This document shows positions 1 through 64,000 of a stretch of 64,000 nt of DNA, piece after piece. Position 1 is the first letter of the stretch. Each line of letters opens with the position of its first letter. Source of the DNA: Candidatus Kirkpatrickella diaphorinae (GTDB taxonomy: Bacteria; Pseudomonadota; Alphaproteobacteria; Acetobacterales; Acetobacteraceae); the NCBI RefSeq assembly GCF_025736875.1, contig NZ_CP107052.1, forward strand, positions 608,001 to 672,000, given 5' to 3'. A program made the translations under genes and the position numbers. Below the pieces are notes generated by a model. The model saw only the letters and a list, made by a program, of their open reading frames with translations. It was not told where the DNA came from and did not search any database.

Positions 1-479
1 ACGTTATCCGTCTGAGCCTGGCGCCATTTTTCAAGACGGATGCGCACCGCGTCATCGTCCAGAGACAGGATCGACGCCGCTGTCAGGGCGGCATTGATGG
101 CCCCCGCGCGGCCAATGGCGAAGGTTGCCACCGGCACGCCGCCAGGCATCTGCACGATGGAAAGGAGGGAGTCCATGCCTTTCAGCGCGCGGCTCTCGAC
201 CGGCACACCAAGGACGGGGAGGGTCGTCCAGGCTGACACCATCCCGGGCAGATGCGCGGCACCGCCCGCACCGGCGATAATGACTTTGAGACCCGCATCC
301 CGCGCTGAAACAGCATATTGTCGCAGGCGGTCCGGTGTGCGGTGTGCTGAGACGATTTTCGTCTGGTGCGCGATCAACAACGCGTCCAGCGTCTGGGAAG
401 CGTGCTGCATCGTCTCCCAGTCACTCTGACTTCCCATAATGATGCCAACATAGGCGGATCGGTCTCGATTTCGATTCAC
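1..479 (-). CDS. purE: N5-carboxyaminoimidazole ribonucleotide mutase PurE (3' end cut by window)
   Basis: PurE converts N5-CAIR to CAIR in de novo purine synthesis in the cytoplasm. The reading frame holds the substrate-binding start [14 protein letters not shown], then SAHRTPDRL and the glycine-rich [14 protein letters not shown] segment, all typical of class I PurE. The frame opens with GTG at 479 behind an AGGA-like Shine-Dalgarno in the 480-495 stretch; no in-frame ATG lies close upstream. About 159 codons are present, close to the usual full length of about 160-180, so only the extreme C-terminus is missing. purK often follows purE, but that side is outside the window. Confidence 0.93.
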
Positions 480-705
480 GCTTTCCTGTCCTGTATTCGG
501 TCGTCTCTCATCTGACACGTCAAACCGGCTTCGGTTCGGAGGGAGGGGCGGGCAGGCAGGTTTATTGCACCGTCCTCACCTCTGAAGTGCCCATGCCCAG
601 GCGCGATCAACCATGTAGCGCCATGATGTGACAGCGAAACGCCGAGATCCCGCTGCGCCACATAGGCTCAACGCACAGCATCGCTGCAATCGTCAGCGGC
701 CTGCC

Positions 706-1347
706 TCAGGCGACATCATCCTCATGTGACGCAGTGTCATCCGTCGCCGGCGCGTTTTCCGGCACGTCATTGACGTCATCCGCCGGTGGGGCCGCGAAAC
801 GCATATCTTGCGCGCCGCCTTCCTTCTCAAGGCGTTGATCGGCAACATGCACAGCGGCGTTCAGGTCGGTCTGGCTGCATAAACCGATAATGACGGGGTC
901 ACGCGGCTTGATGTTGGCGCTATTCCAATGCTGACGATCCCGCACTTTGGCGATCGTATCTTTCGTGGTGCCCAGAAGCTTGATGATCTGCGCCTCTGAT
1001 AATTGCGGAAATTGCCGAAGGAGAAACGCAATCGCGTCCGGACGGTCATTTCGACGGGCAATCGGGGTGTAACGGGCGCCCTTGGCGCGACGCGGAATCG
1101 GATTGGCAGCGGAGGAGAGCTTCAGAGTCGCATTTGAGTCACGCTCACAGCGGGCAATTTCCTCAGAGGTCAACTGGTTGTTTTTGACGGGGTCATATCC
1201 ATTAATGCCGGAAGCAACTTCACCATCCGCTATAGCCTGCACCTCTAAAGGGTGCATTCCGCAAAAAGCCGCGATCTGTGAAAATGTGAGCGCCGTTTTG
1301 TCGATAAGCCACACCGCAGTGGCTTTTGGCATAAGTGGAAGAGTCAT
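706..1347 (-). CDS. trcR: TrcR-family (DUF1013) cell-cycle transcriptional regulator
   Basis: This 213-residue protein belongs to the DUF1013 family, whose Caulobacter member is named TrcR and is a cell-cycle transcriptional regulator. What is visible is the family start (MTLPLMPKATAVWLIDKTAL), followed by a first helix-turn-helix-like segment (ALTFSQIAAFCGMHPLEV) and a second one around residues 108-135 (FPQLSEAQIIKLLGTTKDTI). The C-terminal 30 residues are acidic and look disordered. It is monocistronic between purE and hsp20, on the same strand as both. The target genes cannot be read from the sequence; the family assignment rests on recognised motifs. Confidence 0.8.
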   Translation of the reverse strand: MTLPLMPKATAVWLIDKTALTFSQIAAFCGMHPLEVQAIADGEVASGINGYDPVKNNQLTSEEIARCERDSNATLKLSSAANPIPRRAKGARYTPIARRNDRPDAIAFLLRQFPQLSEAQIIKLLGTTKDTIAKVRDRQHWNSANIKPRDPVIIGLCSQTDLNAAVHVADQRLEKEGGAQDMRFAAPPADDVNDVPENAPATDDTASHEDDVA

Positions 1348-1507
1348 TCTCGGTCACCCCGGGTCAAGATTATGCCGCGCCAGGCACCGAAAGAGAGTTG
1401 TCGTATCGAGATACGGTCCGCATGGTGCCTGGAAATGCATTGCGAAGTTGTCATCGTATGACGGTGTGCGCGATAAAACGTCAAGTGTTTTCCGGCCTCT
1501 GAATAAG

Positions 1508-1533
1508 AAAAAAGGGCGCATTTGCACCCTTTT
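1508..1533 (-). terminator. Intrinsic terminator downstream of hsp20
   Basis: Read on the minus strand, AAAAGGGTGC (1533-1524) pairs with GCGCCCTTTT across a 4-base AAAT loop with one U-G pair, and the descending arm runs straight into six T residues. It starts about 20 bases after the hsp20 stop codon, so it should end that transcript. Confidence 0.8.
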
Positions 1534-1554
1534 CTCTCTCAAAAGCGCGTCAAT

Positions 1555-2034
1555 TTAAGCGGCGTTGCGCTGGGCCTTCGTCCCTTCCGCTTTTGCGGCG
1601 GCGGAGAGGGCTTCAACGCTTTTAATTTCGATACGGCGCGGCGCCAGAGCCTCCGGCACAACCCGTTTGATCGTGACCGTCAACAGGCCATTGACCAGTT
1701 CCGCGTCACCGATCTCAATGTGATCGGCCAGGACGAAACGACGCTCAAAAGCACGGGCCGCAATGCCACGATGCAGCACTTCACCTTCCGTGAAACGTGC
1801 GGGCGGCGTGCCTTTGATGACAAGGTTATTATCGGCAAGCGTAATATCGATGTCAGCCGGACCGAACCCGGCAACCGCCATTGTCAGCCGATACGTGTCG
1901 GCATCCTGCTTATCGATGTTGTAAGGGGGGTAACTATTATTCGGCGCGGCCATATTTGCCGCGTTGTCCATGAGACGCGCAAAACGGTCAAAACCAATCG
2001 CTGTCCGCATAAGCGGGGAGAAATCATAGGTCAT
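1555..2034 (-). CDS. Small heat-shock protein, Hsp20/IbpA family
   Basis: A 159-residue ATP-independent holdase chaperone that binds unfolding proteins in the cytoplasm. The alpha-crystallin domain spans about residues 35-130, with the conserved YRLTMAVAGFGPADIDI strand pair, the G-rich LHRGIAARAFERRF segment typical of IbpA-type proteins, and NGLLTVTIKR near the end, where the A-x-x-x-G-x-L motif is expected. The C-terminal I-x-I-type tail is seen as RRIEIKSVE. The start is supported by a perfect AAGGAGG site, which is itself buried in a predicted thermosensor hairpin. An intrinsic terminator follows directly, so the gene is monocistronic. Confidence 0.92.
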   Translation of the reverse strand: MTYDFSPLMRTAIGFDRFARLMDNAANMAAPNNSYPPYNIDKQDADTYRLTMAVAGFGPADIDITLADNNLVIKGTPPARFTEGEVLHRGIAARAFERRFVLADHIEIGDAELVNGLLTVTIKRVVPEALAPRRIEIKSVEALSAAAKAEGTKAQRNAA

Positions 2035-2135
2035 AAGAACCTCCTTTAAGGCAGATCCGGCTGAGCCCTCCCCGAAGGGCGGAGGGCTGGGCCATTAAAT
2101 TTGTTGCGGCCCAATGGCACCGCAACAAACTTAAA
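2035..2135 (-). promoter_or_regulatory. Candidate ROSE-type RNA thermometer in the hsp20 leader
   Basis: The hsp20 leader can fold into three successive hairpins. The first is a perfect 10-bp stem (2120-2129 with 2100-2109), the second an 8-bp stem (2081-2088 with 2064-2071), and the last (2057-2037) pairs GATCTGCC with the AAGGAGGTTC that carries the Shine-Dalgarno, with mismatches and a U-G pair. An imperfect Shine-Dalgarno-sequestering terminal hairpin after larger upstream hairpins is the hallmark of ROSE elements, which control small heat-shock genes in rhizobia and relatives. The stems are seen in sequence; temperature control is inferred. Confidence 0.6.
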
Positions 2136-2188
2136 ATGGGGATCGGAAAAGGAGGTTTCAAGAGATCCCGGAGAGGTCCCCGGCGCGT

Positions 2189-2422
2189 TTATTTCTTCAC
2201 GTTGCGCGCGCCGATCCCGGCAAAGCGCTTGTTGAACTTGGCGACCTGGCCGCCCGTATCCAGAATACGCTGCACGCCTGTCCAGGCGGGATGTGACTTC
2301 GGGTCAACGTCGAGACGCAATGTCGCGCCGGGCTCACCATAGCATGAACGCGTGGTGAATTCGGTCCCGTCAGTCATCACAATTTTGATTTCGTGATATT
2401 CAGGGTGGATGCCAGATTTCAT
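2189..2422 (-). CDS. rpmE: 50S ribosomal protein L31
   Basis: A 77-residue large-subunit ribosomal protein. The family start [19 protein letters not shown] and the C-terminal HPAWTG segment are both present. The frame is open further upstream, but the family always begins at this methionine, and a GGAG site lies 10 bases before it. Only one cysteine (Cys28) remains, so this is the zinc-independent C-minus form, as is usual in alphaproteobacteria. It is transcribed divergently from mscL across a 186-bp gap. Confidence 0.95.
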
Positions 2423-2608
2423 GATTGCCAAACTCTCCAGATAACCATGTCCCGATGCCGACCGGGACTTATAAGCGATGCGTCTTATCGCAATCAGGCG
2501 TGAAAGGGAACGCTTATTTGCGGGAACTTTCAGAATCACCGGGTTTTTCGATAAGAGAAGCGTTTCCCGATAAGGGAAGAGGCGAGCTGACAAATTAAGA
2601 GGGAGAAA

Positions 2609-3049
2609 ATGGATAATAAATTTTCGATACATAAGCCCGGCTGGGTGGGTGAATTTCAAAAATTCATCATGCGCGGCAACGTCATTGATATGGCTGTCGG
2701 TATCATCATCGGCGCGGCCTTTACGGCCATTGTCAGCAGCCTCGTCAAAGATGTGATGACGCCCTGCATCGGTCTGCTGACCGGTGGCATTGATTTTTCA
2801 AATATTTTCATCACCCTCAAAGGTCCGGTCCTGCCAACTTTGGCGGAAGCCACAAAGGCAGGGGCGGTGACGATCAATGTCGGCGTTTTTCTGAATGCGC
2901 TAATTCAGTTCCTCATCGTTGCCTTTGCCGTCTTCTGGCTGGTGAAGCTCGTTTCAAGCCTTTATAAAAAGCAGGAAGAGGTGGCTGAGCCCACAATTTC
3001 AGAAAAGCTTCTGACCGAAATCCGTGATCTGCTTGAGCGTAAACCGTAA
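2609..3049 (+). CDS. mscL: Large-conductance mechanosensitive channel MscL
   Basis: MscL is a homopentameric inner-membrane channel that opens under membrane tension to release solutes after osmotic downshock. The 146-residue product has the amphipathic N-terminal helix ([16 protein letters not shown]), TM1 with the small-residue packing motif [16 protein letters not shown], a periplasmic loop, TM2 ([19 protein letters not shown]), and the charged C-terminal bundle helix. A GAGGGAG site sits just before the ATG. The N-terminus is about ten residues longer than in E. coli. Confidence 0.95.
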
Positions 3050-3073
3050 GCCGGGAGATTCCGCAGCGCGGAG

Positions 3074-3107
3074 AGCCTGACCGGCACTTTGATACGGTCA
3101 GGCTTTA
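3074..3107 (+). terminator. Hairpin between convergent mscL and secF
   Basis: A perfect 10-bp stem, AGCCTGACCG (3074-3083) with CGGTCAGGCT (3095-3104), has an 11-base loop and is followed by a short TTT. It sits between the ends of mscL and secF and is probably the mscL terminator, perhaps acting in both directions. Confidence 0.6.
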
Positions 3108-3129
3108 CACCGCTTAATAATGGTGCAGC

Positions 3130-4065
3130 TTACGACGCGTCGCGACGCAGCCTTTTTGCGCCCAGAAGCAAGAGAATGGGGCAGGCGATGAAAATCGAGG
3201 AGGATGTGCCGATGACGATACCAAACAACATCACGGTCGCGAAGCCGGACAGGCTGTGACCCCCGAAGATCGCCAAAGGCAGTGCGGCGAGAAACACGGT
3301 GGATGACGTGCCCAAAGTACGGTTCAATGTTTCATTGATGGAAAGGTCGAGCAATTCACGCAAATTCATTTTGCGATATTTGCGCAGATTTTCCCGCACG
3401 CGGTCATAAACCACGACCTTATCATTGGTGGAATAACCGAGGATCGTCAAAATCGCCGCGACCATTACCAGATCGAACTGAATGCGTGTGATGGCGAGGA
3501 AGCCGATCGTCTTGGTCAGATCAAGCACGAGGGTCAGCACGGCGCTAATCGCGAATTCCCACTCAAACCGCACCCAGATATAAATGAGGATCATGCCGAG
3601 GCTCAGAAGCAGCGCCAAAATGCCGTTGCGGAAAAGCTCCTGCGAGACAGAAGCCCCGACCGCATCCGCACGCAGGATCTGCGCGCCGGGCTGGGCCGCC
3701 CCAACTGTTTGACGCACCCGGTCAACAAGGCGTTGCGTCTCCTGATTATTGTCCGCCCCCGCTTTCGGCGTTTCGAGCTGGATCAGCACATCGTCCGGCG
3801 CCCCGAATGTGATGATGCCGGCGGCGGTGATCCCTTTTTTATTCAATGCTTCCCGAAGTACCGGCACATCGGCCGGGCCTTTGGTGCGCGCCTCCACAAC
3901 GATGCCGCCGCGGAAATCCAGCCCTAATTCCAACCCCGGTTTGAAGAACAGGGCGATGGAAAGGAGAGATAAAGCGGCCGACGCAATCAGCCCGGCATAA
4001 CGCCCCCGCATGAAGGGGATTTTTTTATCATCACGAAAAAAGCGCAAAAGAGGGCGAGAGAACAT
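3130..4065 (-). CDS. secF: Protein translocase subunit SecF
   Basis: SecF works with SecD to pull exported proteins across the inner membrane using the proton gradient. The 311-residue protein has TM1 near residues 26-46, the LGLDFRGGIVVEARTKG segment shared by all SecF proteins, a periplasmic domain to about residue 130, then five TM helices carrying the conserved STNDKVVVYDRVRENLRKY and NETLNRTLGTS motifs. It starts 6 bases after secD, so the two are translated from one mRNA. yajC, often upstream of secD, is not in this neighbourhood. Confidence 0.96.
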   Translation of the reverse strand: MFSRPLLRFFRDDKKIPFMRGRYAGLIASAALSLLSIALFFKPGLELGLDFRGGIVVEARTKGPADVPVLREALNKKGITAAGIITFGAPDDVLIQLETPKAGADNNQETQRLVDRVRQTVGAAQPGAQILRADAVGASVSQELFRNGILALLLSLGMILIYIWVRFEWEFAISAVLTLVLDLTKTIGFLAITRIQFDLVMVAAILTILGYSTNDKVVVYDRVRENLRKYRKMNLRELLDLSINETLNRTLGTSSTVFLAALPLAIFGGHSLSGFATVMLFGIVIGTSSSIFIACPILLLLGAKRLRRDAS

Positions 4066-4071
4066 GATTTG

Positions 4072-5619
4072 TTACACCGGTAGGGTCGCAGGGCGCGTTT
4101 TGGCGTACCATCGCACGATAAGCAGCCGGGAAAGCACCATGGTCGTGAACAGGGTGGTGAGGATGCCGATGGTGATCGTCAGGGCGAAACCCCGCACCGG
4201 CCCGGTCCCGAAAGCAAAAAGCATGACATGCGCGAGGAAGGCCGTCGCATTACTATCCACAATCGTTGATTGCGCACGGTCAAAACCATTTTGCAATGCG
4301 GCGAGGGCGGTGCGGCCATTGCGCACTTCCTCCCGGATACGCTCATTGATCAGAATATTGGCGTCGACAGCCATCCCGAGCGTAAGCAGCATCCCCGCCA
4401 TACCTGGCAGTGTGAGTGTCGCCTGGAACAGACTGAGTATCGCGATCATCAGCACAAGGTTGGCGATGAGGGCGAGATTGGCATAAAGGCCGAAAAGCCC
4501 ATAAAAAAGCTGCATAAACACAATGACCAGCAACAGCCCGACCAGCAGACTGATTGCACCGGCCCGAATGGAATCAACACCGAGGGAGGGGCCGATGGAT
4601 CGTTGCTCGACAACATTGAGCGGGACGGGCAATGCACCGGCGCGCAGCATCAGGGCGAGATCTGTCGCCGTGCGTGCATCGAAATTACCGGTAATCTGCC
4701 CGTTACCCCCCGTAATGGGTGTGCGGATCACCGGCGCTTCAATGACCTTATTATCGAGGATGATGGCAAACATCTTGCCAACATTCTCAGTCGTTGTTTT
4801 GGCAAAAGCCGTGGCCCCGCGATGATCGAATGAGAAGGATACCGCCCATTGCCCGGTCTGCTGGTCAATGACCGGCGCGGCATTGGTGAGGGCGGCGCCA
4901 TCCACTTCAACATGATTCAGGACCGGCCATTGCCGCGAATTATCCGCTGCCGGTATCATCGTGATACCGCCAACATTACGCGCACTGCCCGCTGTCGCGA
5001 CGAGCTGGAAGGTCATTTTAGCGGTCGTGCCCAGAAGCGCCTTGATCCGCTCCGGGTCGCTCACGCCGGGCAACTCCACCACAATCCGATCTTCACCCTG
5101 ACGCGTGATCTGCGGGTCAACGGCGCCTGTGCCATCTATGCGGCGGCGGACAATCTCAATCGTCTGCGCCATCGCCTCACGCGCGCGCATTTGCAAAACC
5201 TGATGGTTGAGGGCGACCTCAATCCTCGCCTGCGCACGTTGCACACTGAATTCATCCGGTGAGGCGCGGGGGAGATCATTGACGACTTTGAAAGCGGCAT
5301 CGGCCTCCTGCTCATCCCGAGGATAAAAATGGAGCGTCCGCGTTTTTGAGTCGATCGAGAATTGCCGGTAGCCTAGCCCTGCATCCGTCAGACTATGCTT
5401 GATATCGTCCTCAAGCGCGGTCAGGCGATCACTGGAGAGCGTCTCGGTATTGACCTGAAGCAGGAGGTACGATCCCCCCTGAAGGTCAAGCCCCAGATGG
5501 ACCTGACGCCAGGGAAGGTGATAGGGCGCCTGACGCACAAAATTCGGGACGCATAGCAGAAGCCCGGCGAAGCAGATGGCGAGCACGCCGAGGAGTGTGA
5601 AGCGATTATAACGGATCAT
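4072..5619 (-). CDS. secD: Protein translocase subunit SecD
   Basis: SecD is the large subunit of the SecDF accessory complex of the Sec translocon in the inner membrane. The 515-residue protein shows TM1 (about 9-28), the LGLDLQGGSYLLLQV motif, the periplasmic P1 domain with the IVELPGVSDPERIK segment, and a C-terminal block of five TM helices with GMAVDANILINERIREE and the NATAFLAHVMLFAFGTGPVRGFA region. Length matches the short alphaproteobacterial form. The 166-bp upstream gap to the divergent oxidoreductase gene must hold promoters for both; no clear -35/-10 pair was found. Confidence 0.96.
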   Translation of the reverse strand: MIRYNRFTLLGVLAICFAGLLLCVPNFVRQAPYHLPWRQVHLGLDLQGGSYLLLQVNTETLSSDRLTALEDDIKHSLTDAGLGYRQFSIDSKTRTLHFYPRDEQEADAAFKVVNDLPRASPDEFSVQRAQARIEVALNHQVLQMRAREAMAQTIEIVRRRIDGTGAVDPQITRQGEDRIVVELPGVSDPERIKALLGTTAKMTFQLVATAGSARNVGGITMIPAADNSRQWPVLNHVEVDGAALTNAAPVIDQQTGQWAVSFSFDHRGATAFAKTTTENVGKMFAIILDNKVIEAPVIRTPITGGNGQITGNFDARTATDLALMLRAGALPVPLNVVEQRSIGPSLGVDSIRAGAISLLVGLLLVIVFMQLFYGLFGLYANLALIANLVLMIAILSLFQATLTLPGMAGMLLTLGMAVDANILINERIREEVRNGRTALAALQNGFDRAQSTIVDSNATAFLAHVMLFAFGTGPVRGFALTITIGILTTLFTTMVLSRLLIVRWYAKTRPATLPV

Positions 5620-5785
5620 CGGCCGTCGCAGTATCCTTATTGCCTGTGCGGGAGTATAGCAGATAACGCAGATTTGTCCTAGCGCCTGAGGATGGCGTGT
5701 GCCTTGGCGTGATGCAACTCCCTTTATGGGTGATAAAGGCTTTGTAAAAGCCTCCGCTTTCTGAATTGTTTTTTAGGGTGATGAC

Positions 5786-6790
5786 ATGACTTTCCGTTCC
5801 GGTGCATCAGCGATGCGGCCCCTGCGTGTAGGATTGATCGGGGCAGGGCATTTCGGGCGGTTTCACGCTCTGAAATCGCGCGCATCCAACCGGGAAACGC
5901 TTGAAATCCTTTATGACCCTGACCCGTCGCGTGCGCAGAGCGTCGCGCGTGAGGTCGGGTGCGACGTGGCTGAAGATATTCCGGCCCTGCTGGCGCGAGT
6001 TGAGGCCGTCATCATCGCGGCCCCGGCGGAGCACCATTACGCGCTGGCCGCCACATGTCTTGAAGCCCGGAAACATGTCTTGATCGAGAAACCCATCGCC
6101 GCAACGCGTGAAGAGGGGGAGAAGCTCGGTGCGCTCGCCGCGGCGCAAAATTGCGTGCTCCAGGTTGGCCACCTCCTTCGTTATTCAGCGGAGCATGAGG
6201 CGATTTCAACCCGTGTGACAAAGCCCATTTATATCGAGGCCACGCGCATCGCGCCTTTCAAGGATCGTGGCACAGATGTCTCGGTCATTCTCGATCTGAT
6301 GATCCATGATCTTGACCTCGTCCTCTCCCTCGTGCGCAGCCCGATCCGCGATATTGATGCGTTGGGTGTCGCGGTGTCCAGCGCGCATGAGGACATTGCC
6401 AATGCGCGTGTCCGGTTTGAAAATGGGTGCGTGGCCACGATCACCGCCAGCCGTATTTCCCTGAAGACTGAGCGAAAAATGCGGATTTTCGGCGCAGAAG
6501 GTTATCTATCCGCTGACTTCATGAAGCGTGAGCTGACTTTTATCGGTCGGGAGCGGGGACTTCCCTTACCCGGCACTGGCGGTTTCCGACGGGAGGCCAT
6601 TCTTTGGGCGGATCACGATAACATCGAAGCCGAACACGAGGCTTTTGTCGCGTCCTGCCAGGATGGCGCGCCGGTCCTCGTCAATGCGGAAGCGGGGATC
6701 CGCGCGCTTGACGCGGCGCTTCAGATCACCGCCTGTATCGAGGAATCGCGCGCCCGTGTGCTCGCCTCCGGATTGGGGCAACTCCCCTAA
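5786..6790 (+). CDS. Gfo/Idh/MocA-family NAD(P)-dependent oxidoreductase, GnnA-like
   Basis: A 334-residue sugar-type dehydrogenase. The Rossmann motif VGLIGAGHFGRFHA lies at about residues 15-28, the EKPI motif that binds cofactor and substrate at about 98-101, and the catalytic-domain segment DLMIHDLDLVL at about 171-181. Gfo/Idh/MocA proteins with this segment often lie in lipid A clusters of alphaproteobacteria and resemble GnnA, which oxidises UDP-GlcNAc for the 2,3-diamino sugar of lipid A. No lpx or gnnB gene is adjacent here, so substrate identity is open. The stop overlaps the stop of the convergent uup gene by 4 bases. Confidence 0.75.
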   Translation: MTFRSGASAMRPLRVGLIGAGHFGRFHALKSRASNRETLEILYDPDPSRAQSVAREVGCDVAEDIPALLARVEAVIIAAPAEHHYALAATCLEARKHVLIEKPIAATREEGEKLGALAAAQNCVLQVGHLLRYSAEHEAISTRVTKPIYIEATRIAPFKDRGTDVSVILDLMIHDLDLVLSLVRSPIRDIDALGVAVSSAHEDIANARVRFENGCVATITASRISLKTERKMRIFGAEGYLSADFMKRELTFIGRERGLPLPGTGGFRREAILWADHDNIEAEHEAFVASCQDGAPVLVNAEAGIRALDAALQITACIEESRARVLASGLGQLP

Positions 6791-8598
6791 GCGTCAGGAG
6801 GCGCGGAGAGGGCGCTTTTTTTGAGTTCAAGCGTGAGCCATTGTTCTTCCGCGGCTTCAAGCGCCTCCTCGCTTTGCGCCAGTTTTTCGGTGAGGGTGCT
6901 GAAGCGTGCCGGGTCTTTCTGATAAAGATCAGGTTGCGCGAGTTCCGCCGTCATACGGGAAATCGCTCCCTCTAATTTGCTGATGCGTTCTGGCAGTTGA
7001 TCCAGGGCCCGTTGATCATTGTAGCTTAGTTTCCGGCTCGGCAGGGAGGGCTTGTTGGAGGGGGCTTTGCGTTCGGTCGTCACATCTTCCCGCGATGTGG
7101 GGCTCTTCAGGGGTTGGGAAAGCGCCGCGATGTCGGCATAGCCGCCCGCATACTCCGTCCAGCGCCCTTCTCCCTCCGCGACCAGCGTCGACGTGACGAT
7201 ACGGTCAAGAAAGTCGCGATCATGGCTGACCAGCAGGACGGTGCCCGCGTAATTCTCCAGCCATTCGAGCAGAACTTCCAACGTATCAAGGTCGAGATCG
7301 TTGGTCGGCTCATCAAGTATGAGAAAATTTGTCGGGGTCAGAAGGGCTTTCGCGAGGGCCAAGCGGCCGCGTTCACCTCCGGAAAGGGCGCTGACCGGTG
7401 TCCGTGCCTGCTCAGGGCGGAAGAGAAAATCCTTCATGTAACCTATAACGTGGCGCGTCTGGCCGGCACATTGCACCATGTCGCCCTTGCCATCCGTCAG
7501 ACTTTCGACCAGCGTGCGTGATGGGTCGAGTGTTTCACGTCTCTGGTCAATCACGATGGGCTGGATGGAAGGGCCCAACGCGACACGACCGTGATCCGGC
7601 GTCAGTTCACCTGTGATGAGCTTGAGCAGCGTTGTCTTGCCTGACCCGTTCGGCCCGATAATGCCAATACGGTCGCCGCGCAATATTTTGAGGTTGAGGT
7701 TCTGAACAAGGCAGCGATCACCGAAAGATTTGCCGAGTGCCTCAATATCGGCGGCGAGTTTCCCGCCAGCGAGGGTGGTCCGGGCTTCTAGGGACATCGC
7801 GCCGCGTCGGCGTGAGAGAAGTTCCGAACGTTCTTTTCTCAGCGCGCCGAGTTCCGCCACGCGGCGCATATTGCGTTTGCGACGGGCGGTGACGCCGTAA
7901 CGCATCCAGTCTTCCTCACGCGCGATCTGCCGGTCGAGCTTATGGGCGCTGCGTTCCTCTTCTTCCAGAAAATCATCCCGCCAGCTTTCGAATTTTTCGA
8001 ACCCCTCACTCAGGCGATGGGTCTGCCCCTGATGAATCCACAACACCCCACGCGACATATTTTTAAGAAATTGCCGGTCATGACTGATGAAAATGACGGC
8101 GGCATTGAGGCGACGAAGCGCCGTTTCCAGCCATAAAATTGTGGGGAGGTCCAGATGGTTTGTGGGCTCATCCAGCAAAAGGAGGTCAGGCTCCGCCGCG
8201 AAAGCGCGCGCGAGGGCGGCACGACGCATTTCACCGCCGGAGAGCGCGGCGGCGTTCTTATCCGGCGTGAGTCCGACTTCCGAGATCAGGCTGCGCGCGC
8301 GGAAATGGCGCGCCGGCGGCAGAGCGGCCACAACATAATCAAAGACGGTCTTCGCATCGCCCGGGGTCGGCTCCTGCGGGACATAGATGACCCGCGTGCC
8401 GGGTTGTAGAAATCTCTGCCCCCCATCCGGCAATATCTCCCCGGACGCTATTTTCAGGAGAGTCGATTTGCCGCAGCCATTGCGCCCGACGACGCAAATA
8501 CGGTCGCGCTCATGGACGGACAAGGCGGCGTCCGAGAGGAGTGGGGGGCCACCAAGCGAGAGCGAAATATTCTGAAGTGTTAAAAGAGGCGCATCCAT
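6787..8598 (-). CDS. uup: ABC-F family ATPase, Uup type
   Basis: A 603-residue soluble ATPase with two ABC modules and no membrane part. Module 1 has GRNGCGKSTLLK, LSGGEMRRAALARA and LLLLDEPTNHLD; module 2 has GPNGSGKTTLLK, LSGGERGRLALAKA and LILDEPTNDLD. Between them is the charged ABC-F linker (about 190-270). The C-terminal 80 residues form a coiled coil (ISKLEGAISRM to EEQWLTLELKK), the feature that separates Uup from EttA and YheS. Uup proteins act at the ribosome and affect transposon excision. It lies 37 bp downstream of phyR on the same strand. Confidence 0.88.
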   Translation of the reverse strand: MDAPLLTLQNISLSLGGPPLLSDAALSVHERDRICVVGRNGCGKSTLLKIASGEILPDGGQRFLQPGTRVIYVPQEPTPGDAKTVFDYVVAALPPARHFRARSLISEVGLTPDKNAAALSGGEMRRAALARAFAAEPDLLLLDEPTNHLDLPTILWLETALRRLNAAVIFISHDRQFLKNMSRGVLWIHQGQTHRLSEGFEKFESWRDDFLEEEERSAHKLDRQIAREEDWMRYGVTARRKRNMRRVAELGALRKERSELLSRRRGAMSLEARTTLAGGKLAADIEALGKSFGDRCLVQNLNLKILRGDRIGIIGPNGSGKTTLLKLITGELTPDHGRVALGPSIQPIVIDQRRETLDPSRTLVESLTDGKGDMVQCAGQTRHVIGYMKDFLFRPEQARTPVSALSGGERGRLALAKALLTPTNFLILDEPTNDLDLDTLEVLLEWLENYAGTVLLVSHDRDFLDRIVTSTLVAEGEGRWTEYAGGYADIAALSQPLKSPTSREDVTTERKAPSNKPSLPSRKLSYNDQRALDQLPERISKLEGAISRMTAELAQPDLYQKDPARFSTLTEKLAQSEEALEAAEEQWLTLELKKSALSAPPDA

Positions 8599-8635
8599 GC
8601 GTCATCCGTGGCGAAACGCATGGGTTTTGACAAGG

Positions 8636-9388
8636 TCAAATCGTCGATAACCCACCTGTAACGGCCTGATAAGTCGTGATGGCGAGCGTCATTGGCTCAA
8701 AAGGTTTGGTGATGACAAAAGGTGGCTCCTCCGACTCACCGGTCAGGAGGCGTTCAGGATAAGCAGTCACAAAAATTACGGGAATGTCCTGATTCTGGCC
8801 GATGCGGCGCACCGCGGACATACCATCCCCGCCAGCACCCAGATTGATATCGGCAAGGATCAGGCCCGGTTGCGTCTCCCGCGCGAGGCGGACAGCATCG
8901 GCCTCCGTATGGGCGACACCGACGCAGCGATGCCCGCTTTGTTCCACAATATTCTGGATGTCAAAAGCGATGATCGGCTCATCTTCAATAATCAGGACGC
9001 TGGTTTCCGCCATGGAACGCAGGCCCTTATGAGCTTCCATAACTTTATGCATCGCCGTGCGCTCATCCAGCCCGATAATCTCGGCAGCTTTGCTGATCGG
9101 GACTTCCTCCAAAGCTGTCAGGAGCAGAAGAAAACGTTGATCCAGCGACAGGCCCGGCACGTCATCCGGCGCGATTTTGACAATCTGGCGGAAGGTTTCC
9201 GCGACGATGCGGTAAAGCCGATGCCGGGCGCTGAGGGATGTCTCCTCATCAGGCAATATGGGAAAACGCTTTAACGCCTCCGTTACAAGCTTATCCCCGG
9301 ATTGCTGTCCGCGGGTCAGGGCGCGTGCGAACCGCCGGGCAAACGGGAGTGCACGGTAAAGCTCCTGACGCGGCAAATCTGATACCAT
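8636..9388 (-). CDS. phyR: General stress response regulator PhyR (sigma-like plus receiver domain)
   Basis: PhyR is the anti-anti-sigma factor of the alphaproteobacterial general stress response: once phosphorylated, its sigma-like half sequesters NepR and frees EcfG. Residues 1-125 form the EcfG-like sigma2/sigma4 mimic; residues 129-250 form a receiver with acidic pocket E135/D136, phosphoacceptor D180 (LILADIN), T208 in the FVTAYPER version of the FAT-GUY motif, and K228. A GAGGA site precedes the ATG. It is divergent from the two sigma factor genes. Confidence 0.93.
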   Translation of the reverse strand: MVSDLPRQELYRALPFARRFARALTRGQQSGDKLVTEALKRFPILPDEETSLSARHRLYRIVAETFRQIVKIAPDDVPGLSLDQRFLLLLTALEEVPISKAAEIIGLDERTAMHKVMEAHKGLRSMAETSVLIIEDEPIIAFDIQNIVEQSGHRCVGVAHTEADAVRLARETQPGLILADINLGAGGDGMSAVRRIGQNQDIPVIFVTAYPERLLTGESEEPPFVITKPFEPMTLAITTYQAVTGGLSTI

Positions 9389-9544
9389 GGGTCGATCCTC
9401 ATATAAACGCGGTTCGAACGGAACAAGAAACGAAGCTTACTCTCCATTTTTATGGTAAACCTCTTGACGAAACAACTATATTGTATCTGCCTTCAAGATT
9501 TCTATACCCATCGATGATGGCAGGCCGAGAAGGGTCGATGAAAC

Positions 9545-10042
9545 GTGGATGGTGAACTGAGACGTGGATTGGCGGCAATTTTGCCTGCGATGCGTAGCTT
9601 CGCCAGGTTCCTGACGCATGATGTTTCATCAGCTGATGATCTTGTGCAGGAGACGGTCCTGCGCGTCCTCCGGGCGCATGACCAATATAAGGAAGGTACA
9701 AATTTAAAGGCATGGATCCTCAAAGTGCAGCGCAACCTCTTTTATGAGGGGCTGCGCAGCTCAAAGCGAGAGCAGGAAGTCATGGCGGATTTTGAGGATC
9801 GCGCCCGGACTGACCCGCATGGCGCACCGCGATATCAGGACCAGGTCATGGATTTGAGTGTTCTGATCTGGCGACTTCCCGTCGTGATGCGTGAGGCCCT
9901 TATCTTAGTGGGGGCGCAGGGTTTCAGTTATGAGGAGGCCGCGCAAATCTGTGATTGCTCGGTCGGGACGATGAAAGCCCGCGTCTCCCGCGCGCGGGAC
10001 AGGCTGGCCGAAATGCGGGAAGGGGATGTCGCGCGAATTTGA
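9545..10042 (+). CDS. EcfG-type (ECF15) RNA polymerase sigma factor, first copy
   Basis: A 165-residue ECF sigma factor. Region 2 spans about residues 10-75 (DDLVQETVLRVLRAHDQY, then the WILKVQRNLFYEGLR helix), and region 4 about residues 105-155 with the EALILVGAQGFSYEEAA and GTMKARVSRARDRL helices. The start is GTG: the only ATG just upstream reads into a stop. Position beside phyR and nepR places it in the general stress response. It differs clearly from the second copy, so the pair is not a recent duplication. The two may be redundant or one may act as a modulator. Confidence 0.85.
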   Translation: MDGELRRGLAAILPAMRSFARFLTHDVSSADDLVQETVLRVLRAHDQYKEGTNLKAWILKVQRNLFYEGLRSSKREQEVMADFEDRARTDPHGAPRYQDQVMDLSVLIWRLPVVMREALILVGAQGFSYEEAAQICDCSVGTMKARVSRARDRLAEMREGDVARI

Positions 10043-10144
10043 CGAAAAAAATCCACTTTTTTTGTGAACCTTTCGCGCTACTGCAACCTTTTTTAATTCC
10101 CATCCATTTATGCCGGTAGAGGACAACCGGGAAAGGGTGGTTTT

Positions 10145-10723
10145 ATGTCCAGCTTCCACGACCAAGTGATAAAAATTCTGCCAAAACTTCGTGTTCAGGC
10201 ACTTTCTCTGACGCGTAACCGTTCGGCCGCGGAGGATCTTGTGCAGGATGCGGTGTGCAATGCTTTGGCCGCGCAGGACAGTTTTATCCCCGGAACCAAT
10301 TTTTCCGCCTGGATGCATCGTATTCTCAGAAACCGCTTCATTTCCGACCTGCGGAAGAAGCGTGACACGACCGATATTGATGATGTGCCTGCATCGTCTT
10401 TCGCGACCAATGCGACACATGACGATAATCTTGCCCTCAAAGACCTGTCCCTTGCCCTGTCCCGCCTGCCGGCGGATCAACGTGAGGCGCTGGTAATGGT
10501 GGTGGTGCAGGGCCTTAGTTATGAGGCACTGGCCGAGGCGACCGGGTGCGCAGTTGGGACAGCAAAGAGCCGCGTATTTCGGGCGCGTCGCCAACTTGAA
10601 GCATGGCTTACAGGTGAATTACCTTCTAACGACAAGTTACGCCTGAAGGTAAGTGCTTTAAAAGCGGCTATTGATGAGCGCCGACGTCACGGCAAAGCTT
10701 ACGACGACTTGTTTAATAATTGA
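10145..10723 (+). CDS. EcfG-type (ECF15) RNA polymerase sigma factor, second copy
   Basis: A 192-residue ECF sigma factor with region 2 at about residues 12-75 (AEDLVQDAVCNALAAQDSF, SAWMHRILRNRFISDLR) and region 4 at about 105-160 (LPADQREALVMVVVQGLSYEALAEA, GTAKSRVFRARRQLEAWL). It has a 30-residue basic tail that the first copy lacks. A strong AAAGGGTGG site precedes the ATG. It lies 102 bp behind the first sigma gene and 200 bp before nepR, so one of the two is expected to be the NepR-bound EcfG. Known ECF15 factors recognise GGAAC-N16/17-CGTT promoters; no convincing match was found in this locus by eye. Confidence 0.88.
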   Translation: MSSFHDQVIKILPKLRVQALSLTRNRSAAEDLVQDAVCNALAAQDSFIPGTNFSAWMHRILRNRFISDLRKKRDTTDIDDVPASSFATNATHDDNLALKDLSLALSRLPADQREALVMVVVQGLSYEALAEATGCAVGTAKSRVFRARRQLEAWLTGELPSNDKLRLKVSALKAAIDERRRHGKAYDDLFNN

Positions 10724-10731
10724 AAACGAAC

Positions 10732-10751
10732 GGCGACTCCGTGGAGTCGCC
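10732..10751 (+). repeat. Perfect 9-bp inverted repeat after the second EcfG gene
   Basis: GGCGACTCC and GGAGTCGCC are separated by two bases, 8 bases after the sigma factor stop codon. There is no T-run behind it, so it is either a weak transcription end, an RNA-stabilising hairpin, or a protein-binding site ahead of nepR. Confidence 0.55.
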
Positions 10752-10923
10752 ACGCTTCAAGAAGAATTATAAATTGAGAAAGCATCTGTAAACCTATGAA
10801 ATTAAATAATCTGTCGGCGATAATGTCGAACGGTTCGACCGCGCGTCGTTGCAACTCGACGGCGGTCGTGCTGTTTATTAATGAAATTCTTGTCGGTCAG
10901 GATCTTATTTTCGAGGTGATGTT

Positions 10924-11103
10924 ATGGGCGCGGGGAAGGAGATCAAACCGCAAACTGCCCGCCCAAATGACGACGCGGAGCCGGAAAACGCGTTCGATCT
11001 TTGGCTCAAGCGAGGTCTGCATGCTTTGTATGACGATATTGCGAATGAGCCTATCCCCGAGGAGCTTCTTCGCCTCATTCAGGACGATCGCGAGAAATCC
11101 TGA
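10924..11103 (+). CDS. nepR: Anti-sigma factor NepR
   Basis: A 59-residue open frame that encodes the small anti-sigma factor of the general stress response. After a polar N-terminus of about 22 residues it carries the NepR core FDLWLKRGLHALYDDIANEP followed by IPEELLRLIQ, matching the two-helix motif of the family (LRxxYxxxxxEPxPxxxxxL). NepR binds EcfG until phosphorylated PhyR displaces it. A GAGGTGA site lies 6 bases before the ATG. The gene sits between the second sigma factor and the sensor kinase, as in other alphaproteobacteria. Confidence 0.88.
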   Translation: MGAGKEIKPQTARPNDDAEPENAFDLWLKRGLHALYDDIANEPIPEELLRLIQDDREKS

Positions 11104-11163
11104 AACCGCAGGGATCAGAATTTGGCAGGCAGACGGTTTTAAATTGCATGAGGGAGGCCCAGA

Positions 11164-12918
11164 TTGCGCCATTTGAGACTCAATTGTCTCTCCTCGGCCG
11201 GCGCCCGGGTCATCACATTCATCGTCCTCGCGACGCTGCCGCTTGCAGCCGTCTCAGCAGTGCTGGCCTGGCACGCTTACCGCACCTCCGTCAATGGCGG
11301 CTTTGACCGCAGCCAGGCTGATCTTTTTTTCGCCCGCTCCCTGATTGTTGATCAGGTCTATCGTGTCCGTCTCGGGCTTGAGGCGCTTTCCTCCCGCATT
11401 GTTACAAATGGTACGGTCCAATTACCTGACGTGCACATGCAGATGCCTTTAGGCACGATGTGCCGCCTCATGTTGCTGGATGAGACGGAGAAGATCATCT
11501 ATCGCTTCCCGACACCTGATGAGTCGTCGCCGGATTGCGCGCCGGGGCAGCGTGCCTTCTCAAGCCATAGCTGGCTGAAAACGCCAGGAGGGGAGGATCC
11601 CGCCATCTCACCATTTGTTGGCGTGGCGGATCAGAAAGTTTATGTCAAAGTCACGCTCAGGACGCCTTATCCGCGCCCGAATAAAAGCTTCGGGCGTGGT
11701 TTTCTCGTCGGGATCAAATATTTTCCGATTGCGGAGGCGCTGAATTACAGCCACGCCATACGCGGTGTGACAGCGCCCAGCTTCGGTGACCTCTGGCTTT
11801 ACTCGTCCCCCACCTCCACGCCGCTTCCCCTTGTCACGGGAGGGCACGCCCAGACAGCATGGACATCTTACGCCCTGGCACGCATCGCCCGGGATGCGCG
11901 GAAGAAGCTGGAGCTGGATCATTTTCAGGATGCGCATATATCCTATTCTTACGTACCTGTTTTTGAGGGACGGAGCCTGGTTGCAACGCGGCATCAGCAA
12001 CCGAAGGAGGCCCATGCGCTTGACCTCTTCCTCGCCCGGGTCGCCTTTATTGCGCTGATGCTGATTATTGAGCTCGCGCTCGTCGCGATCGCTGCCCATT
12101 TTTACCTCGTCTCACCGCTTCAGAGACTGGCGCAATCCGTCAATGTCTGGCGTCGGACAGGGCATTTCAACCCGAGTTTCCCGAGATCCATCCCGTCAGA
12201 AGTGGCCTTCATGCTGCGGGCCTTCCGCCGTGCCACGCGCGATTTGGACCGCCATGAGGCGGAGCTGAAACGTGCCATGCGGGAACAGGATGTGCTGATC
12301 AAAGAAATCCATCATCGCGTCAAAAACAATCTGCAGATTGTGGCCTCGCTGCTGAACCTGCAGGCCAAGCGGATCAGCCAGCCAGAAGCACGACGTGAAT
12401 TTCAGGAGATCCGGGAGCGCGTCCGCGCCCTGGCGACCCTGCACCGTCATCTTTACCCCGATGGCGGGGCGGCCATCCTGCAATTGGAAAATTTCCTAGG
12501 TGAACTGGCGCGACAACTTTACGCTGTCTATGCGCCCAATTTGCTGGGGCGGGTAGAGCTTGACCTCAAGCTTGATTCCGTCACGGTCACGGCGGATCAG
12601 GCTGTTCCTGTGGCACTGATCGTCACCGAAGTCATGACGAACGCCTTCGCCCATGCCTTCCCGGGGGAACGATCCGGCGCCGTCAAACTTTCCCTCACGC
12701 GGGATCAGGAGGTCTGCACCCTGACAATTCAGGATGACGGCATTGGCTTCGACCCGCAAAATGTTGAAAAGGAGGGCGGGCGCGAGAAGCTGGGTCTCAA
12801 ACTGATCGCAGGCTTCACCAAACAGCTCGGCGGTGAAATGACACTTTCCACAATGGATGGGACGAATTTTGTCCTGACCTTTATCGTCAAGCCTGTGCGT
12901 CGGATGACGTTGTCATAA
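11164..12918 (+). CDS. Membrane sensor histidine kinase, HisKA_2 family (PhyK-like)
   Basis: A 584-residue kinase and the likely phosphodonor or phosphatase for PhyR. TM1 is at about 15-36 and TM2 at 288-312, enclosing a periplasmic sensor of about 250 residues; a HAMP-like stretch follows TM2. The H-box EIHHRVKNNLQIVASLLNLQ puts the phosphohistidine at about H384, and the HATPase domain shows TEVMTNAFAHAF (N-box) and DDGIGF (G1). HisKA_2/HWE kinases are the usual PhyR partners. The start is TTG at 11164 behind a GGGAGG site; the ATG in that site is in another frame. Confidence 0.88.
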   Translation: MRHLRLNCLSSAGARVITFIVLATLPLAAVSAVLAWHAYRTSVNGGFDRSQADLFFARSLIVDQVYRVRLGLEALSSRIVTNGTVQLPDVHMQMPLGTMCRLMLLDETEKIIYRFPTPDESSPDCAPGQRAFSSHSWLKTPGGEDPAISPFVGVADQKVYVKVTLRTPYPRPNKSFGRGFLVGIKYFPIAEALNYSHAIRGVTAPSFGDLWLYSSPTSTPLPLVTGGHAQTAWTSYALARIARDARKKLELDHFQDAHISYSYVPVFEGRSLVATRHQQPKEAHALDLFLARVAFIALMLIIELALVAIAAHFYLVSPLQRLAQSVNVWRRTGHFNPSFPRSIPSEVAFMLRAFRRATRDLDRHEAELKRAMREQDVLIKEIHHRVKNNLQIVASLLNLQAKRISQPEARREFQEIRERVRALATLHRHLYPDGGAAILQLENFLGELARQLYAVYAPNLLGRVELDLKLDSVTVTADQAVPVALIVTEVMTNAFAHAFPGERSGAVKLSLTRDQEVCTLTIQDDGIGFDPQNVEKEGGREKLGLKLIAGFTKQLGGEMTLSTMDGTNFVLTFIVKPVRRMTLS

Positions 12919-13012
12919 GCAGCCGCGCCAGAAGCTTGAAAAACGGTAAAATTTTCTCCTCCCCCTTAAAAATGACTATTTTTGACATGATCAGACGCTT
13001 ATATGGCGGCAT

Positions 13013-14692
13013 ATGAATCGGGACGACAAAAATCAGGCGAAGTTATGGCTTCGGCAGCAGCAACGTCGTGTACGGGCGCAAATTCTGCCCCTCATTGTCA
13101 TGACGTGTGTCGATAGCATGATCGGCGTCGTGATGGCGGCGCTGATCGCCTGGGTGATCACGGCGGCAATCGGTGGGGTTGATGTCCATGTCACATCCTG
13201 CATCCTCGCATTCGCGGCGCTGGCGGTGGCGCGCGCGCTCCTTTCATATTCCCGAGAGATTGCCGCACATCGCTGCGGTGCTCGCGCACGCCAGAATTTG
13301 CGGCAATATGTGATGCGCGCCATTTCCTCCGAAGGGCCACAATTGCTTCGCCGCCGCCATAGTGCGGAAATCTCGGCGATGGTTGTTGACCATATTGAAG
13401 CGATGGACGGTTATTTTGCGCGTTATCTGCCGATCAAGGCGTCATGGCGCATCACCCCCATAATTGTTCTGGGCGCGGTGGCTTATGTCAAACCCGCCGC
13501 CGCTCTTATCCTGCTTGTTTCCGCCTTCATTGCCGTTATCGCGCAGGCCGTCTTCGGCATCTGGACGGGGGTTGAGGCCAGGAAGCAATTTATCGCCATG
13601 CTGCGATTGCAAACGCGTTTTCTGGACAGGACGCGGGGTATTGCAACATTGGTGCTTGCCGGTGCGGTGCCGCATGAAGCGGCGCAATTGCAGATTTCAG
13701 GCAATGCGCTCCGCCAACGGACGATGCGCGTCCTGCGCACGGCCTTCCTTTCCTCAACAGCGACGGACCTCGCTTCTGTCATTGCGCTGGTCAGTGTGGT
13801 GGTGATCCATAGTGGGCAGATCCACCACATGCTTGCCCGGCCCGGTCATTATTCCTACGATATTTTTTCTGTCTTTTTCACCATCATCTGCGTGCCGGAA
13901 TTTTATAGTTCGTTCCGCGCCAAGGGACTGGCTTATCAGGATGTCGCCCAGGCGGAGGCCGCCGCAGCCGAACTCGCCAGGCTGCCCTCTCTTGAAACGC
14001 CGCCTGATGCTCTTACCGTCGAGACCCCGCAAACTGTGACGCTGGGCTTTCATGATGTTTCCTATCGCTGGCGAAGTGACCGGCCACGCATCATCGACTC
14101 CCTTAATTTTGATGTTGCGCCCGGCGAAATTCTGGTGACGGACGGGCCTTCCGGGGCTGGTAAATCGACCATTATGGAGCTGATCCTTGGCTTTATCGTG
14201 CCGGAAGCAGGCAGGATCACTTTCAACGGGGTGGATGCTACGGAGATTTCCGCGGAGGCGCGGGCACGCATGATAGGCTGGATCGACCAGAAGCCCGTCA
14301 TTTTCGCGGGCACGTTGCGGGACAGCATCCTCTTTGCGAAACAGGATGCGACAGAGGAGGCGCTTCTTCAATCTGTTAAAAGGGCGGCCCTGGAGCCTGT
14401 CATCCGGCAATTACCCCATGGGCTCGATACAATGATGGGGGAGGGCGGTTATGGTCTTTCAGGCGGGCAGGCGCAGCGCGTCGCCATCGCCCGGGCCTTC
14501 CTCAAAAATGCCCCGATACTTCTTTTGGACGAGCCGACAGCTCATCTCGACCCGGAGAGTGAGCAGGACATTATCGACGCCATCGCGGCCCTCGCGGTTG
14601 GGCGGACGGTGATCCTCGCCAGCCATGCAGAGAAGGTGCGCGCCTTGGCGACACAGAAACTGACGCTCGGGCGCGGGCGGGCATCATCATGA
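13013..14692 (+). CDS. cydD: Thiol reductant ABC exporter subunit CydD
   Basis: CydD is half of the heterodimeric CydDC ABC exporter, which moves cysteine or glutathione to the periplasm and is needed to assemble cytochrome bd oxidase. The 559-residue protein has six TM helices in the first 300 residues and an ABC domain with GPSGAGKST, LSGGQAQRVAIARA and LLLDEPTAHLD. The CydD-typical ARYLPIKASWRITPIIVL loop is present. It overlaps cydC by 4 bases (ATGA), so translation is coupled. cydAB, the usual neighbours, are not in the window. Confidence 0.9.
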   Translation: MNRDDKNQAKLWLRQQQRRVRAQILPLIVMTCVDSMIGVVMAALIAWVITAAIGGVDVHVTSCILAFAALAVARALLSYSREIAAHRCGARARQNLRQYVMRAISSEGPQLLRRRHSAEISAMVVDHIEAMDGYFARYLPIKASWRITPIIVLGAVAYVKPAAALILLVSAFIAVIAQAVFGIWTGVEARKQFIAMLRLQTRFLDRTRGIATLVLAGAVPHEAAQLQISGNALRQRTMRVLRTAFLSSTATDLASVIALVSVVVIHSGQIHHMLARPGHYSYDIFSVFFTIICVPEFYSSFRAKGLAYQDVAQAEAAAAELARLPSLETPPDALTVETPQTVTLGFHDVSYRWRSDRPRIIDSLNFDVAPGEILVTDGPSGAGKSTIMELILGFIVPEAGRITFNGVDATEISAEARARMIGWIDQKPVIFAGTLRDSILFAKQDATEEALLQSVKRAALEPVIRQLPHGLDTMMGEGGYGLSGGQAQRVAIARAFLKNAPILLLDEPTAHLDPESEQDIIDAIAALAVGRTVILASHAEKVRALATQKLTLGRGRASS

Positions 14693-16380
14693 CGCAGGAA
14701 CACGTGACGGATCTGGAAAAACCAGCCGGAAAGGCGTTAAGTGTTTTCAAACCGATCCTGCATGTCTGGCAGCCTTATAAATGGCGCCTCACTTTCGGCG
14801 TCATATTGGCGATCCTCTCCGCCCTTATCGGCCTGACCCTGATGGGAAGTGCCGCTGCCCGTGTCGGCGTCGTCGGTGCGACGGCGCTTGTAAGTCTCCT
14901 GACCCTCCGCCTGCTGGGCGCGGGACGTGTCATTTTACGTTATTTTGAGCGCCTTTGCGCGCATGACGCCATGTTCAGGGCGTTAACCGCGACGCGTGTC
15001 TGGTTTTTCCGCCATCTCGCACGGGTTTCTGACCATGGGATGGGCTTTATGCGCAGCGGGGATATGCTCTCCCGGCTGGTTCATGATGTTGATGCGTTGG
15101 ACGCGATCTATCTGCGGCTGATCACGCCTTTCTGCGCGGCGATCGTGACAATCCTCGCCATTATCTTTTTCGCCGGGGCACTGAGTTTCACCCTCGCTGT
15201 GACATTGGGGGTCATTGCCCTGGGCATGGTGACTGGCCTGCCCGTTTTATCCGCTTCATGGACGTCGCGTTCCGGTGGGGATGTGTTGCGGGCACAGGGG
15301 CAATTACGGTCCTCCGGCCTGGATTTCGCGGTCGGGCTGCGGGAGGCCCGGATCTATGGTGCGCAATCCTTGCTGGAAGGGCGCGTGCATCAGGATGCAT
15401 CGCATCTGATCAAAGCTGAAGCCACGCAGGCCCGACGTCAGGCCGCATCCGGAATGGTCTCCTACCTTCTGGGTCAGGCCATGCTTGCACTCTGCCTTAT
15501 CGGGGTCGGGTCTTGTATGGCCCATGGCAGCAGAATGACGGGCTTTGTCGCCCTGATTTTTATACTCGTTGCCGGATTGGAGCTGCTTCAGGGTTTCGCC
15601 CGCACAGGTGTTCTGCTCGGAAAATTGCGTCACGCGGCCGCGCGGGTAACGGTTTTTGTGACGCAGAAGCAAGCGCAACTACATGGCCGGAAGGAGTTTG
15701 ACCCCGATTTCGCCCAGATCCGTTTCGACCATGTCGACTTTACCTGGCAGGCGGACAGACCGCCGGTTCTGCGAGATTGCGATTTCGTGATAATAAGAGG
15801 CCAACGCATTGCCATCATCGGCCCCTCAGGCGTCGGTAAATCGAGTCTCGTCTCCCTGCTTCTGAAAGTCGTCTCGCCAACACGTGGGCGCCTGATGATC
15901 GATGATCATGGCTATGAGGAATTTGACACAAAATCGCTGCGTCGCCACGTGGCCTGGCTGTCTCAGACGACTCACATCTTTGCGGACACGATCAGAAATA
16001 ATCTCTGCCTTGATGGTTTCGCCCATTCGGACGAAACGCTCTGGCGCGCCCTGACGCAAGCGGGCCTGACGGATACCGTCAAAGCGCTGCCAGAGGGACT
16101 CGATCATTGGGTGGGTGAAGGCGGACGCACTTTATCCGGGGGTGAGGGGCGGCGCCTCGCTTTAGCGCGCATTCTCCTCTCCGACGCGTCGATCATCGTG
16201 CTGGATGAACCAACAGCGGGTCTTGACGCTGAAACAGAGCAACAGTTCTTCCGCACGATGAATCACGTTATGGCGGGGCGGACACTCATCATGGTGCTTC
16301 ATCGCCTGACGGGTGTCGAAAAGCTTGATTCGGCGTGGAAACTGAGTGATGGTCAATTATCGGCGATTTCGACCTTCTGA
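14689..16380 (+). CDS. cydC: Thiol reductant ABC exporter subunit CydC
   Basis: The second half of the CydDC exporter, 563 residues. The TM domain (about 30-320) carries the CydC-type RYFERLCAHDAMFRALTATRVWFF and DMLSRLVHDVDALDAIYLR segments. The ABC domain has GPSGVGKSS, the signature LSGGEGRRLALARI and IIVLDEPTAGLD. It is the last gene of the cydDC pair; 84 bp separate it from the lipoprotein gene. Confidence 0.9.
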   Translation: MTQEHVTDLEKPAGKALSVFKPILHVWQPYKWRLTFGVILAILSALIGLTLMGSAAARVGVVGATALVSLLTLRLLGAGRVILRYFERLCAHDAMFRALTATRVWFFRHLARVSDHGMGFMRSGDMLSRLVHDVDALDAIYLRLITPFCAAIVTILAIIFFAGALSFTLAVTLGVIALGMVTGLPVLSASWTSRSGGDVLRAQGQLRSSGLDFAVGLREARIYGAQSLLEGRVHQDASHLIKAEATQARRQAASGMVSYLLGQAMLALCLIGVGSCMAHGSRMTGFVALIFILVAGLELLQGFARTGVLLGKLRHAAARVTVFVTQKQAQLHGRKEFDPDFAQIRFDHVDFTWQADRPPVLRDCDFVIIRGQRIAIIGPSGVGKSSLVSLLLKVVSPTRGRLMIDDHGYEEFDTKSLRRHVAWLSQTTHIFADTIRNNLCLDGFAHSDETLWRALTQAGLTDTVKALPEGLDHWVGEGGRTLSGGEGRRLALARILLSDASIIVLDEPTAGLDAETEQQFFRTMNHVMAGRTLIMVLHRLTGVEKLDSAWKLSDGQLSAISTF

Positions 16381-16464
16381 GGATCATTGAGGGCGAAGTT
16401 GGTGATTCCATCCGCTTTATCGCAGGCGGTGAGTCGCATCGCCCCAAGCAAAGGAAGACAATAA

Positions 16465-16851
16465 ATGCGCGCTTATCTTCGCCAAATGCCGTTTGTTGCT
16501 GTTCTCGGCCTCGCTGCATGTCAAAGCGGGTCGGATCGCGACCGTTATCCGGTATTTTTTGCGCCGAGATCGGTAAAACTGTCGAGCACGGCCGACGCCG
16601 TTATCGCGCGCGCCGCAAGTGATGCCATCAAGGAGCATGCGCGCAAAGTCGCCGTTATTGGCCATGCTGAAGCTGGACGCAATTTGTCAGCGGATGAGCT
16701 TCTGGCGATGAAGCGCGCCGCAAATGTCGCGGAAGCCCTTGCACGCCAGGGTGTTGATGGGCGCATCATTCAGCAGAAATCCCGCGCCCCGCGCAATGCG
16801 AAGGACGCCGTTGTCGCGTCACGGACCGTCACCATCGAGATTGACCCCTGA
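16465..16851 (+). CDS. Small OmpA-like lipoprotein
   Basis: A 128-residue predicted lipoprotein. The lipobox LGLAAC puts the lipidated cysteine at residue 19 after a short basic and hydrophobic signal. The mature part resembles an OmpA/Pal peptidoglycan-binding fold in outline: VFFAPRSVKLSSTADAVIARA, then KVAVIGHAEAG and LLAMKRAANVAEALARQGVDG, and a closing strand RTVTIEI. The Asp and Arg residues that hold diaminopimelate in true OmpA-C domains are not obvious, so peptidoglycan binding is uncertain. Anchoring in the outer membrane is inferred. Confidence 0.7.
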   Translation: MRAYLRQMPFVAVLGLAACQSGSDRDRYPVFFAPRSVKLSSTADAVIARAASDAIKEHARKVAVIGHAEAGRNLSADELLAMKRAANVAEALARQGVDGRIIQQKSRAPRNAKDAVVASRTVTIEIDP

Positions 16852-16907
16852 AGAAGGCCGCATCGTGCGCGTTAAGCGTCGACGCCATGTAAGGCTGGGC
16901 CCCGTCC

Positions 16908-18767
16908 ATGGATGTTGAAAAACGCCATGACCCACGTGGCGTGCTTGAGACCGTTTTTGGTTATAGCAGTTTCCGAGGTTTACAGGAGGAGGTTGTCTTT
17001 GCCGCCATGCAGGGGCAGGATCTCCTCGTCGTCATGCCGACAGGCAGTGGCAAAAGCCTGTGCTATCAATTGCCAATATTATGCCGCGAGGGGATGGGAC
17101 TTGTTATATCCCCGCTGATCGCGTTGATGAATGATCAGGTGGCGGCGATGCGGCAACTCGGCATTGAGGCGGCGGCGCTGCATTCCGAGCTGGAGGCGGA
17201 TGAGCTGGGCACATTGCGGGACCAGCTGCGGCGCGACGAAATCAAAATCCTTTATATTTCGCCGGAGCGGCTATTGGCGTCAGGCGTCGCGTCATGGCTC
17301 GGCAGACGTCAGATTTCCCTCATCGCGATTGATGAGGCTCATTGCGTTTCCGTTTGGGGACATGATTTCCGGCCGGATTACCGGGAGCTTGCGCGCCTCC
17401 CGGGCTATTTCCCCGGAGTACCCCGCCTTGCCCTGACCGCGACGGCGGATCCGAATTCCCAGAAAGACATTCTCGCATCTCTCGACATGCGTGATGCGCG
17501 TGAGTTTGTTTCGAGCTTTCATCGCCCCAATCTTCACCTCGCGGCGCGTCCCAAAAACGCTGAGATCGCTGACCTGCTTGCCATCCTTAAAGCCCATGAG
17601 AAACATGCAAGCATCGTCTATTGTGGCACGCGCAATAAGACGGAGGTGATTGCCGAAAAGCTTCAAAAACAAGGTTTTGTCGCGCTACCTTTCCATGCAG
17701 GATTATCTTCTCAGGAGAAGCGCGCCGTCCTGACGCGCTTTAGAAGCGGGGAGCCGCTGGTCGTGGTCGCCACAATTGCCTTCGGCATGGGCATCGACCG
17801 GCCCGATGTGCGCTGCGTGGTGCATCTCGATATGCCAGCCTCACCGGAGGCGTATTATCAGCAGATCGGGCGCGCCGGGCGTGATGGGGAGCGCTCTCAG
17901 ACCTACCTGCTTTACGGCATGGAAGACATCGCCCGCGCGCGATACTGGCTCGACCAGTCCGCTGCGCCGGAGGAAGCCCGCGCAATCGCGCGCAACCGCC
18001 TCGATGCGATGATCGCCTTTGCCGAGACAACAAAATGCCGCACCCAGCAATTACTTGCCTGTTTCGGCGAGGATTTCGAGGGGAAATGTGGGCATTGCGA
18101 TAATTGTCAGCGGCCGCTCAACCTTTTCGATGCGTCCATACCCGTGCAGAAAGCGCTTTCCGCAATCTACCGCATGGGACAGCGCTTCGGCGCGACGCAG
18201 GTCGTGTCCGTTTTGCGTGGGCGCCTCACCACCGCCGTTGCGGCCCATGCGCATCAGCATCTGACAGTGTTCGGCACGGGTAAGGACGAGACTGAGAAAT
18301 GGTGGCGCAGCCTTCTGCGCCAGCTTGTCGCGCATAATATCATCATGCTGGATGGTGAGCATAAGGTCCTGAAACTCAACGGCCAGGAGGTGCGGCCCAT
18401 ATTGCGTGGTGAGCGTGCCGTCATGCTGAAGGATGAGCGGGACCTTCATAAAGCTGCCAGCCGCGCCGCCATGTCCGAACGCGTATTGTCAGAGCTGACG
18501 GTCGCGGAAGAAGACGCGCCGATATTTGAGGCGCTGCGCAATTTCCGCAAGGAGGAGGCGCGGCGTCAGAACATCCCGCCTTACCTGGTATTTCATGACG
18601 CTGTCATCGCGGCGCTTTGCGCGGAGAAGCCGCCTGATATGTCAGCGCTCGAACACATCAGAGGGTTGGGGAATAATAAAATCGCGCGCTATGGCCAGCA
18701 GATCCTGGATATTCTGCGTGCGCACGGACGCGCCCTTCCACGAGAGCTGGAAGCTGAGGCTGGCTAG
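16908..18767 (+). CDS. recQ: ATP-dependent DNA helicase RecQ
   Basis: RecQ unwinds DNA 3' to 5' in the RecF recombination pathway and at stalled forks. The 619-residue protein has Walker A MPTGSGKSL (about 44-52), the DEAH box with aromatic loop IDEAHCVSVWGHDFRPDY (from about 140), motif VI YYQQIGRAGRDG, the zinc-binding cysteines in CFGEDFEGKCGHCDNC (about 384-399), a winged helix, and a C-terminal HRDC domain ending LGNNKIARYGQQILDIL. The site before the ATG is weak. It converges on the PCuAC-like gene with 8 bp between stops. Confidence 0.95.
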   Translation: MDVEKRHDPRGVLETVFGYSSFRGLQEEVVFAAMQGQDLLVVMPTGSGKSLCYQLPILCREGMGLVISPLIALMNDQVAAMRQLGIEAAALHSELEADELGTLRDQLRRDEIKILYISPERLLASGVASWLGRRQISLIAIDEAHCVSVWGHDFRPDYRELARLPGYFPGVPRLALTATADPNSQKDILASLDMRDAREFVSSFHRPNLHLAARPKNAEIADLLAILKAHEKHASIVYCGTRNKTEVIAEKLQKQGFVALPFHAGLSSQEKRAVLTRFRSGEPLVVVATIAFGMGIDRPDVRCVVHLDMPASPEAYYQQIGRAGRDGERSQTYLLYGMEDIARARYWLDQSAAPEEARAIARNRLDAMIAFAETTKCRTQQLLACFGEDFEGKCGHCDNCQRPLNLFDASIPVQKALSAIYRMGQRFGATQVVSVLRGRLTTAVAAHAHQHLTVFGTGKDETEKWWRSLLRQLVAHNIIMLDGEHKVLKLNGQEVRPILRGERAVMLKDERDLHKAASRAAMSERVLSELTVAEEDAPIFEALRNFRKEEARRQNIPPYLVFHDAVIAALCAEKPPDMSALEHIRGLGNNKIARYGQQILDILRAHGRALPRELEAEAG

Positions 18768-18775
18768 GCGTCGGC

Positions 18776-19270
18776 TCAGAACTCCTTATCATTCATGTTC
18801 AGCACGACACGTTTCTTACCGCCTGTCAGAAAGTGGAAATCCAGCGTGACCTGCTGTGGCGCGCCCTTCTCAGGCTGAAAACCGCGGCAGACAAGGTGAT
18901 ACCCCCCGCGGGGGAAGACGAGGGTCATTTTACGTGGGATTGTAAAATGGGTGAACATCTCTGCTGCCTGCTCCGTGTCATCCTGGTCGAAATTGACTCC
19001 GAAAATAGATGGGCAGGAATCGGAGCGTATCCCGGTGATAAGAAACGCATCCTTCCCCTCATTTGTGATTTCCATATAGATATTGATGACTTCCGGATTA
19101 TGGCGCGATAGACGCAGCCATCCGCGAATATTCAGGTCGCGCGCCGCGTTGAGATCGCCGGACCCGGCATTTTCAATCCCCTCATCCATATTATCCGCAT
19201 AACAGGGAAAAGAAATCATCAGGAACGCACAGAAAAGCGTCCTGACAACGTTATAAGACCATGTGCGCAT
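18776..19270 (-). CDS. Secreted PCuAC-like (copper chaperone family) protein
   Basis: A 164-residue protein with a signal peptide (cleavage expected near CYA-DN, residue 26) and a cupredoxin-like domain resembling the periplasmic copper chaperone PCuAC family: YMEITNEGKDAFLITGIRSD, then IPRKMTLVFPRGGYHLVCRG and VTLDFHF. In copper-binding members the late motif is GGxHLM and an H-x10-M pair precedes it; here methionine is replaced by valine, and there are extra cysteines. Copper binding may be lost or altered. The start was chosen at the methionine before the signal peptide; the frame is open further upstream. Confidence 0.65.
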   Translation of the reverse strand: MRTWSYNVVRTLFCAFLMISFPCYADNMDEGIENAGSGDLNAARDLNIRGWLRLSRHNPEVINIYMEITNEGKDAFLITGIRSDSCPSIFGVNFDQDDTEQAAEMFTHFTIPRKMTLVFPRGGYHLVCRGFQPEKGAPQQVTLDFHFLTGGKKRVVLNMNDKEF

Positions 19271-19446
19271 CGTGATGACTTGAGCCTTTTCAAAAATAAA
19301 CCGACGGTCGAAGCGAAAAAAAATGCCTGACAGGGCCCGCCTGAACAAAATCATAAGGTCAAAACGGTGCGGACAGTTTAAAACGCGTGCAAAACCTGCT
19401 GCATGACCGCATAATATTACCCCCATCACAGGCACGAGGACCGGCA

Positions 19447-19956
19447 ATGCGCTGCCCATTCTGCGGTCACATGGACACCCAGGTTAAAGATAGTCGGCCT
19501 GCGGATGATGGTGCCTCCATCAGGCGGCGGCGTATCTGTCCGTCCTGCACCAATCGCTTCACCACGGTTGAACGTTTCCAATTGCGGGAACTGGTCGTTG
19601 TTAAAAACGACAAACGCCGTGTTCCGTTTGATCGTGACAAGCTCAGTAAATCCGTCCGTGTCGCCCTGCGCAAGCGTCCCGTGGATGAGGAGCAGCAGGA
19701 GCGCCTAGTGAATAAGGTTGTGCGTCAGCTTGAAGCGATGGGGGAGGGTGAGGTCTCCTCCTCCCAGATCGGTGAGGCGGCGATGAACGCTCTCAAGACT
19801 GTCGATGAGGTGGCGTTTGTCCGGTTCGCGAGTGTCTATCTCGATTTCCGGGAGTTGGAGGCGTTTTCAAAACTGTTGACGGTCATGCAGCAAAAGACGT
19901 TTAAGGAGCCCGAACTTATGGATTCCGAAACAGATCGACCGAAGGATCAGGATTAA
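19447..19956 (+). CDS. nrdR: Transcriptional repressor NrdR
   Basis: NrdR represses ribonucleotide reductase genes in response to ATP/dATP. The 169-residue protein has an N-terminal zinc ribbon with Cys3, Cys6, Cys31 and Cys34 ([19 protein letters not shown]) and an ATP-cone domain (about 48-140) starting [17 protein letters not shown]. The start is fixed by the family, with a GAGG site before it, although the frame is open 60 bases further upstream. nusB begins on the base after the stop codon, as in many bacteria. Confidence 0.96.
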
Positions 19957-20460
19957 ATGACTGGCGCGTCCGCCCCAGAACCAACAAGATCACGTACTGT
20001 CGCCCGCGTGGCCGCCATTCAGGCGCTTTATCAATGTGAGCAAAATGGTGAGCGCGCCGAACTTGTCATCACGCAATTCACCGATCATCGCCTCTCAATG
20101 AATGAAACGGGCTCATTTGAGGAAGGTCAGGCCCCGATGGCTGATCGCGCCTTATTTGAGAGCATTGTGCGCGGCGTCGTCAAAGAAGATGCGCGATTTG
20201 ACGCGTTGATCACCGGCGCTTTGCCGCCTACCTGGCCGCTCTCACGTCTTGACCCGGTCTTGCGCTGCTTGATGCGTGCCGGCACGTATGAGATCTGCAC
20301 CGGGGTGCCGATACGGATCGTCATCAACGAATATCTCGACGTGGCGCATGGGTTTTTCTCGGGGGATGAGTCAAAACTCGTGCATGGCGTGCTGGACGCG
20401 ATCGGCCGCACCCAGGGGCATGACTCTCAGGAGACGGAGGGCGCACCCCTGGCATCATGA
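19957..20460 (+). CDS. nusB: Transcription antitermination factor NusB
   Basis: NusB joins NusE (S10) on boxA RNA to allow antitermination on rRNA operons. The 167-residue protein has the arginine-rich start (SRTVARVAAIQALYQCEQNG) and the conserved C-terminal helices RLDPVLRCLMRAGTYEI and IVINEYLDVAHGFFSGDESKLVHGVLDAIG. It directly abuts nrdR and overlaps thiL by 4 bases. In many bacteria ribH precedes nusB; here nrdR takes that place. Confidence 0.95.
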   Translation: MTGASAPEPTRSRTVARVAAIQALYQCEQNGERAELVITQFTDHRLSMNETGSFEEGQAPMADRALFESIVRGVVKEDARFDALITGALPPTWPLSRLDPVLRCLMRAGTYEICTGVPIRIVINEYLDVAHGFFSGDESKLVHGVLDAIGRTQGHDSQETEGAPLAS

Positions 20461-21431
20461 TGACCGAGGAGGACGATCATCCAGGCGGTGAGTTTGACCT
20501 CATCGCGCGATATTTCACGCCTCTGGCCGGGTCAGGGGCCTTCCAGCTCGCGGATGATGCGGCTTGCCTCAACGCGGTGTCTGACGGGAAAAGACAGGTC
20601 ATTTCAACGGATACAATTGTTGAAAATGTTCATTTCCTGCCCGATGATCCGCCGGACCTCATTGCGCGCAAGGCGTTGCGAGTCAATATCTCCGATTCTG
20701 CGGCGATGGGCGCGCGCCCTGTCTCATATCTGCTCAATCTGACCCTGCCGCCTCAGCGCGGAAAAAATTTTCTTGCAGGGTTTTCCGAGGGGCTCGCAGC
20801 GGATCAGAAGGTTTACGATCTTGCCCTGATCGGCGGCGATACCACGCGGACAGATGGTCCACTCGTCATTTCCGTGACGATGATCGGGGAAGTGCCTGAA
20901 GCCCACCTCCTGAAGCGAGGTGGCGCGCGCCCGGGCGATGCCATCTGGGTGACGGGTTCAATCGGAAATGCATGGCTGGGCCTTCAGGCTTTAACCGGCA
21001 AAATTGACCAGCTTGATGATGGTTTTGCAGCGCGTTATCGCTGCCCTGAACCCCGCCCGCATGTGATCCCTCCCGGCGTGGCGACTTCCTGCCTCGATAT
21101 TTCAGACGGCCTCATTCAGGATGCCGGCCATATCGCTATGCAAAGCCAGGTCGTCATGGCGCTCAACGCGGCAGATATTCCCCTTCCTGAGAAGCTCCCT
21201 CCCGCATTACAGCAGAAATATTTTGAGGCGCTTGTGACGGGCGGGGATGATTATGAACTGCTTTTCACCGCCCCCGAAACCGCCACCGCCACGATATTTG
21301 AGGCATCACAGCGCGCCGCTGTGCGGATCACGCGCATCGGGACCGTCAAACCCGGCCCCGCCGCGACGCAATTGCTTGACGAGACGGGCGCGCCATACCA
21401 ATTGACCCGCCGCGGCTGGCAGCATTTCTAA
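20457..21431 (+). CDS. thiL: Thiamine-monophosphate kinase
   Basis: ThiL phosphorylates thiamine monophosphate to the active cofactor thiamine diphosphate. The 324-residue protein shows the PurM-like fold markers: FDLIARYFTPL at the start, DDAACL and STDTIVENVHF for metal and ATP binding, RKALRVNISDSAAMGARP, and CLDISDGLIQDAGHIA and GGDDYELLFTAP in the C-terminal half. It starts within the nusB stop (ATGA overlap). The stop codon also overlaps the stop of the convergent acyltransferase gene. Confidence 0.95.
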   Translation: MMTEEDDHPGGEFDLIARYFTPLAGSGAFQLADDAACLNAVSDGKRQVISTDTIVENVHFLPDDPPDLIARKALRVNISDSAAMGARPVSYLLNLTLPPQRGKNFLAGFSEGLAADQKVYDLALIGGDTTRTDGPLVISVTMIGEVPEAHLLKRGGARPGDAIWVTGSIGNAWLGLQALTGKIDQLDDGFAARYRCPEPRPHVIPPGVATSCLDISDGLIQDAGHIAMQSQVVMALNAADIPLPEKLPPALQQKYFEALVTGGDDYELLFTAPETATATIFEASQRAAVRITRIGTVKPGPAATQLLDETGAPYQLTRRGWQHF

Positions 21432-22582
21432 TTTTTCGGCGGTCCCGCGAGGCTTTCCGAGTAGATGCGGTGGATTTTGTTGGGTTGCGCGACGAAACGC
21501 TCCACCAAATTCAGCATGGGCGTGTTTGTCTCTAAAATCCAGCCGAGTTCGACATATCGGTAAGGCAGACGGTTGCGGCGGGACAATAACTCTGAAATCG
21601 CCAATGGGGGCAGAAGGGCACCGAGCATCGTGCCGCGCACGAGATGCGATACGCCCAGAAGGATGACACGCGCCGATTCGCAGCGATGGGTCATGATTCG
21701 CCCTGCAAGCTTTATCCAGCCAAGGGGGGAGGGATGGGGGCCTATATCACGGGCGAGGTCAAAAATATTGGGCACGACGAGCGCCATGGCCACCGGTGCG
21801 CCATTCTGATCGATCTGAACGTAATGTTCAGGGCAGAGAACGGGGCGTAAAGCCTTGATCATGGTGCGCATCTCGTGCGCCTGCATGGGCACAAAATTAT
21901 ATGTGCCCGCCCAGGCATCATTATAAAGCGCCCGTAAAACCTCCCCCTGCGCGGCGATCTGCCTTTTCGAGAGGCGGGAGATCGAGATATCCTCATACCG
22001 ACCCGTCCCCGGCGCAAAACCCTGCGGAAACAGGGAAGAGAAATCGTAATCCTGCTTCAGGTCGAGGCGGAATGTCAGGAGGTCCATTTCCTTCTTCAGC
22101 CCGGTCTGCTCCATCATGCGATGCAGGTGAAGCGGGTGCCATGGCGTGGCGATCATGGGGGCTTCATCCTGCCCGGTAATCATCACCCCCGAATCTCCAT
22201 GGCAGTTGAGCGTGACGGGGCCGCGCATCTGCACCATGCCGTTTTCCCGAAGCCAGGCGCGGGCCGCGTCAAGCAGGGCGCGGATCACGCTTTCATCCGC
22301 TTCAGCATCCAACGCCCCGAAGAGGCCGATCCGCTCCTCCCAATGGGCTGTCGCGACGTAATCAACGATGGCGGCAATGCGCCCCACAGGCCGCGCACCC
22401 CGCCAGGCGAGAAAATATTGCACGGAGGCATGGCGGAAGATCGGGGCCTTGCCCGGGTCGAGGAGGTCCCTCTGCTCAATATCCAACGGTGGGGTATAAG
22501 ATGCCATCCCCTGGTAAAGCAGGCGGGGCAGCTTTATGAACAACGCGCGATCCTTGCGGGTTGTGACTGACCGGATCGTCAC
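21428..22582 (-). CDS. Large GNAT-like N-acyltransferase family protein
   Basis: A member of a conserved family of about 380-400-residue proteins with an acyl-CoA N-acyltransferase (GNAT) fold, common in alphaproteobacteria. The family start VTIRSVTTRKDRALFIKLP and the segments FFAWR-type YFLAWRGARPVGRIAAIVD and MRGPVTLNCHGDSGVMI are visible. GTG at 22582, with AGGA 8 bases before it, gives 384 residues; longer starts (22750, 22903) would run into the divergent SDR gene. Substrate unknown. Some relatives lie in sphingolipid clusters, but no serine palmitoyltransferase gene is in the window. Confidence 0.65.
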   Translation of the reverse strand: MTIRSVTTRKDRALFIKLPRLLYQGMASYTPPLDIEQRDLLDPGKAPIFRHASVQYFLAWRGARPVGRIAAIVDYVATAHWEERIGLFGALDAEADESVIRALLDAARAWLRENGMVQMRGPVTLNCHGDSGVMITGQDEAPMIATPWHPLHLHRMMEQTGLKKEMDLLTFRLDLKQDYDFSSLFPQGFAPGTGRYEDISISRLSKRQIAAQGEVLRALYNDAWAGTYNFVPMQAHEMRTMIKALRPVLCPEHYVQIDQNGAPVAMALVVPNIFDLARDIGPHPSPLGWIKLAGRIMTHRCESARVILLGVSHLVRGTMLGALLPPLAISELLSRRNRLPYRYVELGWILETNTPMLNLVERFVAQPNKIHRIYSESLAGPPKN

Positions 22583-22737
22583 GGCCTGCGTCCTGTCGCT
22601 TGAAATTCCCGCAGGATGATTGGCGGGATGCGCTGCACGCTGGGCAACCGGCGTTACCGATTTTTCAAACAAAGTTTCTCCCTTTTCAGCAAGCTGGTGT
22701 AAACCGGTCCGCGTTTTTAACTTCAAGAGCCTGTTCA

Positions 22738-23544
22738 ATGTCACGTTCATCCGAAATGTCAAAGTGTTTGCAGTTATATGACCACGTCTTAATAACTGGT
22801 GCATCGGGCGGCATTGGCGCGGCGCTTGCGCAACATTATGCGGCACAGGCGCGACGTATTTCCTTGTGGGGGCGTGACCTCCAGCGTCTCGAATCTTTAG
22901 CAAAAATTTGCGCGGCGGCGGGTGCCGAAACCGATATCGTCGTCCTTGACCTCAGCAATATGCAGGAATCTCTCGATGCTTTTAAGAGAGCTGAGGCACA
23001 GGCGCCGATTGATCTCCTTTTTCTCAATGCGGGGGTTTCGGATATGCGTCAGCCAGGGCGGGTTGTCGAGACGCCTAACATTCTTCTTGAGACGGCGTTG
23101 GTCAATTACGCGGTGCCGACAGGGCTCGCGAGTGTCGCGGCCGAGCTTATGGTCAAACGCCGTCGCGGCCATATCGTCTTCACCGGCTCTGTCGCGGCAT
23201 GGCATGATCTGCCTTTCTCGGCCGCTTACTGTGCTTCAAAAGCCGGGATAGAGCGATTTGCCGGGGCTTTGCGGGCGGCATTGACCCCCTATAACGTAAA
23301 TGTGACTTTGGTTTCTTTCGGGTTTATTGACACTCGGATGAGCCGCCGCATTAACGGGTTTAAACCTTTCCTCGCCAAGCCGGAGAAGGCTGTTTCCGTG
23401 ATCAGTAAAGCGTTAAAACAACGACGCGGACATGTTACTTTTCCCAGGATCTTCAATCTGTTACGCATGATTGAAGCTGTTACGCCACGAAATCTTGCCC
23501 ATATGTTGTTGCGTTCGATTCGGGTATCACAGGGCCCGCGTTAA
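22738..23544 (+). CDS. Short-chain dehydrogenase/reductase
   Basis: A classical SDR of about 268 residues. The cofactor motif TGASGGIG is at about 20-27, the NAG motif at FLNAGVSD, the catalytic serine in FTGSVAAW, and the active-site YCASK. The C-terminus (PRIFNLLRMIEAVTPRNLAHMLLRSI) is hydrophobic and basic, as in SDRs that work on lipid substrates at the membrane. The start could also be the ATG at 22756. It is divergent from the GNAT-like gene and 98 bp before glk. Substrate not known; 3-ketosphinganine-type reduction is only a possibility. Confidence 0.8.
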   Translation: MSRSSEMSKCLQLYDHVLITGASGGIGAALAQHYAAQARRISLWGRDLQRLESLAKICAAAGAETDIVVLDLSNMQESLDAFKRAEAQAPIDLLFLNAGVSDMRQPGRVVETPNILLETALVNYAVPTGLASVAAELMVKRRRGHIVFTGSVAAWHDLPFSAAYCASKAGIERFAGALRAALTPYNVNVTLVSFGFIDTRMSRRINGFKPFLAKPEKAVSVISKALKQRRGHVTFPRIFNLLRMIEAVTPRNLAHMLLRSIRVSQGPR

Positions 23545-23642
23545 AGGGTAAACAGACAAATTTGAACATTCAGCCTGGCATGACCCCGCGCCTCATTATG
23601 CGCCGTCAGGGGCTGAAGACAGGAAAAGATAAAGGCAGTTTG

Positions 23643-24614
23643 ATGCAGGAAGTAGTTGCGATCGATATCGGCGGAACCCACGCGCGTTTTGCGGTCGCGA
23701 AGATTGCTGACGGACGGGTGACGGAACTTGCGCCTGAAGTCACTTTGCGCACGGCCGACCATGCCAGCCTGGCGCTGGCGTGGCGGGCTTTCGCGCAGAC
23801 TCAGAAAAACCCGCTGCCACGCCAGGCGGGCATCGCGATTGCGTGCCCGATCCAGGGCAATATTCTCAAAATGACGAATAACCCCTGGGTTATTCAGCCT
23901 GATAATCTCAAGCATAGTCTCGGGCTTGATGATTTTGTGCTGATCAATGATTTCGGTGCTGTTGCCCACGCCGTCGCCCAAGTGGATGACGCGCATCTGA
24001 AGCATCTCTGCGGCTCTGACGTGCCATTGCCAGAGACAGGGTCCATCACGGTTGTCGGGCCGGGGACAGGCTTCGGTGCGGCCTGCCTCCTGCGTCAATC
24101 AGGACGTTACGACGTGATTGAAACGGAGGGGGGGCATATTGATTTTGCGCCGCTCGACCGGGTGGAAGACCGCATCCTGACCGAACTGCGCGGGCGTTTC
24201 ACGCGCGTGTCGGCTGAGCGTGTCGTATCAGGTCCGGGCCTGAGCAATCTTTATGAAGTCATCGCCGAGATGCACGGTGCGCCCGCCGCCATACGCCATA
24301 ATCGGGAATTATGGGATCAGGCCATTCGCGGTAATGACGACATCGCCGCCGCCGCGCTTGAGCGCTTCTGCCTCTCACTCGGTTCAATTTCCGGCGATCT
24401 CGCTTTGGCTCATGGGGCGCAGGGCGTTGTGATTGCGGGTGGGGTCGGGTTGCGTCTTGCGGACCATCTCCCGCACTCCGGCTTCGCGGAGCGCTTCATT
24501 GCAAAAGGTCGTTTTGAGACGATGATGAGCCGTATCCCCGTCAAAATCATCACTTATCACCAGCCGGGCCTCCTTGGTGCCGCTGCGGCATACGCCAATC
24601 GGCGCCCTGGCTGA
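23643..24614 (+). CDS. glk: Glucokinase
   Basis: Glk phosphorylates glucose to glucose-6-phosphate with ATP. The 323-residue protein has the phosphate-binding loop VAIDIGGTHARFAV, the adenosine-site GPGTGFGAACLL, and the substrate motif ETEGGHIDFAP with its Glu and His, plus GVVIAGGVGLRLAD near the end. Length fits the E. coli type (321). The start ATG is preceded by AAAGG; an upstream TTG in the same frame adds 27 residues that the family lacks. Confidence 0.93.
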   Translation: MQEVVAIDIGGTHARFAVAKIADGRVTELAPEVTLRTADHASLALAWRAFAQTQKNPLPRQAGIAIACPIQGNILKMTNNPWVIQPDNLKHSLGLDDFVLINDFGAVAHAVAQVDDAHLKHLCGSDVPLPETGSITVVGPGTGFGAACLLRQSGRYDVIETEGGHIDFAPLDRVEDRILTELRGRFTRVSAERVVSGPGLSNLYEVIAEMHGAPAAIRHNRELWDQAIRGNDDIAAAALERFCLSLGSISGDLALAHGAQGVVIAGGVGLRLADHLPHSGFAERFIAKGRFETMMSRIPVKIITYHQPGLLGAAAAYANRRPG

Positions 24615-24722
24615 GCCCTCAGCGATGGCGCATGGCGATGCGACAGGGGCATCACCATTCAGGATGGTTTGACCTGACAGGGCGGCGGGGACGACACGGC
24701 CTTTTCGGAACGTTATGTTTTT

Positions 24723-24736
24723 CATGCATATGCATG
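24723..24736. repeat. Perfect 14-bp palindrome between convergent glk and amidase genes
   Basis: CATGCATATGCATG reads the same on both strands. It lies in the 173-bp gap between the ends of glk and the amidase gene, at the junction of core genome and accessory region. No function can be assigned. Confidence 0.5.
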
Positions 24737-24787
24737 GTGGTTCCTGGCATCGACACAGGACCGTGCGCCCCGACAAGTTAGCTGGGC

Positions 24788-25570
24788 TTATAAATCCGGA
24801 TATTTTTCAGCGAGGGAGAGGATGATCGCGATCGTCTCATCATCGAGAACGCCATCATATTTTTCGGGGCGATAATGGAGTTGTACGGCGCGTATCAAAC
24901 TTGTGAAGCCCGCTGACGTCGACGCGCCGGAAACGTCATATCCGAACCGGTTCAGAAGTTCGAGGATCATGCACCGACTTGGCCGCAGCATCTTCAGCCC
25001 GGATGCGGAAAGCACATCAAGGAATTTCTGCTTGTCCGCCGCATCGTACCATGTACCAATGCCTTCATCATAAAGCTCTTTCCACGGAAATTTCGGTCCC
25101 GGGTCACTTTTGCGGCTGGGTGCGATGTCAGAGTGGGCGACGACATTGCGCGGATCAATATCGGGGTAACGCTGCAAAATACTGTGCACGAGTTCCTTCA
25201 CCGCCGCGATTTGCTTCTCCGGATAGGGGGGGAAGGTGAAGACGCCGTGATCATCCGTCGCCAGATTGACAATCTCAATGCCGATGGATGAGTGATTGAG
25301 GTTGTTGCGGCCGCGCCAGTAGCTTACTCCGGCATGCCAGGCGCGATCTTTTTCATCCACAAGATTGAAGATTTTTGTGTCCGTGTAACCGGCAGCCCGA
25401 TAGGAGGGATCTGTCTCATCTGGTACGATGTAATGCACACTGACGAGAGGGCCGGTGAGGGCCGCGATTGAGCTCGCGAAATTCCCGGCAGTGTAATGGA
25501 GAACGAGAAAACGCTGCCGATTATCGAAACCTGAAACCGATCGATATTTATTATAAATAATTTCGTGCAT
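24788..25570 (-). CDS. N-acetylmuramoyl-L-alanine amidase, AmpD/AmiD type, with peptidoglycan-binding-like tail
   Basis: This zinc amidase cleaves the bond between MurNAc and L-Ala in peptidoglycan or its fragments. The 260-residue protein has an Amidase_2 domain (about 20-165) with zinc ligands His25 (LVLHYTAG), His146 (VVAHSDIA) and Asp156 (SDPGPKFPW), and Glu99 in IGIEIVN. Residues 200-256 form a three-helix peptidoglycan-binding-like domain (LIRAVQLHYRP, YDGVLDDETIAIIL). No signal peptide is visible. It closes the phage-tail cluster on the same strand, so it may be an endolysin, or a host AmiD-like recycling enzyme. Confidence 0.85.
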   Translation of the reverse strand: MHEIIYNKYRSVSGFDNRQRFLVLHYTAGNFASSIAALTGPLVSVHYIVPDETDPSYRAAGYTDTKIFNLVDEKDRAWHAGVSYWRGRNNLNHSSIGIEIVNLATDDHGVFTFPPYPEKQIAAVKELVHSILQRYPDIDPRNVVAHSDIAPSRKSDPGPKFPWKELYDEGIGTWYDAADKQKFLDVLSASGLKMLRPSRCMILELLNRFGYDVSGASTSAGFTSLIRAVQLHYRPEKYDGVLDDETIAIILSLAEKYPDL

Positions 25571-26025
25571 ATTATTATTCTTTCTCTTTTTTTTTGAAAA
25601 AGAAGTTGCGCGCAACGTTCTATCCGACGTGGAATGCCGGATAAGTTCCACCTGTCAAGCGTTTGAGATTGTATCTTTATTCAGGGGTACGCACGCGCGA
25701 GGTCCGAACCTGCAATGAGGTCGCCATCCCGCGCATGGAGCAGTCAACCTTCTGTCCATGTTTTTGAGGCAGAGGGGGACGGGATGCGGCGAAGATCAGG
25801 AGGAAACCGGACAAATTTGCGGACATTAACTGTCTCTTCCAATTTCTTGAAATCGATATTTTTACCGACGCTTCATTATAAATTGATTTTGATTTTCAGG
25901 CAACATCAATGCCCCGCCAATCACCGATCCGCACATATACTCGTCGTTTTTTCGCGTACTGAATGCGTGGTGCCGCTCCGTCTGAGAGAAGGGGGAGAAC
26001 GTCTGGCCGCCGCGATGGGAAGGGG
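25571..26025 (-). other. 455-bp gap after the CotH gene, with a possible coding remnant
   Basis: No complete gene is supported. On the minus strand, in a frame shifted from the CotH gene, an open stretch of about 44 codons runs from the CotH stop to a TGA at 25896-25898. It ends KKRRVYVRIGDWRGIDVA, which matches KKLYVKMGDW inside the CotH protein conservatively at every position. It has no start codon of its own after the CotH stop. The rest of the gap is AT-richer leader sequence of the amidase gene. Confidence 0.4.
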
Positions 26026-27417
26026 TCATCTGAGTTGATCCTGTTCCTGCGGGTATCCCCACTCCTGATCCATCCAGGCGACGCGCTGGCGGAACCAGTC
26101 AATAATGTAGGAGACTGTCCAGCGCCCATCATAGGGGATATCCACCCGGACTGTGTTATTGCCCCAGAGCGGCCAGATTTTGAGGTCATCCACCATCGAA
26201 TCCCGGTCAATCAGGGCGATCTGGCGCAGGATGATCTTCTTCAGATTGTCAGTTGAGATGATCCCGCTTCCACGCAGTTCCGCCCATCTGGCACGCAGTT
26301 CAGGGCGGAGGCGGCGCGTAAGGATGTCCAGAAATCCGGGATCCTGATCAGCAGGATAACCACGCTGCGTGATCCACCCGATTTTATCCGGCGCGGCCTG
26401 GTTGATGTCCTGCCATGCCGACACCCCGAAGGCGCGGTCATGATCAAACGGCCAGATGCTCCACTTCTTCGCATCCCACGTGCCAAGGAAGAAATTATTC
26501 TGAAATGAATCATAGGACCCGGTCACATTGACCAGCAAAATATAATCGAGCCATGATTTCAGGTGCAGATATTGATGCATCTCCTGTCGCAACCGGGTTT
26601 CATCGGCGCGACAAGCCTGGAACCATCTGAACAGCCTTTCGCACGCCGCCTGCACGACGGGGGCTTTTTGTGAGATGTCATCCTGCTCTTCATAATCTTT
26701 GATTTTGGGGGATTGGATCGACCATCCTGTGCTGTCAAAATCACGACCCCAAAGGTCGATCAAATGCTCAGCCTGCATCAGGATGTGGTTACGATTGGAA
26801 TCGTCCATTAGATAATCATCGTTGGTCGTGCGTGATCGCCAGACGACGAGTTGCTGGAATTTCCCGTTCCACCATAATTCACATGGCAGGCCATACGTGC
26901 TGAAGGACGCCGTCAGATGCATGCCGAGATCATGCTTGTCCCAATATTTATAAGCTGACATCGGCGCCAGGAGACGATCAGGGTGGGCATGCATCTGTCG
27001 CCACAGCTCGGTTGTGGTGGTTTCTCGCACCATTGTCCGATCCGTGCCGTAACCTTTCAGCGTGATCGTCGAGACGGGCGACCAGTCACCCATTTTCACA
27101 TAAAGCTTTTTTCCGTTCGAGGGACGCCGCAATTTGAGATTGAAGTTTTTCTTCATCGCTTCCTGACTCGATTGGCCTTGCACATTGCGCAGGCCAACCG
27201 CACTGAAAAGCGGAAGGGTCCCGTCATAGACGGAAATGGAAACCGGAATATTGGAGGCGTTCGGGTCGGAGAAATCGCCATCGATTAGAAAGCGCATGAC
27301 GCGGCGGGGCCGGTCGATGGTGACGGTTTTGAATTCATTGATGGCGGCCGGACCCCACGCCAGAACGCCATCATGTTCAACATAACCCGTTGTCGGAATT
27401 TTGACGTCCTTGCTCAA
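26026..27417 (-). CDS. CotH kinase-like protein in a phage tail operon
   Basis: A 463-residue protein with the CotH protein-kinase-like fold, known from the Bacillus spore-coat kinase CotH. The visible markers are the basic KKNFNLKLRRP strand (89-99), NVTGSYDSFQNNFFLGTWD (297-315) and the metal-binding WPFDHDRAFG (322-331). There is no signal peptide. The start is TTG in a 4-base overlap (TTGA) with the upstream small gene, behind an AGGA site, so it is translationally coupled to tail genes. Activity and target are unknown; a tail or particle protein is a plausible substrate. The C-terminus may be extended by a frameshift. Confidence 0.7.
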   Translation of the reverse strand: MSKDVKIPTTGYVEHDGVLAWGPAAINEFKTVTIDRPRRVMRFLIDGDFSDPNASNIPVSISVYDGTLPLFSAVGLRNVQGQSSQEAMKKNFNLKLRRPSNGKKLYVKMGDWSPVSTITLKGYGTDRTMVRETTTTELWRQMHAHPDRLLAPMSAYKYWDKHDLGMHLTASFSTYGLPCELWWNGKFQQLVVWRSRTTNDDYLMDDSNRNHILMQAEHLIDLWGRDFDSTGWSIQSPKIKDYEEQDDISQKAPVVQAACERLFRWFQACRADETRLRQEMHQYLHLKSWLDYILLVNVTGSYDSFQNNFFLGTWDAKKWSIWPFDHDRAFGVSAWQDINQAAPDKIGWITQRGYPADQDPGFLDILTRRLRPELRARWAELRGSGIISTDNLKKIILRQIALIDRDSMVDDLKIWPLWGNNTVRVDIPYDGRWTVSYIIDWFRQRVAWMDQEWGYPQEQDQLR

Positions 27418-27755
27418 AACCCCATCCTCCCGAATATCAAGCCGGATTCATCAAATCGCGTCAGAGTCACGACGCTGATGGCCCCGGGGCGGCTGTCGAT
27501 AAACGGTATCCGCCCTTCCACCCAATGCACATCAGAAGGCCATGTCGGTTCACACCCGCCATAGACAGGTTGCTGAATGACGAGCGTCATGGACTGGCGT
27601 TCTGCCGGATGGCCTTTTTCGATGGTGAGGGCGACATTCCCGGACAGGACCAGGCAGTAAACAATGTCGCCGTATAGCGCTTGCGGCAGATTTTGCGGAC
27701 CCGACACGTTAAGGCGTGTCTTGACCGGCACGCCGTAACCGGGATTAGACGCCAT
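27414..27755 (-). CDS. Small phage tail-associated protein
   Basis: A 113-residue protein of no assigned function. Its middle and end (SMTLVIQQPVYGGCEPTWP, then VHWVEGRIPFIDSRPGAISVVTLTRFD) resemble the beta-rich distal module seen in many phage tail and tail-fibre proteins, in which a W-G-x-P step and a GAxD-type strand recur. It overlaps the fibre gene by 11 bases and the CotH-like gene by 4, with a GGAGG site inside the fibre's last codons. This tight packing is typical of phage operons. It may be a fibre partner or chaperone. Confidence 0.6.
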   Translation of the reverse strand: MASNPGYGVPVKTRLNVSGPQNLPQALYGDIVYCLVLSGNVALTIEKGHPAERQSMTLVIQQPVYGGCEPTWPSDVHWVEGRIPFIDSRPGAISVVTLTRFDESGLIFGRMGF

Positions 27756-29097
27756 GAGCCGCCTCCAACGCTGCGAGGCGCTTTTCCAAATCGGCCTGTT
27801 TCTGCTCCACAGCTTCCCGTTTCAGGCGCTCGCACACGCTCAGGAGCATTTGCAGCTCGGCGTAAATAAGCGCCTGCATCCAGATCGGCTGCCCATTTTC
27901 ATCCAGGACAGGTCGGGTTTCATAACGATATTTCTGTACCGGGGGGGTGAAGGATTTCTTCTCACCCGTCTCCGGATTGACCGTCAGTTCCTGCGCCTGC
28001 ATTTCTTCCGGGATTTGTACTTGCTCGTAACGCTGTTGCTGACTCCAGAGCGCCCAGTCCGCTGGGTCGAGACCCGCATGGAGCATGGCGGCTTCAACAT
28101 CCTGGGCAACAACGCCGACATGGAGAGGGGCTTCCCGCGCTCCTTCAGTCATATCGGCTTTGTAACGGAAAAGCTTCGGGTGCAGAGCATCGTAAAAGGC
28201 CAGCAACTTGTCCCGATAGCTGGCATCAAGGTCGAGCAGATCTTCAATGACGCGCTTGACCTTGATATCCGACGTCATCTGCACATTGCCGGACAGATAG
28301 AGATTCCTGAAGCGGTTATCTGCCGTTCCCAGATCGGTAAAATCATTCGTGTCCGGTCCGAGCATGCTGCCGCGGAAGCTCAACGTGCCATCTGTCGCCT
28401 GCCCGGAGCCGCCACGCGCCACCCATCCCACATCGACGGATTTCGCGTGCGTGACATCATTATTCCAGATGAAGGATGTCGGCGCGCAGAAGTAGTTAAG
28501 ATATTGCCAACTGCCGGAATCCGGCCTGCCGATCCAGACAGAAGCTGACGTTTTCGGTTTACCGAAATGAGCGTATCCCCAGCCGGAATAGAGCGCCGCG
28601 CCCCATGCATCCGTGTCGAGCGAGGTTGTGTATGTCTCTATATCGTAAAACCAGTGCCCCCCGACGCCGGAAGGCTTGATGTTGATATGAGACGTGCCGG
28701 CGCGCCCGGATGGGTCATTCCAGGTCTGCTGATAACCCTGGCCGATAATCGGCCGCGTAAAACGGCCCGTCGCGCCCTGGACCATGCCTTTCACCATCCC
28801 GGGCACCGCATCATGGTCCGGGATGTAAACGTCGGAAGATTTAAGGGCCCTGTCGACTTCCTCTAACGCTGACCCGGCAGCTTCCATCGCGTCATAGGCA
28901 TTGGTGGCGGCATTCTGCGCCTTCTCCTGTGTTTCAGCGGCGAGCTGAGTCATGGAGGCGACGGCGCTGGCCAGCCCGTCAATGTTCTTCACGACATCCG
29001 CCATGGTTGAACGCGTACGGCCGCCATCTCCGGACACAGTATATTCATCAAGGACGAGGCCCTCAGGAGCACAGATATTTGAGTCGGAATTGGACAT
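27745..29097 (-). CDS. Phage tail fibre/spike with C-terminal S74 intramolecular chaperone
   Basis: A 450-residue fibre protein. The N-terminus (about 30-90) is coiled-coil (MADVVKNIDGLASAVASM onward), the middle is beta-rich with many glycine and tryptophan residues, and the C-terminus is a peptidase S74-type chaperone: TSDIKVKRVIEDL with the self-cleavage Ser-Asp at 276-277, HPKLFRY (306-312) and HVGVVAQDVE (326-335), ending in a coiled coil. Such chaperones trimerise the fibre and then cut themselves off. It has a GAGGT site. The fibre likely contacts a cell surface. Confidence 0.85.
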   Translation of the reverse strand: MSNSDSNICAPEGLVLDEYTVSGDGGRTRSTMADVVKNIDGLASAVASMTQLAAETQEKAQNAATNAYDAMEAAGSALEEVDRALKSSDVYIPDHDAVPGMVKGMVQGATGRFTRPIIGQGYQQTWNDPSGRAGTSHINIKPSGVGGHWFYDIETYTTSLDTDAWGAALYSGWGYAHFGKPKTSASVWIGRPDSGSWQYLNYFCAPTSFIWNNDVTHAKSVDVGWVARGGSGQATDGTLSFRGSMLGPDTNDFTDLGTADNRFRNLYLSGNVQMTSDIKVKRVIEDLLDLDASYRDKLLAFYDALHPKLFRYKADMTEGAREAPLHVGVVAQDVEAAMLHAGLDPADWALWSQQQRYEQVQIPEEMQAQELTVNPETGEKKSFTPPVQKYRYETRPVLDENGQPIWMQALIYAELQMLLSVCERLKREAVEQKQADLEKRLAALEAAHGV

Positions 29098-29107
29098 GAT
29101 TTACCTC

Positions 29108-29242
29108 TCACGGCTTTTGAATCGCCGAATTTCTTGCTTGTTTTTGTGAAGAGCTTCTCAAAGCGGTCACTGCGTCAAAATCGCGCAGTCCGGCCGCTAT
29201 CCACGATAAAATGGCGCCAACGCGCGGAAAGGCTTCCGTCAC
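29108..29242 (-). CDS. Possible 44-residue small ORF between tail tube and fibre genes
   Basis: An open frame starting GTG at 29242 fills most of the 177-bp gap and ends at the TGA that overlaps the fibre gene's Shine-Dalgarno. The product (MTEAFPRVGAILSWIAAGLR at its start) has a short hydrophobic helix and a basic tail. There is no clear ribosome site before the GTG. In phage tails, small chaperone genes sit behind the tube gene, but no similarity is recognised, so this is weakly supported. Confidence 0.25.
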   Translation of the reverse strand: MTEAFPRVGAILSWIAAGLRDFDAVTALRSSSQKQARNSAIQKP

Positions 29243-29274
29243 GGGCGAATGTCGCGGACGAAACCTGATATCGC

Positions 29275-30522
29275 CTATCCGATACGGTGCACGGCGATGG
29301 TGCCGCCGCCAGGATAGGGGTGCGCGGTGAAGGGCAGGCGCAAGATCATTGTCTTGTTTTTTTGATCAATCGGCGCTGTAAAATTGAAGAGCTGCGCATT
29401 GAGCAATATGAACTGGTAGCCCTTGCCTTGATCATCCACAATGCTGAAGGATATCTGCACTTTCCTGCCGGATTGCCAAAGTTGGATGAGCGCGTCATTG
29501 CGGAAATAAATCTGCGCTTCCAGCGTGACCTTCAATGCGCCAAACTGGATGCCCGCGGCGCCCATCCCGCCGAGTGCCTGATCCTGCGCGGCGCCATTTC
29601 GGGTAAGGGTGAGGGTCGCGGATTGGACGGCGCCATCATATGACGTCCCGTCAATGAAAAAGGCGCTGAAATTCCCGGCCTCCATGATGCGTGTCGTCGT
29701 GGCGGCCGCGACATATTCCAGGTTCGACACGTCTGTCAGCTCAAGATTCGCCCCGATAAAATCCATCTGAATTGTCGGCGTTTGCTGCGCCTGAAAGTTC
29801 AGCTGGATTTGCGAGACCATATTGCCGGTAAATAAATGATGGCGATCCGAGATTGTTTTGCGCAGGGCGAAGGTTTTCCCGACTGAACCATTCACAATTC
29901 CGACAGGGGTGTAAGTAAATCCCTGCGGACAGATAATCCTTTCCGTGATCGCCCGATCCGGGAAAAACTGCTTGAAATATGCCTCACCCGCCTGGCGTGA
30001 AAATGACAGCGTGTCGGTTGACGATCCGTGTTTCCCGATAATTCTGGTCGTGTAGGGCAGGATGAGTGTCAACTCGCCGAGAGCAATTTTGACCAGCCCG
30101 TTAACAGGCCAGTCCGACATGACGGAATAATTCTCATATGTCGAAAATTCGAAAGCCTCGTACGTCAATAACAGTGCCGGGAGATGGGCATCATCCGTCG
30201 CCTGGTAGGTCGTGCCTTCCGACCACTCTATCCCCATGATGGCTGCAATGAAATCATCATAGGTTTCATTGGACAGCAAACCGGAAATTGATCCACTTGT
30301 GCTTCGACCGGTGAGAACGGTCTCGGCCTCCTCCGGTATGGCGTTGATTTCATCAGGTGTCGCAGTGATGTCCTGCACGGCGAGTGTTTCACCAGCGTGG
30401 CGCAGGCGTCTGAAACCGTCTGAAGGGGCGACACCGAAACGGATTTCCTGCGCATAATCGAGTTGAGTGAGATTTGTCTGTTCACCCGCCGCGTAACCGG
30501 ATGTCGGGCCAGTGATTGCCAT
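29275..30522 (-). CDS. Phage tail tube protein
   Basis: A 415-residue protein of the phage tail tube type found in long flexible-tailed phages. It begins with the characteristic stretch in which a conserved aromatic start leads to FGVAPSDGFRRLRHAGETL, then a spacer with EINAIPEEAETVLTGRSTSGSISGLLSNETYDDFIAAIMG. The rest is beta-rich. In virions such subunits stack as hexamer rings around the DNA channel. A good AAGGA site precedes the ATG. Normally tail chaperones and a tape measure gene follow; here the fibre gene follows almost at once. Confidence 0.75.
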   Translation of the reverse strand: MAITGPTSGYAAGEQTNLTQLDYAQEIRFGVAPSDGFRRLRHAGETLAVQDITATPDEINAIPEEAETVLTGRSTSGSISGLLSNETYDDFIAAIMGIEWSEGTTYQATDDAHLPALLLTYEAFEFSTYENYSVMSDWPVNGLVKIALGELTLILPYTTRIIGKHGSSTDTLSFSRQAGEAYFKQFFPDRAITERIICPQGFTYTPVGIVNGSVGKTFALRKTISDRHHLFTGNMVSQIQLNFQAQQTPTIQMDFIGANLELTDVSNLEYVAAATTTRIMEAGNFSAFFIDGTSYDGAVQSATLTLTRNGAAQDQALGGMGAAGIQFGALKVTLEAQIYFRNDALIQLWQSGRKVQISFSIVDDQGKGYQFILLNAQLFNFTAPIDQKNKTMILRLPFTAHPYPGGGTIAVHRIG

Positions 30523-31371
30523 TATTATTTTCCTTTTTGAAAAGACCGGAATTTTTTAGTTGCCGTGATTTGTCTGGGAGGCGGGCACGATGCGGGCGCC
30601 GGGAAAAGCTTCGCCTGCCGGTCAGACGGGCGTCATGGATTGCGTGCTAAACGGCTTCCGCCGCGCGCGACTCATGATTTCGATAAGCATAGGGGCTTGG
30701 ACGGCTCTACGAAATTCGGAAGCGCCGATTGGACTGGTTGACGTCAGACACTGTCAGGACGCATTTGCGACGTCGAAACCTGACATTTTCCCGACATTTC
30801 CCATCGGGAGTGCAAGCCATTTGGCCATTCTTGGAGTGGCCTTAGCTGGATTGACTTTGGCATTAAAGTGATGGCCCTTGCGGAAGCACGATGGCCTCAG
30901 CCGGTGACGGGCGCTTTTTCATTCGGGATCCTGGCGCGCAGAACCGGTTGATACCGGGATGGCGTCAAGATTTCGAAATAAACGGCTTATCAGGATGATT
31001 TACGGACGCTGAAACGGTAAAATCCGCCTCGGCAGGGGCCTTAACTGTGGTATTTAAGGGGCAGGCCTATCTTGTCATAGAGTACTTCGAAGTCGGGCCA
31101 ACGTCAACTCTTCTCATGTCACGATAGTCGTCTTGACGCCTTACCCGGATGATTGCCGCAGACAAACAGCAATTCCACGAAACAAACGCGCGTCTGAGGC
31201 ACGGTGGAGTTTCAAGAGGGAATGGCTCAACCAATCGCATGTATTGCCGTTGGATAGAGGGAATCCAGAATCGCGCTCCTGTCCTGCCTGCAAATGCTTC
31301 AGCCGACGGCTATTCATTTTTGTCGTTACAAAAAAGATTGACTCCTGATTATAATGTAGCTACATAAAATA
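30523..31371. other. 849-bp gene-poor stretch between tail genes and brnTA
   Basis: No convincing gene is seen. Short open frames exist on both strands (for example 30590-30871 on plus), but none has a recognisable domain with a good ribosome site. Around 31012-31128 an open stretch reads VVFKGQAYLVIEYFEV, and minus-strand frames near 30990-30900 read VYFEILTPSRYQPVLRARIP; both look like decayed coding pieces rather than genes. The right end holds the brnTA promoter. Confidence 0.5.
31338..31366 (+). promoter_or_regulatory. brnTA promoter with palindromic operator
   Basis: TTGACT (31338-31343) and TACATA (31361-31366) are 17 bases apart. The perfect 12-bp palindrome ATGTAGCTACAT (31354-31365) overlaps the -10 element. 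BrnA antitoxins are ribbon-helix-helix repressors that act on such operators, so autoregulation is likely. Transcription would start at or next to the brnT ATG, giving a leaderless mRNA. A TATAAT at 31350 is an alternative -10. Confidence 0.55.
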
Positions 31372-31644
31372 ATGCGCATCACATTCGATCCCGCGAAGCG
31401 AGAGAAGACCTTGAGCGAACGAGGCCTCGATTTCCGTGATGCCGCGTCGGTGTTCTCGGGGCGGACTGCGACCGTCGAAGATACGCGTTTTGATTATGAC
31501 AAGCCTCGCTTCATCACCGCCGGGCATTTGTCAGGACGTCTTGTTGTGATCGTATGGACACCAAGGGGTCAATCGCGGCGCATTATTTCAATGAGGTATG
31601 CACATGAGAAAGAAACAAAGCTCTGGTCAGCCCGAATTGCGTGA
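31372..31644 (+). CDS. brnT: BrnT ribonuclease toxin
   Basis: BrnT is a RelE-like ribonuclease toxin of type II systems. The 90-residue protein shows the family pattern: MRITFDPAKREKTLSERGLDF, DAASVFSGRTATVEDTRFDY, then VVIVWTPRGQSRRIISMRYAHEKE, where the C-terminal strand carries the RIISMRxA catalytic arginine. No Shine-Dalgarno precedes the ATG, in line with a leaderless message. It overlaps brnA by about 40 bases, so the pair is co-expressed. Confidence 0.92.
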   Translation: MRITFDPAKREKTLSERGLDFRDAASVFSGRTATVEDTRFDYDKPRFITAGHLSGRLVVIVWTPRGQSRRIISMRYAHEKETKLWSARIA

Positions 31645-31861
31645 CCCGGACGATGCGCCCGAACTCACGGACGCATTTTTCGACGCCGCGACCATTCGCG
31701 AAGGGTCCCGCATCGTCCGCCGCGGCCGCCCGCGTAAGGAGACAACGAAAACTCAGGTCACGTTGCGCCTGGATGCAGACATCGTCGAGACCTATCGCCA
31801 GCAAGGCCCGGGCTGGCAGTCACGCATCAACGCCGCACTGCGCGCGACGCTTGGGCGTTGA
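31604..31861 (+). CDS. brnA: BrnA antitoxin
   Basis: BrnA neutralises BrnT and represses the operon. The 85-residue protein has a polar N-terminal half, which binds toxin, and a C-terminal ribbon-helix-helix domain (TQVTLRLDADIVETYRQQGPGWQSRINAALR). The ATG at 31604 is preferred because the GAGGT site lies 6 bases before it; the ATG at 31598 touches that site. The plus strand after the gene shows no terminator. Confidence 0.9.
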   Translation: MRKKQSSGQPELRDPDDAPELTDAFFDAATIREGSRIVRRGRPRKETTKTQVTLRLDADIVETYRQQGPGWQSRINAALRATLGR

Positions 31862-32034
31862 GCGGGACGGAGGACAGATCGATCTCTTGGAAGGTGGCGC
31901 GATGAAACGATCGCGTTAGAAGCAATACGCTTACGCACAATCGAGGCGCTTGAGGCTTCTTATATAGCTGAGCGACTAAAATCCATATTTCTAAACGTCG
32001 GTATTCAAAGGGCCGGATCCTTAGGCTTGACAAA

Positions 32035-33135
32035 TCAAACGACAGTCAGGTGTCGCTTACTTTTTTCGGGGGCCGCAATCTTACCGACCAATCCGAACAC
32101 AAGCTTTTCGACCTCGTCGTGAGGCATATTGAGGTGTCTAGCTAAATCTTCCTTCGTCATCTTTCTGGACCACATATCTTTCAAAACTTTGTCCCAGACC
32201 ACGGATGTCTCTCTTTCGATGCCTTCGGCCTCGGAGGTTCGATACCCAGATCGACTTAAATCAATACATAGCGTCCGATACTGCCAATCGCTGAGCATTT
32301 TTAATCGATGAAGTCGGCGTGTTAGAGCCATAGCAGAGACTTTCCAACGTTTTTTCGCGTCAATGATGCGTCGCGCGTTGATGAAATTCCGTGGGATCAC
32401 CGCTTTGACATCGTGCTCCGGCATTAAAAACGCAGATGCGAAACGGTCGGCGTCAATTTCTTCCGACTCACTACCATTGTTGGACTTCGATCTTCCCGAC
32501 TTAGGAAGATCACCATGTTTGTGCAGAACCAAATGCCCTAATTCGTGACCACAATCGAAAATGCTGCGTTCTGGAGTTTTGAACGTGTTGAGAAAAATGA
32601 ACGGTCTTTCGTTACGCCAGAAGGAAAACGCGTCGATCGACTTGTTTTTTTCCTCAAGCGACAAAATGCGAACGCCTTTTGATTCGAGTAGTCGGAGAAC
32701 ATTACCAATGGGTCGATCACCCAAAGCCCACTCTTGCCTTAAGTGGCTTGCAGCGGTCTCCGCGTCTCCGATAAGTCTGAGATCAGGAAGGGATGGTTTT
32801 GGCAAATAATATTCTTGCTCAAGCCAATCATAAATCTCCAATCCAAGCGATCCTGCCCAAAGTGCGGCATTGCGTTGCGCAGCGTTCATTTTTTTCATGC
32901 TGCGAAAGCTAACAATATCTGTTTGGAGCTGCTCCGGCGCTTCTTTGAAGAAAAAAGCTTCTGGGTAATTCAAAGTTTGAGCAAGGCGAGCCAAAGTGTC
33001 TGACGACGGAGATTCAGTTGGGCCACTTTCCAAGCGCGAAATCGTGACCGCATTGATGCCGCTCAGCTCAGACAATTGGCGACCGGTCAAGCCGCGGCGT
33101 TCGCGAGCAAGGGTCAATCGCTTACGGCAAAACAT
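32035..33135 (-). CDS. XRE-family regulator with ImmA/IrrE metallopeptidase domain
   Basis: A 366-residue fusion of an N-terminal XRE helix-turn-helix (about 5-58: GLTGRQLSELSGINAVTISRLE) and an ImmA/IrrE zinc peptidase domain with HELGH at 197-201 and the third-ligand region EEIDADRFASAFLMP at 225-239. Relatives cleave phage-type or stress repressors to switch on genes. The gene begins directly after the upstream unknown gene (2-bp gap), so they form one operon. Its sequence is clearly more AT-rich than the core genes, pointing to transfer. Confidence 0.88.
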   Translation of the reverse strand: MFCRKRLTLARERRGLTGRQLSELSGINAVTISRLESGPTESPSSDTLARLAQTLNYPEAFFFKEAPEQLQTDIVSFRSMKKMNAAQRNAALWAGSLGLEIYDWLEQEYYLPKPSLPDLRLIGDAETAASHLRQEWALGDRPIGNVLRLLESKGVRILSLEEKNKSIDAFSFWRNERPFIFLNTFKTPERSIFDCGHELGHLVLHKHGDLPKSGRSKSNNGSESEEIDADRFASAFLMPEHDVKAVIPRNFINARRIIDAKKRWKVSAMALTRRLHRLKMLSDWQYRTLCIDLSRSGYRTSEAEGIERETSVVWDKVLKDMWSRKMTKEDLARHLNMPHDEVEKLVFGLVGKIAAPEKSKRHLTVV

Positions 33136-33137
33136 GA

Positions 33138-33783
33138 TTAGTTTTCCCGGCGGGATACCTCGATATCAAAATCGTCCAGCGGAGATTCATCTCGTCTCTC
33201 AAAATCAAAATTCTCTGTGTCAATATCTGAGCCGTCGCTGACGAAGATGCGCTTTGCCATCGAGATATACGATCCTGCCTTTAAGACTGGAAGAGAAACT
33301 TCGACAGCTCCTTTCCTGTCAACCATAATGAAATAGACCGGCTTTCGTTTCTCAGCTTTTGGCTGGTAAAGCGGTAATTCGATACCGACTTTTGTAAAAA
33401 AAATTTAACTCACAAAGCGTTTCGGAAGCTGGACCCTTCCTTGAAATTGGTTGAGGACATATGTACCGATTACAAGCTTGGGTGACACTATGATATCCGA
33501 CCCTAATACCCGACTCCACGTGGATGATGGTTTCAATTCCCCTCTTACGATCAGGAATCCAACCTAAAACGCAGTAAATCTCGCGAGCCGTTTCAATCCC
33601 GGTATTGTAAGCGTTCACGCCCGGTGCGGTCCGAGGAGCCAAAGGGCTCGTGTTTAGATAGTGACCATACGATCTATCTCGAATGGCGAGGACACCCTCT
33701 TTTGTCAAATGAATCTCACGAAGTGCTCGTTCGACGTCGTCGGGATCATCTATGATAACTTGCTCGCGCACCTCCTTGAACAT
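33138..33783 (-). pseudogene. Unknown gene, frameshifted in an A8 run, upstream of the XRE-ImmA gene
   Basis: Two adjacent minus-strand frames (33783-33352 and about 33405-33138) join into one protein of roughly 214 residues if one base is gained or lost in the A8 run at 33396-33403. Across the joint the product reads CELNFF, then TKVGIELPLYQPKAEKRKPV, running on without a stop to FDFERRDESPLDDFDIEVS. The N-terminal half begins MFKEVREQVIIDDPDDVERA. No domain is recognised. The ATG has an AAGGTGG site. The break could be a real mutation, transcriptional slippage at the homopolymer, or a sequencing error. Confidence 0.65.
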
Positions 33784-33810
33784 CGATTCCCACCTTGCTT
33801 ATATTTCATC

Positions 33811-33822
33811 CCACAATTGTGG
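33811..33822. promoter_or_regulatory. Palindromic operator upstream of the unknown/XRE-ImmA operon
   Basis: CCACAATTGTGG is a perfect 12-bp palindrome 27 bases upstream of the operon's first ATG, just upstream of a TATAAG -10-like element on the minus strand. XRE regulators commonly repress their own operon through such a site, so the XRE domain encoded next door is the natural ligand. Confidence 0.55.
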
Positions 33823-34106
33823 TCTGAAAAATTAGTGCTGTCAAGTTACGGCAATGAGCTCAAAGCAATTTCGATCTAAGACACTTTGATGCACCCATGA
33901 GCGCTGCCAAGGTAGGCAATCTGAGCGCCATCACGTTGGCGGCCCAGATGACTCTTCACATGGCCCGGTCATTTTATGACCGCAATTGCTCCCGCCGTCG
34001 CAATGTGCCGAAGGTTGAAGAAAGCATCAAGGGTGGGGCGCGCCGCGTTGCTGAGAGGCCTTGCTTGGGAGAGATCCGCTCTTACGGCGTTTTGATGTGA
34101 CAAAAT

Positions 34107-34142
34107 AAAACTGTAAAACAGCGCACCCAAAACTGTAAAACA
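34107..34142. repeat. Two 14-bp direct repeats, 22-bp spacing
   Basis: AAAACTGTAAAACA occurs at 34107-34120 and again at 34129-34142, identical, with an 8-bp GC-rich spacer. The 22-bp period is about two helical turns, so a dimeric or tandem protein could bind one face. It lies about 40 bp from the 3' end of tRNA-Cys. Confidence 0.7.
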
Positions 34143-34183
34143 ATTTCCTAAAGTGCTGAAAAACCCGCATTTTTTATGCAAGG

Positions 34184-34257
34184 TGGAGGTCCGGGCGGGA
34201 ATCGAACCCACATTGACGGATTTGCAGTCCGCTACATAGCCATTCTGCCACCGGACC
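34184..34257 (-). tRNA. tRNA-Cys (anticodon GCA)
   Basis: A 74-base cloverleaf on the minus strand with the 7-bp acceptor pair GGTCCGG/CCGGACC, U73 discriminator (the cysteine identity base), encoded CCA, the anticodon loop CTGCAAA giving GCA, and a T-arm with GGTTCGATTCC. The D-arm and variable loop match other bacterial tRNA-Cys genes (GGCTATGTAGCGGA). Confidence 0.97.
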
Positions 34258-34271
34258 TCGGCTGTGGCGCC

Positions 34272-34301
34272 TATATCTCTTTATCTCCCGTCACACGTCA
34301 A
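34272..34301 (-). promoter_or_regulatory. Likely tRNA-Cys promoter
   Basis: On the minus strand TTGACG (34301-34296) is followed after 18 bases by GATATA (34277-34272), which ends 14 bases before the tRNA. The -35 is strong, the -10 only fair. Confidence 0.4.
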
Positions 34302-34442
34302 GGGCAAAACGCGTTGATCGTGGTAGGGGGCGCCTTTTTCGTTTTCCTAATGTTGCGGGCGTAGTATGGTCCCTGTCTCGCTATGGTGGGTTGCTTTGTA
34401 GCGGGTTATGCTGGGTGACGGACATAGGGGCACGACAGGATC

Positions 34443-35909
34443 ATGATGCGCGCGGTAAAGCCGACCACGTCAATTAGTGTTGGACTTCTGGCAATATGCA
34501 GCTCAGGGACTGCGCTGGGGCAGACATATGATGGCGCGGGCTCGCCGAAATTCATCCCCCATACTTTGCAGGAAGCCCTCGCATCGGCATACCTCACAAA
34601 CCCCACTTTGCAGCAGGAGCGCGCCAAGCTTCGTGCAACGGACGAGCAGGTGCCCGAGGCCCTCGCGGGATGGCGTCCGACTATTCAGGCAAATCTCGCA
34701 GGCAGCTATTATAAGGGTTTCAACGCTTACGGGGCGCAGTCCGCGTCACCCGGTTCCCCCTTCGGCACACCGGCGTCGAACCGCTCCTACGCCACGCCAG
34801 GTTATTCCGCCGGTGTGACCATTCAACAGCCGATCTATCAAGGTGGCAAGACCACAGCGAAAACCCACCAGGCGGAGAATACCGTCCGTGCGGAACGCGC
34901 GCAGCTTATCGCGACCGAGCAACAGGTTTTCCTCGATACAGTCGATGCTTATATCGGCGTGGTGCAGGCGGAGCAGCTTCTTCAGATCAACATGAATAAT
35001 AAGCGCGTCCTCTCTCAACAGCTTGAGGCGACGCGTATCCGTTTCCGCGATGGTGAAATCACCAAAACAGATGTCGCGCAGGCGCAGGCCGCCGTGTCCT
35101 ACGCTGAAGCGAATCTGCGCAATGCGGAGGGCAGCTTGCAGGCGGCGCAGGCAACTTATCTGCAGGTCGTGGGCATCCCCGCCGCGCCAAACCTTAAAGC
35201 GCCGCAACCTCTGATCATTCCGTTAAAAAACGAAGCTGAAATCGTGCGCATGGCGGGGGAAAACAGCCCGAACGTCATCAACTCCCTTTTCATGCAGGCA
35301 GCGAAGAGGGACGCTTTTTCGGTCGCGATGTCGGCGCTGATGCCGCAGATTTCCGCAACGGCAGCCTATCAGCGTGTCAAAAATCAGGGTTATGGCAGCC
35401 TTGAAACTGATAATAAATACGCCTTGCTGACGTTATCCCTCCCGATTTATCAAGGTGGCGCGGAATATGCGGCTGTGCGCGAGGCGCGGCAGGAATATCT
35501 GGCGGCGCGCCGCGCAACCGATGTGGAACGTCGCCGTGCCGCGCAGCTCGCCTCGGCAAACTGGCAGCAAATGCGCGCTTATCGCGACTCTCTCACCAGT
35601 AACCGTGAGGCGATTTACGCCAACGTGGTTGCTTTGGACGGGATTGAGCAGCAGGCCGTTGTGGGCACAGCGACGACATTCGCCGTTTTGCAGCAGCAGC
35701 AGACACTTTTACAATCTCAGACGGCCCTTATCCAGAATCTCGCCGGGCTCGTGAAATCATCCTATACGGTTGCCGCCGCGATCGGACGCCTGACAGCCTC
35801 TGACCTGAAAATCAATGTGCCCCTTTATGACGAGAAGGCCTATTACAAGGCCGTGCGGCACAAATTATGGGGCATCAGCGACGTTGCCACCCAGCAGCCA
35901 GGTCGTTGA
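34443..35909 (+). CDS. tolC: TolC-family outer-membrane efflux/secretion channel
   Basis: TolC is the trimeric outer-membrane exit duct for multidrug efflux and type I secretion. The 488-residue protein has a signal peptide (about 1-26, GTALG-QT) and the twofold repeated helical pattern: LQEALASAYLTNPTLQQERA and GVTIQQPIYQGGKTTAKTHQ in the first half, LLTLSLPIYQGGAEYAAVREAR in the second, both with the P-x-YQGG turn that marks the family. The AGGA site favours the second of two adjacent ATGs (34446). No pump genes are adjacent, so it probably serves several systems. Confidence 0.9.
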   Translation: MMRAVKPTTSISVGLLAICSSGTALGQTYDGAGSPKFIPHTLQEALASAYLTNPTLQQERAKLRATDEQVPEALAGWRPTIQANLAGSYYKGFNAYGAQSASPGSPFGTPASNRSYATPGYSAGVTIQQPIYQGGKTTAKTHQAENTVRAERAQLIATEQQVFLDTVDAYIGVVQAEQLLQINMNNKRVLSQQLEATRIRFRDGEITKTDVAQAQAAVSYAEANLRNAEGSLQAAQATYLQVVGIPAAPNLKAPQPLIIPLKNEAEIVRMAGENSPNVINSLFMQAAKRDAFSVAMSALMPQISATAAYQRVKNQGYGSLETDNKYALLTLSLPIYQGGAEYAAVREARQEYLAARRATDVERRRAAQLASANWQQMRAYRDSLTSNREAIYANVVALDGIEQQAVVGTATTFAVLQQQQTLLQSQTALIQNLAGLVKSSYTVAAAIGRLTASDLKINVPLYDEKAYYKAVRHKLWGISDVATQQPGR

Positions 35910-36060
35910 TGGCGTCAGGCCCAGTGTTTCGGGCCAAATTCTAATCGGCCCGCACCCCTTATTAACGCTTTATCCATCTCGATACCTGTTTGCAGGGTGC
36001 CATAAACGGGTTTTTTTGCTATGGGCTCGCTGTTGACGTCGCCCACTCTATAGGTATGCC

Positions 36061-38751
36061 ATGCTGGACAAATCCTTTGATCCTTCCAAATTTGAAGCGC
36101 GCCTTTACAAGGAATGGGAGGATGCCGGGTTTTTCAAAGCGGACCCCGCAAAGGACGGGGCGGCCTTCACCATTATGTTTCCGCCGCCCAATGTGACGGG
36201 TTCTCTCCATTTCGGCCACGCACTTAATTTTGCACTTCAGGACATTATTATCCGTGCAAAGCGTATGGAAGGCCGCAATGTGCTTTGGCAGGCCGGCACG
36301 GACCATGCCGGCATCGCCACACAACTCGTCGTCGAGAAAGCACTTGCAGAGGAGGGGCACTCCCGCACGGCGCTCGGTCGCGAGGCATTTCTGCGCCGCG
36401 TCTGGGACTGGAAGGAAACTTACGGTGGCACAATTGTCTCCCAGCTTCGTCAGCTTGGTGCCTCGGCGGACTGGACGCGTGAGCGCTTCACGATGGATGA
36501 TGGCCTTTCCCGCGCCGTGCGGGAGGTTTTCGTCACGCTTTATGAGCAGAAACTGATTTATCGGGATCGGAGGCTCGTCAATTGGGACCCGGTCTTCGGC
36601 ACGGCGATATCTGATCTTGAAATCGAGAACCGGGATGTCAACGGTTCCATGTGGCATATTGCCTACCCGTTGAAAAATGGCGGGCGGATCACCGTGGCCA
36701 CGACACGTCCGGAAACGATGCTGGCTGATATGGCGGTTGCGGTGCATCCCGATGATACGCGTTACCGCGAGATGATCGGCCAGACCATTATCCTGCCGCT
36801 CGTCGGGCGCGAGATCACCATCGTTGCGGACACGTATTCCGACCCTGAAAAAGGGACGGGGGCGGTGAAAATCACCCCGGCGCATGACTTTAATGATTTT
36901 GCACTCGGTCGGCGTCATAACCTCGCCATGCCGAGTATTTTTGATGCGCAGGCTGCCGTCTCCCTTGACGAAATTGCGGGTGATCTGCGCGACGTACAGG
37001 ATGTCACGGACACTGCTTTCGTCAGGGAGCTGGCGGGCGTTGATCGCGTTGAAGCGCGCAAGCTGATCGTCGCAAAATTGGAGGAAATGGGTTTCCTCGT
37101 CAAAGTGGAACCGCACCGCCTGAGCATACCGCATGCCCAACGCGGTGGCGCCGTGGTGGAGCCTCGCTTGACGACGCAATGGTTCTGCGATGCTGAGACG
37201 CTGGCGCAGCCCGCGATACAGGCTGTTGAGGATAAATCCGTAAAATTTGAGCCCCAGCAATGGGAAAACACGTTTTTCGCCTGGATGCGGGATATCCAGC
37301 CCTGGTGCATCAGTCGCCAATTATGGTGGGGGCATCGCATCCCGGCATGGTATGGCCCCGATGGCACGGTCTTTGTGGCGCATGACGATGTGGGCGCATG
37401 CCGGAAGGCCCGCGCGCATTATGGGCGTGACGTGGCTTTGACTCAGGATGAAGATGTGCTGGATACCTGGTTCAGCTCCGCTTTGTGGCCCTTTTCGACA
37501 CTCGGCTGGCCGGAGAAGACGGCGGAGCTGGCGCGATATTACCCGACCAGCGTGCTTCTGACCGGCTTTGATATCATCTTTTTCTGGGTGGCTCGCATGA
37601 TGATGATGGGGCTGCATTTCACGGGTAAAGCGCCCTTTGAAACAGTTGTCATTCATGGGCTCGTGCGTGACGAGCACGGCCAGAAAATGTCAAAAAGCAA
37701 AGGTAACGGGCTGGACCCGCTGGAGCTGATCGCGGAATATGGCGCGGATGCGACGCGCATGGCGATCTGTGCGCTGGCGGGGCCGGGCCGCAATATCCGC
37801 TTCGGGCGCAAGCGCGTTGAGGATTATCGCAGCTTCATCACGAAACTATGGAATGCGGCGCGTTTCTGCGAAATGAATGGCGTCAAGGCGGACCCGGCTT
37901 TTGACCCCGCTGCGGTGCAGACCCCTTTGGCAAAGTGGCTTCTGGCAGAAGCCGATATGGCTTTAAGCGCGGCGCAGCAAGCGCTTGATCATTATCGTTT
38001 CGATGACTATGCGGGGCAGGCTTATCGCTTTGTCTGGAACATTTTCTGCGATTGGTTCCTTGAGTTTGCGAAGCCCTTCTTTACAGGTGAGGATGTTGTT
38101 GCGCGGGGAGAGATCCAAGGCGTTGCGTCTTACGTTCTGAGCAGAATTCTCACGATATTGCACCCGGTCATTCCCTTCGTCACCAGTGTGCTATGGGAAA
38201 ATCTCGGCCATCAAAATGCATTGCCCTCTGAAGCCGGGCCAAAATTCTCGGAGAATGCGCAGAGTGACCCGGCGATTGACGAAGTCCGGTGGATTATCGC
38301 GCTGATCTCGGAAATCCGGGCTTTGCGGGCGGAGATGAATGTGCCGGCAGGTCAGAAGATCGCGGTGTTTCTGCAGGAAGCGGGTGCAGGAATCCCGGCA
38401 CGCATTGAAGCGTGGCGCCCCGTTATTGAGAGAATGGCGCGGCTTGAGACAATCGACATGCTCGATGGTGCACCGCCTGGTTCGGCCGCGCTCAGCGTCC
38501 TGCAGGGCGCGACATTGGTCATGCCCCTTGAGGGCCTGATTGACGTGACCGCTGAGAAAAACCGCGTGGGGAAGGAAATTGAAAAAGCGCGCAGTGAGCT
38601 GGAGAAGGTCGAGAAGAAGCTCGCCAATGCGGCCTTCATCGAGCGCGCGAAACCTGAAGTCGTTGAGGAAAATCGCGCCCGCGCGGCGAGCTTCGCGGAT
38701 GATATCGCCCGTCTGGAAAAAGCCGTGGCCCGCCTGAACGCGATCAACTGA
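36061..38751 (+). CDS. valS: Valyl-tRNA synthetase
   Basis: ValS charges tRNA-Val and edits misactivated threonine. The 896-residue class I enzyme shows the HIGH-like motif PPNVTGSLHFGHAL (about 41-54), the editing domain with TTRPETMLADMAVAVHPDD, the KMSKS loop QKMSKSKGNG (541-550), an anticodon-binding domain, and the ValS-specific C-terminal coiled coil (EKNRVGKEIEKARSELEKVE). Length matches the bacterial family. It stands alone, converging on ilvD. Confidence 0.97.
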   Translation: MLDKSFDPSKFEARLYKEWEDAGFFKADPAKDGAAFTIMFPPPNVTGSLHFGHALNFALQDIIIRAKRMEGRNVLWQAGTDHAGIATQLVVEKALAEEGHSRTALGREAFLRRVWDWKETYGGTIVSQLRQLGASADWTRERFTMDDGLSRAVREVFVTLYEQKLIYRDRRLVNWDPVFGTAISDLEIENRDVNGSMWHIAYPLKNGGRITVATTRPETMLADMAVAVHPDDTRYREMIGQTIILPLVGREITIVADTYSDPEKGTGAVKITPAHDFNDFALGRRHNLAMPSIFDAQAAVSLDEIAGDLRDVQDVTDTAFVRELAGVDRVEARKLIVAKLEEMGFLVKVEPHRLSIPHAQRGGAVVEPRLTTQWFCDAETLAQPAIQAVEDKSVKFEPQQWENTFFAWMRDIQPWCISRQLWWGHRIPAWYGPDGTVFVAHDDVGACRKARAHYGRDVALTQDEDVLDTWFSSALWPFSTLGWPEKTAELARYYPTSVLLTGFDIIFFWVARMMMMGLHFTGKAPFETVVIHGLVRDEHGQKMSKSKGNGLDPLELIAEYGADATRMAICALAGPGRNIRFGRKRVEDYRSFITKLWNAARFCEMNGVKADPAFDPAAVQTPLAKWLLAEADMALSAAQQALDHYRFDDYAGQAYRFVWNIFCDWFLEFAKPFFTGEDVVARGEIQGVASYVLSRILTILHPVIPFVTSVLWENLGHQNALPSEAGPKFSENAQSDPAIDEVRWIIALISEIRALRAEMNVPAGQKIAVFLQEAGAGIPARIEAWRPVIERMARLETIDMLDGAPPGSAALSVLQGATLVMPLEGLIDVTAEKNRVGKEIEKARSELEKVEKKLANAAFIERAKPEVVEENRARAASFADDIARLEKAVARLNAIN

Positions 38752-38791
38752 CGCGCGGGCAAGTCTCCCTCCACATGCGTGTGCCCTGCTT

Positions 38792-40651
38792 TTAATCGCG
38801 TTTGGGTGAAGGGGTGAGGGTGGTGACATCCCGCACCGCACCATGCGCGGCACTTGTCGTCATAGCGGCATAGGCTTTCAACGCGCCCGAAACATGGCGG
38901 GAACGCGCGGCCGTCCAGGCTGCGGGACCGCGTGCTTCCATACGCGCCCGGCGCGCGGCGATAACTTCGTCACGCAACAGGGCCTTCATCCGGCGCTGCG
39001 GAATGTCGATTTCGATCTGGTCGCCTTCCTCCAGCAAAGCAATCAGCCCCCCTTCAGCCGCTTCGGGCGAGATATGGCCGATCGACAGGCCCGAACTCCC
39101 CCCCGAGAACCGTCCATCCGTGATCAGGGCGCAGGTTTCTGCGAGGTTTTTGGATTTAAGATAACTGGTCGGATACAGCATTTCCTGCATACCCGGCCCG
39201 CCGCGCGGCCCTTCATAACGGATGACCACCACATCCCCATGCGTGATCCGCCCCCCAAGAATAGCGGAGACAGCATCTTCCTGACTGTCAAACAGGCGCG
39301 CCGGGCCGGAGAACGTGAGAAGCTTTTCCGCAACACCAGCCGTTTTGACGATGGCCCCATCTTCCGCCAGATTTCCATAAAGCACAGCAAGCCCTCCATC
39401 CTGGGAAAAAGCATGGGCGCGATCACGTATGACGCCGTGACTCCGGTCAAGGTCAAGGTCGTGATAAGTGCTCGCCTGCGAGAAGGCCTGCGCACTGCGC
39501 ACCCCGCCCGGCGCGGCAAGGAAACGCATTCTGGCGGCTTCATGACCATTGACAATGTCCCATGCCGCGAGGCTTTCCGCCATGGTCGGCGCGTGGACGG
39601 TCAGGGCCTCCCGGTGGATCAGCCCTGCGCGATCAAGCTCCCCTAAAATGGCGGGCACGCCGCCTGCGCGGTGGACATCTTCCATATGCACATCCGCTTT
39701 GGCGGGGGCGACTTTGCAGATATTGGGCACAAGGCGGGAGAGGCGATCAATATCCTGCATCTGAAAATCAACTTCCCCCTCCCGCGCGGCGGCGAGGAGG
39801 TGCAGCACCGTATTGGTTGATCCCCCCATGGCGATGTCGAGGCTCATCGCATTTTCGAAAGCCTGCTTATTCGCGATGGACCGGGGCAGGGCGCGACCAT
39901 CATCCTGCTCATAATAACGTTTGGCCAGATCGACGATCACATGTCCGGCCTGCACAAAAAGCTCTCGCCGCGCCGCATGGGTCGCGAGGAGACTGCCATT
40001 ACCGGGAAGGGAGAGACCCAACGCCTCGGTCAGGCAATTCATCGAATTTGCGGTGAACATGCCGGAGCAGGAGCCGCAGGTCGGGCAGGCTGCCTCTTCA
40101 ATCGCGGCGGAATCCGCGTCGGACACATTGGGGTTGGCCGCGGCGACCATGGAGTCGACGAGGTCCAGCGCATGATTAATGCCGGGCCGGTTCAGCTTTC
40201 CGGCTTCCATCGGGCCGCCGGAAACGAAGATCACGGGTATATTGAGTCGCAGGGCGGCCATGAGCATGCCCGGCGTGATTTTGTCGCAGTTGCTGATGCA
40301 GACAAGCGCATCGGCACAATGCGCATTGACCATATATTCAATAGAATCGGCAATCAGCTCACGGGATGGCAGGCTGTAAAGCATCCCGCCATGGCCCATC
40401 GCGATCCCGTCATCAATCGCGATCGTGTTGAACTCCCGCGCGATGCCCCCGGCTTCCGCCACAGATTGCGCCACGATCTGCCCGAGATCACGCAGATGAA
40501 CATGGCCGGGCACAAATTGCGTAAAGGAATTGGCGATGGCGATCAGCGGCTTGTCAAAATCCGCATTCGTCATCCCCGTCGCGCGCCACAGGGCACGTGC
40601 GCCGGCCATGTTGCGGCCATGAGTGGTGGTGCGGGAGCGATAGACGGGCAT
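38792..40651 (-). CDS. ilvD: Dihydroxy-acid dehydratase
   Basis: IlvD makes the 2-keto acids for valine, isoleucine and pantothenate synthesis using an iron-sulfur cluster. The 619-residue protein starts [20 protein letters not shown] with a GAGGA site 6 bases before the ATG. Cluster-ligand cysteines lie in CISNCDK (C122) and [11 protein letters not shown], and the EHGHDL-type active-site region is seen as [13 protein letters not shown]. The frame is open 105 bases further upstream, but that part is not conserved. The form matches the E. coli type. Confidence 0.96.
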
Positions 40652-40840
40652 GAGCAATCCTCGGCGATGTCTCCTCGCTGAATTGATCAAACCAGCCAGG
40701 CAGGGCATGTCATGATGACGTTTGACGCTGATAATACCGTCACCGCCATGAAGCAAGTCACATCCGATTTAACGCTTGTAAGGTGCAGGGCGGATGGCGC
40801 TATCCTTACTTGGGATTAAGAGAAGTAAAGGGAGGGGTGG

Positions 40841-41386
40841 ATGCGCCGATCTGAAATTGCGTTATTCGGGAATGGTTGTTTCTGGTGCACCGAGGCGATC
40901 TTTCGGAAGCTGAAGGGCGTTGAAAGCGTGCTGCCAGGTTATGCAGGCGGACATATGACGCACCCTGACTACAAATCCGTCTGCACGGGTGAAACGGGTC
41001 ATGCGGAAGTGCTGCAGGTCGTTTTTGATCCGGACGTCATCTCTTACCGTCAACTCCTCCAGATTTTCTTTCTAACGCATGACCCGACCCAGCTTAACCG
41101 CCAGGGAAATGATGTTGGCACGCAATATCGCTCCGTCATCTTCGCCCTCACGCCGGAGCAGCGCGTCACGGCGGAGGCCGCTTTGCAGGAGGCGAAATCT
41201 CCCGCATTATGGGGCCCGAATGTGGTGACAGAGATCAGCGGCCCCGCCCATTTCTGGGAGGCGGAAGCCTCTCACCATGATTTCTTCGCGCGGAACCCGT
41301 CAAACGCCTATTGCAATGCGGTCGTCGCGCCCAAACTGCAAAAAGCGCGACGGCAATTTCTGTCCCTCATGCGTGACGATGTCTGA
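40841..41386 (+). CDS. msrA: Peptide methionine (S)-S-oxide reductase
   Basis: MsrA repairs S-form methionine sulfoxide in proteins. The 181-residue protein has the active-site FGNGCFWCTEAIF, with catalytic Cys in GCFWC, the VLPGYAGGHMTHPDYKSVCTGETGHAEVL segment, and NDVGTQYRSVIF. A GGGAGGG site lies before the ATG. It converges on the ABC transporter genes with 14 bp between stops. Confidence 0.96.
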   Translation: MRRSEIALFGNGCFWCTEAIFRKLKGVESVLPGYAGGHMTHPDYKSVCTGETGHAEVLQVVFDPDVISYRQLLQIFFLTHDPTQLNRQGNDVGTQYRSVIFALTPEQRVTAEAALQEAKSPALWGPNVVTEISGPAHFWEAEASHHDFFARNPSNAYCNAVVAPKLQKARRQFLSLMRDDV

Positions 41387-41400
41387 GACCGCGACGCGCT

Positions 41401-42717
41401 TTAATCCGGGTCAATGAGACGGAAACGATCTGTCTCTTCATCGAAATCATAGAGGTCCCCGTACCGGCCCCAATTAATGGCCGTTTGTAATGTCTGCGCG
41501 GCGTAGGAGGAGGACATCGTCTCCCGCATGGCTTCCAGGAAGGTGCTTTTTTCAATCACGTGAGAGGGCGCCTCATCCAGAGCCGCGCGAATCTGCCGGA
41601 TGAGCGGGACGGTATGGAGGAGGCTGGTCCCGATCATATCCTTGCGTCCGTCATGATCGCTTAAAACGAAGCGGCTTCCGAGGTCAGTCAGGATGATGTC
41701 GCCATCTTCCAGCTCCGCCAGGCCTAGAAGATGGAGCGAGTCGCCGATCGCGAAGAGATCATCCAGCGACATTTGCAGGCTTGTCGCAAGCGGCGGTAGA
41801 TCCGCGCGCCCATTGAATGGCTCCGCCGCGACGGCCTCCAGCAACCCGACGAGAAGCGTGACCGGTATGGCGGGCAGAACGACCGAAGGCGGTGCCTCCA
41901 TTTTCTGGAGCCCGGATTCCTCCACGGGCAATTCAGCCTCGGAGACGATCGGCGTGCGGCGCGTCAGGATCGTGTAAATATGGTCGACAAAACCCTGATA
42001 CGCCATGTCATTGCGGTTACGCGGATGCATGAAGGGCACTTCAAGCTCATGCTCAATCTGCCCCGGATTGGATGAGAAGAGCAGAATGCGATCACAGAGG
42101 AGGACGGCCTCCTCAATATTATGCGTGACGATCAGGATGGAGCGGGTGGGCAGGCGCTTTTCCGTCCAAAGGGAAATCAGATCGGTGCGGAGATTTTCCG
42201 CGCTGAGGACGTCGAGATCCGCAAAAGGCTCATCGAGCAGCAGAACTTCCGGCCCCATCACGAGGGAGCGCGCAAGACTGGCGCGCAGCAGCATGGATTT
42301 CGATAATTCATGCGGCATCGCGTTTTCATAGCCGCCCAACCCGATCAGGTCGATCATGCGTTGTGCCCGCGTCTCACATTCCGGCGGCGGGAAACGCTGG
42401 GCCTGCAAACCGAGCATCACATTTTCCGCGACGGATAACCACGGGAAGAGGGCGAATGACTGCAAAACGATGCCGATATGCGGCGTCGGGCCGTTAAGCG
42501 CCTGATCTTTCCAGTAAATATCTCCGGTGGTGGGAGGGATCAGCCCCGCCGCGATCCGCAGAAGGGAAGATTTCCCCGACCCGGCACGGCCAACAATACC
42601 CACAATTTCATCAGGATAGAGGTCAAAGCTGATATCTTCCAGGAGGGAGATATCTTTATGACCCTCATTATGAAAGGTTTTGCTGCAATCGCGAATGGAG
42701 AGAAGCGGTTCCATCAT
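41401..42717 (-). CDS. NitT/TauT-type ABC transporter ATPase with AAA-associated C-terminal domain
   Basis: A 438-residue ATPase. The nitrate/sulfonate-type ABC domain (about 1-250) has Walker A GRAGSGKS (43-50), Q-loop Q86 and Walker B LLLDEP (159-164), but the signature is LSKSM (138-142) instead of LSGGx. The C-terminal domain (about 290-438) is the AAA-associated domain of uncharacterised anion transporters and contains a winged-helix-like part and EEAVLL-type linkers. It follows the permease gene by 64 bp. The substrate is not known and no binding-protein gene is near. Confidence 0.82.
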   Translation of the reverse strand: MMEPLLSIRDCSKTFHNEGHKDISLLEDISFDLYPDEIVGIVGRAGSGKSSLLRIAAGLIPPTTGDIYWKDQALNGPTPHIGIVLQSFALFPWLSVAENVMLGLQAQRFPPPECETRAQRMIDLIGLGGYENAMPHELSKSMLLRASLARSLVMGPEVLLLDEPFADLDVLSAENLRTDLISLWTEKRLPTRSILIVTHNIEEAVLLCDRILLFSSNPGQIEHELEVPFMHPRNRNDMAYQGFVDHIYTILTRRTPIVSEAELPVEESGLQKMEAPPSVVLPAIPVTLLVGLLEAVAAEPFNGRADLPPLATSLQMSLDDLFAIGDSLHLLGLAELEDGDIILTDLGSRFVLSDHDGRKDMIGTSLLHTVPLIRQIRAALDEAPSHVIEKSTFLEAMRETMSSSYAAQTLQTAINWGRYGDLYDFDEETDRFRLIDPD

Positions 42718-42781
42718 GATGTTTTCTCTCTTTCATCCTCAATTTGGCAAAAGGACGCTGATATGATGGAGCGCGCGCGCA

Positions 42782-44437
42782 TCAGGCCGCCTCCGAAGGA
42801 TCTTGTTCGATCAGGCGGACACAGAGCCACGCAGTGGCGGTCACGAGCATGACGAGCATCAAAGTTACGGCCACATCACCGCGCGTCACGGCCTGGATCA
42901 GATCGACGCCCAAAGCGGGAGCATGGGTAGGGGCGTGGAGGGCCACGATCAATTCCGCCAGAAGGGCGTTATGCCACCCCATCACCACGCTGTGCGCCAG
43001 GTTCTGACGCAGTGAGGGCGTGACGCAGGGCAGAAACACTTTCCGCCACCATAAGATACCGCGCATATTAAGGTTGCGCGCAACCTCCAGCAGGTCGGTC
43101 GGGAATTGTTGAAAGGCCTCAAAACAATGCACCGCAACCCCCGCCTGGGTTGAAAGAAAAACGAACAGGAGCGTCAGTGTCAGAGGCGGGAAATCATTAG
43201 TGGGGAGAAGATCCGTCAGAAAAGGAAAAACAAGAAATGTCGGGAAGAGCGTCCAGAATTTCAGAAGCCGCGGGATCGGCCGATGCGCCGCGACCCGCCT
43301 GCGCATCAAAACACTCAGAGGCAGCCAGATCGCCAACGCAATGGCCGATGCCAGCAGGACGATGAACGCCGTTTCAGCGAGGGAAGCGAAAATCTCGAGC
43401 GGAATATGAAAGGGGGGAAGCGCAAACCTGTCAAACCCGATCATCAGCCCGAAGATCACAATCAATATCGCGGGGAGCAGCTTCGCACGTGTGGGCGGCG
43501 TGGGGTCATGCGTCAGGTCAAGGTGTTGTGCCACTTTCGTGCGCCGCAGACGCCGATTGGCAAAGGAAAGCGCCTGACGGTGCAGGAATTTCAAAAGGAG
43601 GCTGGAAGCTAATCTGCGATGGAAAAAACTGTAAAAACGACTCTCCTCTACAAGTGAAGCGGTTTGAAGCCGGAAGCGCTGAGACCAGTGTCGCGCCGGG
43701 TTGATCACCATCCATTCGAAACCGAGCACAATGATGGCGGTGGCGATCAAAGCGCCGACCCAGACTGATGCGTGGCCCTCCGCAAAACCGTTCCGCAGCA
43801 AGCTGCCCAGCCCCAGTGAAATGACGTGACTTTCCCGGTGTGAAAGAATGAACTCCCCGCCGATCAGGGTCAGCCACGCCAGCGGCATGGCCGCACCGAG
43901 CGCGGCGATAATGCCGGGTGTGAGGATGGGGGCCTTGCATCGCCAGAACATCTGCCAACGCGTCAATCCCAATGCCCGGCAGAGTTCAATCAGGGCAGGG
44001 GGCGCTTCCGCCGCCGCGACGCGCGATGCATAGCCGATCTGGACGGCGAAACTCGTGGCGGTGGTGAGGATAATCGCGAGATCATAATTGATGAAGGCGA
44101 AAATCACGATCAGCCCAATAAAGGGCGCACAACGTAAAAGGTCGAGCAGTGCCGACAGCGTCACGCCCATAATATGGCGTCGGCGTGACAGTGATGTCAG
44201 GATGAAGGAAACGGGCAGGCTGATCAGAAGCGCCATGACCATGCGCAGAAGCGTGACGAGGAAGGCGGAGAAGACCTCAAGCCCCTCCGCATCCATCGGG
44301 GCGGCATTTTTCGGCGGGAGAGCGGCAGTTTGCCGCGGCAACCATGCAAGCAGAGAAAATGAGATGATGAAAAGCGCCGCCGCCCATAAAAATCCGAGAA
44401 GCGGATCCGCCTTGAGTCTCGATCGGTGCGTTTTCAT
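42782..44437 (-). CDS. Duplicated ABC transporter permease, NitT/TauT type
   Basis: A 551-residue inner-membrane permease made of two fused BPD_transp_1 domains. Each half has about six TM helices and the EAA-type loop: EAPPALIELCRALGLTRWQM in the first, QFPTDLLEVARNLNMRGILW in the second. A single-chain double permease with an AAA-associated ATPase is the arrangement of a conserved but uncharacterised anion-type transporter family. It starts 40 bp after dut on the same strand and may be cotranscribed with coaBC-dut. Confidence 0.82.
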   Translation of the reverse strand: MKTHRSRLKADPLLGFLWAAALFIISFSLLAWLPRQTAALPPKNAAPMDAEGLEVFSAFLVTLLRMVMALLISLPVSFILTSLSRRRHIMGVTLSALLDLLRCAPFIGLIVIFAFINYDLAIILTTATSFAVQIGYASRVAAAEAPPALIELCRALGLTRWQMFWRCKAPILTPGIIAALGAAMPLAWLTLIGGEFILSHRESHVISLGLGSLLRNGFAEGHASVWVGALIATAIIVLGFEWMVINPARHWSQRFRLQTASLVEESRFYSFFHRRLASSLLLKFLHRQALSFANRRLRRTKVAQHLDLTHDPTPPTRAKLLPAILIVIFGLMIGFDRFALPPFHIPLEIFASLAETAFIVLLASAIALAIWLPLSVLMRRRVAAHRPIPRLLKFWTLFPTFLVFPFLTDLLPTNDFPPLTLTLLFVFLSTQAGVAVHCFEAFQQFPTDLLEVARNLNMRGILWWRKVFLPCVTPSLRQNLAHSVVMGWHNALLAELIVALHAPTHAPALGVDLIQAVTRGDVAVTLMLVMLVTATAWLCVRLIEQDPSEAA

Positions 44438-44477
44438 CAGCGTTCACCGCTCTCCCGGTTGACATCACGTCATGGTT

Positions 44478-44954
44478 TCAATGCGCGGCGCCTGTGCTCC
44501 CGAAGCCCCCTTCGCCGCGCAAAGTCTCGTCGAGAGACGTCACTTCCTGCCATTCCAGACGCGTCACGGGTGCGACGATGCCCTGCGCGATCCGCATCCC
44601 GCGTGAGATGACAAAACTCTCCGCGCCGAGATTGATCATGACGATTTTGACCTCACCCCGATAATCCTCATCAATCGTGCCGGGCGTGTTGGGCAAAGTG
44701 ATGCCGTTTTTGAGCGCAAGGCCGGAACGCGGGCGAATCTGCAATTCGTATCCGTGCGGCAATGCCAGTTTGAGGCCCGTCGGGATCAGGGCGCGCGCCC
44801 CGGGCGCGAGGACAAAATCCGCCTCAATCGCCGCGATAAAATCAAATCCGGCCGCGCCGTCACTGGCGTAACGTGGCAGGGCGAGCCCCGCCGCATGTGG
44901 CAGCCGCACGACGCGCACCTTGAGGCCGCTTATCATGTCTTGAGTTACAGGCAT
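44478..44954 (-). CDS. dut: Deoxyuridine 5'-triphosphate nucleotidohydrolase
   Basis: Dut hydrolyses dUTP to dUMP, keeping uracil out of DNA. The 158-residue trimeric type has the five motifs: [45 protein letters not shown] and the C-terminal GEGGFGSTG arm. The ATG at 44954 has a GAGG site 6 bases before it; the ATG at 44966, which overlaps the coaBC stop, would add four residues. It is coupled to coaBC. Confidence 0.95.
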
Positions 44955-44962
44955 GGAAGACC

Positions 44963-46180
44963 TCATACTGAATGGGAAGTTCTTGCGCGAACCGCCTGGA
45001 CGGCGCGCTGCACGAGACGCGCGGCCACCTCCTCCTTCGGGAGATGGGGCCAGGTCTCGGTGCTCGTTTCATCGATGATCATGACGGTGTTGTCATCCTG
45101 CCCGAAAGGGGCATTCTGCGCATCGACACCGTTCGCGACAATCCAGTCGCAATTTTTCCGGGTGCGTTTCTGCGCCGCATTCTCCTGAACATCATCAGTT
45201 TCCGCTGCAAAACCTATGACGAGAGGGGGGCGCGTCGGGCCTGGTTGTGAAATCGATGCCAGAATATCGGGGTTTCTGACCAAAGCGAGTTGCAGACGCT
45301 CTTCCTCACCCTTTTTCAGCTTGTGCGCCGAAGGTGTTTCGAGGCGCCAATCCGCCACGGCAGCGACACAGACAGCGATTTCAACCGGGCCAACATGCTG
45401 GCACGCGTAAAACATTTCCTCCGCTGTGGTCACATGGATGCGTGCCACATCTTCAGGGGCAGGGAGTGATGTTGGACCACTCACCAGCGTGACATGCGCA
45501 CCGCATTGCGCGAAGGCGGCCGCAATCGCGTAACCCTGCTTGCCGGATGAGCGATTGGCGATGTAACGGACCGGGTCAATAGCCTCATGGGTCGGCCCGG
45601 CCGTGACAAGCACGCGCAGGCCGCTGGCAATGTCCGAAATCTTATCCGCGCGGGTTTCACGAATGGTCTGCACGAGTTCTTCCGGCTCAACGGCGCGGCC
45701 CGGGCCATATTCGCCACAGGCCATGTCGCCTTCCTCTGGCCCGACAAAGCGCACGCCGCGCGCCGTCAGGGCGTCAACATTTTGCTGCGTTGCCGGATGG
45801 TTCCACATGCGATGATTCATCGCCGGCGCGACAAGAATTGGCTTGTCCGTGGCGAGGAGGATGGTCGAGGCGAGATCATCCGCGAAACCATGATGCATTT
45901 TGGCAAGGATGTTGGCGGTCGCGGGATAGACCACGATCATATCGGCGTCGCGGCTCAGGGCGATGTGCCCGATACGGCTTTCTTCCGTCGGGGAAAAAAG
46001 CGCGGTGTGCGGTTCCGTGCCCGCCAAAGCCTGCACCGAAAGCGGCGTCACAAATTTGAGGGCGCCCTCTGTCAGCACGACATTGACGTTATGCCCCTCT
46101 TTTTTGAGCAGGCGGATCAAAGCCAGCCCCTTATAAGCGGCGATCCCGCCTGTGATGATGAGGAGAATGCGTTTCGCCAT
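44963..46180 (-). CDS. coaBC: Bifunctional phosphopantothenoylcysteine decarboxylase/synthetase CoaBC
   Basis: CoaBC joins cysteine to phosphopantothenate and decarboxylates the product in coenzyme A synthesis. In the 405-residue protein, the CoaC flavoprotein domain comes first ([33 protein letters not shown] with the active His/Met, and the [17 protein letters not shown] loop), then CoaB ([31 protein letters not shown]). The start lies 2 bases after the ubiE stop; an in-frame TTG upstream falls inside ubiE. Confidence 0.96.
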
Positions 46181-46182
46181 AT

Positions 46183-46968
46183 TTACAGGCGCCAACCCGT
46201 ATGGATCGCGGCGATGCCGCCCGTCAGATTTTGATATTTCACACGTTCAAACCCGGCTTCCCGCATCATATTGGCCAGCGTCTCCTGATCCGGGAAGGTG
46301 CGGATGCTCTCCGCCAGATATTGATAGCTCGCCGCATCCTTCGCGATCATCTGACCCATGCGCGGCAAGACCTTGAAAGACCACAAATCATAGATTGTGG
46401 ACAAGGCAGCGACTTCAACATGGGAAAATTCGAGGCAGCAGAAACGTCCACCGGGCTTCAAAACCCGAAAGGCCTCAGCCAGCACCGCATCTTTCTGCGT
46501 GCAATTGCGCAGCCCGAAAGCCATGGCGACGCGATCCACGCTGCAATCGGGCAGGGGGATGGCCTCCGCATCCACGACGCAGAACGACATTCTGCCCGTC
46601 AGCCCGCGTTCAGCCGCGCGCTCCTCCCCGACACGGAGCATCGATTCGTTGATATCTGTCAGTATGGCAGGGCCACCGCCATGGCGCAGCCAGCCGAAAG
46701 AGATGTCACCCGTGCCGCCAGCCAGATCAAGCAGCGTCATATCGGGCCGTGGCAGAAGAGACCGGATGAAAATGGACTTCCAGACACGATGAATGCCGAG
46801 TGACATCACGTCATTCATGACATCATAGCGCTTCGCGACACTATCAAACACACCGCGTACCAGAGGTTTCTTCTCATCCTTGCGGACGCTGCGGAAACCG
46901 AAATCCGTCACATCATCATCAGGCGTGCCGATGGGCGGGGGCGTGTCATGTGCAGATATCTCTCTCAT
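46183..46968 (-). CDS. ubiE: Ubiquinone/menaquinone methyltransferase UbiE
   Basis: UbiE performs the C-methylation of demethylated quinones with S-adenosylmethionine. The 261-residue protein shows VRGVFDSVAKRYDVMNDVMSLGIHRVWK, the SAM-binding LLDLAGGTGDISF, the MAFGLRNC segment, and FCCLEFSHV. Its N-terminus is extended by about 20 polar residues. It opens a run ubiE-coaBC-dut. ubiB, which in many relatives follows ubiE, is absent here. Confidence 0.95.
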   Translation of the reverse strand: MREISAHDTPPPIGTPDDDVTDFGFRSVRKDEKKPLVRGVFDSVAKRYDVMNDVMSLGIHRVWKSIFIRSLLPRPDMTLLDLAGGTGDISFGWLRHGGGPAILTDINESMLRVGEERAAERGLTGRMSFCVVDAEAIPLPDCSVDRVAMAFGLRNCTQKDAVLAEAFRVLKPGGRFCCLEFSHVEVAALSTIYDLWSFKVLPRMGQMIAKDAASYQYLAESIRTFPDQETLANMMREAGFERVKYQNLTGGIAAIHTGWRL

Positions 46969-47121
46969 AAGTGTCTTTAATATCGTGTTGCGCGCCCGGA
47001 TGCCAGTGCCATATAGAAAGCCCCTGCAGGGCGGGCGAAGCGCGACGTCCGTTCAGGGACGAGCTGTGCGGTTCATCCAGCCCTCACGGCATCGCCTCTT
47101 TTCAATACGGGTCATCAAAAA

Positions 47122-47964
47122 GTGCCGGAACTTCCTGAAGTTGAAACAATCTTGCAGGGCATTGCGCGACGTGTCCTGAAATCCCGTATCCAATCCGTGG
47201 ACGTTATCCGCGCCGGTTTGCGCCGCGCGATTGACCCTGATTTTTCCGCACGCCTCGCCGGCGCCTGCGTGACAGAGCTGACGCGCCGAGGAAAATACAT
47301 GATCATCAGGACGGACCGTGGCGACAGCATCATCGTGCATCTTGGCATGTCCGGTCGCTTCGTCCTCGCTGACATGGAAGCGGCGCTTGCCCGCCACACG
47401 CATGTGATTTTCCATTTTCCCGATGGTTTGCAGTTGCGCTTTGTTGACCCGCGTCGTTTCGGCGCAATTGACCTGATGCGGACGGCGAATGAGGGAAACT
47501 GGCCGTCTCTCGCTCTTTTAGGGCCTGAGCCCCTCGGTGCGGATTTTTCCCCAGATTATCTTTCCGCCGCCAGTTTGCGAAAATCCGCCGCGATTAAAAC
47601 CATTTTGCTGGATCAACGTGTCGTGGCCGGGCTCGGGAATATTTATGTCTGCGAGATACTCTTCCGTGCGCGGGTCAATCCATTCACGAAGGGGCGTGAC
47701 CTTGCCGCCACGGATATCTCTTATATCGTCAGGGAAACGCATCTCGTGCTGGCGGCGGCGATTGCGGCGGGGGGCTCAACATTACGGGATTACGTTGGCG
47801 CTGATGGAGAGAAAGGCGGGTATAAGGACCTGCACCTCGTCTATGACCGCGCCGGGCAGGACTGCCCCCAATGTGCCCGCCAGTCGCGCAAGGGTGTGAT
47901 CCACCGGGCTGTGCAGGGGGGACGCTCCAGTTTTTTCTGCCCTCTTTGCCAGGAAACACGATGA
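47122..47964 (+). CDS. mutM: Formamidopyrimidine-DNA glycosylase
   Basis: MutM removes 8-oxoguanine and formamidopyrimidines and nicks the resulting site. The 280-residue protein starts with PELPEVETI (catalytic Pro2 and Glu3), has LGMSGRF, the DPRRFG loop, GLGNIYVCEILF, and a C-terminal zinc finger with four cysteines (CPQC and CPLC). The start codon is GTG. It is divergent from ubiE. Confidence 0.96.
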   Translation: MPELPEVETILQGIARRVLKSRIQSVDVIRAGLRRAIDPDFSARLAGACVTELTRRGKYMIIRTDRGDSIIVHLGMSGRFVLADMEAALARHTHVIFHFPDGLQLRFVDPRRFGAIDLMRTANEGNWPSLALLGPEPLGADFSPDYLSAASLRKSAAIKTILLDQRVVAGLGNIYVCEILFRARVNPFTKGRDLAATDISYIVRETHLVLAAAIAAGGSTLRDYVGADGEKGGYKDLHLVYDRAGQDCPQCARQSRKGVIHRAVQGGRSSFFCPLCQETR

Positions 47965-47989
47965 GACCGCGATTTGAGTAAGAGAATGC

Positions 47990-48018
47990 TTGACCTGCGC
48001 CGTGAGACTGGATAAATC
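47990..48018 (+). promoter_or_regulatory. Possible rpsT promoter
   Basis: TTGACC (47990-47995) with GATAAA at 48011-48016 (15 bases) or TAAATC (17 bases). It would give an rpsT leader of about 100 bases. The -10 is imperfect. Confidence 0.35.
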
Positions 48019-48123
48019 GGCACCGGAACATCGGTGTTTCGGAGATCGTCACAGGAAGGACGGCATTCGGGGCATCGTCACTGGGTCAACCGGCCAATAG
48101 CAGGACAGGGCTGAAAAGAGAAC

Positions 48124-48393
48124 ATGGCTAACACCGCATCCGCGCGCAAGCGCATCCGCCAGAATGAGCGTCGCCGCGCGCGAAACGTGGCACGCGTCTC
48201 CCGTGTGCGCACCTTCGTGAAAAAAGTCGAGACGGCGATTCTGGCCGGTGACAAGGACGCTGCGCGTGAGGCTCTGCGTGCGGCGCAGCCGGAGATGCAG
48301 CGCGCTGTCGGCAAGGGTGTCGTCTCCCTCAATACAGTGTCACGCAAATTGTCCCGCCTGTCAGCGCGGATCAAGGCGCTGGCCTCCGCCTAA
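48124..48393 (+). CDS. rpsT: 30S ribosomal protein S20
   Basis: S20 binds 16S rRNA early in small-subunit assembly. The 89-residue, strongly basic protein has the family start [20 protein letters not shown] and the helical repeats up to [15 protein letters not shown]. In many alphaproteobacteria it lies directly before dnaA, as here. A strong intrinsic terminator follows. Confidence 0.97.
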
Positions 48394-48434
48394 ACGCCTT
48401 CAGCCTGGCGAAGGGGCTTTATGATGCCCGTTGA

Positions 48435-48474
48435 AGCGAGCAACATCTTCGCGGATGTGCTCGCTTTATTTTTG
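48435..48474 (+). terminator. Intrinsic terminator after rpsT
   Basis: AGCGAGC (48435-48441), a bulged A, and ACATC pair with GATGT and GCTCGCT around a TTCGCG loop, 12 bp in all, followed by TTATTTTTG. It ends about 70 bases after rpsT and separates it from dnaA. Confidence 0.85.
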
Positions 48475-48626
48475 ACCCCTTAAGAAAAAATTCAACTTTT
48501 TTCGCGAGGCTTGTCCCTTCACGGCGGCTTTCATAGATTTCTGTTTTTCTGAAAATTGTCGTGCAAGGGTCCGGTTCCTGATGCAAAACAGTGCAACGGG
48601 TCAGCATGGCAATGTCCGAGGTTCAT

Positions 48627-50081
48627 ATGGCGGAAGAGGGTCCAGGTAAGGTACAGGCGGCGGCCTTCAACTGCGTCGAAGGCTCAACGGAAGAGCTTGC
48701 GGAACAATGGCTTAAAGTGCGTGAGCGCCTGCGTGCCGAGATCGGGGATGTAGAATATAAAACGTGGCTGCTGCAAATCGTCCTCGGCCCGCTGGAGGAA
48801 GATGAGGTCACGCTTCTCCTGCCGACGCGCTTTCTAAGGGACTGGATTCGCGGCCAGTATGGTGACCGGCTCGAAGCTTTATGGCGCGCTGAAAATGCGC
48901 TTGTCCGACGCGTTGAATTACAGGTCGTCCGCCCGGCAACCGCCGCCACAATCGCGGAACCGGCACCCGACTCGGCACCTGTCGCATCAGCGCCGCGGGA
49001 TCGCGCTGAGATGGGTGAGGAAAATCCTTCCAACCCGGGCCCGGAAGCACGGCACGATCTCGCAGCCCCGCTGGACCCGCGATTCACCTTTTCCAGCTTC
49101 GTGGTCGGCAAACCGAATGAATTTGCCTATGCCTGCGCGCGGCGCGTGGCGGAAAAACCTTCCAGCCCCGGTTTCAACCCCCTCTTTCTTTATGGTGGGG
49201 TCGGGTTGGGCAAAACCCATCTGATGCACGCTATCGGCTCAGAACTGACGCAGGCGGGGGGTGTTTCCGTCGCCTATATGTCAGCCGAAAAATTCATGTA
49301 TCGCTTCATCGCGGCGATCCGCTCCCAATCGACGATGGAGTTCAAGGAGCATCTCCGCAGTGTCGATGTGCTGATGATCGATGACCTGCAGTTCCTGATC
49401 GGCAAAGACAATACGCAGGAAGAATTTTTCCATACGTTCAATGCCCTGGTGGATGCGGGTCGTCAGATTGTTGTCAGTGCGGATAAGTCACCGTCAGATC
49501 TTTCCGGGCTGGAGGATCGCCTGCGCACCAGGCTGGGATGCGGCATGGTGGCGGACATTCATGCAACGACGTTTGAGCTGCGCATCTCCATTCTGGAGGC
49601 CAAGGCGCAGGCTTCCGGCGTTGTCGTGCCGGGCAAGGTGCTTGAGTTTCTCGCGCATAAAATCACCTCCAATGTGCGTGAGCTTGAAGGCGCGTTGAAC
49701 CGCCTCATCGCCCATGCCAATCTCTTCGGCCGCCCCGTCACGCTCGAAAACACGCAGGATGTGCTGCATGACATCCTCAAAGCCCATGACCGGCGCGTGA
49801 CGATTGAGGAGATCCAGCGAAAAGTGGCGGAGCACTGGAATATCCGCCTGACGGACATGTCCTCAGCCCGGCGCGCGCGCGCCGTGGCGCGGCCCCGACA
49901 GGTTGCGATGTTTCTCGCGAAGCACCTCACCAGCCGCTCCCTGCCGGAAATCGGGCGTAAATTCGGTAATCGTGATCACACCACGGTCATGCACGCCGTC
50001 TCCCGCGTTCAGGAATTGATGGAGCGTGATGTCGCCTTTGCGGAAGATGTTGAGCTTTTGAAACGTATGTTGGAGGGGTAG
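48627..50081 (+). CDS. dnaA: Chromosomal replication initiator DnaA
   Basis: DnaA opens oriC and loads the helicase. From the preferred ATG the protein has 484 residues: domain I with LAEQWLKVRERLRAEIGDVEYKTWLL, an acidic and proline-rich linker, the AAA+ domain with Walker A GGVGLGKTH (about 191-199) and Walker B MIDDLQF, and the DNA-binding domain with the signature FGNRDHTTVMHAV (about 445). The ATG at 48627 has GAGG 5 bases ahead; in-frame starts at 48591 (GTG), 48606 and 48612 have weaker sites. Confidence 0.96.
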   Translation: MAEEGPGKVQAAAFNCVEGSTEELAEQWLKVRERLRAEIGDVEYKTWLLQIVLGPLEEDEVTLLLPTRFLRDWIRGQYGDRLEALWRAENALVRRVELQVVRPATAATIAEPAPDSAPVASAPRDRAEMGEENPSNPGPEARHDLAAPLDPRFTFSSFVVGKPNEFAYACARRVAEKPSSPGFNPLFLYGGVGLGKTHLMHAIGSELTQAGGVSVAYMSAEKFMYRFIAAIRSQSTMEFKEHLRSVDVLMIDDLQFLIGKDNTQEEFFHTFNALVDAGRQIVVSADKSPSDLSGLEDRLRTRLGCGMVADIHATTFELRISILEAKAQASGVVVPGKVLEFLAHKITSNVRELEGALNRLIAHANLFGRPVTLENTQDVLHDILKAHDRRVTIEEIQRKVAEHWNIRLTDMSSARRARAVARPRQVAMFLAKHLTSRSLPEIGRKFGNRDHTTVMHAVSRVQELMERDVAFAEDVELLKRMLEG

Positions 50082-50155
50082 GCTTTCACCACGCTTCTTG
50101 CTCTGCTAATCTCATTTTGTTGTGTTTCGATTGTGGCCAGGGGTTCCGAGATCTC

Positions 50156-51280
50156 ATGAAATTTCAAGCTGAAAGATCTTCTTTGATCAAAGCGCTCGCG
50201 CACATTCAGAGCGTTGTTGAGCGGCGGAATACCGTGCCGATCCTCGCCAATGTCATGATTGAGTATAGCAATGGCCGCATCCATCTGACAGCCACGGATA
50301 TGGAGATTTTGCTGGTTGAAGTGCTGGAGGCGGAAGGCACGCAGGATGGCGCTGTCACGGTCGCCGCCAGCGTGCTTTACGAAATCGTCCGCAAACTCCC
50401 CGATGATGTCGCGATTGAGCTGGAACATGCAGGCGGGACGGCCCCTCTGGCCTTGCGCGCCGGGCGTTACGTGACCAGCCTGAACGTCCTGCCGGTTGAA
50501 GATTTCCCGACGATGGTGACGGGGGATCTCTCCCATAATTTCAAACTTCCCTCCGCCTCATTACGTCGTCTGATCGACCGGACGCGCTTCGCCGTCTCAA
50601 CGGAGGAAACACGCTATTACCTCAATGGCATTTACCTTCACATCGCGGATGTTGACGGTAAGCCCGCTTTGCGTGCCGTTGCGACGGACGGGCATCGTCT
50701 TGCACGGACGGAAATCCCGGCCCCTCCCGGCGCGCCAGGTATGCCGGGCGTGATTATCCCCCGCAAAACCATCAGTGAATTGCGCAAGCTGCTCGATGAG
50801 GGTGGGAGTGATGTGCTGATCAAGCTTTCTGACACCATCATTTCCTTCGAGCGGGAAGGGATGAAGCTGACGAGCAAGCTGATTGACGGCACATTCCCGG
50901 AATATGAGCGCGTCATCCCGAAAGGGAATGACCGCATTTTACGTGTCAGCAAATCGGACTTCGCAACCGCGGTCGGGCGTGTCGCGGCGATCAGCACTGA
51001 GCGTTCCCGCCCGGTTAAGCTGGCCCTGCGTGAAAATGTCCTGACCCTGACCGCGCAAAGCCAGGACCAGGGCACGGCGACGGAGGAACTTACGGAAAAT
51101 AGCGTCGCCTATAATGCGACACCGCTCGAAATCGGCTTCCAGGCGCGTTACCTGCATGACATCACGGATCAGATCGATTCCGAAGTCGTGTTTTCCTTCG
51201 CGGATAATGCCGCGCCTGTGCTGGTGACCGATTCAACGGATGAGAATGTTCTTTTCGTTCTCATGCCCATGCGCGTCTGA
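50156..51280 (+). CDS. dnaN: DNA polymerase III sliding clamp (beta subunit)
   Basis: DnaN is the ring clamp that holds polymerase on DNA. The 374-residue protein begins MKFQAERSSLIKALAHIQSVVERRNTVPIL, the standard start, and keeps ATDGHRLA near the middle and the C-terminal LMPMRV that lines the peptide-binding pocket. Frame upstream to 50117 is open but not conserved. It follows dnaA by 74 bp. Confidence 0.97.
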   Translation: MKFQAERSSLIKALAHIQSVVERRNTVPILANVMIEYSNGRIHLTATDMEILLVEVLEAEGTQDGAVTVAASVLYEIVRKLPDDVAIELEHAGGTAPLALRAGRYVTSLNVLPVEDFPTMVTGDLSHNFKLPSASLRRLIDRTRFAVSTEETRYYLNGIYLHIADVDGKPALRAVATDGHRLARTEIPAPPGAPGMPGVIIPRKTISELRKLLDEGGSDVLIKLSDTIISFEREGMKLTSKLIDGTFPEYERVIPKGNDRILRVSKSDFATAVGRVAAISTERSRPVKLALRENVLTLTAQSQDQGTATEELTENSVAYNATPLEIGFQARYLHDITDQIDSEVVFSFADNAAPVLVTDSTDENVLFVLMPMRV

Positions 51281-51297
51281 AAGCTCAAACCGGTTCA

Positions 51298-52395
51298 TTG
51301 CTGCAAAAACTTGTCCTGACGCAGTTTCGCAATTATGCGCGCCTGACATGGGTGCCTGATGCGCTTGTTACCGTGTTTTACGGTGAAAACGGTGCAGGTA
51401 AAACCAATCTGCTTGAGGCCCTCTCTCTCCTTTCCCCTGGCCGCGGGCTGCGCGGCGCGCCCTTGCCGCAAATGGCGCGTTTCGGGGCGGATGGCTGGGG
51501 CGTGGCGGCCATTATCCGTGACCGGCATGGCGCACGTGATGTCGGTGTCGGCTATAATGCCGCCATGCCGGGGCGCCGTCAGGTGCAGCTTGATGGACAG
51601 TCCGTTAAATCCCAGGCGGATCTTGCCGGGCTTTTTCCTGTTATCTGGCTGACACCGCAGATGGATCGCCTTTTCTCGGAAGGCGCGGGGGGGCGGCGAC
51701 GCTTTTTTGACAGGCTCGTTTTTTCCAATAATCCGCTCCATGCGCGGGAGCTCGCGGCGCATGATACAGCCGTGCAACAACGTAACCGCCTGCTGGCAGA
51801 ACGACCGGATGAGGCGGCCTGGCTTTCGGCGGTGGAGGATAGTATCGCGCGCCACGCCGTCGCCGTCACGGCGGAGCGCCTTGCGCTTATTGATGCCATT
51901 CATCTCGAAAGCCCCAGTGACCCGATCTTCCCCCTGCCGGAAATCGCGCTGACTTGTGATATCGGTGAGGCCTTGCAGGACAGGCCGGCCCTGGAGGTGG
52001 AAGACGGGCTGCGCGCGCGCCTCCTCTCGTCGCGGATGCAGGACAGGGAGGCACGTGTCACGCGCATTGGGGCGCATCGGGCGGATTATGCCATTTGTGA
52101 CCGCGTGACGGGTCGCTCGGCCCAGTTTTCAAGCAGCGGGCAACAGAAAACTCTACTCGTCGGGATCATTCTCTCCCATGCCGCCATCGTGGCCGCGCAT
52201 CACGGCGCGCCACCGGCTTTGCTGCTGGATGAGCCCCTTGTGCATCTGGATGACCCGCATCGCCATGCTTTGCTGAAGGCTGTGGAAGCGATGCAGGCGC
52301 CCGTCATGATGTCGGGGACGGATGTCGGGGATTTCGCGGGACTTTCCACCAATGCATCGCGCATCTGTGTGCGGGATAACGCGTTGCATTCATAG
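51298..52395 (+). CDS. recF: DNA replication and repair protein RecF
   Basis: RecF is an SMC-like ATPase that helps load RecA at gaps. The 365-residue protein has Walker A YGENGAGKTNLLEALSLLSPGRGLRGA, the signature SSSGQQKTLLVGIIL, and Walker B LLLDEPLVHLD. The start is TTG at 51298, 17 bases after dnaN; no ATG in frame would keep the conserved LQKLVLTQFRNYARL beginning. The order dnaA-dnaN-recF-gyrB is the classical one. Confidence 0.95.
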   Translation: MLQKLVLTQFRNYARLTWVPDALVTVFYGENGAGKTNLLEALSLLSPGRGLRGAPLPQMARFGADGWGVAAIIRDRHGARDVGVGYNAAMPGRRQVQLDGQSVKSQADLAGLFPVIWLTPQMDRLFSEGAGGRRRFFDRLVFSNNPLHARELAAHDTAVQQRNRLLAERPDEAAWLSAVEDSIARHAVAVTAERLALIDAIHLESPSDPIFPLPEIALTCDIGEALQDRPALEVEDGLRARLLSSRMQDREARVTRIGAHRADYAICDRVTGRSAQFSSSGQQKTLLVGIILSHAAIVAAHHGAPPALLLDEPLVHLDDPHRHALLKAVEAMQAPVMMSGTDVGDFAGLSTNASRICVRDNALHS

Positions 52396-52482
52396 AGTGA
52401 CACCATTTTTACGCGGTGAAAGCTGAGCTGAGACAGGGTGCGCGCCTGTGGTCGCGCAGCGGATTTTCGTGTAAGACAATAG

Positions 52483-55780
<3,298 letters not shown>

Positions 55781-55924
55781 CGTTTAAAGCGGCGTTTCGG
55801 ACGCTGGTCACCGGCCCGATCCGGCCTGACGGAAATATTTGGAAACGATAAGTGACCGGTAAAAAATTGACGCACTGACCTATCCTTAGTTACCGGAAAA
55901 CGATATCGATAGGTTGTGGAAACG

Positions 55925-57271
55925 ATGTCGCAAACCCCCTCCGTAACGGGTCATGAAGTCACCGCCATCATCCTGGCTGCCGGGTTGGGCACGCGGATGA
56001 AATCCAGCCTGCCCAAGGCCATGCATCCCCTTGGCGGCGTGCCGATGATCAGATTGCTGATCGATAAGGCGGCGCAGGTCTTTGACCGCATCATCGTCGT
56101 GGTCGGTCCCGACATGGACGATATCGCGTCCTGTGTCGCACCTCACAAAATTATTGTGCAGCATGAACGCGCCGGAACGGGCCATGCGGCGCGCCAGGCA
56201 GCGGCAGAGTTCGGGGGTGGCGATGTAGCCGTCCTTTACGCTGATAACCCTCTTATCTCCGTCCCATTGATGCAGCAGCTTGTCGCGCCACGCCCTGACG
56301 GTGTGATGCTGCGTCTTCTCGCCATGCGTCCGAAGGATCCGGGCCGATATGGCCGCCTCGTCACCTCCGGGGACGACGTGCAGCGCATTACTGAGTGGGA
56401 GGACGCGACTGAGGATGAGCGCGCCATTTCCCTTTGCAATGCGGGCATGTTGTGCGCGGCGGCGACCGACATGCGCCGCTGGCTGAACGCCCTGACGCAT
56501 GATAATGCGCAGGGGGAATATTACCTGACCGATGTGGTCGAGCAGGCTGCCGGGGAAGGGCGCGTCGCCTTCATTGAAGGGTCGGAGGCGGAATTGGCGG
56601 GGGTCAATAGCCGTGCCGAGCTGGCGGCGGCGGAACGCACGCTTCAAGAGCAGCTTCGCGCCGCAGCGATGGCGGATGGGGTCACGCTGGTTGCGCCGGA
56701 AACGGTCTTCCTCTCGGCGGACACAAAATTATCTCAGGATTGCGTGATTGAACCGCATGTCGTGTTCGGGCCTGGCGTCCGTCTCGGGCGTGGGGTGCAT
56801 GTGCGTGCCTTTTCTCACCTTGAGGGCTGTACCATCGGCGATAATTCTCGGATCGGCCCTTTCGCACGCCTTCGCCCCGGCACGGTTTGCGCGGCGGAGA
56901 CCCATATCGGCAATTTTGTCGAGCTGAAAGCGACCCAACTCGGCCAGGGGAGCAAAGTCAATCACCTCTCCTATATCGGCGATGCCGAGATTGGTGCGGG
57001 GACCAATATCGGTGCCGGGTCCATCACCTGCAATTATGATGGTGTGTTCAAACACAAGACGTCGATCGGGGATCATGCTTTCATCGGCTCCAACACCATT
57101 ATGGTGGCCCCCATCCGCGTTGGGGACGCCACACTTGTGGCGGCGGGAAGCGTCCTGACTGAAAATGTGGCGGATACGGATTTTGCCGTTGCGCGCGCGC
57201 GTCAGGTAGCCAAACCGGGTCGCGGTCAGCAGATGCAGGACGCCCTCAAGGCGAAGAAGGAGAAAAGCTGA
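55925..57271 (+). CDS. glmU: Bifunctional UDP-GlcNAc pyrophosphorylase / GlcN-1-P acetyltransferase GlmU
   Basis: GlmU makes UDP-GlcNAc for peptidoglycan and lipid A. The 448-residue protein has the uridyltransferase domain with LAAGLGTRMKSSLPKAMH (the usual PKVLH is PKAMH here) and YADNPLIS, and a left-handed beta-helix acetyltransferase half with GPFARLRPGTVC, HIGNFVELKATQLGQGSKVNHLSYIGD and GAGTNIGAGSITCNYDG. GTG at 55916 is an alternative start. A 7-bp inverted repeat (CCGGTAA/TTACCGG) lies upstream. glmS starts on the last base of the stop codon. Confidence 0.95.
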   Translation: MSQTPSVTGHEVTAIILAAGLGTRMKSSLPKAMHPLGGVPMIRLLIDKAAQVFDRIIVVVGPDMDDIASCVAPHKIIVQHERAGTGHAARQAAAEFGGGDVAVLYADNPLISVPLMQQLVAPRPDGVMLRLLAMRPKDPGRYGRLVTSGDDVQRITEWEDATEDERAISLCNAGMLCAAATDMRRWLNALTHDNAQGEYYLTDVVEQAAGEGRVAFIEGSEAELAGVNSRAELAAAERTLQEQLRAAAMADGVTLVAPETVFLSADTKLSQDCVIEPHVVFGPGVRLGRGVHVRAFSHLEGCTIGDNSRIGPFARLRPGTVCAAETHIGNFVELKATQLGQGSKVNHLSYIGDAEIGAGTNIGAGSITCNYDGVFKHKTSIGDHAFIGSNTIMVAPIRVGDATLVAAGSVLTENVADTDFAVARARQVAKPGRGQQMQDALKAKKEKS

Positions 57272-59094
57272 TGTGCGGGATCTGTGGTGTTGTGGGCCAT
57301 CGCACGGCTTCGCCTCTCATCTTCGAAGCTTTAAGACGGCTTGAATATCGCGGTTATGACTCCGCGGGCATCGCCACGCTTGATCACGGGCGGATTGATC
57401 GCCGTCGCGCGCCGGGCAAGCTTGACCATCTCCAGGCTGTGCTTGAGGCGCAGCCCCTCGCGGGCACGACCGGGATCGGCCATACAAGATGGGCGACCCA
57501 CGGGGAACCGAACGAGCAGAACGCGCATCCTCATGCTGTGGGGCAGGTGGCGGTGGTGCATAATGGCATCATCGAGAATTACGAATCCCTGCGTGATGAA
57601 CTCGTTGCGGAAGGGCGCGTGTTCTCATCAGAAACAGATACGGAAGTTGTCGCGCAACTCATTGATCTGATGATGTCGCGCGGTGCGTCACCGCAGGAGG
57701 CCGCGCGGGAGAGTTTGCAGCGCCTTCAGGGCGCCTATGCGCTGGCCATTATCTTCGCCCGCCATGACGGCCTGATTATCGGCGCGCGCCATGGGGCTCC
57801 GCTCGCTGTCGGATATGGTGAGGGCGAAATGTTCCTCGGTTCCGACAGTATCGCGCTTGCGCCACTCGCGCAGAAAATCACTTATCTGGATGATGGTGAC
57901 TGGGTCGTGCTGACGCCACGCTCCGTGCAGATCTTTGATGAAGCGGGACAGAAGGTCAAGCGCCCGGCGCAACCCATGGCGCTGATTGCCGGTGCTGTCG
58001 GTAAGGATGGCTACCGTCACTATATGGAAAAGGAGCTTCACGAGCATCCTGTCGTGATCGGTCAGACATTGCAGCGTGTGATTGACCCCGTCAGCAAAGC
58101 CGTGGCGCTGCCGGAATTCGGTTTTTCCCTGGTTGAGGTGCCGCGCGTGACCATGACCGCATGTGGCTCCGCTTATTACGCAGCCCTTGTCGGGCGCTAC
58201 TGGCTGGAGGCGGAGGCCCGCGTGCCCGTCGATATTGATGTGGCATCCGAGCTTCGTTACCGCGCGCCGCCTTTGACGCCGGGGGGTATGGGACTACTCA
58301 TCTCCCAATCCGGTGAAACGGCGGACACATTGGCCGCCCTGCGGCTTTTACGCCGGTCAGATCAGCGCATCGTCTCTATCCTGAACGTCGAGACCAGCAC
58401 AATGGGGCGTGACAGCGACGTCACGCTCGGCATGGTTGCAGGGCCGGAAATTTCCGTCGCCAGCACGAAAGCCTTCACCGCGCAACTTTCCGTCCTGGCC
58501 GCGCTGACAATCGCCATGGGCCAGGCGCGCGGCACGATTGACGCGTCGCGGGCGCAGCAGATGGTCTCCACTCTTTTTGACCTACCCTCCCGTGCTGCGG
58601 AGGTTTTTCAGCGTGTCGCGGATATCCAGAAAATGGCGGTCATTGTGGCCGAGGCGCGCGATGTCCTTTATCTTGGGCGGGGTGTGTGCTTTCCCATCGC
58701 GCTGGAAGGGGCGCTCAAGCTGAAGGAAATCTCCTATATCCATGCTGAGGCCTATGCTGCCGGGGAAATGAAACACGGCCCCATATCTCTCATTGATAAA
58801 GATGTGCCGATTGTGGTCATTGCGCCATCAACGATATTGTTTGATAAGACCCTTTCCAACATCCAGGAAGCGAAAGCCCGTGGCGGGCGCATACTCGCCT
58901 TCACGGATGAGAAAGGGGCGGCACGGCTTTCCGGCATTGCGGAGCAGATGGTTGTGTTGCCGGAAGTCGATGCTTTTGTGGCGCCGATCCTCTTTACCAT
59001 CCCTGTGCAGATCCTCGCTTACGAAGTGGCGCTGCTGAAAGGGACGGATGTTGATCAGCCGCGGAACCTCGCGAAATCCGTGACCGTCGAATAA
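57271..59094 (+). CDS. glmS: Glutamine-fructose-6-phosphate aminotransferase GlmS
   Basis: GlmS makes glucosamine-6-phosphate, the first step to amino sugars. The 607-residue protein has the Ntn glutaminase domain with nucleophile Cys2 (MCGICGVVGH) and GHTRWATHGEPNEQNAHPH, two SIS domains (TACGSAYYA, SQSGETADTLAALR, STKAFTAQL), and the C-terminal DQPRNLAKSVTVE. It overlaps glmU by one base, so the last and first enzymes of the pathway are made together. Confidence 0.97.
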   Translation: MCGICGVVGHRTASPLIFEALRRLEYRGYDSAGIATLDHGRIDRRRAPGKLDHLQAVLEAQPLAGTTGIGHTRWATHGEPNEQNAHPHAVGQVAVVHNGIIENYESLRDELVAEGRVFSSETDTEVVAQLIDLMMSRGASPQEAARESLQRLQGAYALAIIFARHDGLIIGARHGAPLAVGYGEGEMFLGSDSIALAPLAQKITYLDDGDWVVLTPRSVQIFDEAGQKVKRPAQPMALIAGAVGKDGYRHYMEKELHEHPVVIGQTLQRVIDPVSKAVALPEFGFSLVEVPRVTMTACGSAYYAALVGRYWLEAEARVPVDIDVASELRYRAPPLTPGGMGLLISQSGETADTLAALRLLRRSDQRIVSILNVETSTMGRDSDVTLGMVAGPEISVASTKAFTAQLSVLAALTIAMGQARGTIDASRAQQMVSTLFDLPSRAAEVFQRVADIQKMAVIVAEARDVLYLGRGVCFPIALEGALKLKEISYIHAEAYAAGEMKHGPISLIDKDVPIVVIAPSTILFDKTLSNIQEAKARGGRILAFTDEKGAARLSGIAEQMVVLPEVDAFVAPILFTIPVQILAYEVALLKGTDVDQPRNLAKSVTVE

Positions 59095-59128
59095 GCATCC
59101 GATGGCGATGTGATGGTCCCCGAAGATC

Positions 59129-59158
59129 TCCCAACCGCCCTTATTTTAAAGGTTGGGA
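59129..59158. repeat. 8-bp inverted repeat after glmS
   Basis: TCCCAACC (59129-59136) and GGTTGGGA (59151-59158) are 14 bases apart and can form a hairpin 35 bases after the glmS stop. Without a T-run it is at best a weak terminator or a 3' stabiliser. Confidence 0.45.
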
Positions 59159-59290
59159 CGCCCTTCAGCATGATGTGGAAGGGGTTGCAGTCATGGGGCT
59201 AAAGCATTCTTAACGGGGACGGGGTTAAAACTCTCACGCTCGTAACCGTTTGATAATAAAGTGAATCGATAGGCGGGAGATATTTAAGGA

Positions 59291-61864
59291 ATGATGGTCA
59301 CGGGTCTGGCAGCCATTATATTGGTGCTGGCGCTCCTTTTGGCATTGATCAGTTTCGTGCAGCCTTTGGCGCAACGCCTTGGCGTGTCCGAAACGGTTCT
59401 GCTTGCCGTTGTGGGTATCTTGATCGGGTTGTTCGCGGATCTCGTCCTGCGTTCAACGTCGATTGAGATGTTCAATGGCGCGGCCGAGGCCATTCTCGAT
59501 TTTCCGATCAATAGTGAAGCTTTTCTGCTGATATTCCTGCCCATACTCGTTTTTCAGGGGGCGCTGGCGATCGATGTACGACGCCTCGCGCATGAGACAT
59601 CGACCGTTCTGCTGCTGGCCGTCCTCGCCGTGGTGGTGTCAACAGCGACAATCGGCTTTTCACTCTATCCTTTTGCGGGGCAATCCCTCGTGATCTGTCT
59701 CCTGCTCGGCTCCATCGTCGCGACGACGGACCCTTCTGCCGTTGCGGGGATTTTCCGGGATGTCGGTGCGTCCTCACGTCTGACACGCCTGGTTGAAGGG
59801 GAGGCCCTGCTCAATGATGCGGCGGCGATCTCCATTTTCTCCATTCTTCTCTCCTCCGTCGCATCCCATCATCACATCCAGTTTGGTGAAACCGTCGTTA
59901 ATTTTGCTGTGTCTTTTACCGGTGCCATTGTGGTCGGTGTCGCATTTGCGCGTCTGGCCCTGATGATCATCACAGGGCTCGGCGCCTCGGCCGCCGCTGA
60001 AATCACGTTGACTCTGGCGCTGCCTTACGTCGTTTACATTATCTGCGACGAGTTTTTCGGTTTCTCCGGTGTGGTGGCGACGGCTTCAGCCGGGCTGACA
60101 CTTTCTGTCTACGGGCCTTCAACATTTCGCCCGCAAGTTTGGCGCTTCCTTAACGAGTTGTGGCAGCAGCTTTTATTCTGGGCGGGCTCATTGGTCTTCC
60201 TGCTGGCGTCCATGCTGATACCGCGTTTGCTGATCGGGATGACGCGCTGGGATTGCGTGTTGATCCTGATTGCCTCCGTCGCCGGATTACTGGCGCGCGG
60301 CGCGGTGGTGTTCGGGATGCTGCCCTTGCTGGAAATGCTTAAAGTTTCACCCCCAGTGCCGCTGCCGTTCAAGACGACGATGGTCTGGGGCGGGCTGCGC
60401 GGCGCGATCACGCTTGCTCTGGCGCTGGCCGTGACGGAAAATCAACGTGTCAGCGGCAGCGTCGCCCATTTTGTCGGCGTCATTGCCACGGGCTTCGTCC
60501 TGATCACGCTTTTCCTCAATGGGACGACATTGCGCTATCTCGTTGTTTTCTTTGAGCTTGATCAGCTTTCTCCCATCAATAAGGCGTTGCGCCATCAGGT
60601 GCTCAGCAGCGGCTTGCGCCATATTGCCGAGCGCACGCACGGCCTTGCGGAGGAACTCGGTTTCGCGCGTGGGACGCAGCGCACCATCCTCGGCCATATC
60701 AACCGGCGCGCGGAGGAGGAGAGTGAAGCCAACACATTCGACACCGCCTTGGGTGACCGGCAACGCGTGACATTGGCATTGATCACCATCGCCAACCAGG
60801 AGAGGTCACTTCTGCTTGATCTTTTCCGCATTCAAGGCCTTTCCCGACGAGTGATGGAAACACTTCTGCGTTCAGCGGAGGCCATGGTGGAGGGCGCGCG
60901 GCTTGAGGGTCGTTACGGCTATGTCCGTGCGCGCCGCCGCCGCCTCCGCCCGACCTGGCGGTTCCGGATTGCGCAGATGTTGCATCAATATCTGCATATT
61001 GACCGACCTCTAATGACCTGCATGTCAGAGCGGTTTGAGATGCTGGTGATTACGCACCTTGTCTCGATTTCCCTTTCCCGCTTCATGAAGCATCGGCTTG
61101 AGCCGACACTGGGTATTCGCCTCAGCGAGATCGTTTCTGAGGTTTTGGGGCGACAGCGTCGCATGCTGGATGATGCGCTAGAGATGCTCCGCGTGCATTA
61201 TCAAGGTTATTCTGAAGCACTTGAGAGCCGGATCCTCCATCAGATTTCCCTCCGTCTTGAGGGGGAGGAGTATGATGAACTTCTTTCGGATAATCTCATC
61301 ACCGAGGAGGTCCATCGGGAGCTCTATCGTGACACGGAGAAACGGCGTGAGCGCCTGAGTAAACCGCTGCGCTTTGACCTGAAAAGCGGCATTTCCCAAC
61401 GTTTGCGAGAATTTCCGGCGTTGCGCGGTGTGCCGGATGGCGTCGTGCATAATCTGTCGATGAATATTTCGCTGCGCTTCGTGTCACCTGGTGAGGAATT
61501 ACTGCGGCGCGGGCGAAAGGTGCGCACGGTCTACGCCGTTGTCGCCGGCCTCGCGGAAATGCATATTTCGGAACATGATATCCAGTTTGGCGCCGGGGAT
61601 CTGATCGGCGCGGATATGCTGCTTTCCAACCAGCCAGCCCCGGGGACGATCCGCGCTGTGCAGTTCGGGCATCTCCTGTCCATCCCGGCGCATGTCTTCA
61701 AGCGGTTGGTGGATGATTACCCGATTGTCAGGCGCTCTCTTGAAGTGCGTGCGACGGAAAGATTGGGCACGCCTCAGGATATCGCGCTGGTTCTCGGCGG
61801 CGCGACGCATACAGCGGATGAGGTGCGCGACGCGGCTGTCGGGTCCGGTGAGGTGGATTGTTGA
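59291..61864 (+). CDS. CPA1-family Na+/H+ antiporter with cyclic-nucleotide-binding-like C-terminus
   Basis: An 857-residue cation/proton antiporter. The first 420 residues hold about 12 TM helices with the ion-site motif EGEALLNDAAAIS and the WGGLRGAITLALALAV segment of the NhaP type. A cytosolic helical linker (about 430-690) is rich in Arg and Glu. From about 700 a cyclic-nucleotide-binding-like beta barrel follows (ISLRFVSPGEELLRRGRKVRTVYAVVAGL). The fold suggests gating by a ligand, though the phosphate-binding cassette is degenerate. It is monocistronic, with an AAGGA close to the ATG. Confidence 0.85.
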   Translation: MMVTGLAAIILVLALLLALISFVQPLAQRLGVSETVLLAVVGILIGLFADLVLRSTSIEMFNGAAEAILDFPINSEAFLLIFLPILVFQGALAIDVRRLAHETSTVLLLAVLAVVVSTATIGFSLYPFAGQSLVICLLLGSIVATTDPSAVAGIFRDVGASSRLTRLVEGEALLNDAAAISIFSILLSSVASHHHIQFGETVVNFAVSFTGAIVVGVAFARLALMIITGLGASAAAEITLTLALPYVVYIICDEFFGFSGVVATASAGLTLSVYGPSTFRPQVWRFLNELWQQLLFWAGSLVFLLASMLIPRLLIGMTRWDCVLILIASVAGLLARGAVVFGMLPLLEMLKVSPPVPLPFKTTMVWGGLRGAITLALALAVTENQRVSGSVAHFVGVIATGFVLITLFLNGTTLRYLVVFFELDQLSPINKALRHQVLSSGLRHIAERTHGLAEELGFARGTQRTILGHINRRAEEESEANTFDTALGDRQRVTLALITIANQERSLLLDLFRIQGLSRRVMETLLRSAEAMVEGARLEGRYGYVRARRRRLRPTWRFRIAQMLHQYLHIDRPLMTCMSERFEMLVITHLVSISLSRFMKHRLEPTLGIRLSEIVSEVLGRQRRMLDDALEMLRVHYQGYSEALESRILHQISLRLEGEEYDELLSDNLITEEVHRELYRDTEKRRERLSKPLRFDLKSGISQRLREFPALRGVPDGVVHNLSMNISLRFVSPGEELLRRGRKVRTVYAVVAGLAEMHISEHDIQFGAGDLIGADMLLSNQPAPGTIRAVQFGHLLSIPAHVFKRLVDDYPIVRRSLEVRATERLGTPQDIALVLGGATHTADEVRDAAVGSGEVDC

Positions 61865-61878
61865 GGGTGAGCTGACGT

Positions 61879-61935
61879 CTGCCCTGATCGCTCCCGGCGA
61901 GTAAAGCCGGGAGCGTACCAGTCGGGTCAGGGCAG
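61879..61935. terminator. Nested inverted repeats between convergent antiporter and POT genes
   Basis: An inner perfect 9-bp stem GCTCCCGGC/GCCGGGAGC (61890-61898 with 61906-61914) sits inside an outer perfect 9-bp stem CTGCCCTGA/TCAGGGCAG (61879-61887 with 61927-61935). The outer right arm includes the stop codon of the POT gene. There is no T-run, so it may be a bidirectional transcript end rather than a classical terminator. Confidence 0.5.
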
Positions 61936-63357
61936 GGACGGTTGCCGCACTTTGAGGCCCTTATCGATGGATGCGTCTTCTTTGAAGACATCCCGGAACG
62001 CCAGATAAATCGCGATGAACATGACCGCCCCCACGATCGAGGCGGCCATGTGCAGCCCCCAGAAGGGGATGCTGCCCATGGTGCCCAGAAGTGAGGCGAG
62101 GCGCCCTGCGAGAAGCTGGCTGAGGAAAGAGCTGAAAGGGTAGAAGGAGATCACGCTTGTCCTGATGGGGCCGGGTGCAAGTTTGGCGACAAGCGCCATG
62201 CCGGTCGCCTGAGAGAGGCCGAACCCGAAATCATTAAGGAAATGAAATGCAATCGCCCACCAGAGATTGACCTCATGCAGGCCTGGCCCGAAATAAGCGC
62301 CGGCCGTGAGGGCGAGGGGCCCCAGAGGCGTGATGATGCCGCCAATAACGACTTTCGCCATCTCCTCCGGCACGCGTCGATAACGCCCCCAGACGCGCCA
62401 GAGCCACAGGATCATGAACCCGGTCGCGACACTCGCAATACCGTCAAGTGAGATGAGAGACGAGACGGGGAGGGCGTAACCGAATAGTGAGAGGGCAAAA
62501 TGTTGGCCGCCCCATAATTCATAGGCGCTCATCATCTGGCTGTTCGGCACACTGCTCACGGCGAGCGCTGGCAGGAACAGCGCGATCACCAGAAGCGCCC
62601 GCCTGTCATCCCGCGACAGAGCAATGCGGACACCTTTCCGGTGACGGGATGAGGCTTTTGGGAGGTGCTTCCAGCCAAGCCAGTAAAACAGCGCACCGAG
62701 CGGCGCGCCGAGGCTCAAAACAAGGAAGGCGGGGCCCCAACCGTAATATTTCTCCGTCAGCCCGCCCGCGAGCGGGGCGATAATGCCGGTAAATTGCAGG
62801 CCGAGGCAGAAGATCTGATAGCCATCCGCCCGACGTGGATCATCATGTTCATAAAGCTGGCCGAGCTGCGCGGGAAGCATGGCCCTGATCAGCCCGAAGC
62901 CGAGTATCAAAGACAGCAGCGCGAACAGAAAAGTCGCACTCGACGCCAGAAAAAGAAACCCGGCGCAGATCAGCACCATGCCGATGATGAAGGCATTTCG
63001 AAAGCCGAGAAGCAGGTCAATGATGATCCCGGCCGCGATGGGCCATAAAAAGGCGCACATCAGATAGGCGCTGGAAATCTCCGCCGCGAGTCCTGACATG
63101 GTCGTTGTGCCGAAAATCCATTGCAAAAGCTGGGAGAAAGGCCCCAGCCCGATCACGGTTGGCGCGATATCGGGACGTAGGATGTAATCGGCAGCGTAAA
63201 GCACAAGGAGGGCGCCGAAACCATAGAGGCAATAGGCAATCCAGGCCTCGCACAATGTGATGGCCATAAGGCCGCGAGGCTGTTTGGCAGGGGTGTGTTT
63301 TTCCGGAAGGGAGGGGGAGAAGATTTCGACGGGCTCGTCCGGAAAATTTTCGGTCAC
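61927..63357 (-). CDS. POT/PTR-family proton-dependent peptide transporter
   Basis: A 476-residue inner-membrane transporter with about 12-14 TM helices. The start ITLCEAWIAYCLYGFGALLVLYAADYIL is the POT-family signature (E-x-W-E-R-F-x-x-Y-G region) in a diverged form, and later segments such as GLIRAMLPAQLGQLYEHDDPR and DGYQIFCLGLQFTGIIAP match the family's loop between TM4 and TM5. The start is GTG, with GGAA 8 bases ahead. Substrates are probably di- or tripeptides; the diverged ERF motif leaves this open. Confidence 0.75.
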   Translation of the reverse strand: MTENFPDEPVEIFSPSLPEKHTPAKQPRGLMAITLCEAWIAYCLYGFGALLVLYAADYILRPDIAPTVIGLGPFSQLLQWIFGTTTMSGLAAEISSAYLMCAFLWPIAAGIIIDLLLGFRNAFIIGMVLICAGFLFLASSATFLFALLSLILGFGLIRAMLPAQLGQLYEHDDPRRADGYQIFCLGLQFTGIIAPLAGGLTEKYYGWGPAFLVLSLGAPLGALFYWLGWKHLPKASSRHRKGVRIALSRDDRRALLVIALFLPALAVSSVPNSQMMSAYELWGGQHFALSLFGYALPVSSLISLDGIASVATGFMILWLWRVWGRYRRVPEEMAKVVIGGIITPLGPLALTAGAYFGPGLHEVNLWWAIAFHFLNDFGFGLSQATGMALVAKLAPGPIRTSVISFYPFSSFLSQLLAGRLASLLGTMGSIPFWGLHMAASIVGAVMFIAIYLAFRDVFKEDASIDKGLKVRQPSLP

Positions 63358-63756
63358 GAAGGCTTCCCTGTGTCTGATGAAGTCGTTTCGGATACGTTAT
63401 GCGTTTTTTAAACCGAATCGCGCGGGAAGGGAAGGCAGGAGGCACCGCGCCTTGTTGCACGAAGGCGACATAAGGATGATTCGCGCGTCTCCAGCCCCAC
63501 GCCATGACATGCGCGGATAACAGCCCGATAAGATATATTATGCCAACTGGATCAGGTTGCGGAGATGGATAGCTGGTCGCGATAAACCTCATCTAATGGT
63601 TTAAGTTCAGCATGTTGCGGACGTCTGATCACAAAAATCGCCCACCGTTAAAAATGTTCCAAATCGGAACTTCTCCTCCCCGCTCTTCGAGGCTTAGAGA
63701 AACCTTAGTTTCCGCCCCTCGCCTGATCCCCCATTTTGCGCGGCCACCCCGGGGGG
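63358..63756. other. 399-bp gap between POT gene and hydrolase gene
   Basis: No gene is supported. The left part is the POT leader and promoter region on the minus strand. A short inverted repeat GTTCC-aaatc-GGAAC lies near 63657-63671. Downstream of the hydrolase stop a GC-rich tract (about 63742-63756) may mark its transcript end. Confidence 0.5.
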
Positions 63757-64000
63757 TCAGACGTCGAACGTCATTGAATCGTAAGCGGGTTCCGTGCCGG
63801 GGGGCAGTTCCTGCGCGAGCGGGCCATAACTCAGGCCCGGGCCCATATGGGTCAGGATCACCCGTGACGGCTTAATTTCCGCACGCCATCTCAGCACGTC
63901 GTCAAGACAGGCATGCGCAACGTGCGGGTCACGCTGAAGGCACCCGACAACCCAGGTTTCAACGCCGCGTAAAGCCTCGATCGCGTCTTCAGAAAGATGC
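63757..64000 (-). CDS. Metallo-beta-lactamase-fold hydrolase, C-terminal end
   Basis: The last 80 residues of a gene running off the window edge. The segment VILTHMGPGLSYGPLAQELP carries the late His of the metallo-beta-lactamase metal site, and the ending FDV and the preceding HVAHACLDDVLRWRAEIKPS resemble PhnP/YcbX-type MBL hydrolases. Role cannot be told from this part. Confidence 0.8.
   Translation of the reverse strand, partial: HLSEDAIEALRGVETWVVGCLQRDPHVAHACLDDVLRWRAEIKPSRVILTHMGPGLSYGPLAQELPPGTEPAYDSMTFDV

Follow-up and report, generated by a model that had tools for sequence, protein, structure and literature searches.

The known receptor-facing domains of phage tail fibres act as binders, depolymerases, or esterases. 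The closest characterized relative of the protein described here is Bacillus CotH (PF08757; 5JDA), and, according to the available text of PMC9973265, CotH phosphorylates the spore coat proteins CotB and CotG. In the text of PMC12189002 that was accessible, CotH residues are matched to D166, N171, and D184 of PKA, and the adenine is described as sandwiched by Tyr142 and Trp245. The consulted part of PMC9973265 also states that CotH2 and CotH3 of Rhizopus bind GRP78; these extracellular ligands are eukaryotic, are not associated with a fibre, and are likened to the present protein by description, not by sequence. The only relevant open-licence papers on phage CotH that were found are PMC8008677 and PMC4159848, and a single sentence in print was found that mentions fusions of CotH and lectins in phages as unstudied. 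Like those CotH-C-type lectin targets of diversity-generating retroelements (DGRs), which place CotH beside receptor-binding domains in phage genomes, the CotH protein studied here keeps the company of a fibre; unlike them, it is encoded by a separate gene, which is accompanied by those of an S74 fibre and a small connector-like protein, and the Pfam scan revealed no domain in it besides CotH.

The gene lies in a 64,000-nucleotide stretch of the Candidatus Kirkpatrickella diaphorinae genome (family Acetobacteraceae), here called the window, and is the only CotH gene of that genome (Table 1). We propose that its product, an atypical protein kinase of the CotH family, would have been a distal tail-fibre subunit in the parent Mu-like phage. 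Taken as a whole, the reading of such proteins as distal fibre subunits that are probably active kinases and act in assembly is given a probability of about 45%. An earlier note on this DNA had called the gene CotH type on account of several short motifs; these are present in the translation, and the profile search agreed, with a score of 67.4 bits against a cutoff of 23.8 (E value, 2.1e-18) and an alignment that joins residues 79 to 449 to positions 3 to 322 of the 322 in the profile, i.e., to the whole profile. The NCBIfam search gave no match for the protein, and its PHROG matches (phrog_27151, phrog_9391, and phrog_28731) are each labelled "unknown function." The kinase domain begins near residue 38, and no fibre or baseplate anchor of its own was seen. 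The gene overlaps the small gene by 4 nt, which in turn overlaps the S74 gene by 11 nt. Both overlaps and the TTG start, which had been pointed out before, recur in a viral contig (L027) with a CotH protein of 74% identity; the start and frame are therefore not due to chance, and a chance ORF or a frame error was ruled out.

Table 1. Features of the window and DGR repeats at other CotH loci (handles precede coordinates outside the window)
Feature	Position	Strand	Evidence
CotH-family atypical kinase gene, 463 aa, TTG start	26026..27417	-	Profile, model, catalytic D303/N308/D325
Small connector/fibre-tip protein, 113 aa	27414..27755	-	Weak PHROG tail-fibre matches; model like phage connectors
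Tail fibre with S74 chaperone domain, 450 aa	27745..29097	-	PF13884 E 2.5e-7; PHROG tail fibre E 8e-24
Phage tail tube protein, 415 aa	29275..30522	-	Phage_tube_2 PF18906 E 1.4e-26
Endolysin (N-acetylmuramoyl-L-alanine amidase), 287 aa	24788..25651	-	Amidase_2 PF01510 E 2.9e-27; PHROG endolysin E 1.9e-55
HTH + IrrE/ImmA-type peptidase	32035..33135	-	PF06114 E 5.8e-23, PF01381 E 3.9e-12
DGR repeats	L011:10927-11323, L025:13326-13627, L034:9471-9785		Mismatches all at template adenines

A structure model built from nine homologues (pTM, 0.68) has the kinase-like core that such a gene would be expected to encode. Its first 29 residues are of low confidence, and residues 38 to 455 align with the CotH kinase structure; the best match, at a mean model pLDDT of only 60.5, was Bacillus cereus CotH with Mg/AMP (5jda; Z score, 22.2; root mean square deviation, 4.3; 326 aligned residues), to which the structural alignment gives an identity of 10%. 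The second-best fold family was that of CtkA (Z score, 9.6). Among predicted viral structures, seven matches with an E value of 1e-3 or better were obtained, including "CotH kinase" entries and gp353 of Bacillus phage G. According to phmmer and profile searches, D303 is the NFDG aspartate of 5jd9, and D325 and D327 are the PWDYD aspartates. The counterparts of PKA D166, N171, and D184 were assigned to D303, N308, and D325 on the basis of our own alignment, in which D303 and N308 retain the five-residue spacing of the PKA pair.

Conservation was assessed for 74 of 76 CotH domains, which were fetched with phage queries and fell into 30 clusters at 80% identity (one of them, L026, is not from a phage). 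L033, in which the domain is in two pieces, and the truncated L073 were left out of the 76; L031, L032, L057, L067, and L074 (incomplete matches) and L094 to L096 (same contigs as L053, L055, and L048) were not put in the set. L012, L013, L014, and L016, going by their equal lengths, duplicate the contigs L024, L023, L020, and L021, and L018 is the window, whereas L015 and the broken L017, which have no twin contig, and L104 and L105, which were found later, lie outside the set. The domain of L033 (8930 to 10789) is divided by an inserted stretch into the pieces 44 to 168 and 323 to 611, and a BppU_N gene comes next.

With a median pairwise identity of 22%, all of the clusters keep D303, N308, D325, D327, Q80, G81, N91, and K121. 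Just 9 of the 404 match columns are invariant, in an alignment that comes from an iterated profile and is thereby biased toward conserved columns; D303, N308, and D325 are among these nine, and the chance that three named positions would all fall among nine randomly placed invariant columns is 8e-6. The loci had been fetched by short patterns, some of which spanned N91, K121, or D325; D303 and N308 lay outside every pattern of the four single-protein scans, and the alignment scans drew on the region of about residues 89 to 126. The position of Trp245 holds tyrosine or phenylalanine in every cluster (phenylalanine in the window and tyrosine in most relatives). The position of Tyr142, at about residue 213 or 214 of the window protein in an alignment that may be off by one, is variable and aromatic in few clusters, in view of which nucleotide binding may differ from that of CotH. 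The window protein thus shares with Bacillus CotH the fold, the three PKA counterparts, and possibly a role in the assembly of a protein shell, whereas its place in a phage tail-fibre set and, by alignment, the two adenine-facing positions set it apart. Judged from these residues, catalytic competence of window-type CotH is reasonably probable.

Within the family, CotH was found in 6 of 299 genomes drawn from a larger group, at seven loci. An S74 gene adjoins CotH at all seven (truncated in G046 and at the contig end in L016), on which ground a host-encoded secreted kinase was rejected. The small gene is present at six of them, shortened in L013 (71 amino acids [aa]) and not seen in L015. The same gene set was identified in L019 (Acetobacter malorum), L022 (a Commensalibacter metagenome-assembled genome), L027, L028, and L030 (S74 in two frames), while the contig of L029, on which the small gene and a shortened CotH gene were found, ends before S74, and L031 holds S74 and the small gene, with CotH cut by the contig end. 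The earlier note had proposed to look for the order tube-fibre-CotH in other Acetobacteraceae and in phages; the grouping of S74 fibre and CotH is conserved. An IMG/VR scan with the window CotH protein alone retrieved no relatives.

The closest relative of the window set is that of L027, where the small protein is 58% and the S74 protein 49% identical to the window counterparts. Upstream in L027 are DNA_circ_N and GpP domains, Baseplate_J, and Mu Gp48, and the set is the end of a Mu-like myophage baseplate/fibre module, with CotH last; baseplate wedge proteins are also encoded upstream in L012 and L014. Between the window and L027, the CotH genes differ at 93 first, 55 second, and 246 third codon positions, and of the changed codons, 166 are synonymous and 122 nonsynonymous; in the S74 genes, the corresponding numbers are 164, 133, and 269 positions and 106 and 224 codons. 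From these counts, CotH looks to be under more constraint than S74, and its better preservation in comparison with both neighbours is more in keeping with an enzyme than with a specificity determinant. The next large ORF past CotH in L027 (11918 to 13687) is a SIR2-like (SIR2_2) gene, possibly defence cargo.

The PHROG tail-fibre matches of the small protein were weak (best E value, 3.7e-5). Its model (pLDDT, 85.9) gave nine best structure matches with Z scores of 5.9 to 8.6, followed by a tenth at 3.2; a Z score near 8 is possible by chance at this level, and the phage block nonetheless stands apart from the other matches. Eight of the nine are phage parts, i.e., two baseplate chains of Klebsiella phage KP1, the capsid spike of Pa223, three entries of CBA120 TSP4, a T4 baseplate chain (5iv5_AC, presumably gp10, going by its length), and T4 gp9; the ninth is 6o38, titled "chaperone-substrate complex" (Z score, 8.1; root mean square deviation, 5.3). 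Against predicted viral structures, 125 matches with an E value of 1e-3 or better were obtained, and several of the named matches listed are tail fibres or major tropism determinants. Similar in its model to the T4 and CBA120 connector domains, with a match strength that is middling, the small protein differs from them in being a free 113-aa protein. On the basis of the model, we read it as a putative connector that attaches the anchorless CotH. CotH, as the last member of the overlapping series S74 fibre-connector-CotH, would then probably dock via this connector-like protein.

The window locus is what is left of a prophage in decay, with about five phage genes. The description of the locus as a phage tail operon was accordingly right with respect to the phage genes and too generous with respect to the operon, which is incomplete. 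The gene for the HTH and IrrE/ImmA-type peptidase is a possible prophage regulator, assigned to the remnant by its position. A BrnT toxin and BrnA antitoxin pair (31372 to 31861, forward strand) lies beside the remnant, and a tRNA-Cys gene (34184 to 34257, reverse strand) lies near its right side; no 14-nt exact repeat joins positions 34101 to 34300, around this tRNA gene, to positions 23001 to 26100 as an att site. The window tube protein and amidase had no match in the 40,053-base L027 record; as that record is possibly a fragment, little can be concluded from their absence. Elsewhere in the genome are a Baseplate_J gene at ~1.530 Mb (L102) and a tail tube gene at ~1.636 Mb (L103), the product of which is 46% identical to that of the window. 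The remnant may be a mosaic, considering the tube and amidase without an L027 match and this second tube.

Since the phage in this genome is a remnant, the window CotH gene is probably a leftover of it. That the gene has no present function is likely, a view that is compatible at the level of the family with the explanation preferred here, so that the two probabilities do not add up. Consistent with this, only about five phage genes are left, and in G046, the only other genome of the genus examined, CotH, the amidase, and the tube are split and S74 is truncated. However, none of the three window ORFs for CotH, the small protein, and S74 is shortened, and the other phage genes mentioned above could be counted against a dead remnant, although no relative of S74, the small gene, or CotH was detected in the 20-kb stretches around them. 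The interesting object is the CotH family as a tail module rather than the window copy.

In unrelated phages, CotH is fused to tail anchors of three kinds, namely, a P2-type tailspike, an Acinetobacter tailspike, and BppU_N. In a Klebsiella P2-like phage (L009), the CotH gene is flanked by tail protein and sheath genes, and the N terminus of its product recurs in other phages (residues 1 to 107 in seven records at 55% and shorter or longer parts in more); the other proteins with this anchor are partly annotated as tailspike, tail fibre, or endo-N-neuraminidase. One of them was scanned, the 983-aa protein of L058, and had no Pfam match at an E value of 0.01 and hence no CotH. Among the Acinetobacter proteins, L046 and L047 are nearly identical to L008 throughout, while those of L048 to L056 are 82 to 100% identical to it in the first 50 residues, 58 to 72% in the next 50, and 12 to 43% in the CotH-bearing 50-residue blocks from residue 201 on. 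A related anchor (42 to 46% identity) is found on genes annotated as "Neuraminidase" (42%) and "tail spike." A shufflon-type recombinase (rci) is annotated downstream of the L008 fibre module (16802 to 17002). Lacticaseibacillus phage R3.3 has a BppU_N anchor and CotH in one protein, the first ~160 residues of which have matches in other phages among tail and baseplate proteins.

In a nonblind count in which the IMG/VR loci were from viruses only, 21 of the 30 clusters had neighbours or anchors of tail or fibre type, 8 of them through the S74 set and 13 by annotation or profile (L008, L009, L010, L048, L049, L053, L059, L060, L075, L077, L078, L079, and L085). Judged by eye, three more (L062, L086, and L097) seem to have a tail or fibre context, and five (L011, L025, L034, L061, and L093) were not assigned, L026 being the last of the 30. 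CotH is very likely a part of the tail. Of the two readings suggested earlier, phosphorylation of the particle or fibre and a kinase fold turned structural tail part, the second is well supported as regards the tail, at the level of the family and with the domain within the fibre in other phages; a purely structural, dead fold is argued against by the invariant catalytic residues. A cargo (moron) kinase that is at the end of the fibre module by chance and works free in the host cytoplasm would agree with the separate gene of the Acetobacteraceae, for which no anchor was seen, and with the SIR2-like gene next in L027, by which the module end does carry cargo. This is nevertheless very unlikely, as the overlap and the gene order are conserved and the domain is covalently part of anchored tail proteins in the Klebsiella, Acinetobacter, and Lacticaseibacillus phages.

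CotH neighbours or is fused to adhesins, including Mtd-like proteins, BspA repeats, and DGR targets. Homologous proteins are encoded downstream of the Klebsiella-type CotH genes (L009 and L075 to L079), and the three that were scanned with PHROGs (L009, L077, and L079) matched phrog_2889; some relatives of this partner are annotated as "BPP-1 major tropism-determinant-like," "antireceptor," or SUMF1 type, and many are hypothetical. DUF285 genes follow CotH in the Acinetobacter types L008, L049, and L097, and NatCom_3357 combines CotH (E value of 0.0014, below the cutoff) and LRR_5 within one protein. The adjacent adhesin was rejected as a general CotH-specific partner: the phrog_2889 partner matches 52 phage records, 48 of which, not each checked for CotH, are other than the four records that share this Klebsiella CotH protein. 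DGRs were identified at three CotH loci (BT-TP2, L025, and L034), in all of which a reverse transcriptase follows. The mismatches between template and variable repeats are at template adenines in 11 of 11 cases in BT-TP2 (112 nt) and, in 90-nt windows, in 14 of 14 in L025 and 6 of 6 in L034. The variable repeat is inside the CotH protein in BT-TP2 and L025 and in the next gene in L034.

These neighbours also bear on the main rival explanation, in which CotH is a binding or pedestal module of the tail tip whose kinase fold and pocket bind a host ligand or a nucleotide, and phosphotransfer plays no part in the life cycle. We keep a binding role as the main rival because CotH2 and CotH3 of Rhizopus are surface ligands, binding GRP78 according to the available text of PMC9973265. 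The anchors that carry CotH bear other tailspike parts in other phages, CotH changes rapidly on a fixed anchor, and its company consists of adhesins and DGR targets, all of which would suit such a module, as would the general scarcity of ATP outside cells. We nevertheless regard it as rather unlikely, since the three catalytic residues, kept by 30 of 30 clusters at so low an identity, are unexpected in a pure scaffold. The fast change of CotH on the Acinetobacter anchors fits a role in specificity, opposite to the comparison with L027, and both facts stand.

ATP is present at the site of phage assembly and scarce outside cells. In the explanation preferred here, the kinase would probably be active during particle assembly, when ATP is at hand, and its targets would be neighbouring fibre or adhesin proteins, just as CotB and CotG of the spore coat are those of CotH. 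On this analogy and on the availability of ATP, phosphorylation at assembly is favoured over an action on the next host; by itself, the proposal that CotH acts in assembly on tail proteins is tentative, at somewhat less than even odds. The adjacent adhesins belong to different families (phrog_2889, DUF285, and S74 with the small protein), so no shared substrate is in sight, which counts against it. Alternatively, during adsorption or entry, a virion-borne kinase could act on the recipient cell, with a surface protein, a glycan, or an inner target as its substrate. The fibre position and the company of receptor-binding modules would speak for this, but no source of ATP is known outside the cell and no delivery path was seen for a fibre tip, and we consider it quite improbable.

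The recurrence on unrelated tail anchors of a kinase fold with intact catalytic residues hints, at the level of sequence, at virus particles that bear kinases. More speculatively, and with the odds against it, tailed phages of several bacterial phyla could bear a live CotH kinase on their fibres beside fast-diversifying adhesins, a family of spore coat enzymes having been recruited to a second protein shell or to a target cell; these would be the first virion-borne CotH kinases. A kinase fold that recurs in this position would bring to phage tails an enzymatic class new to them and pose the question of the ATP source and the phosphorylation target. The three-gene module in Acetobacter prophages offers a tractable entry to proteins that a published survey, in its available text, calls unstudied.

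CotH is also encoded outside phages. It was identified in 4 of 385 Alphaproteobacteria genomes, i.e., those of the window, G122 (same family), G323, and G483. The CotH gene of G323 (L106) is near a contig end. The product of that in G483 (L107) has 910 aa and is hydrophobic in a stretch at its N terminus, and no phage genes were visible by eye in the operon; the phage CotH profile did not match this protein at an E value of 1e-3. At this locus (L107, 5698 to 9844, reverse strand), the cellular CotH gene adjoins genes for a 230-aa membrane-like protein and, by eye, what looks like a VTC-type domain.
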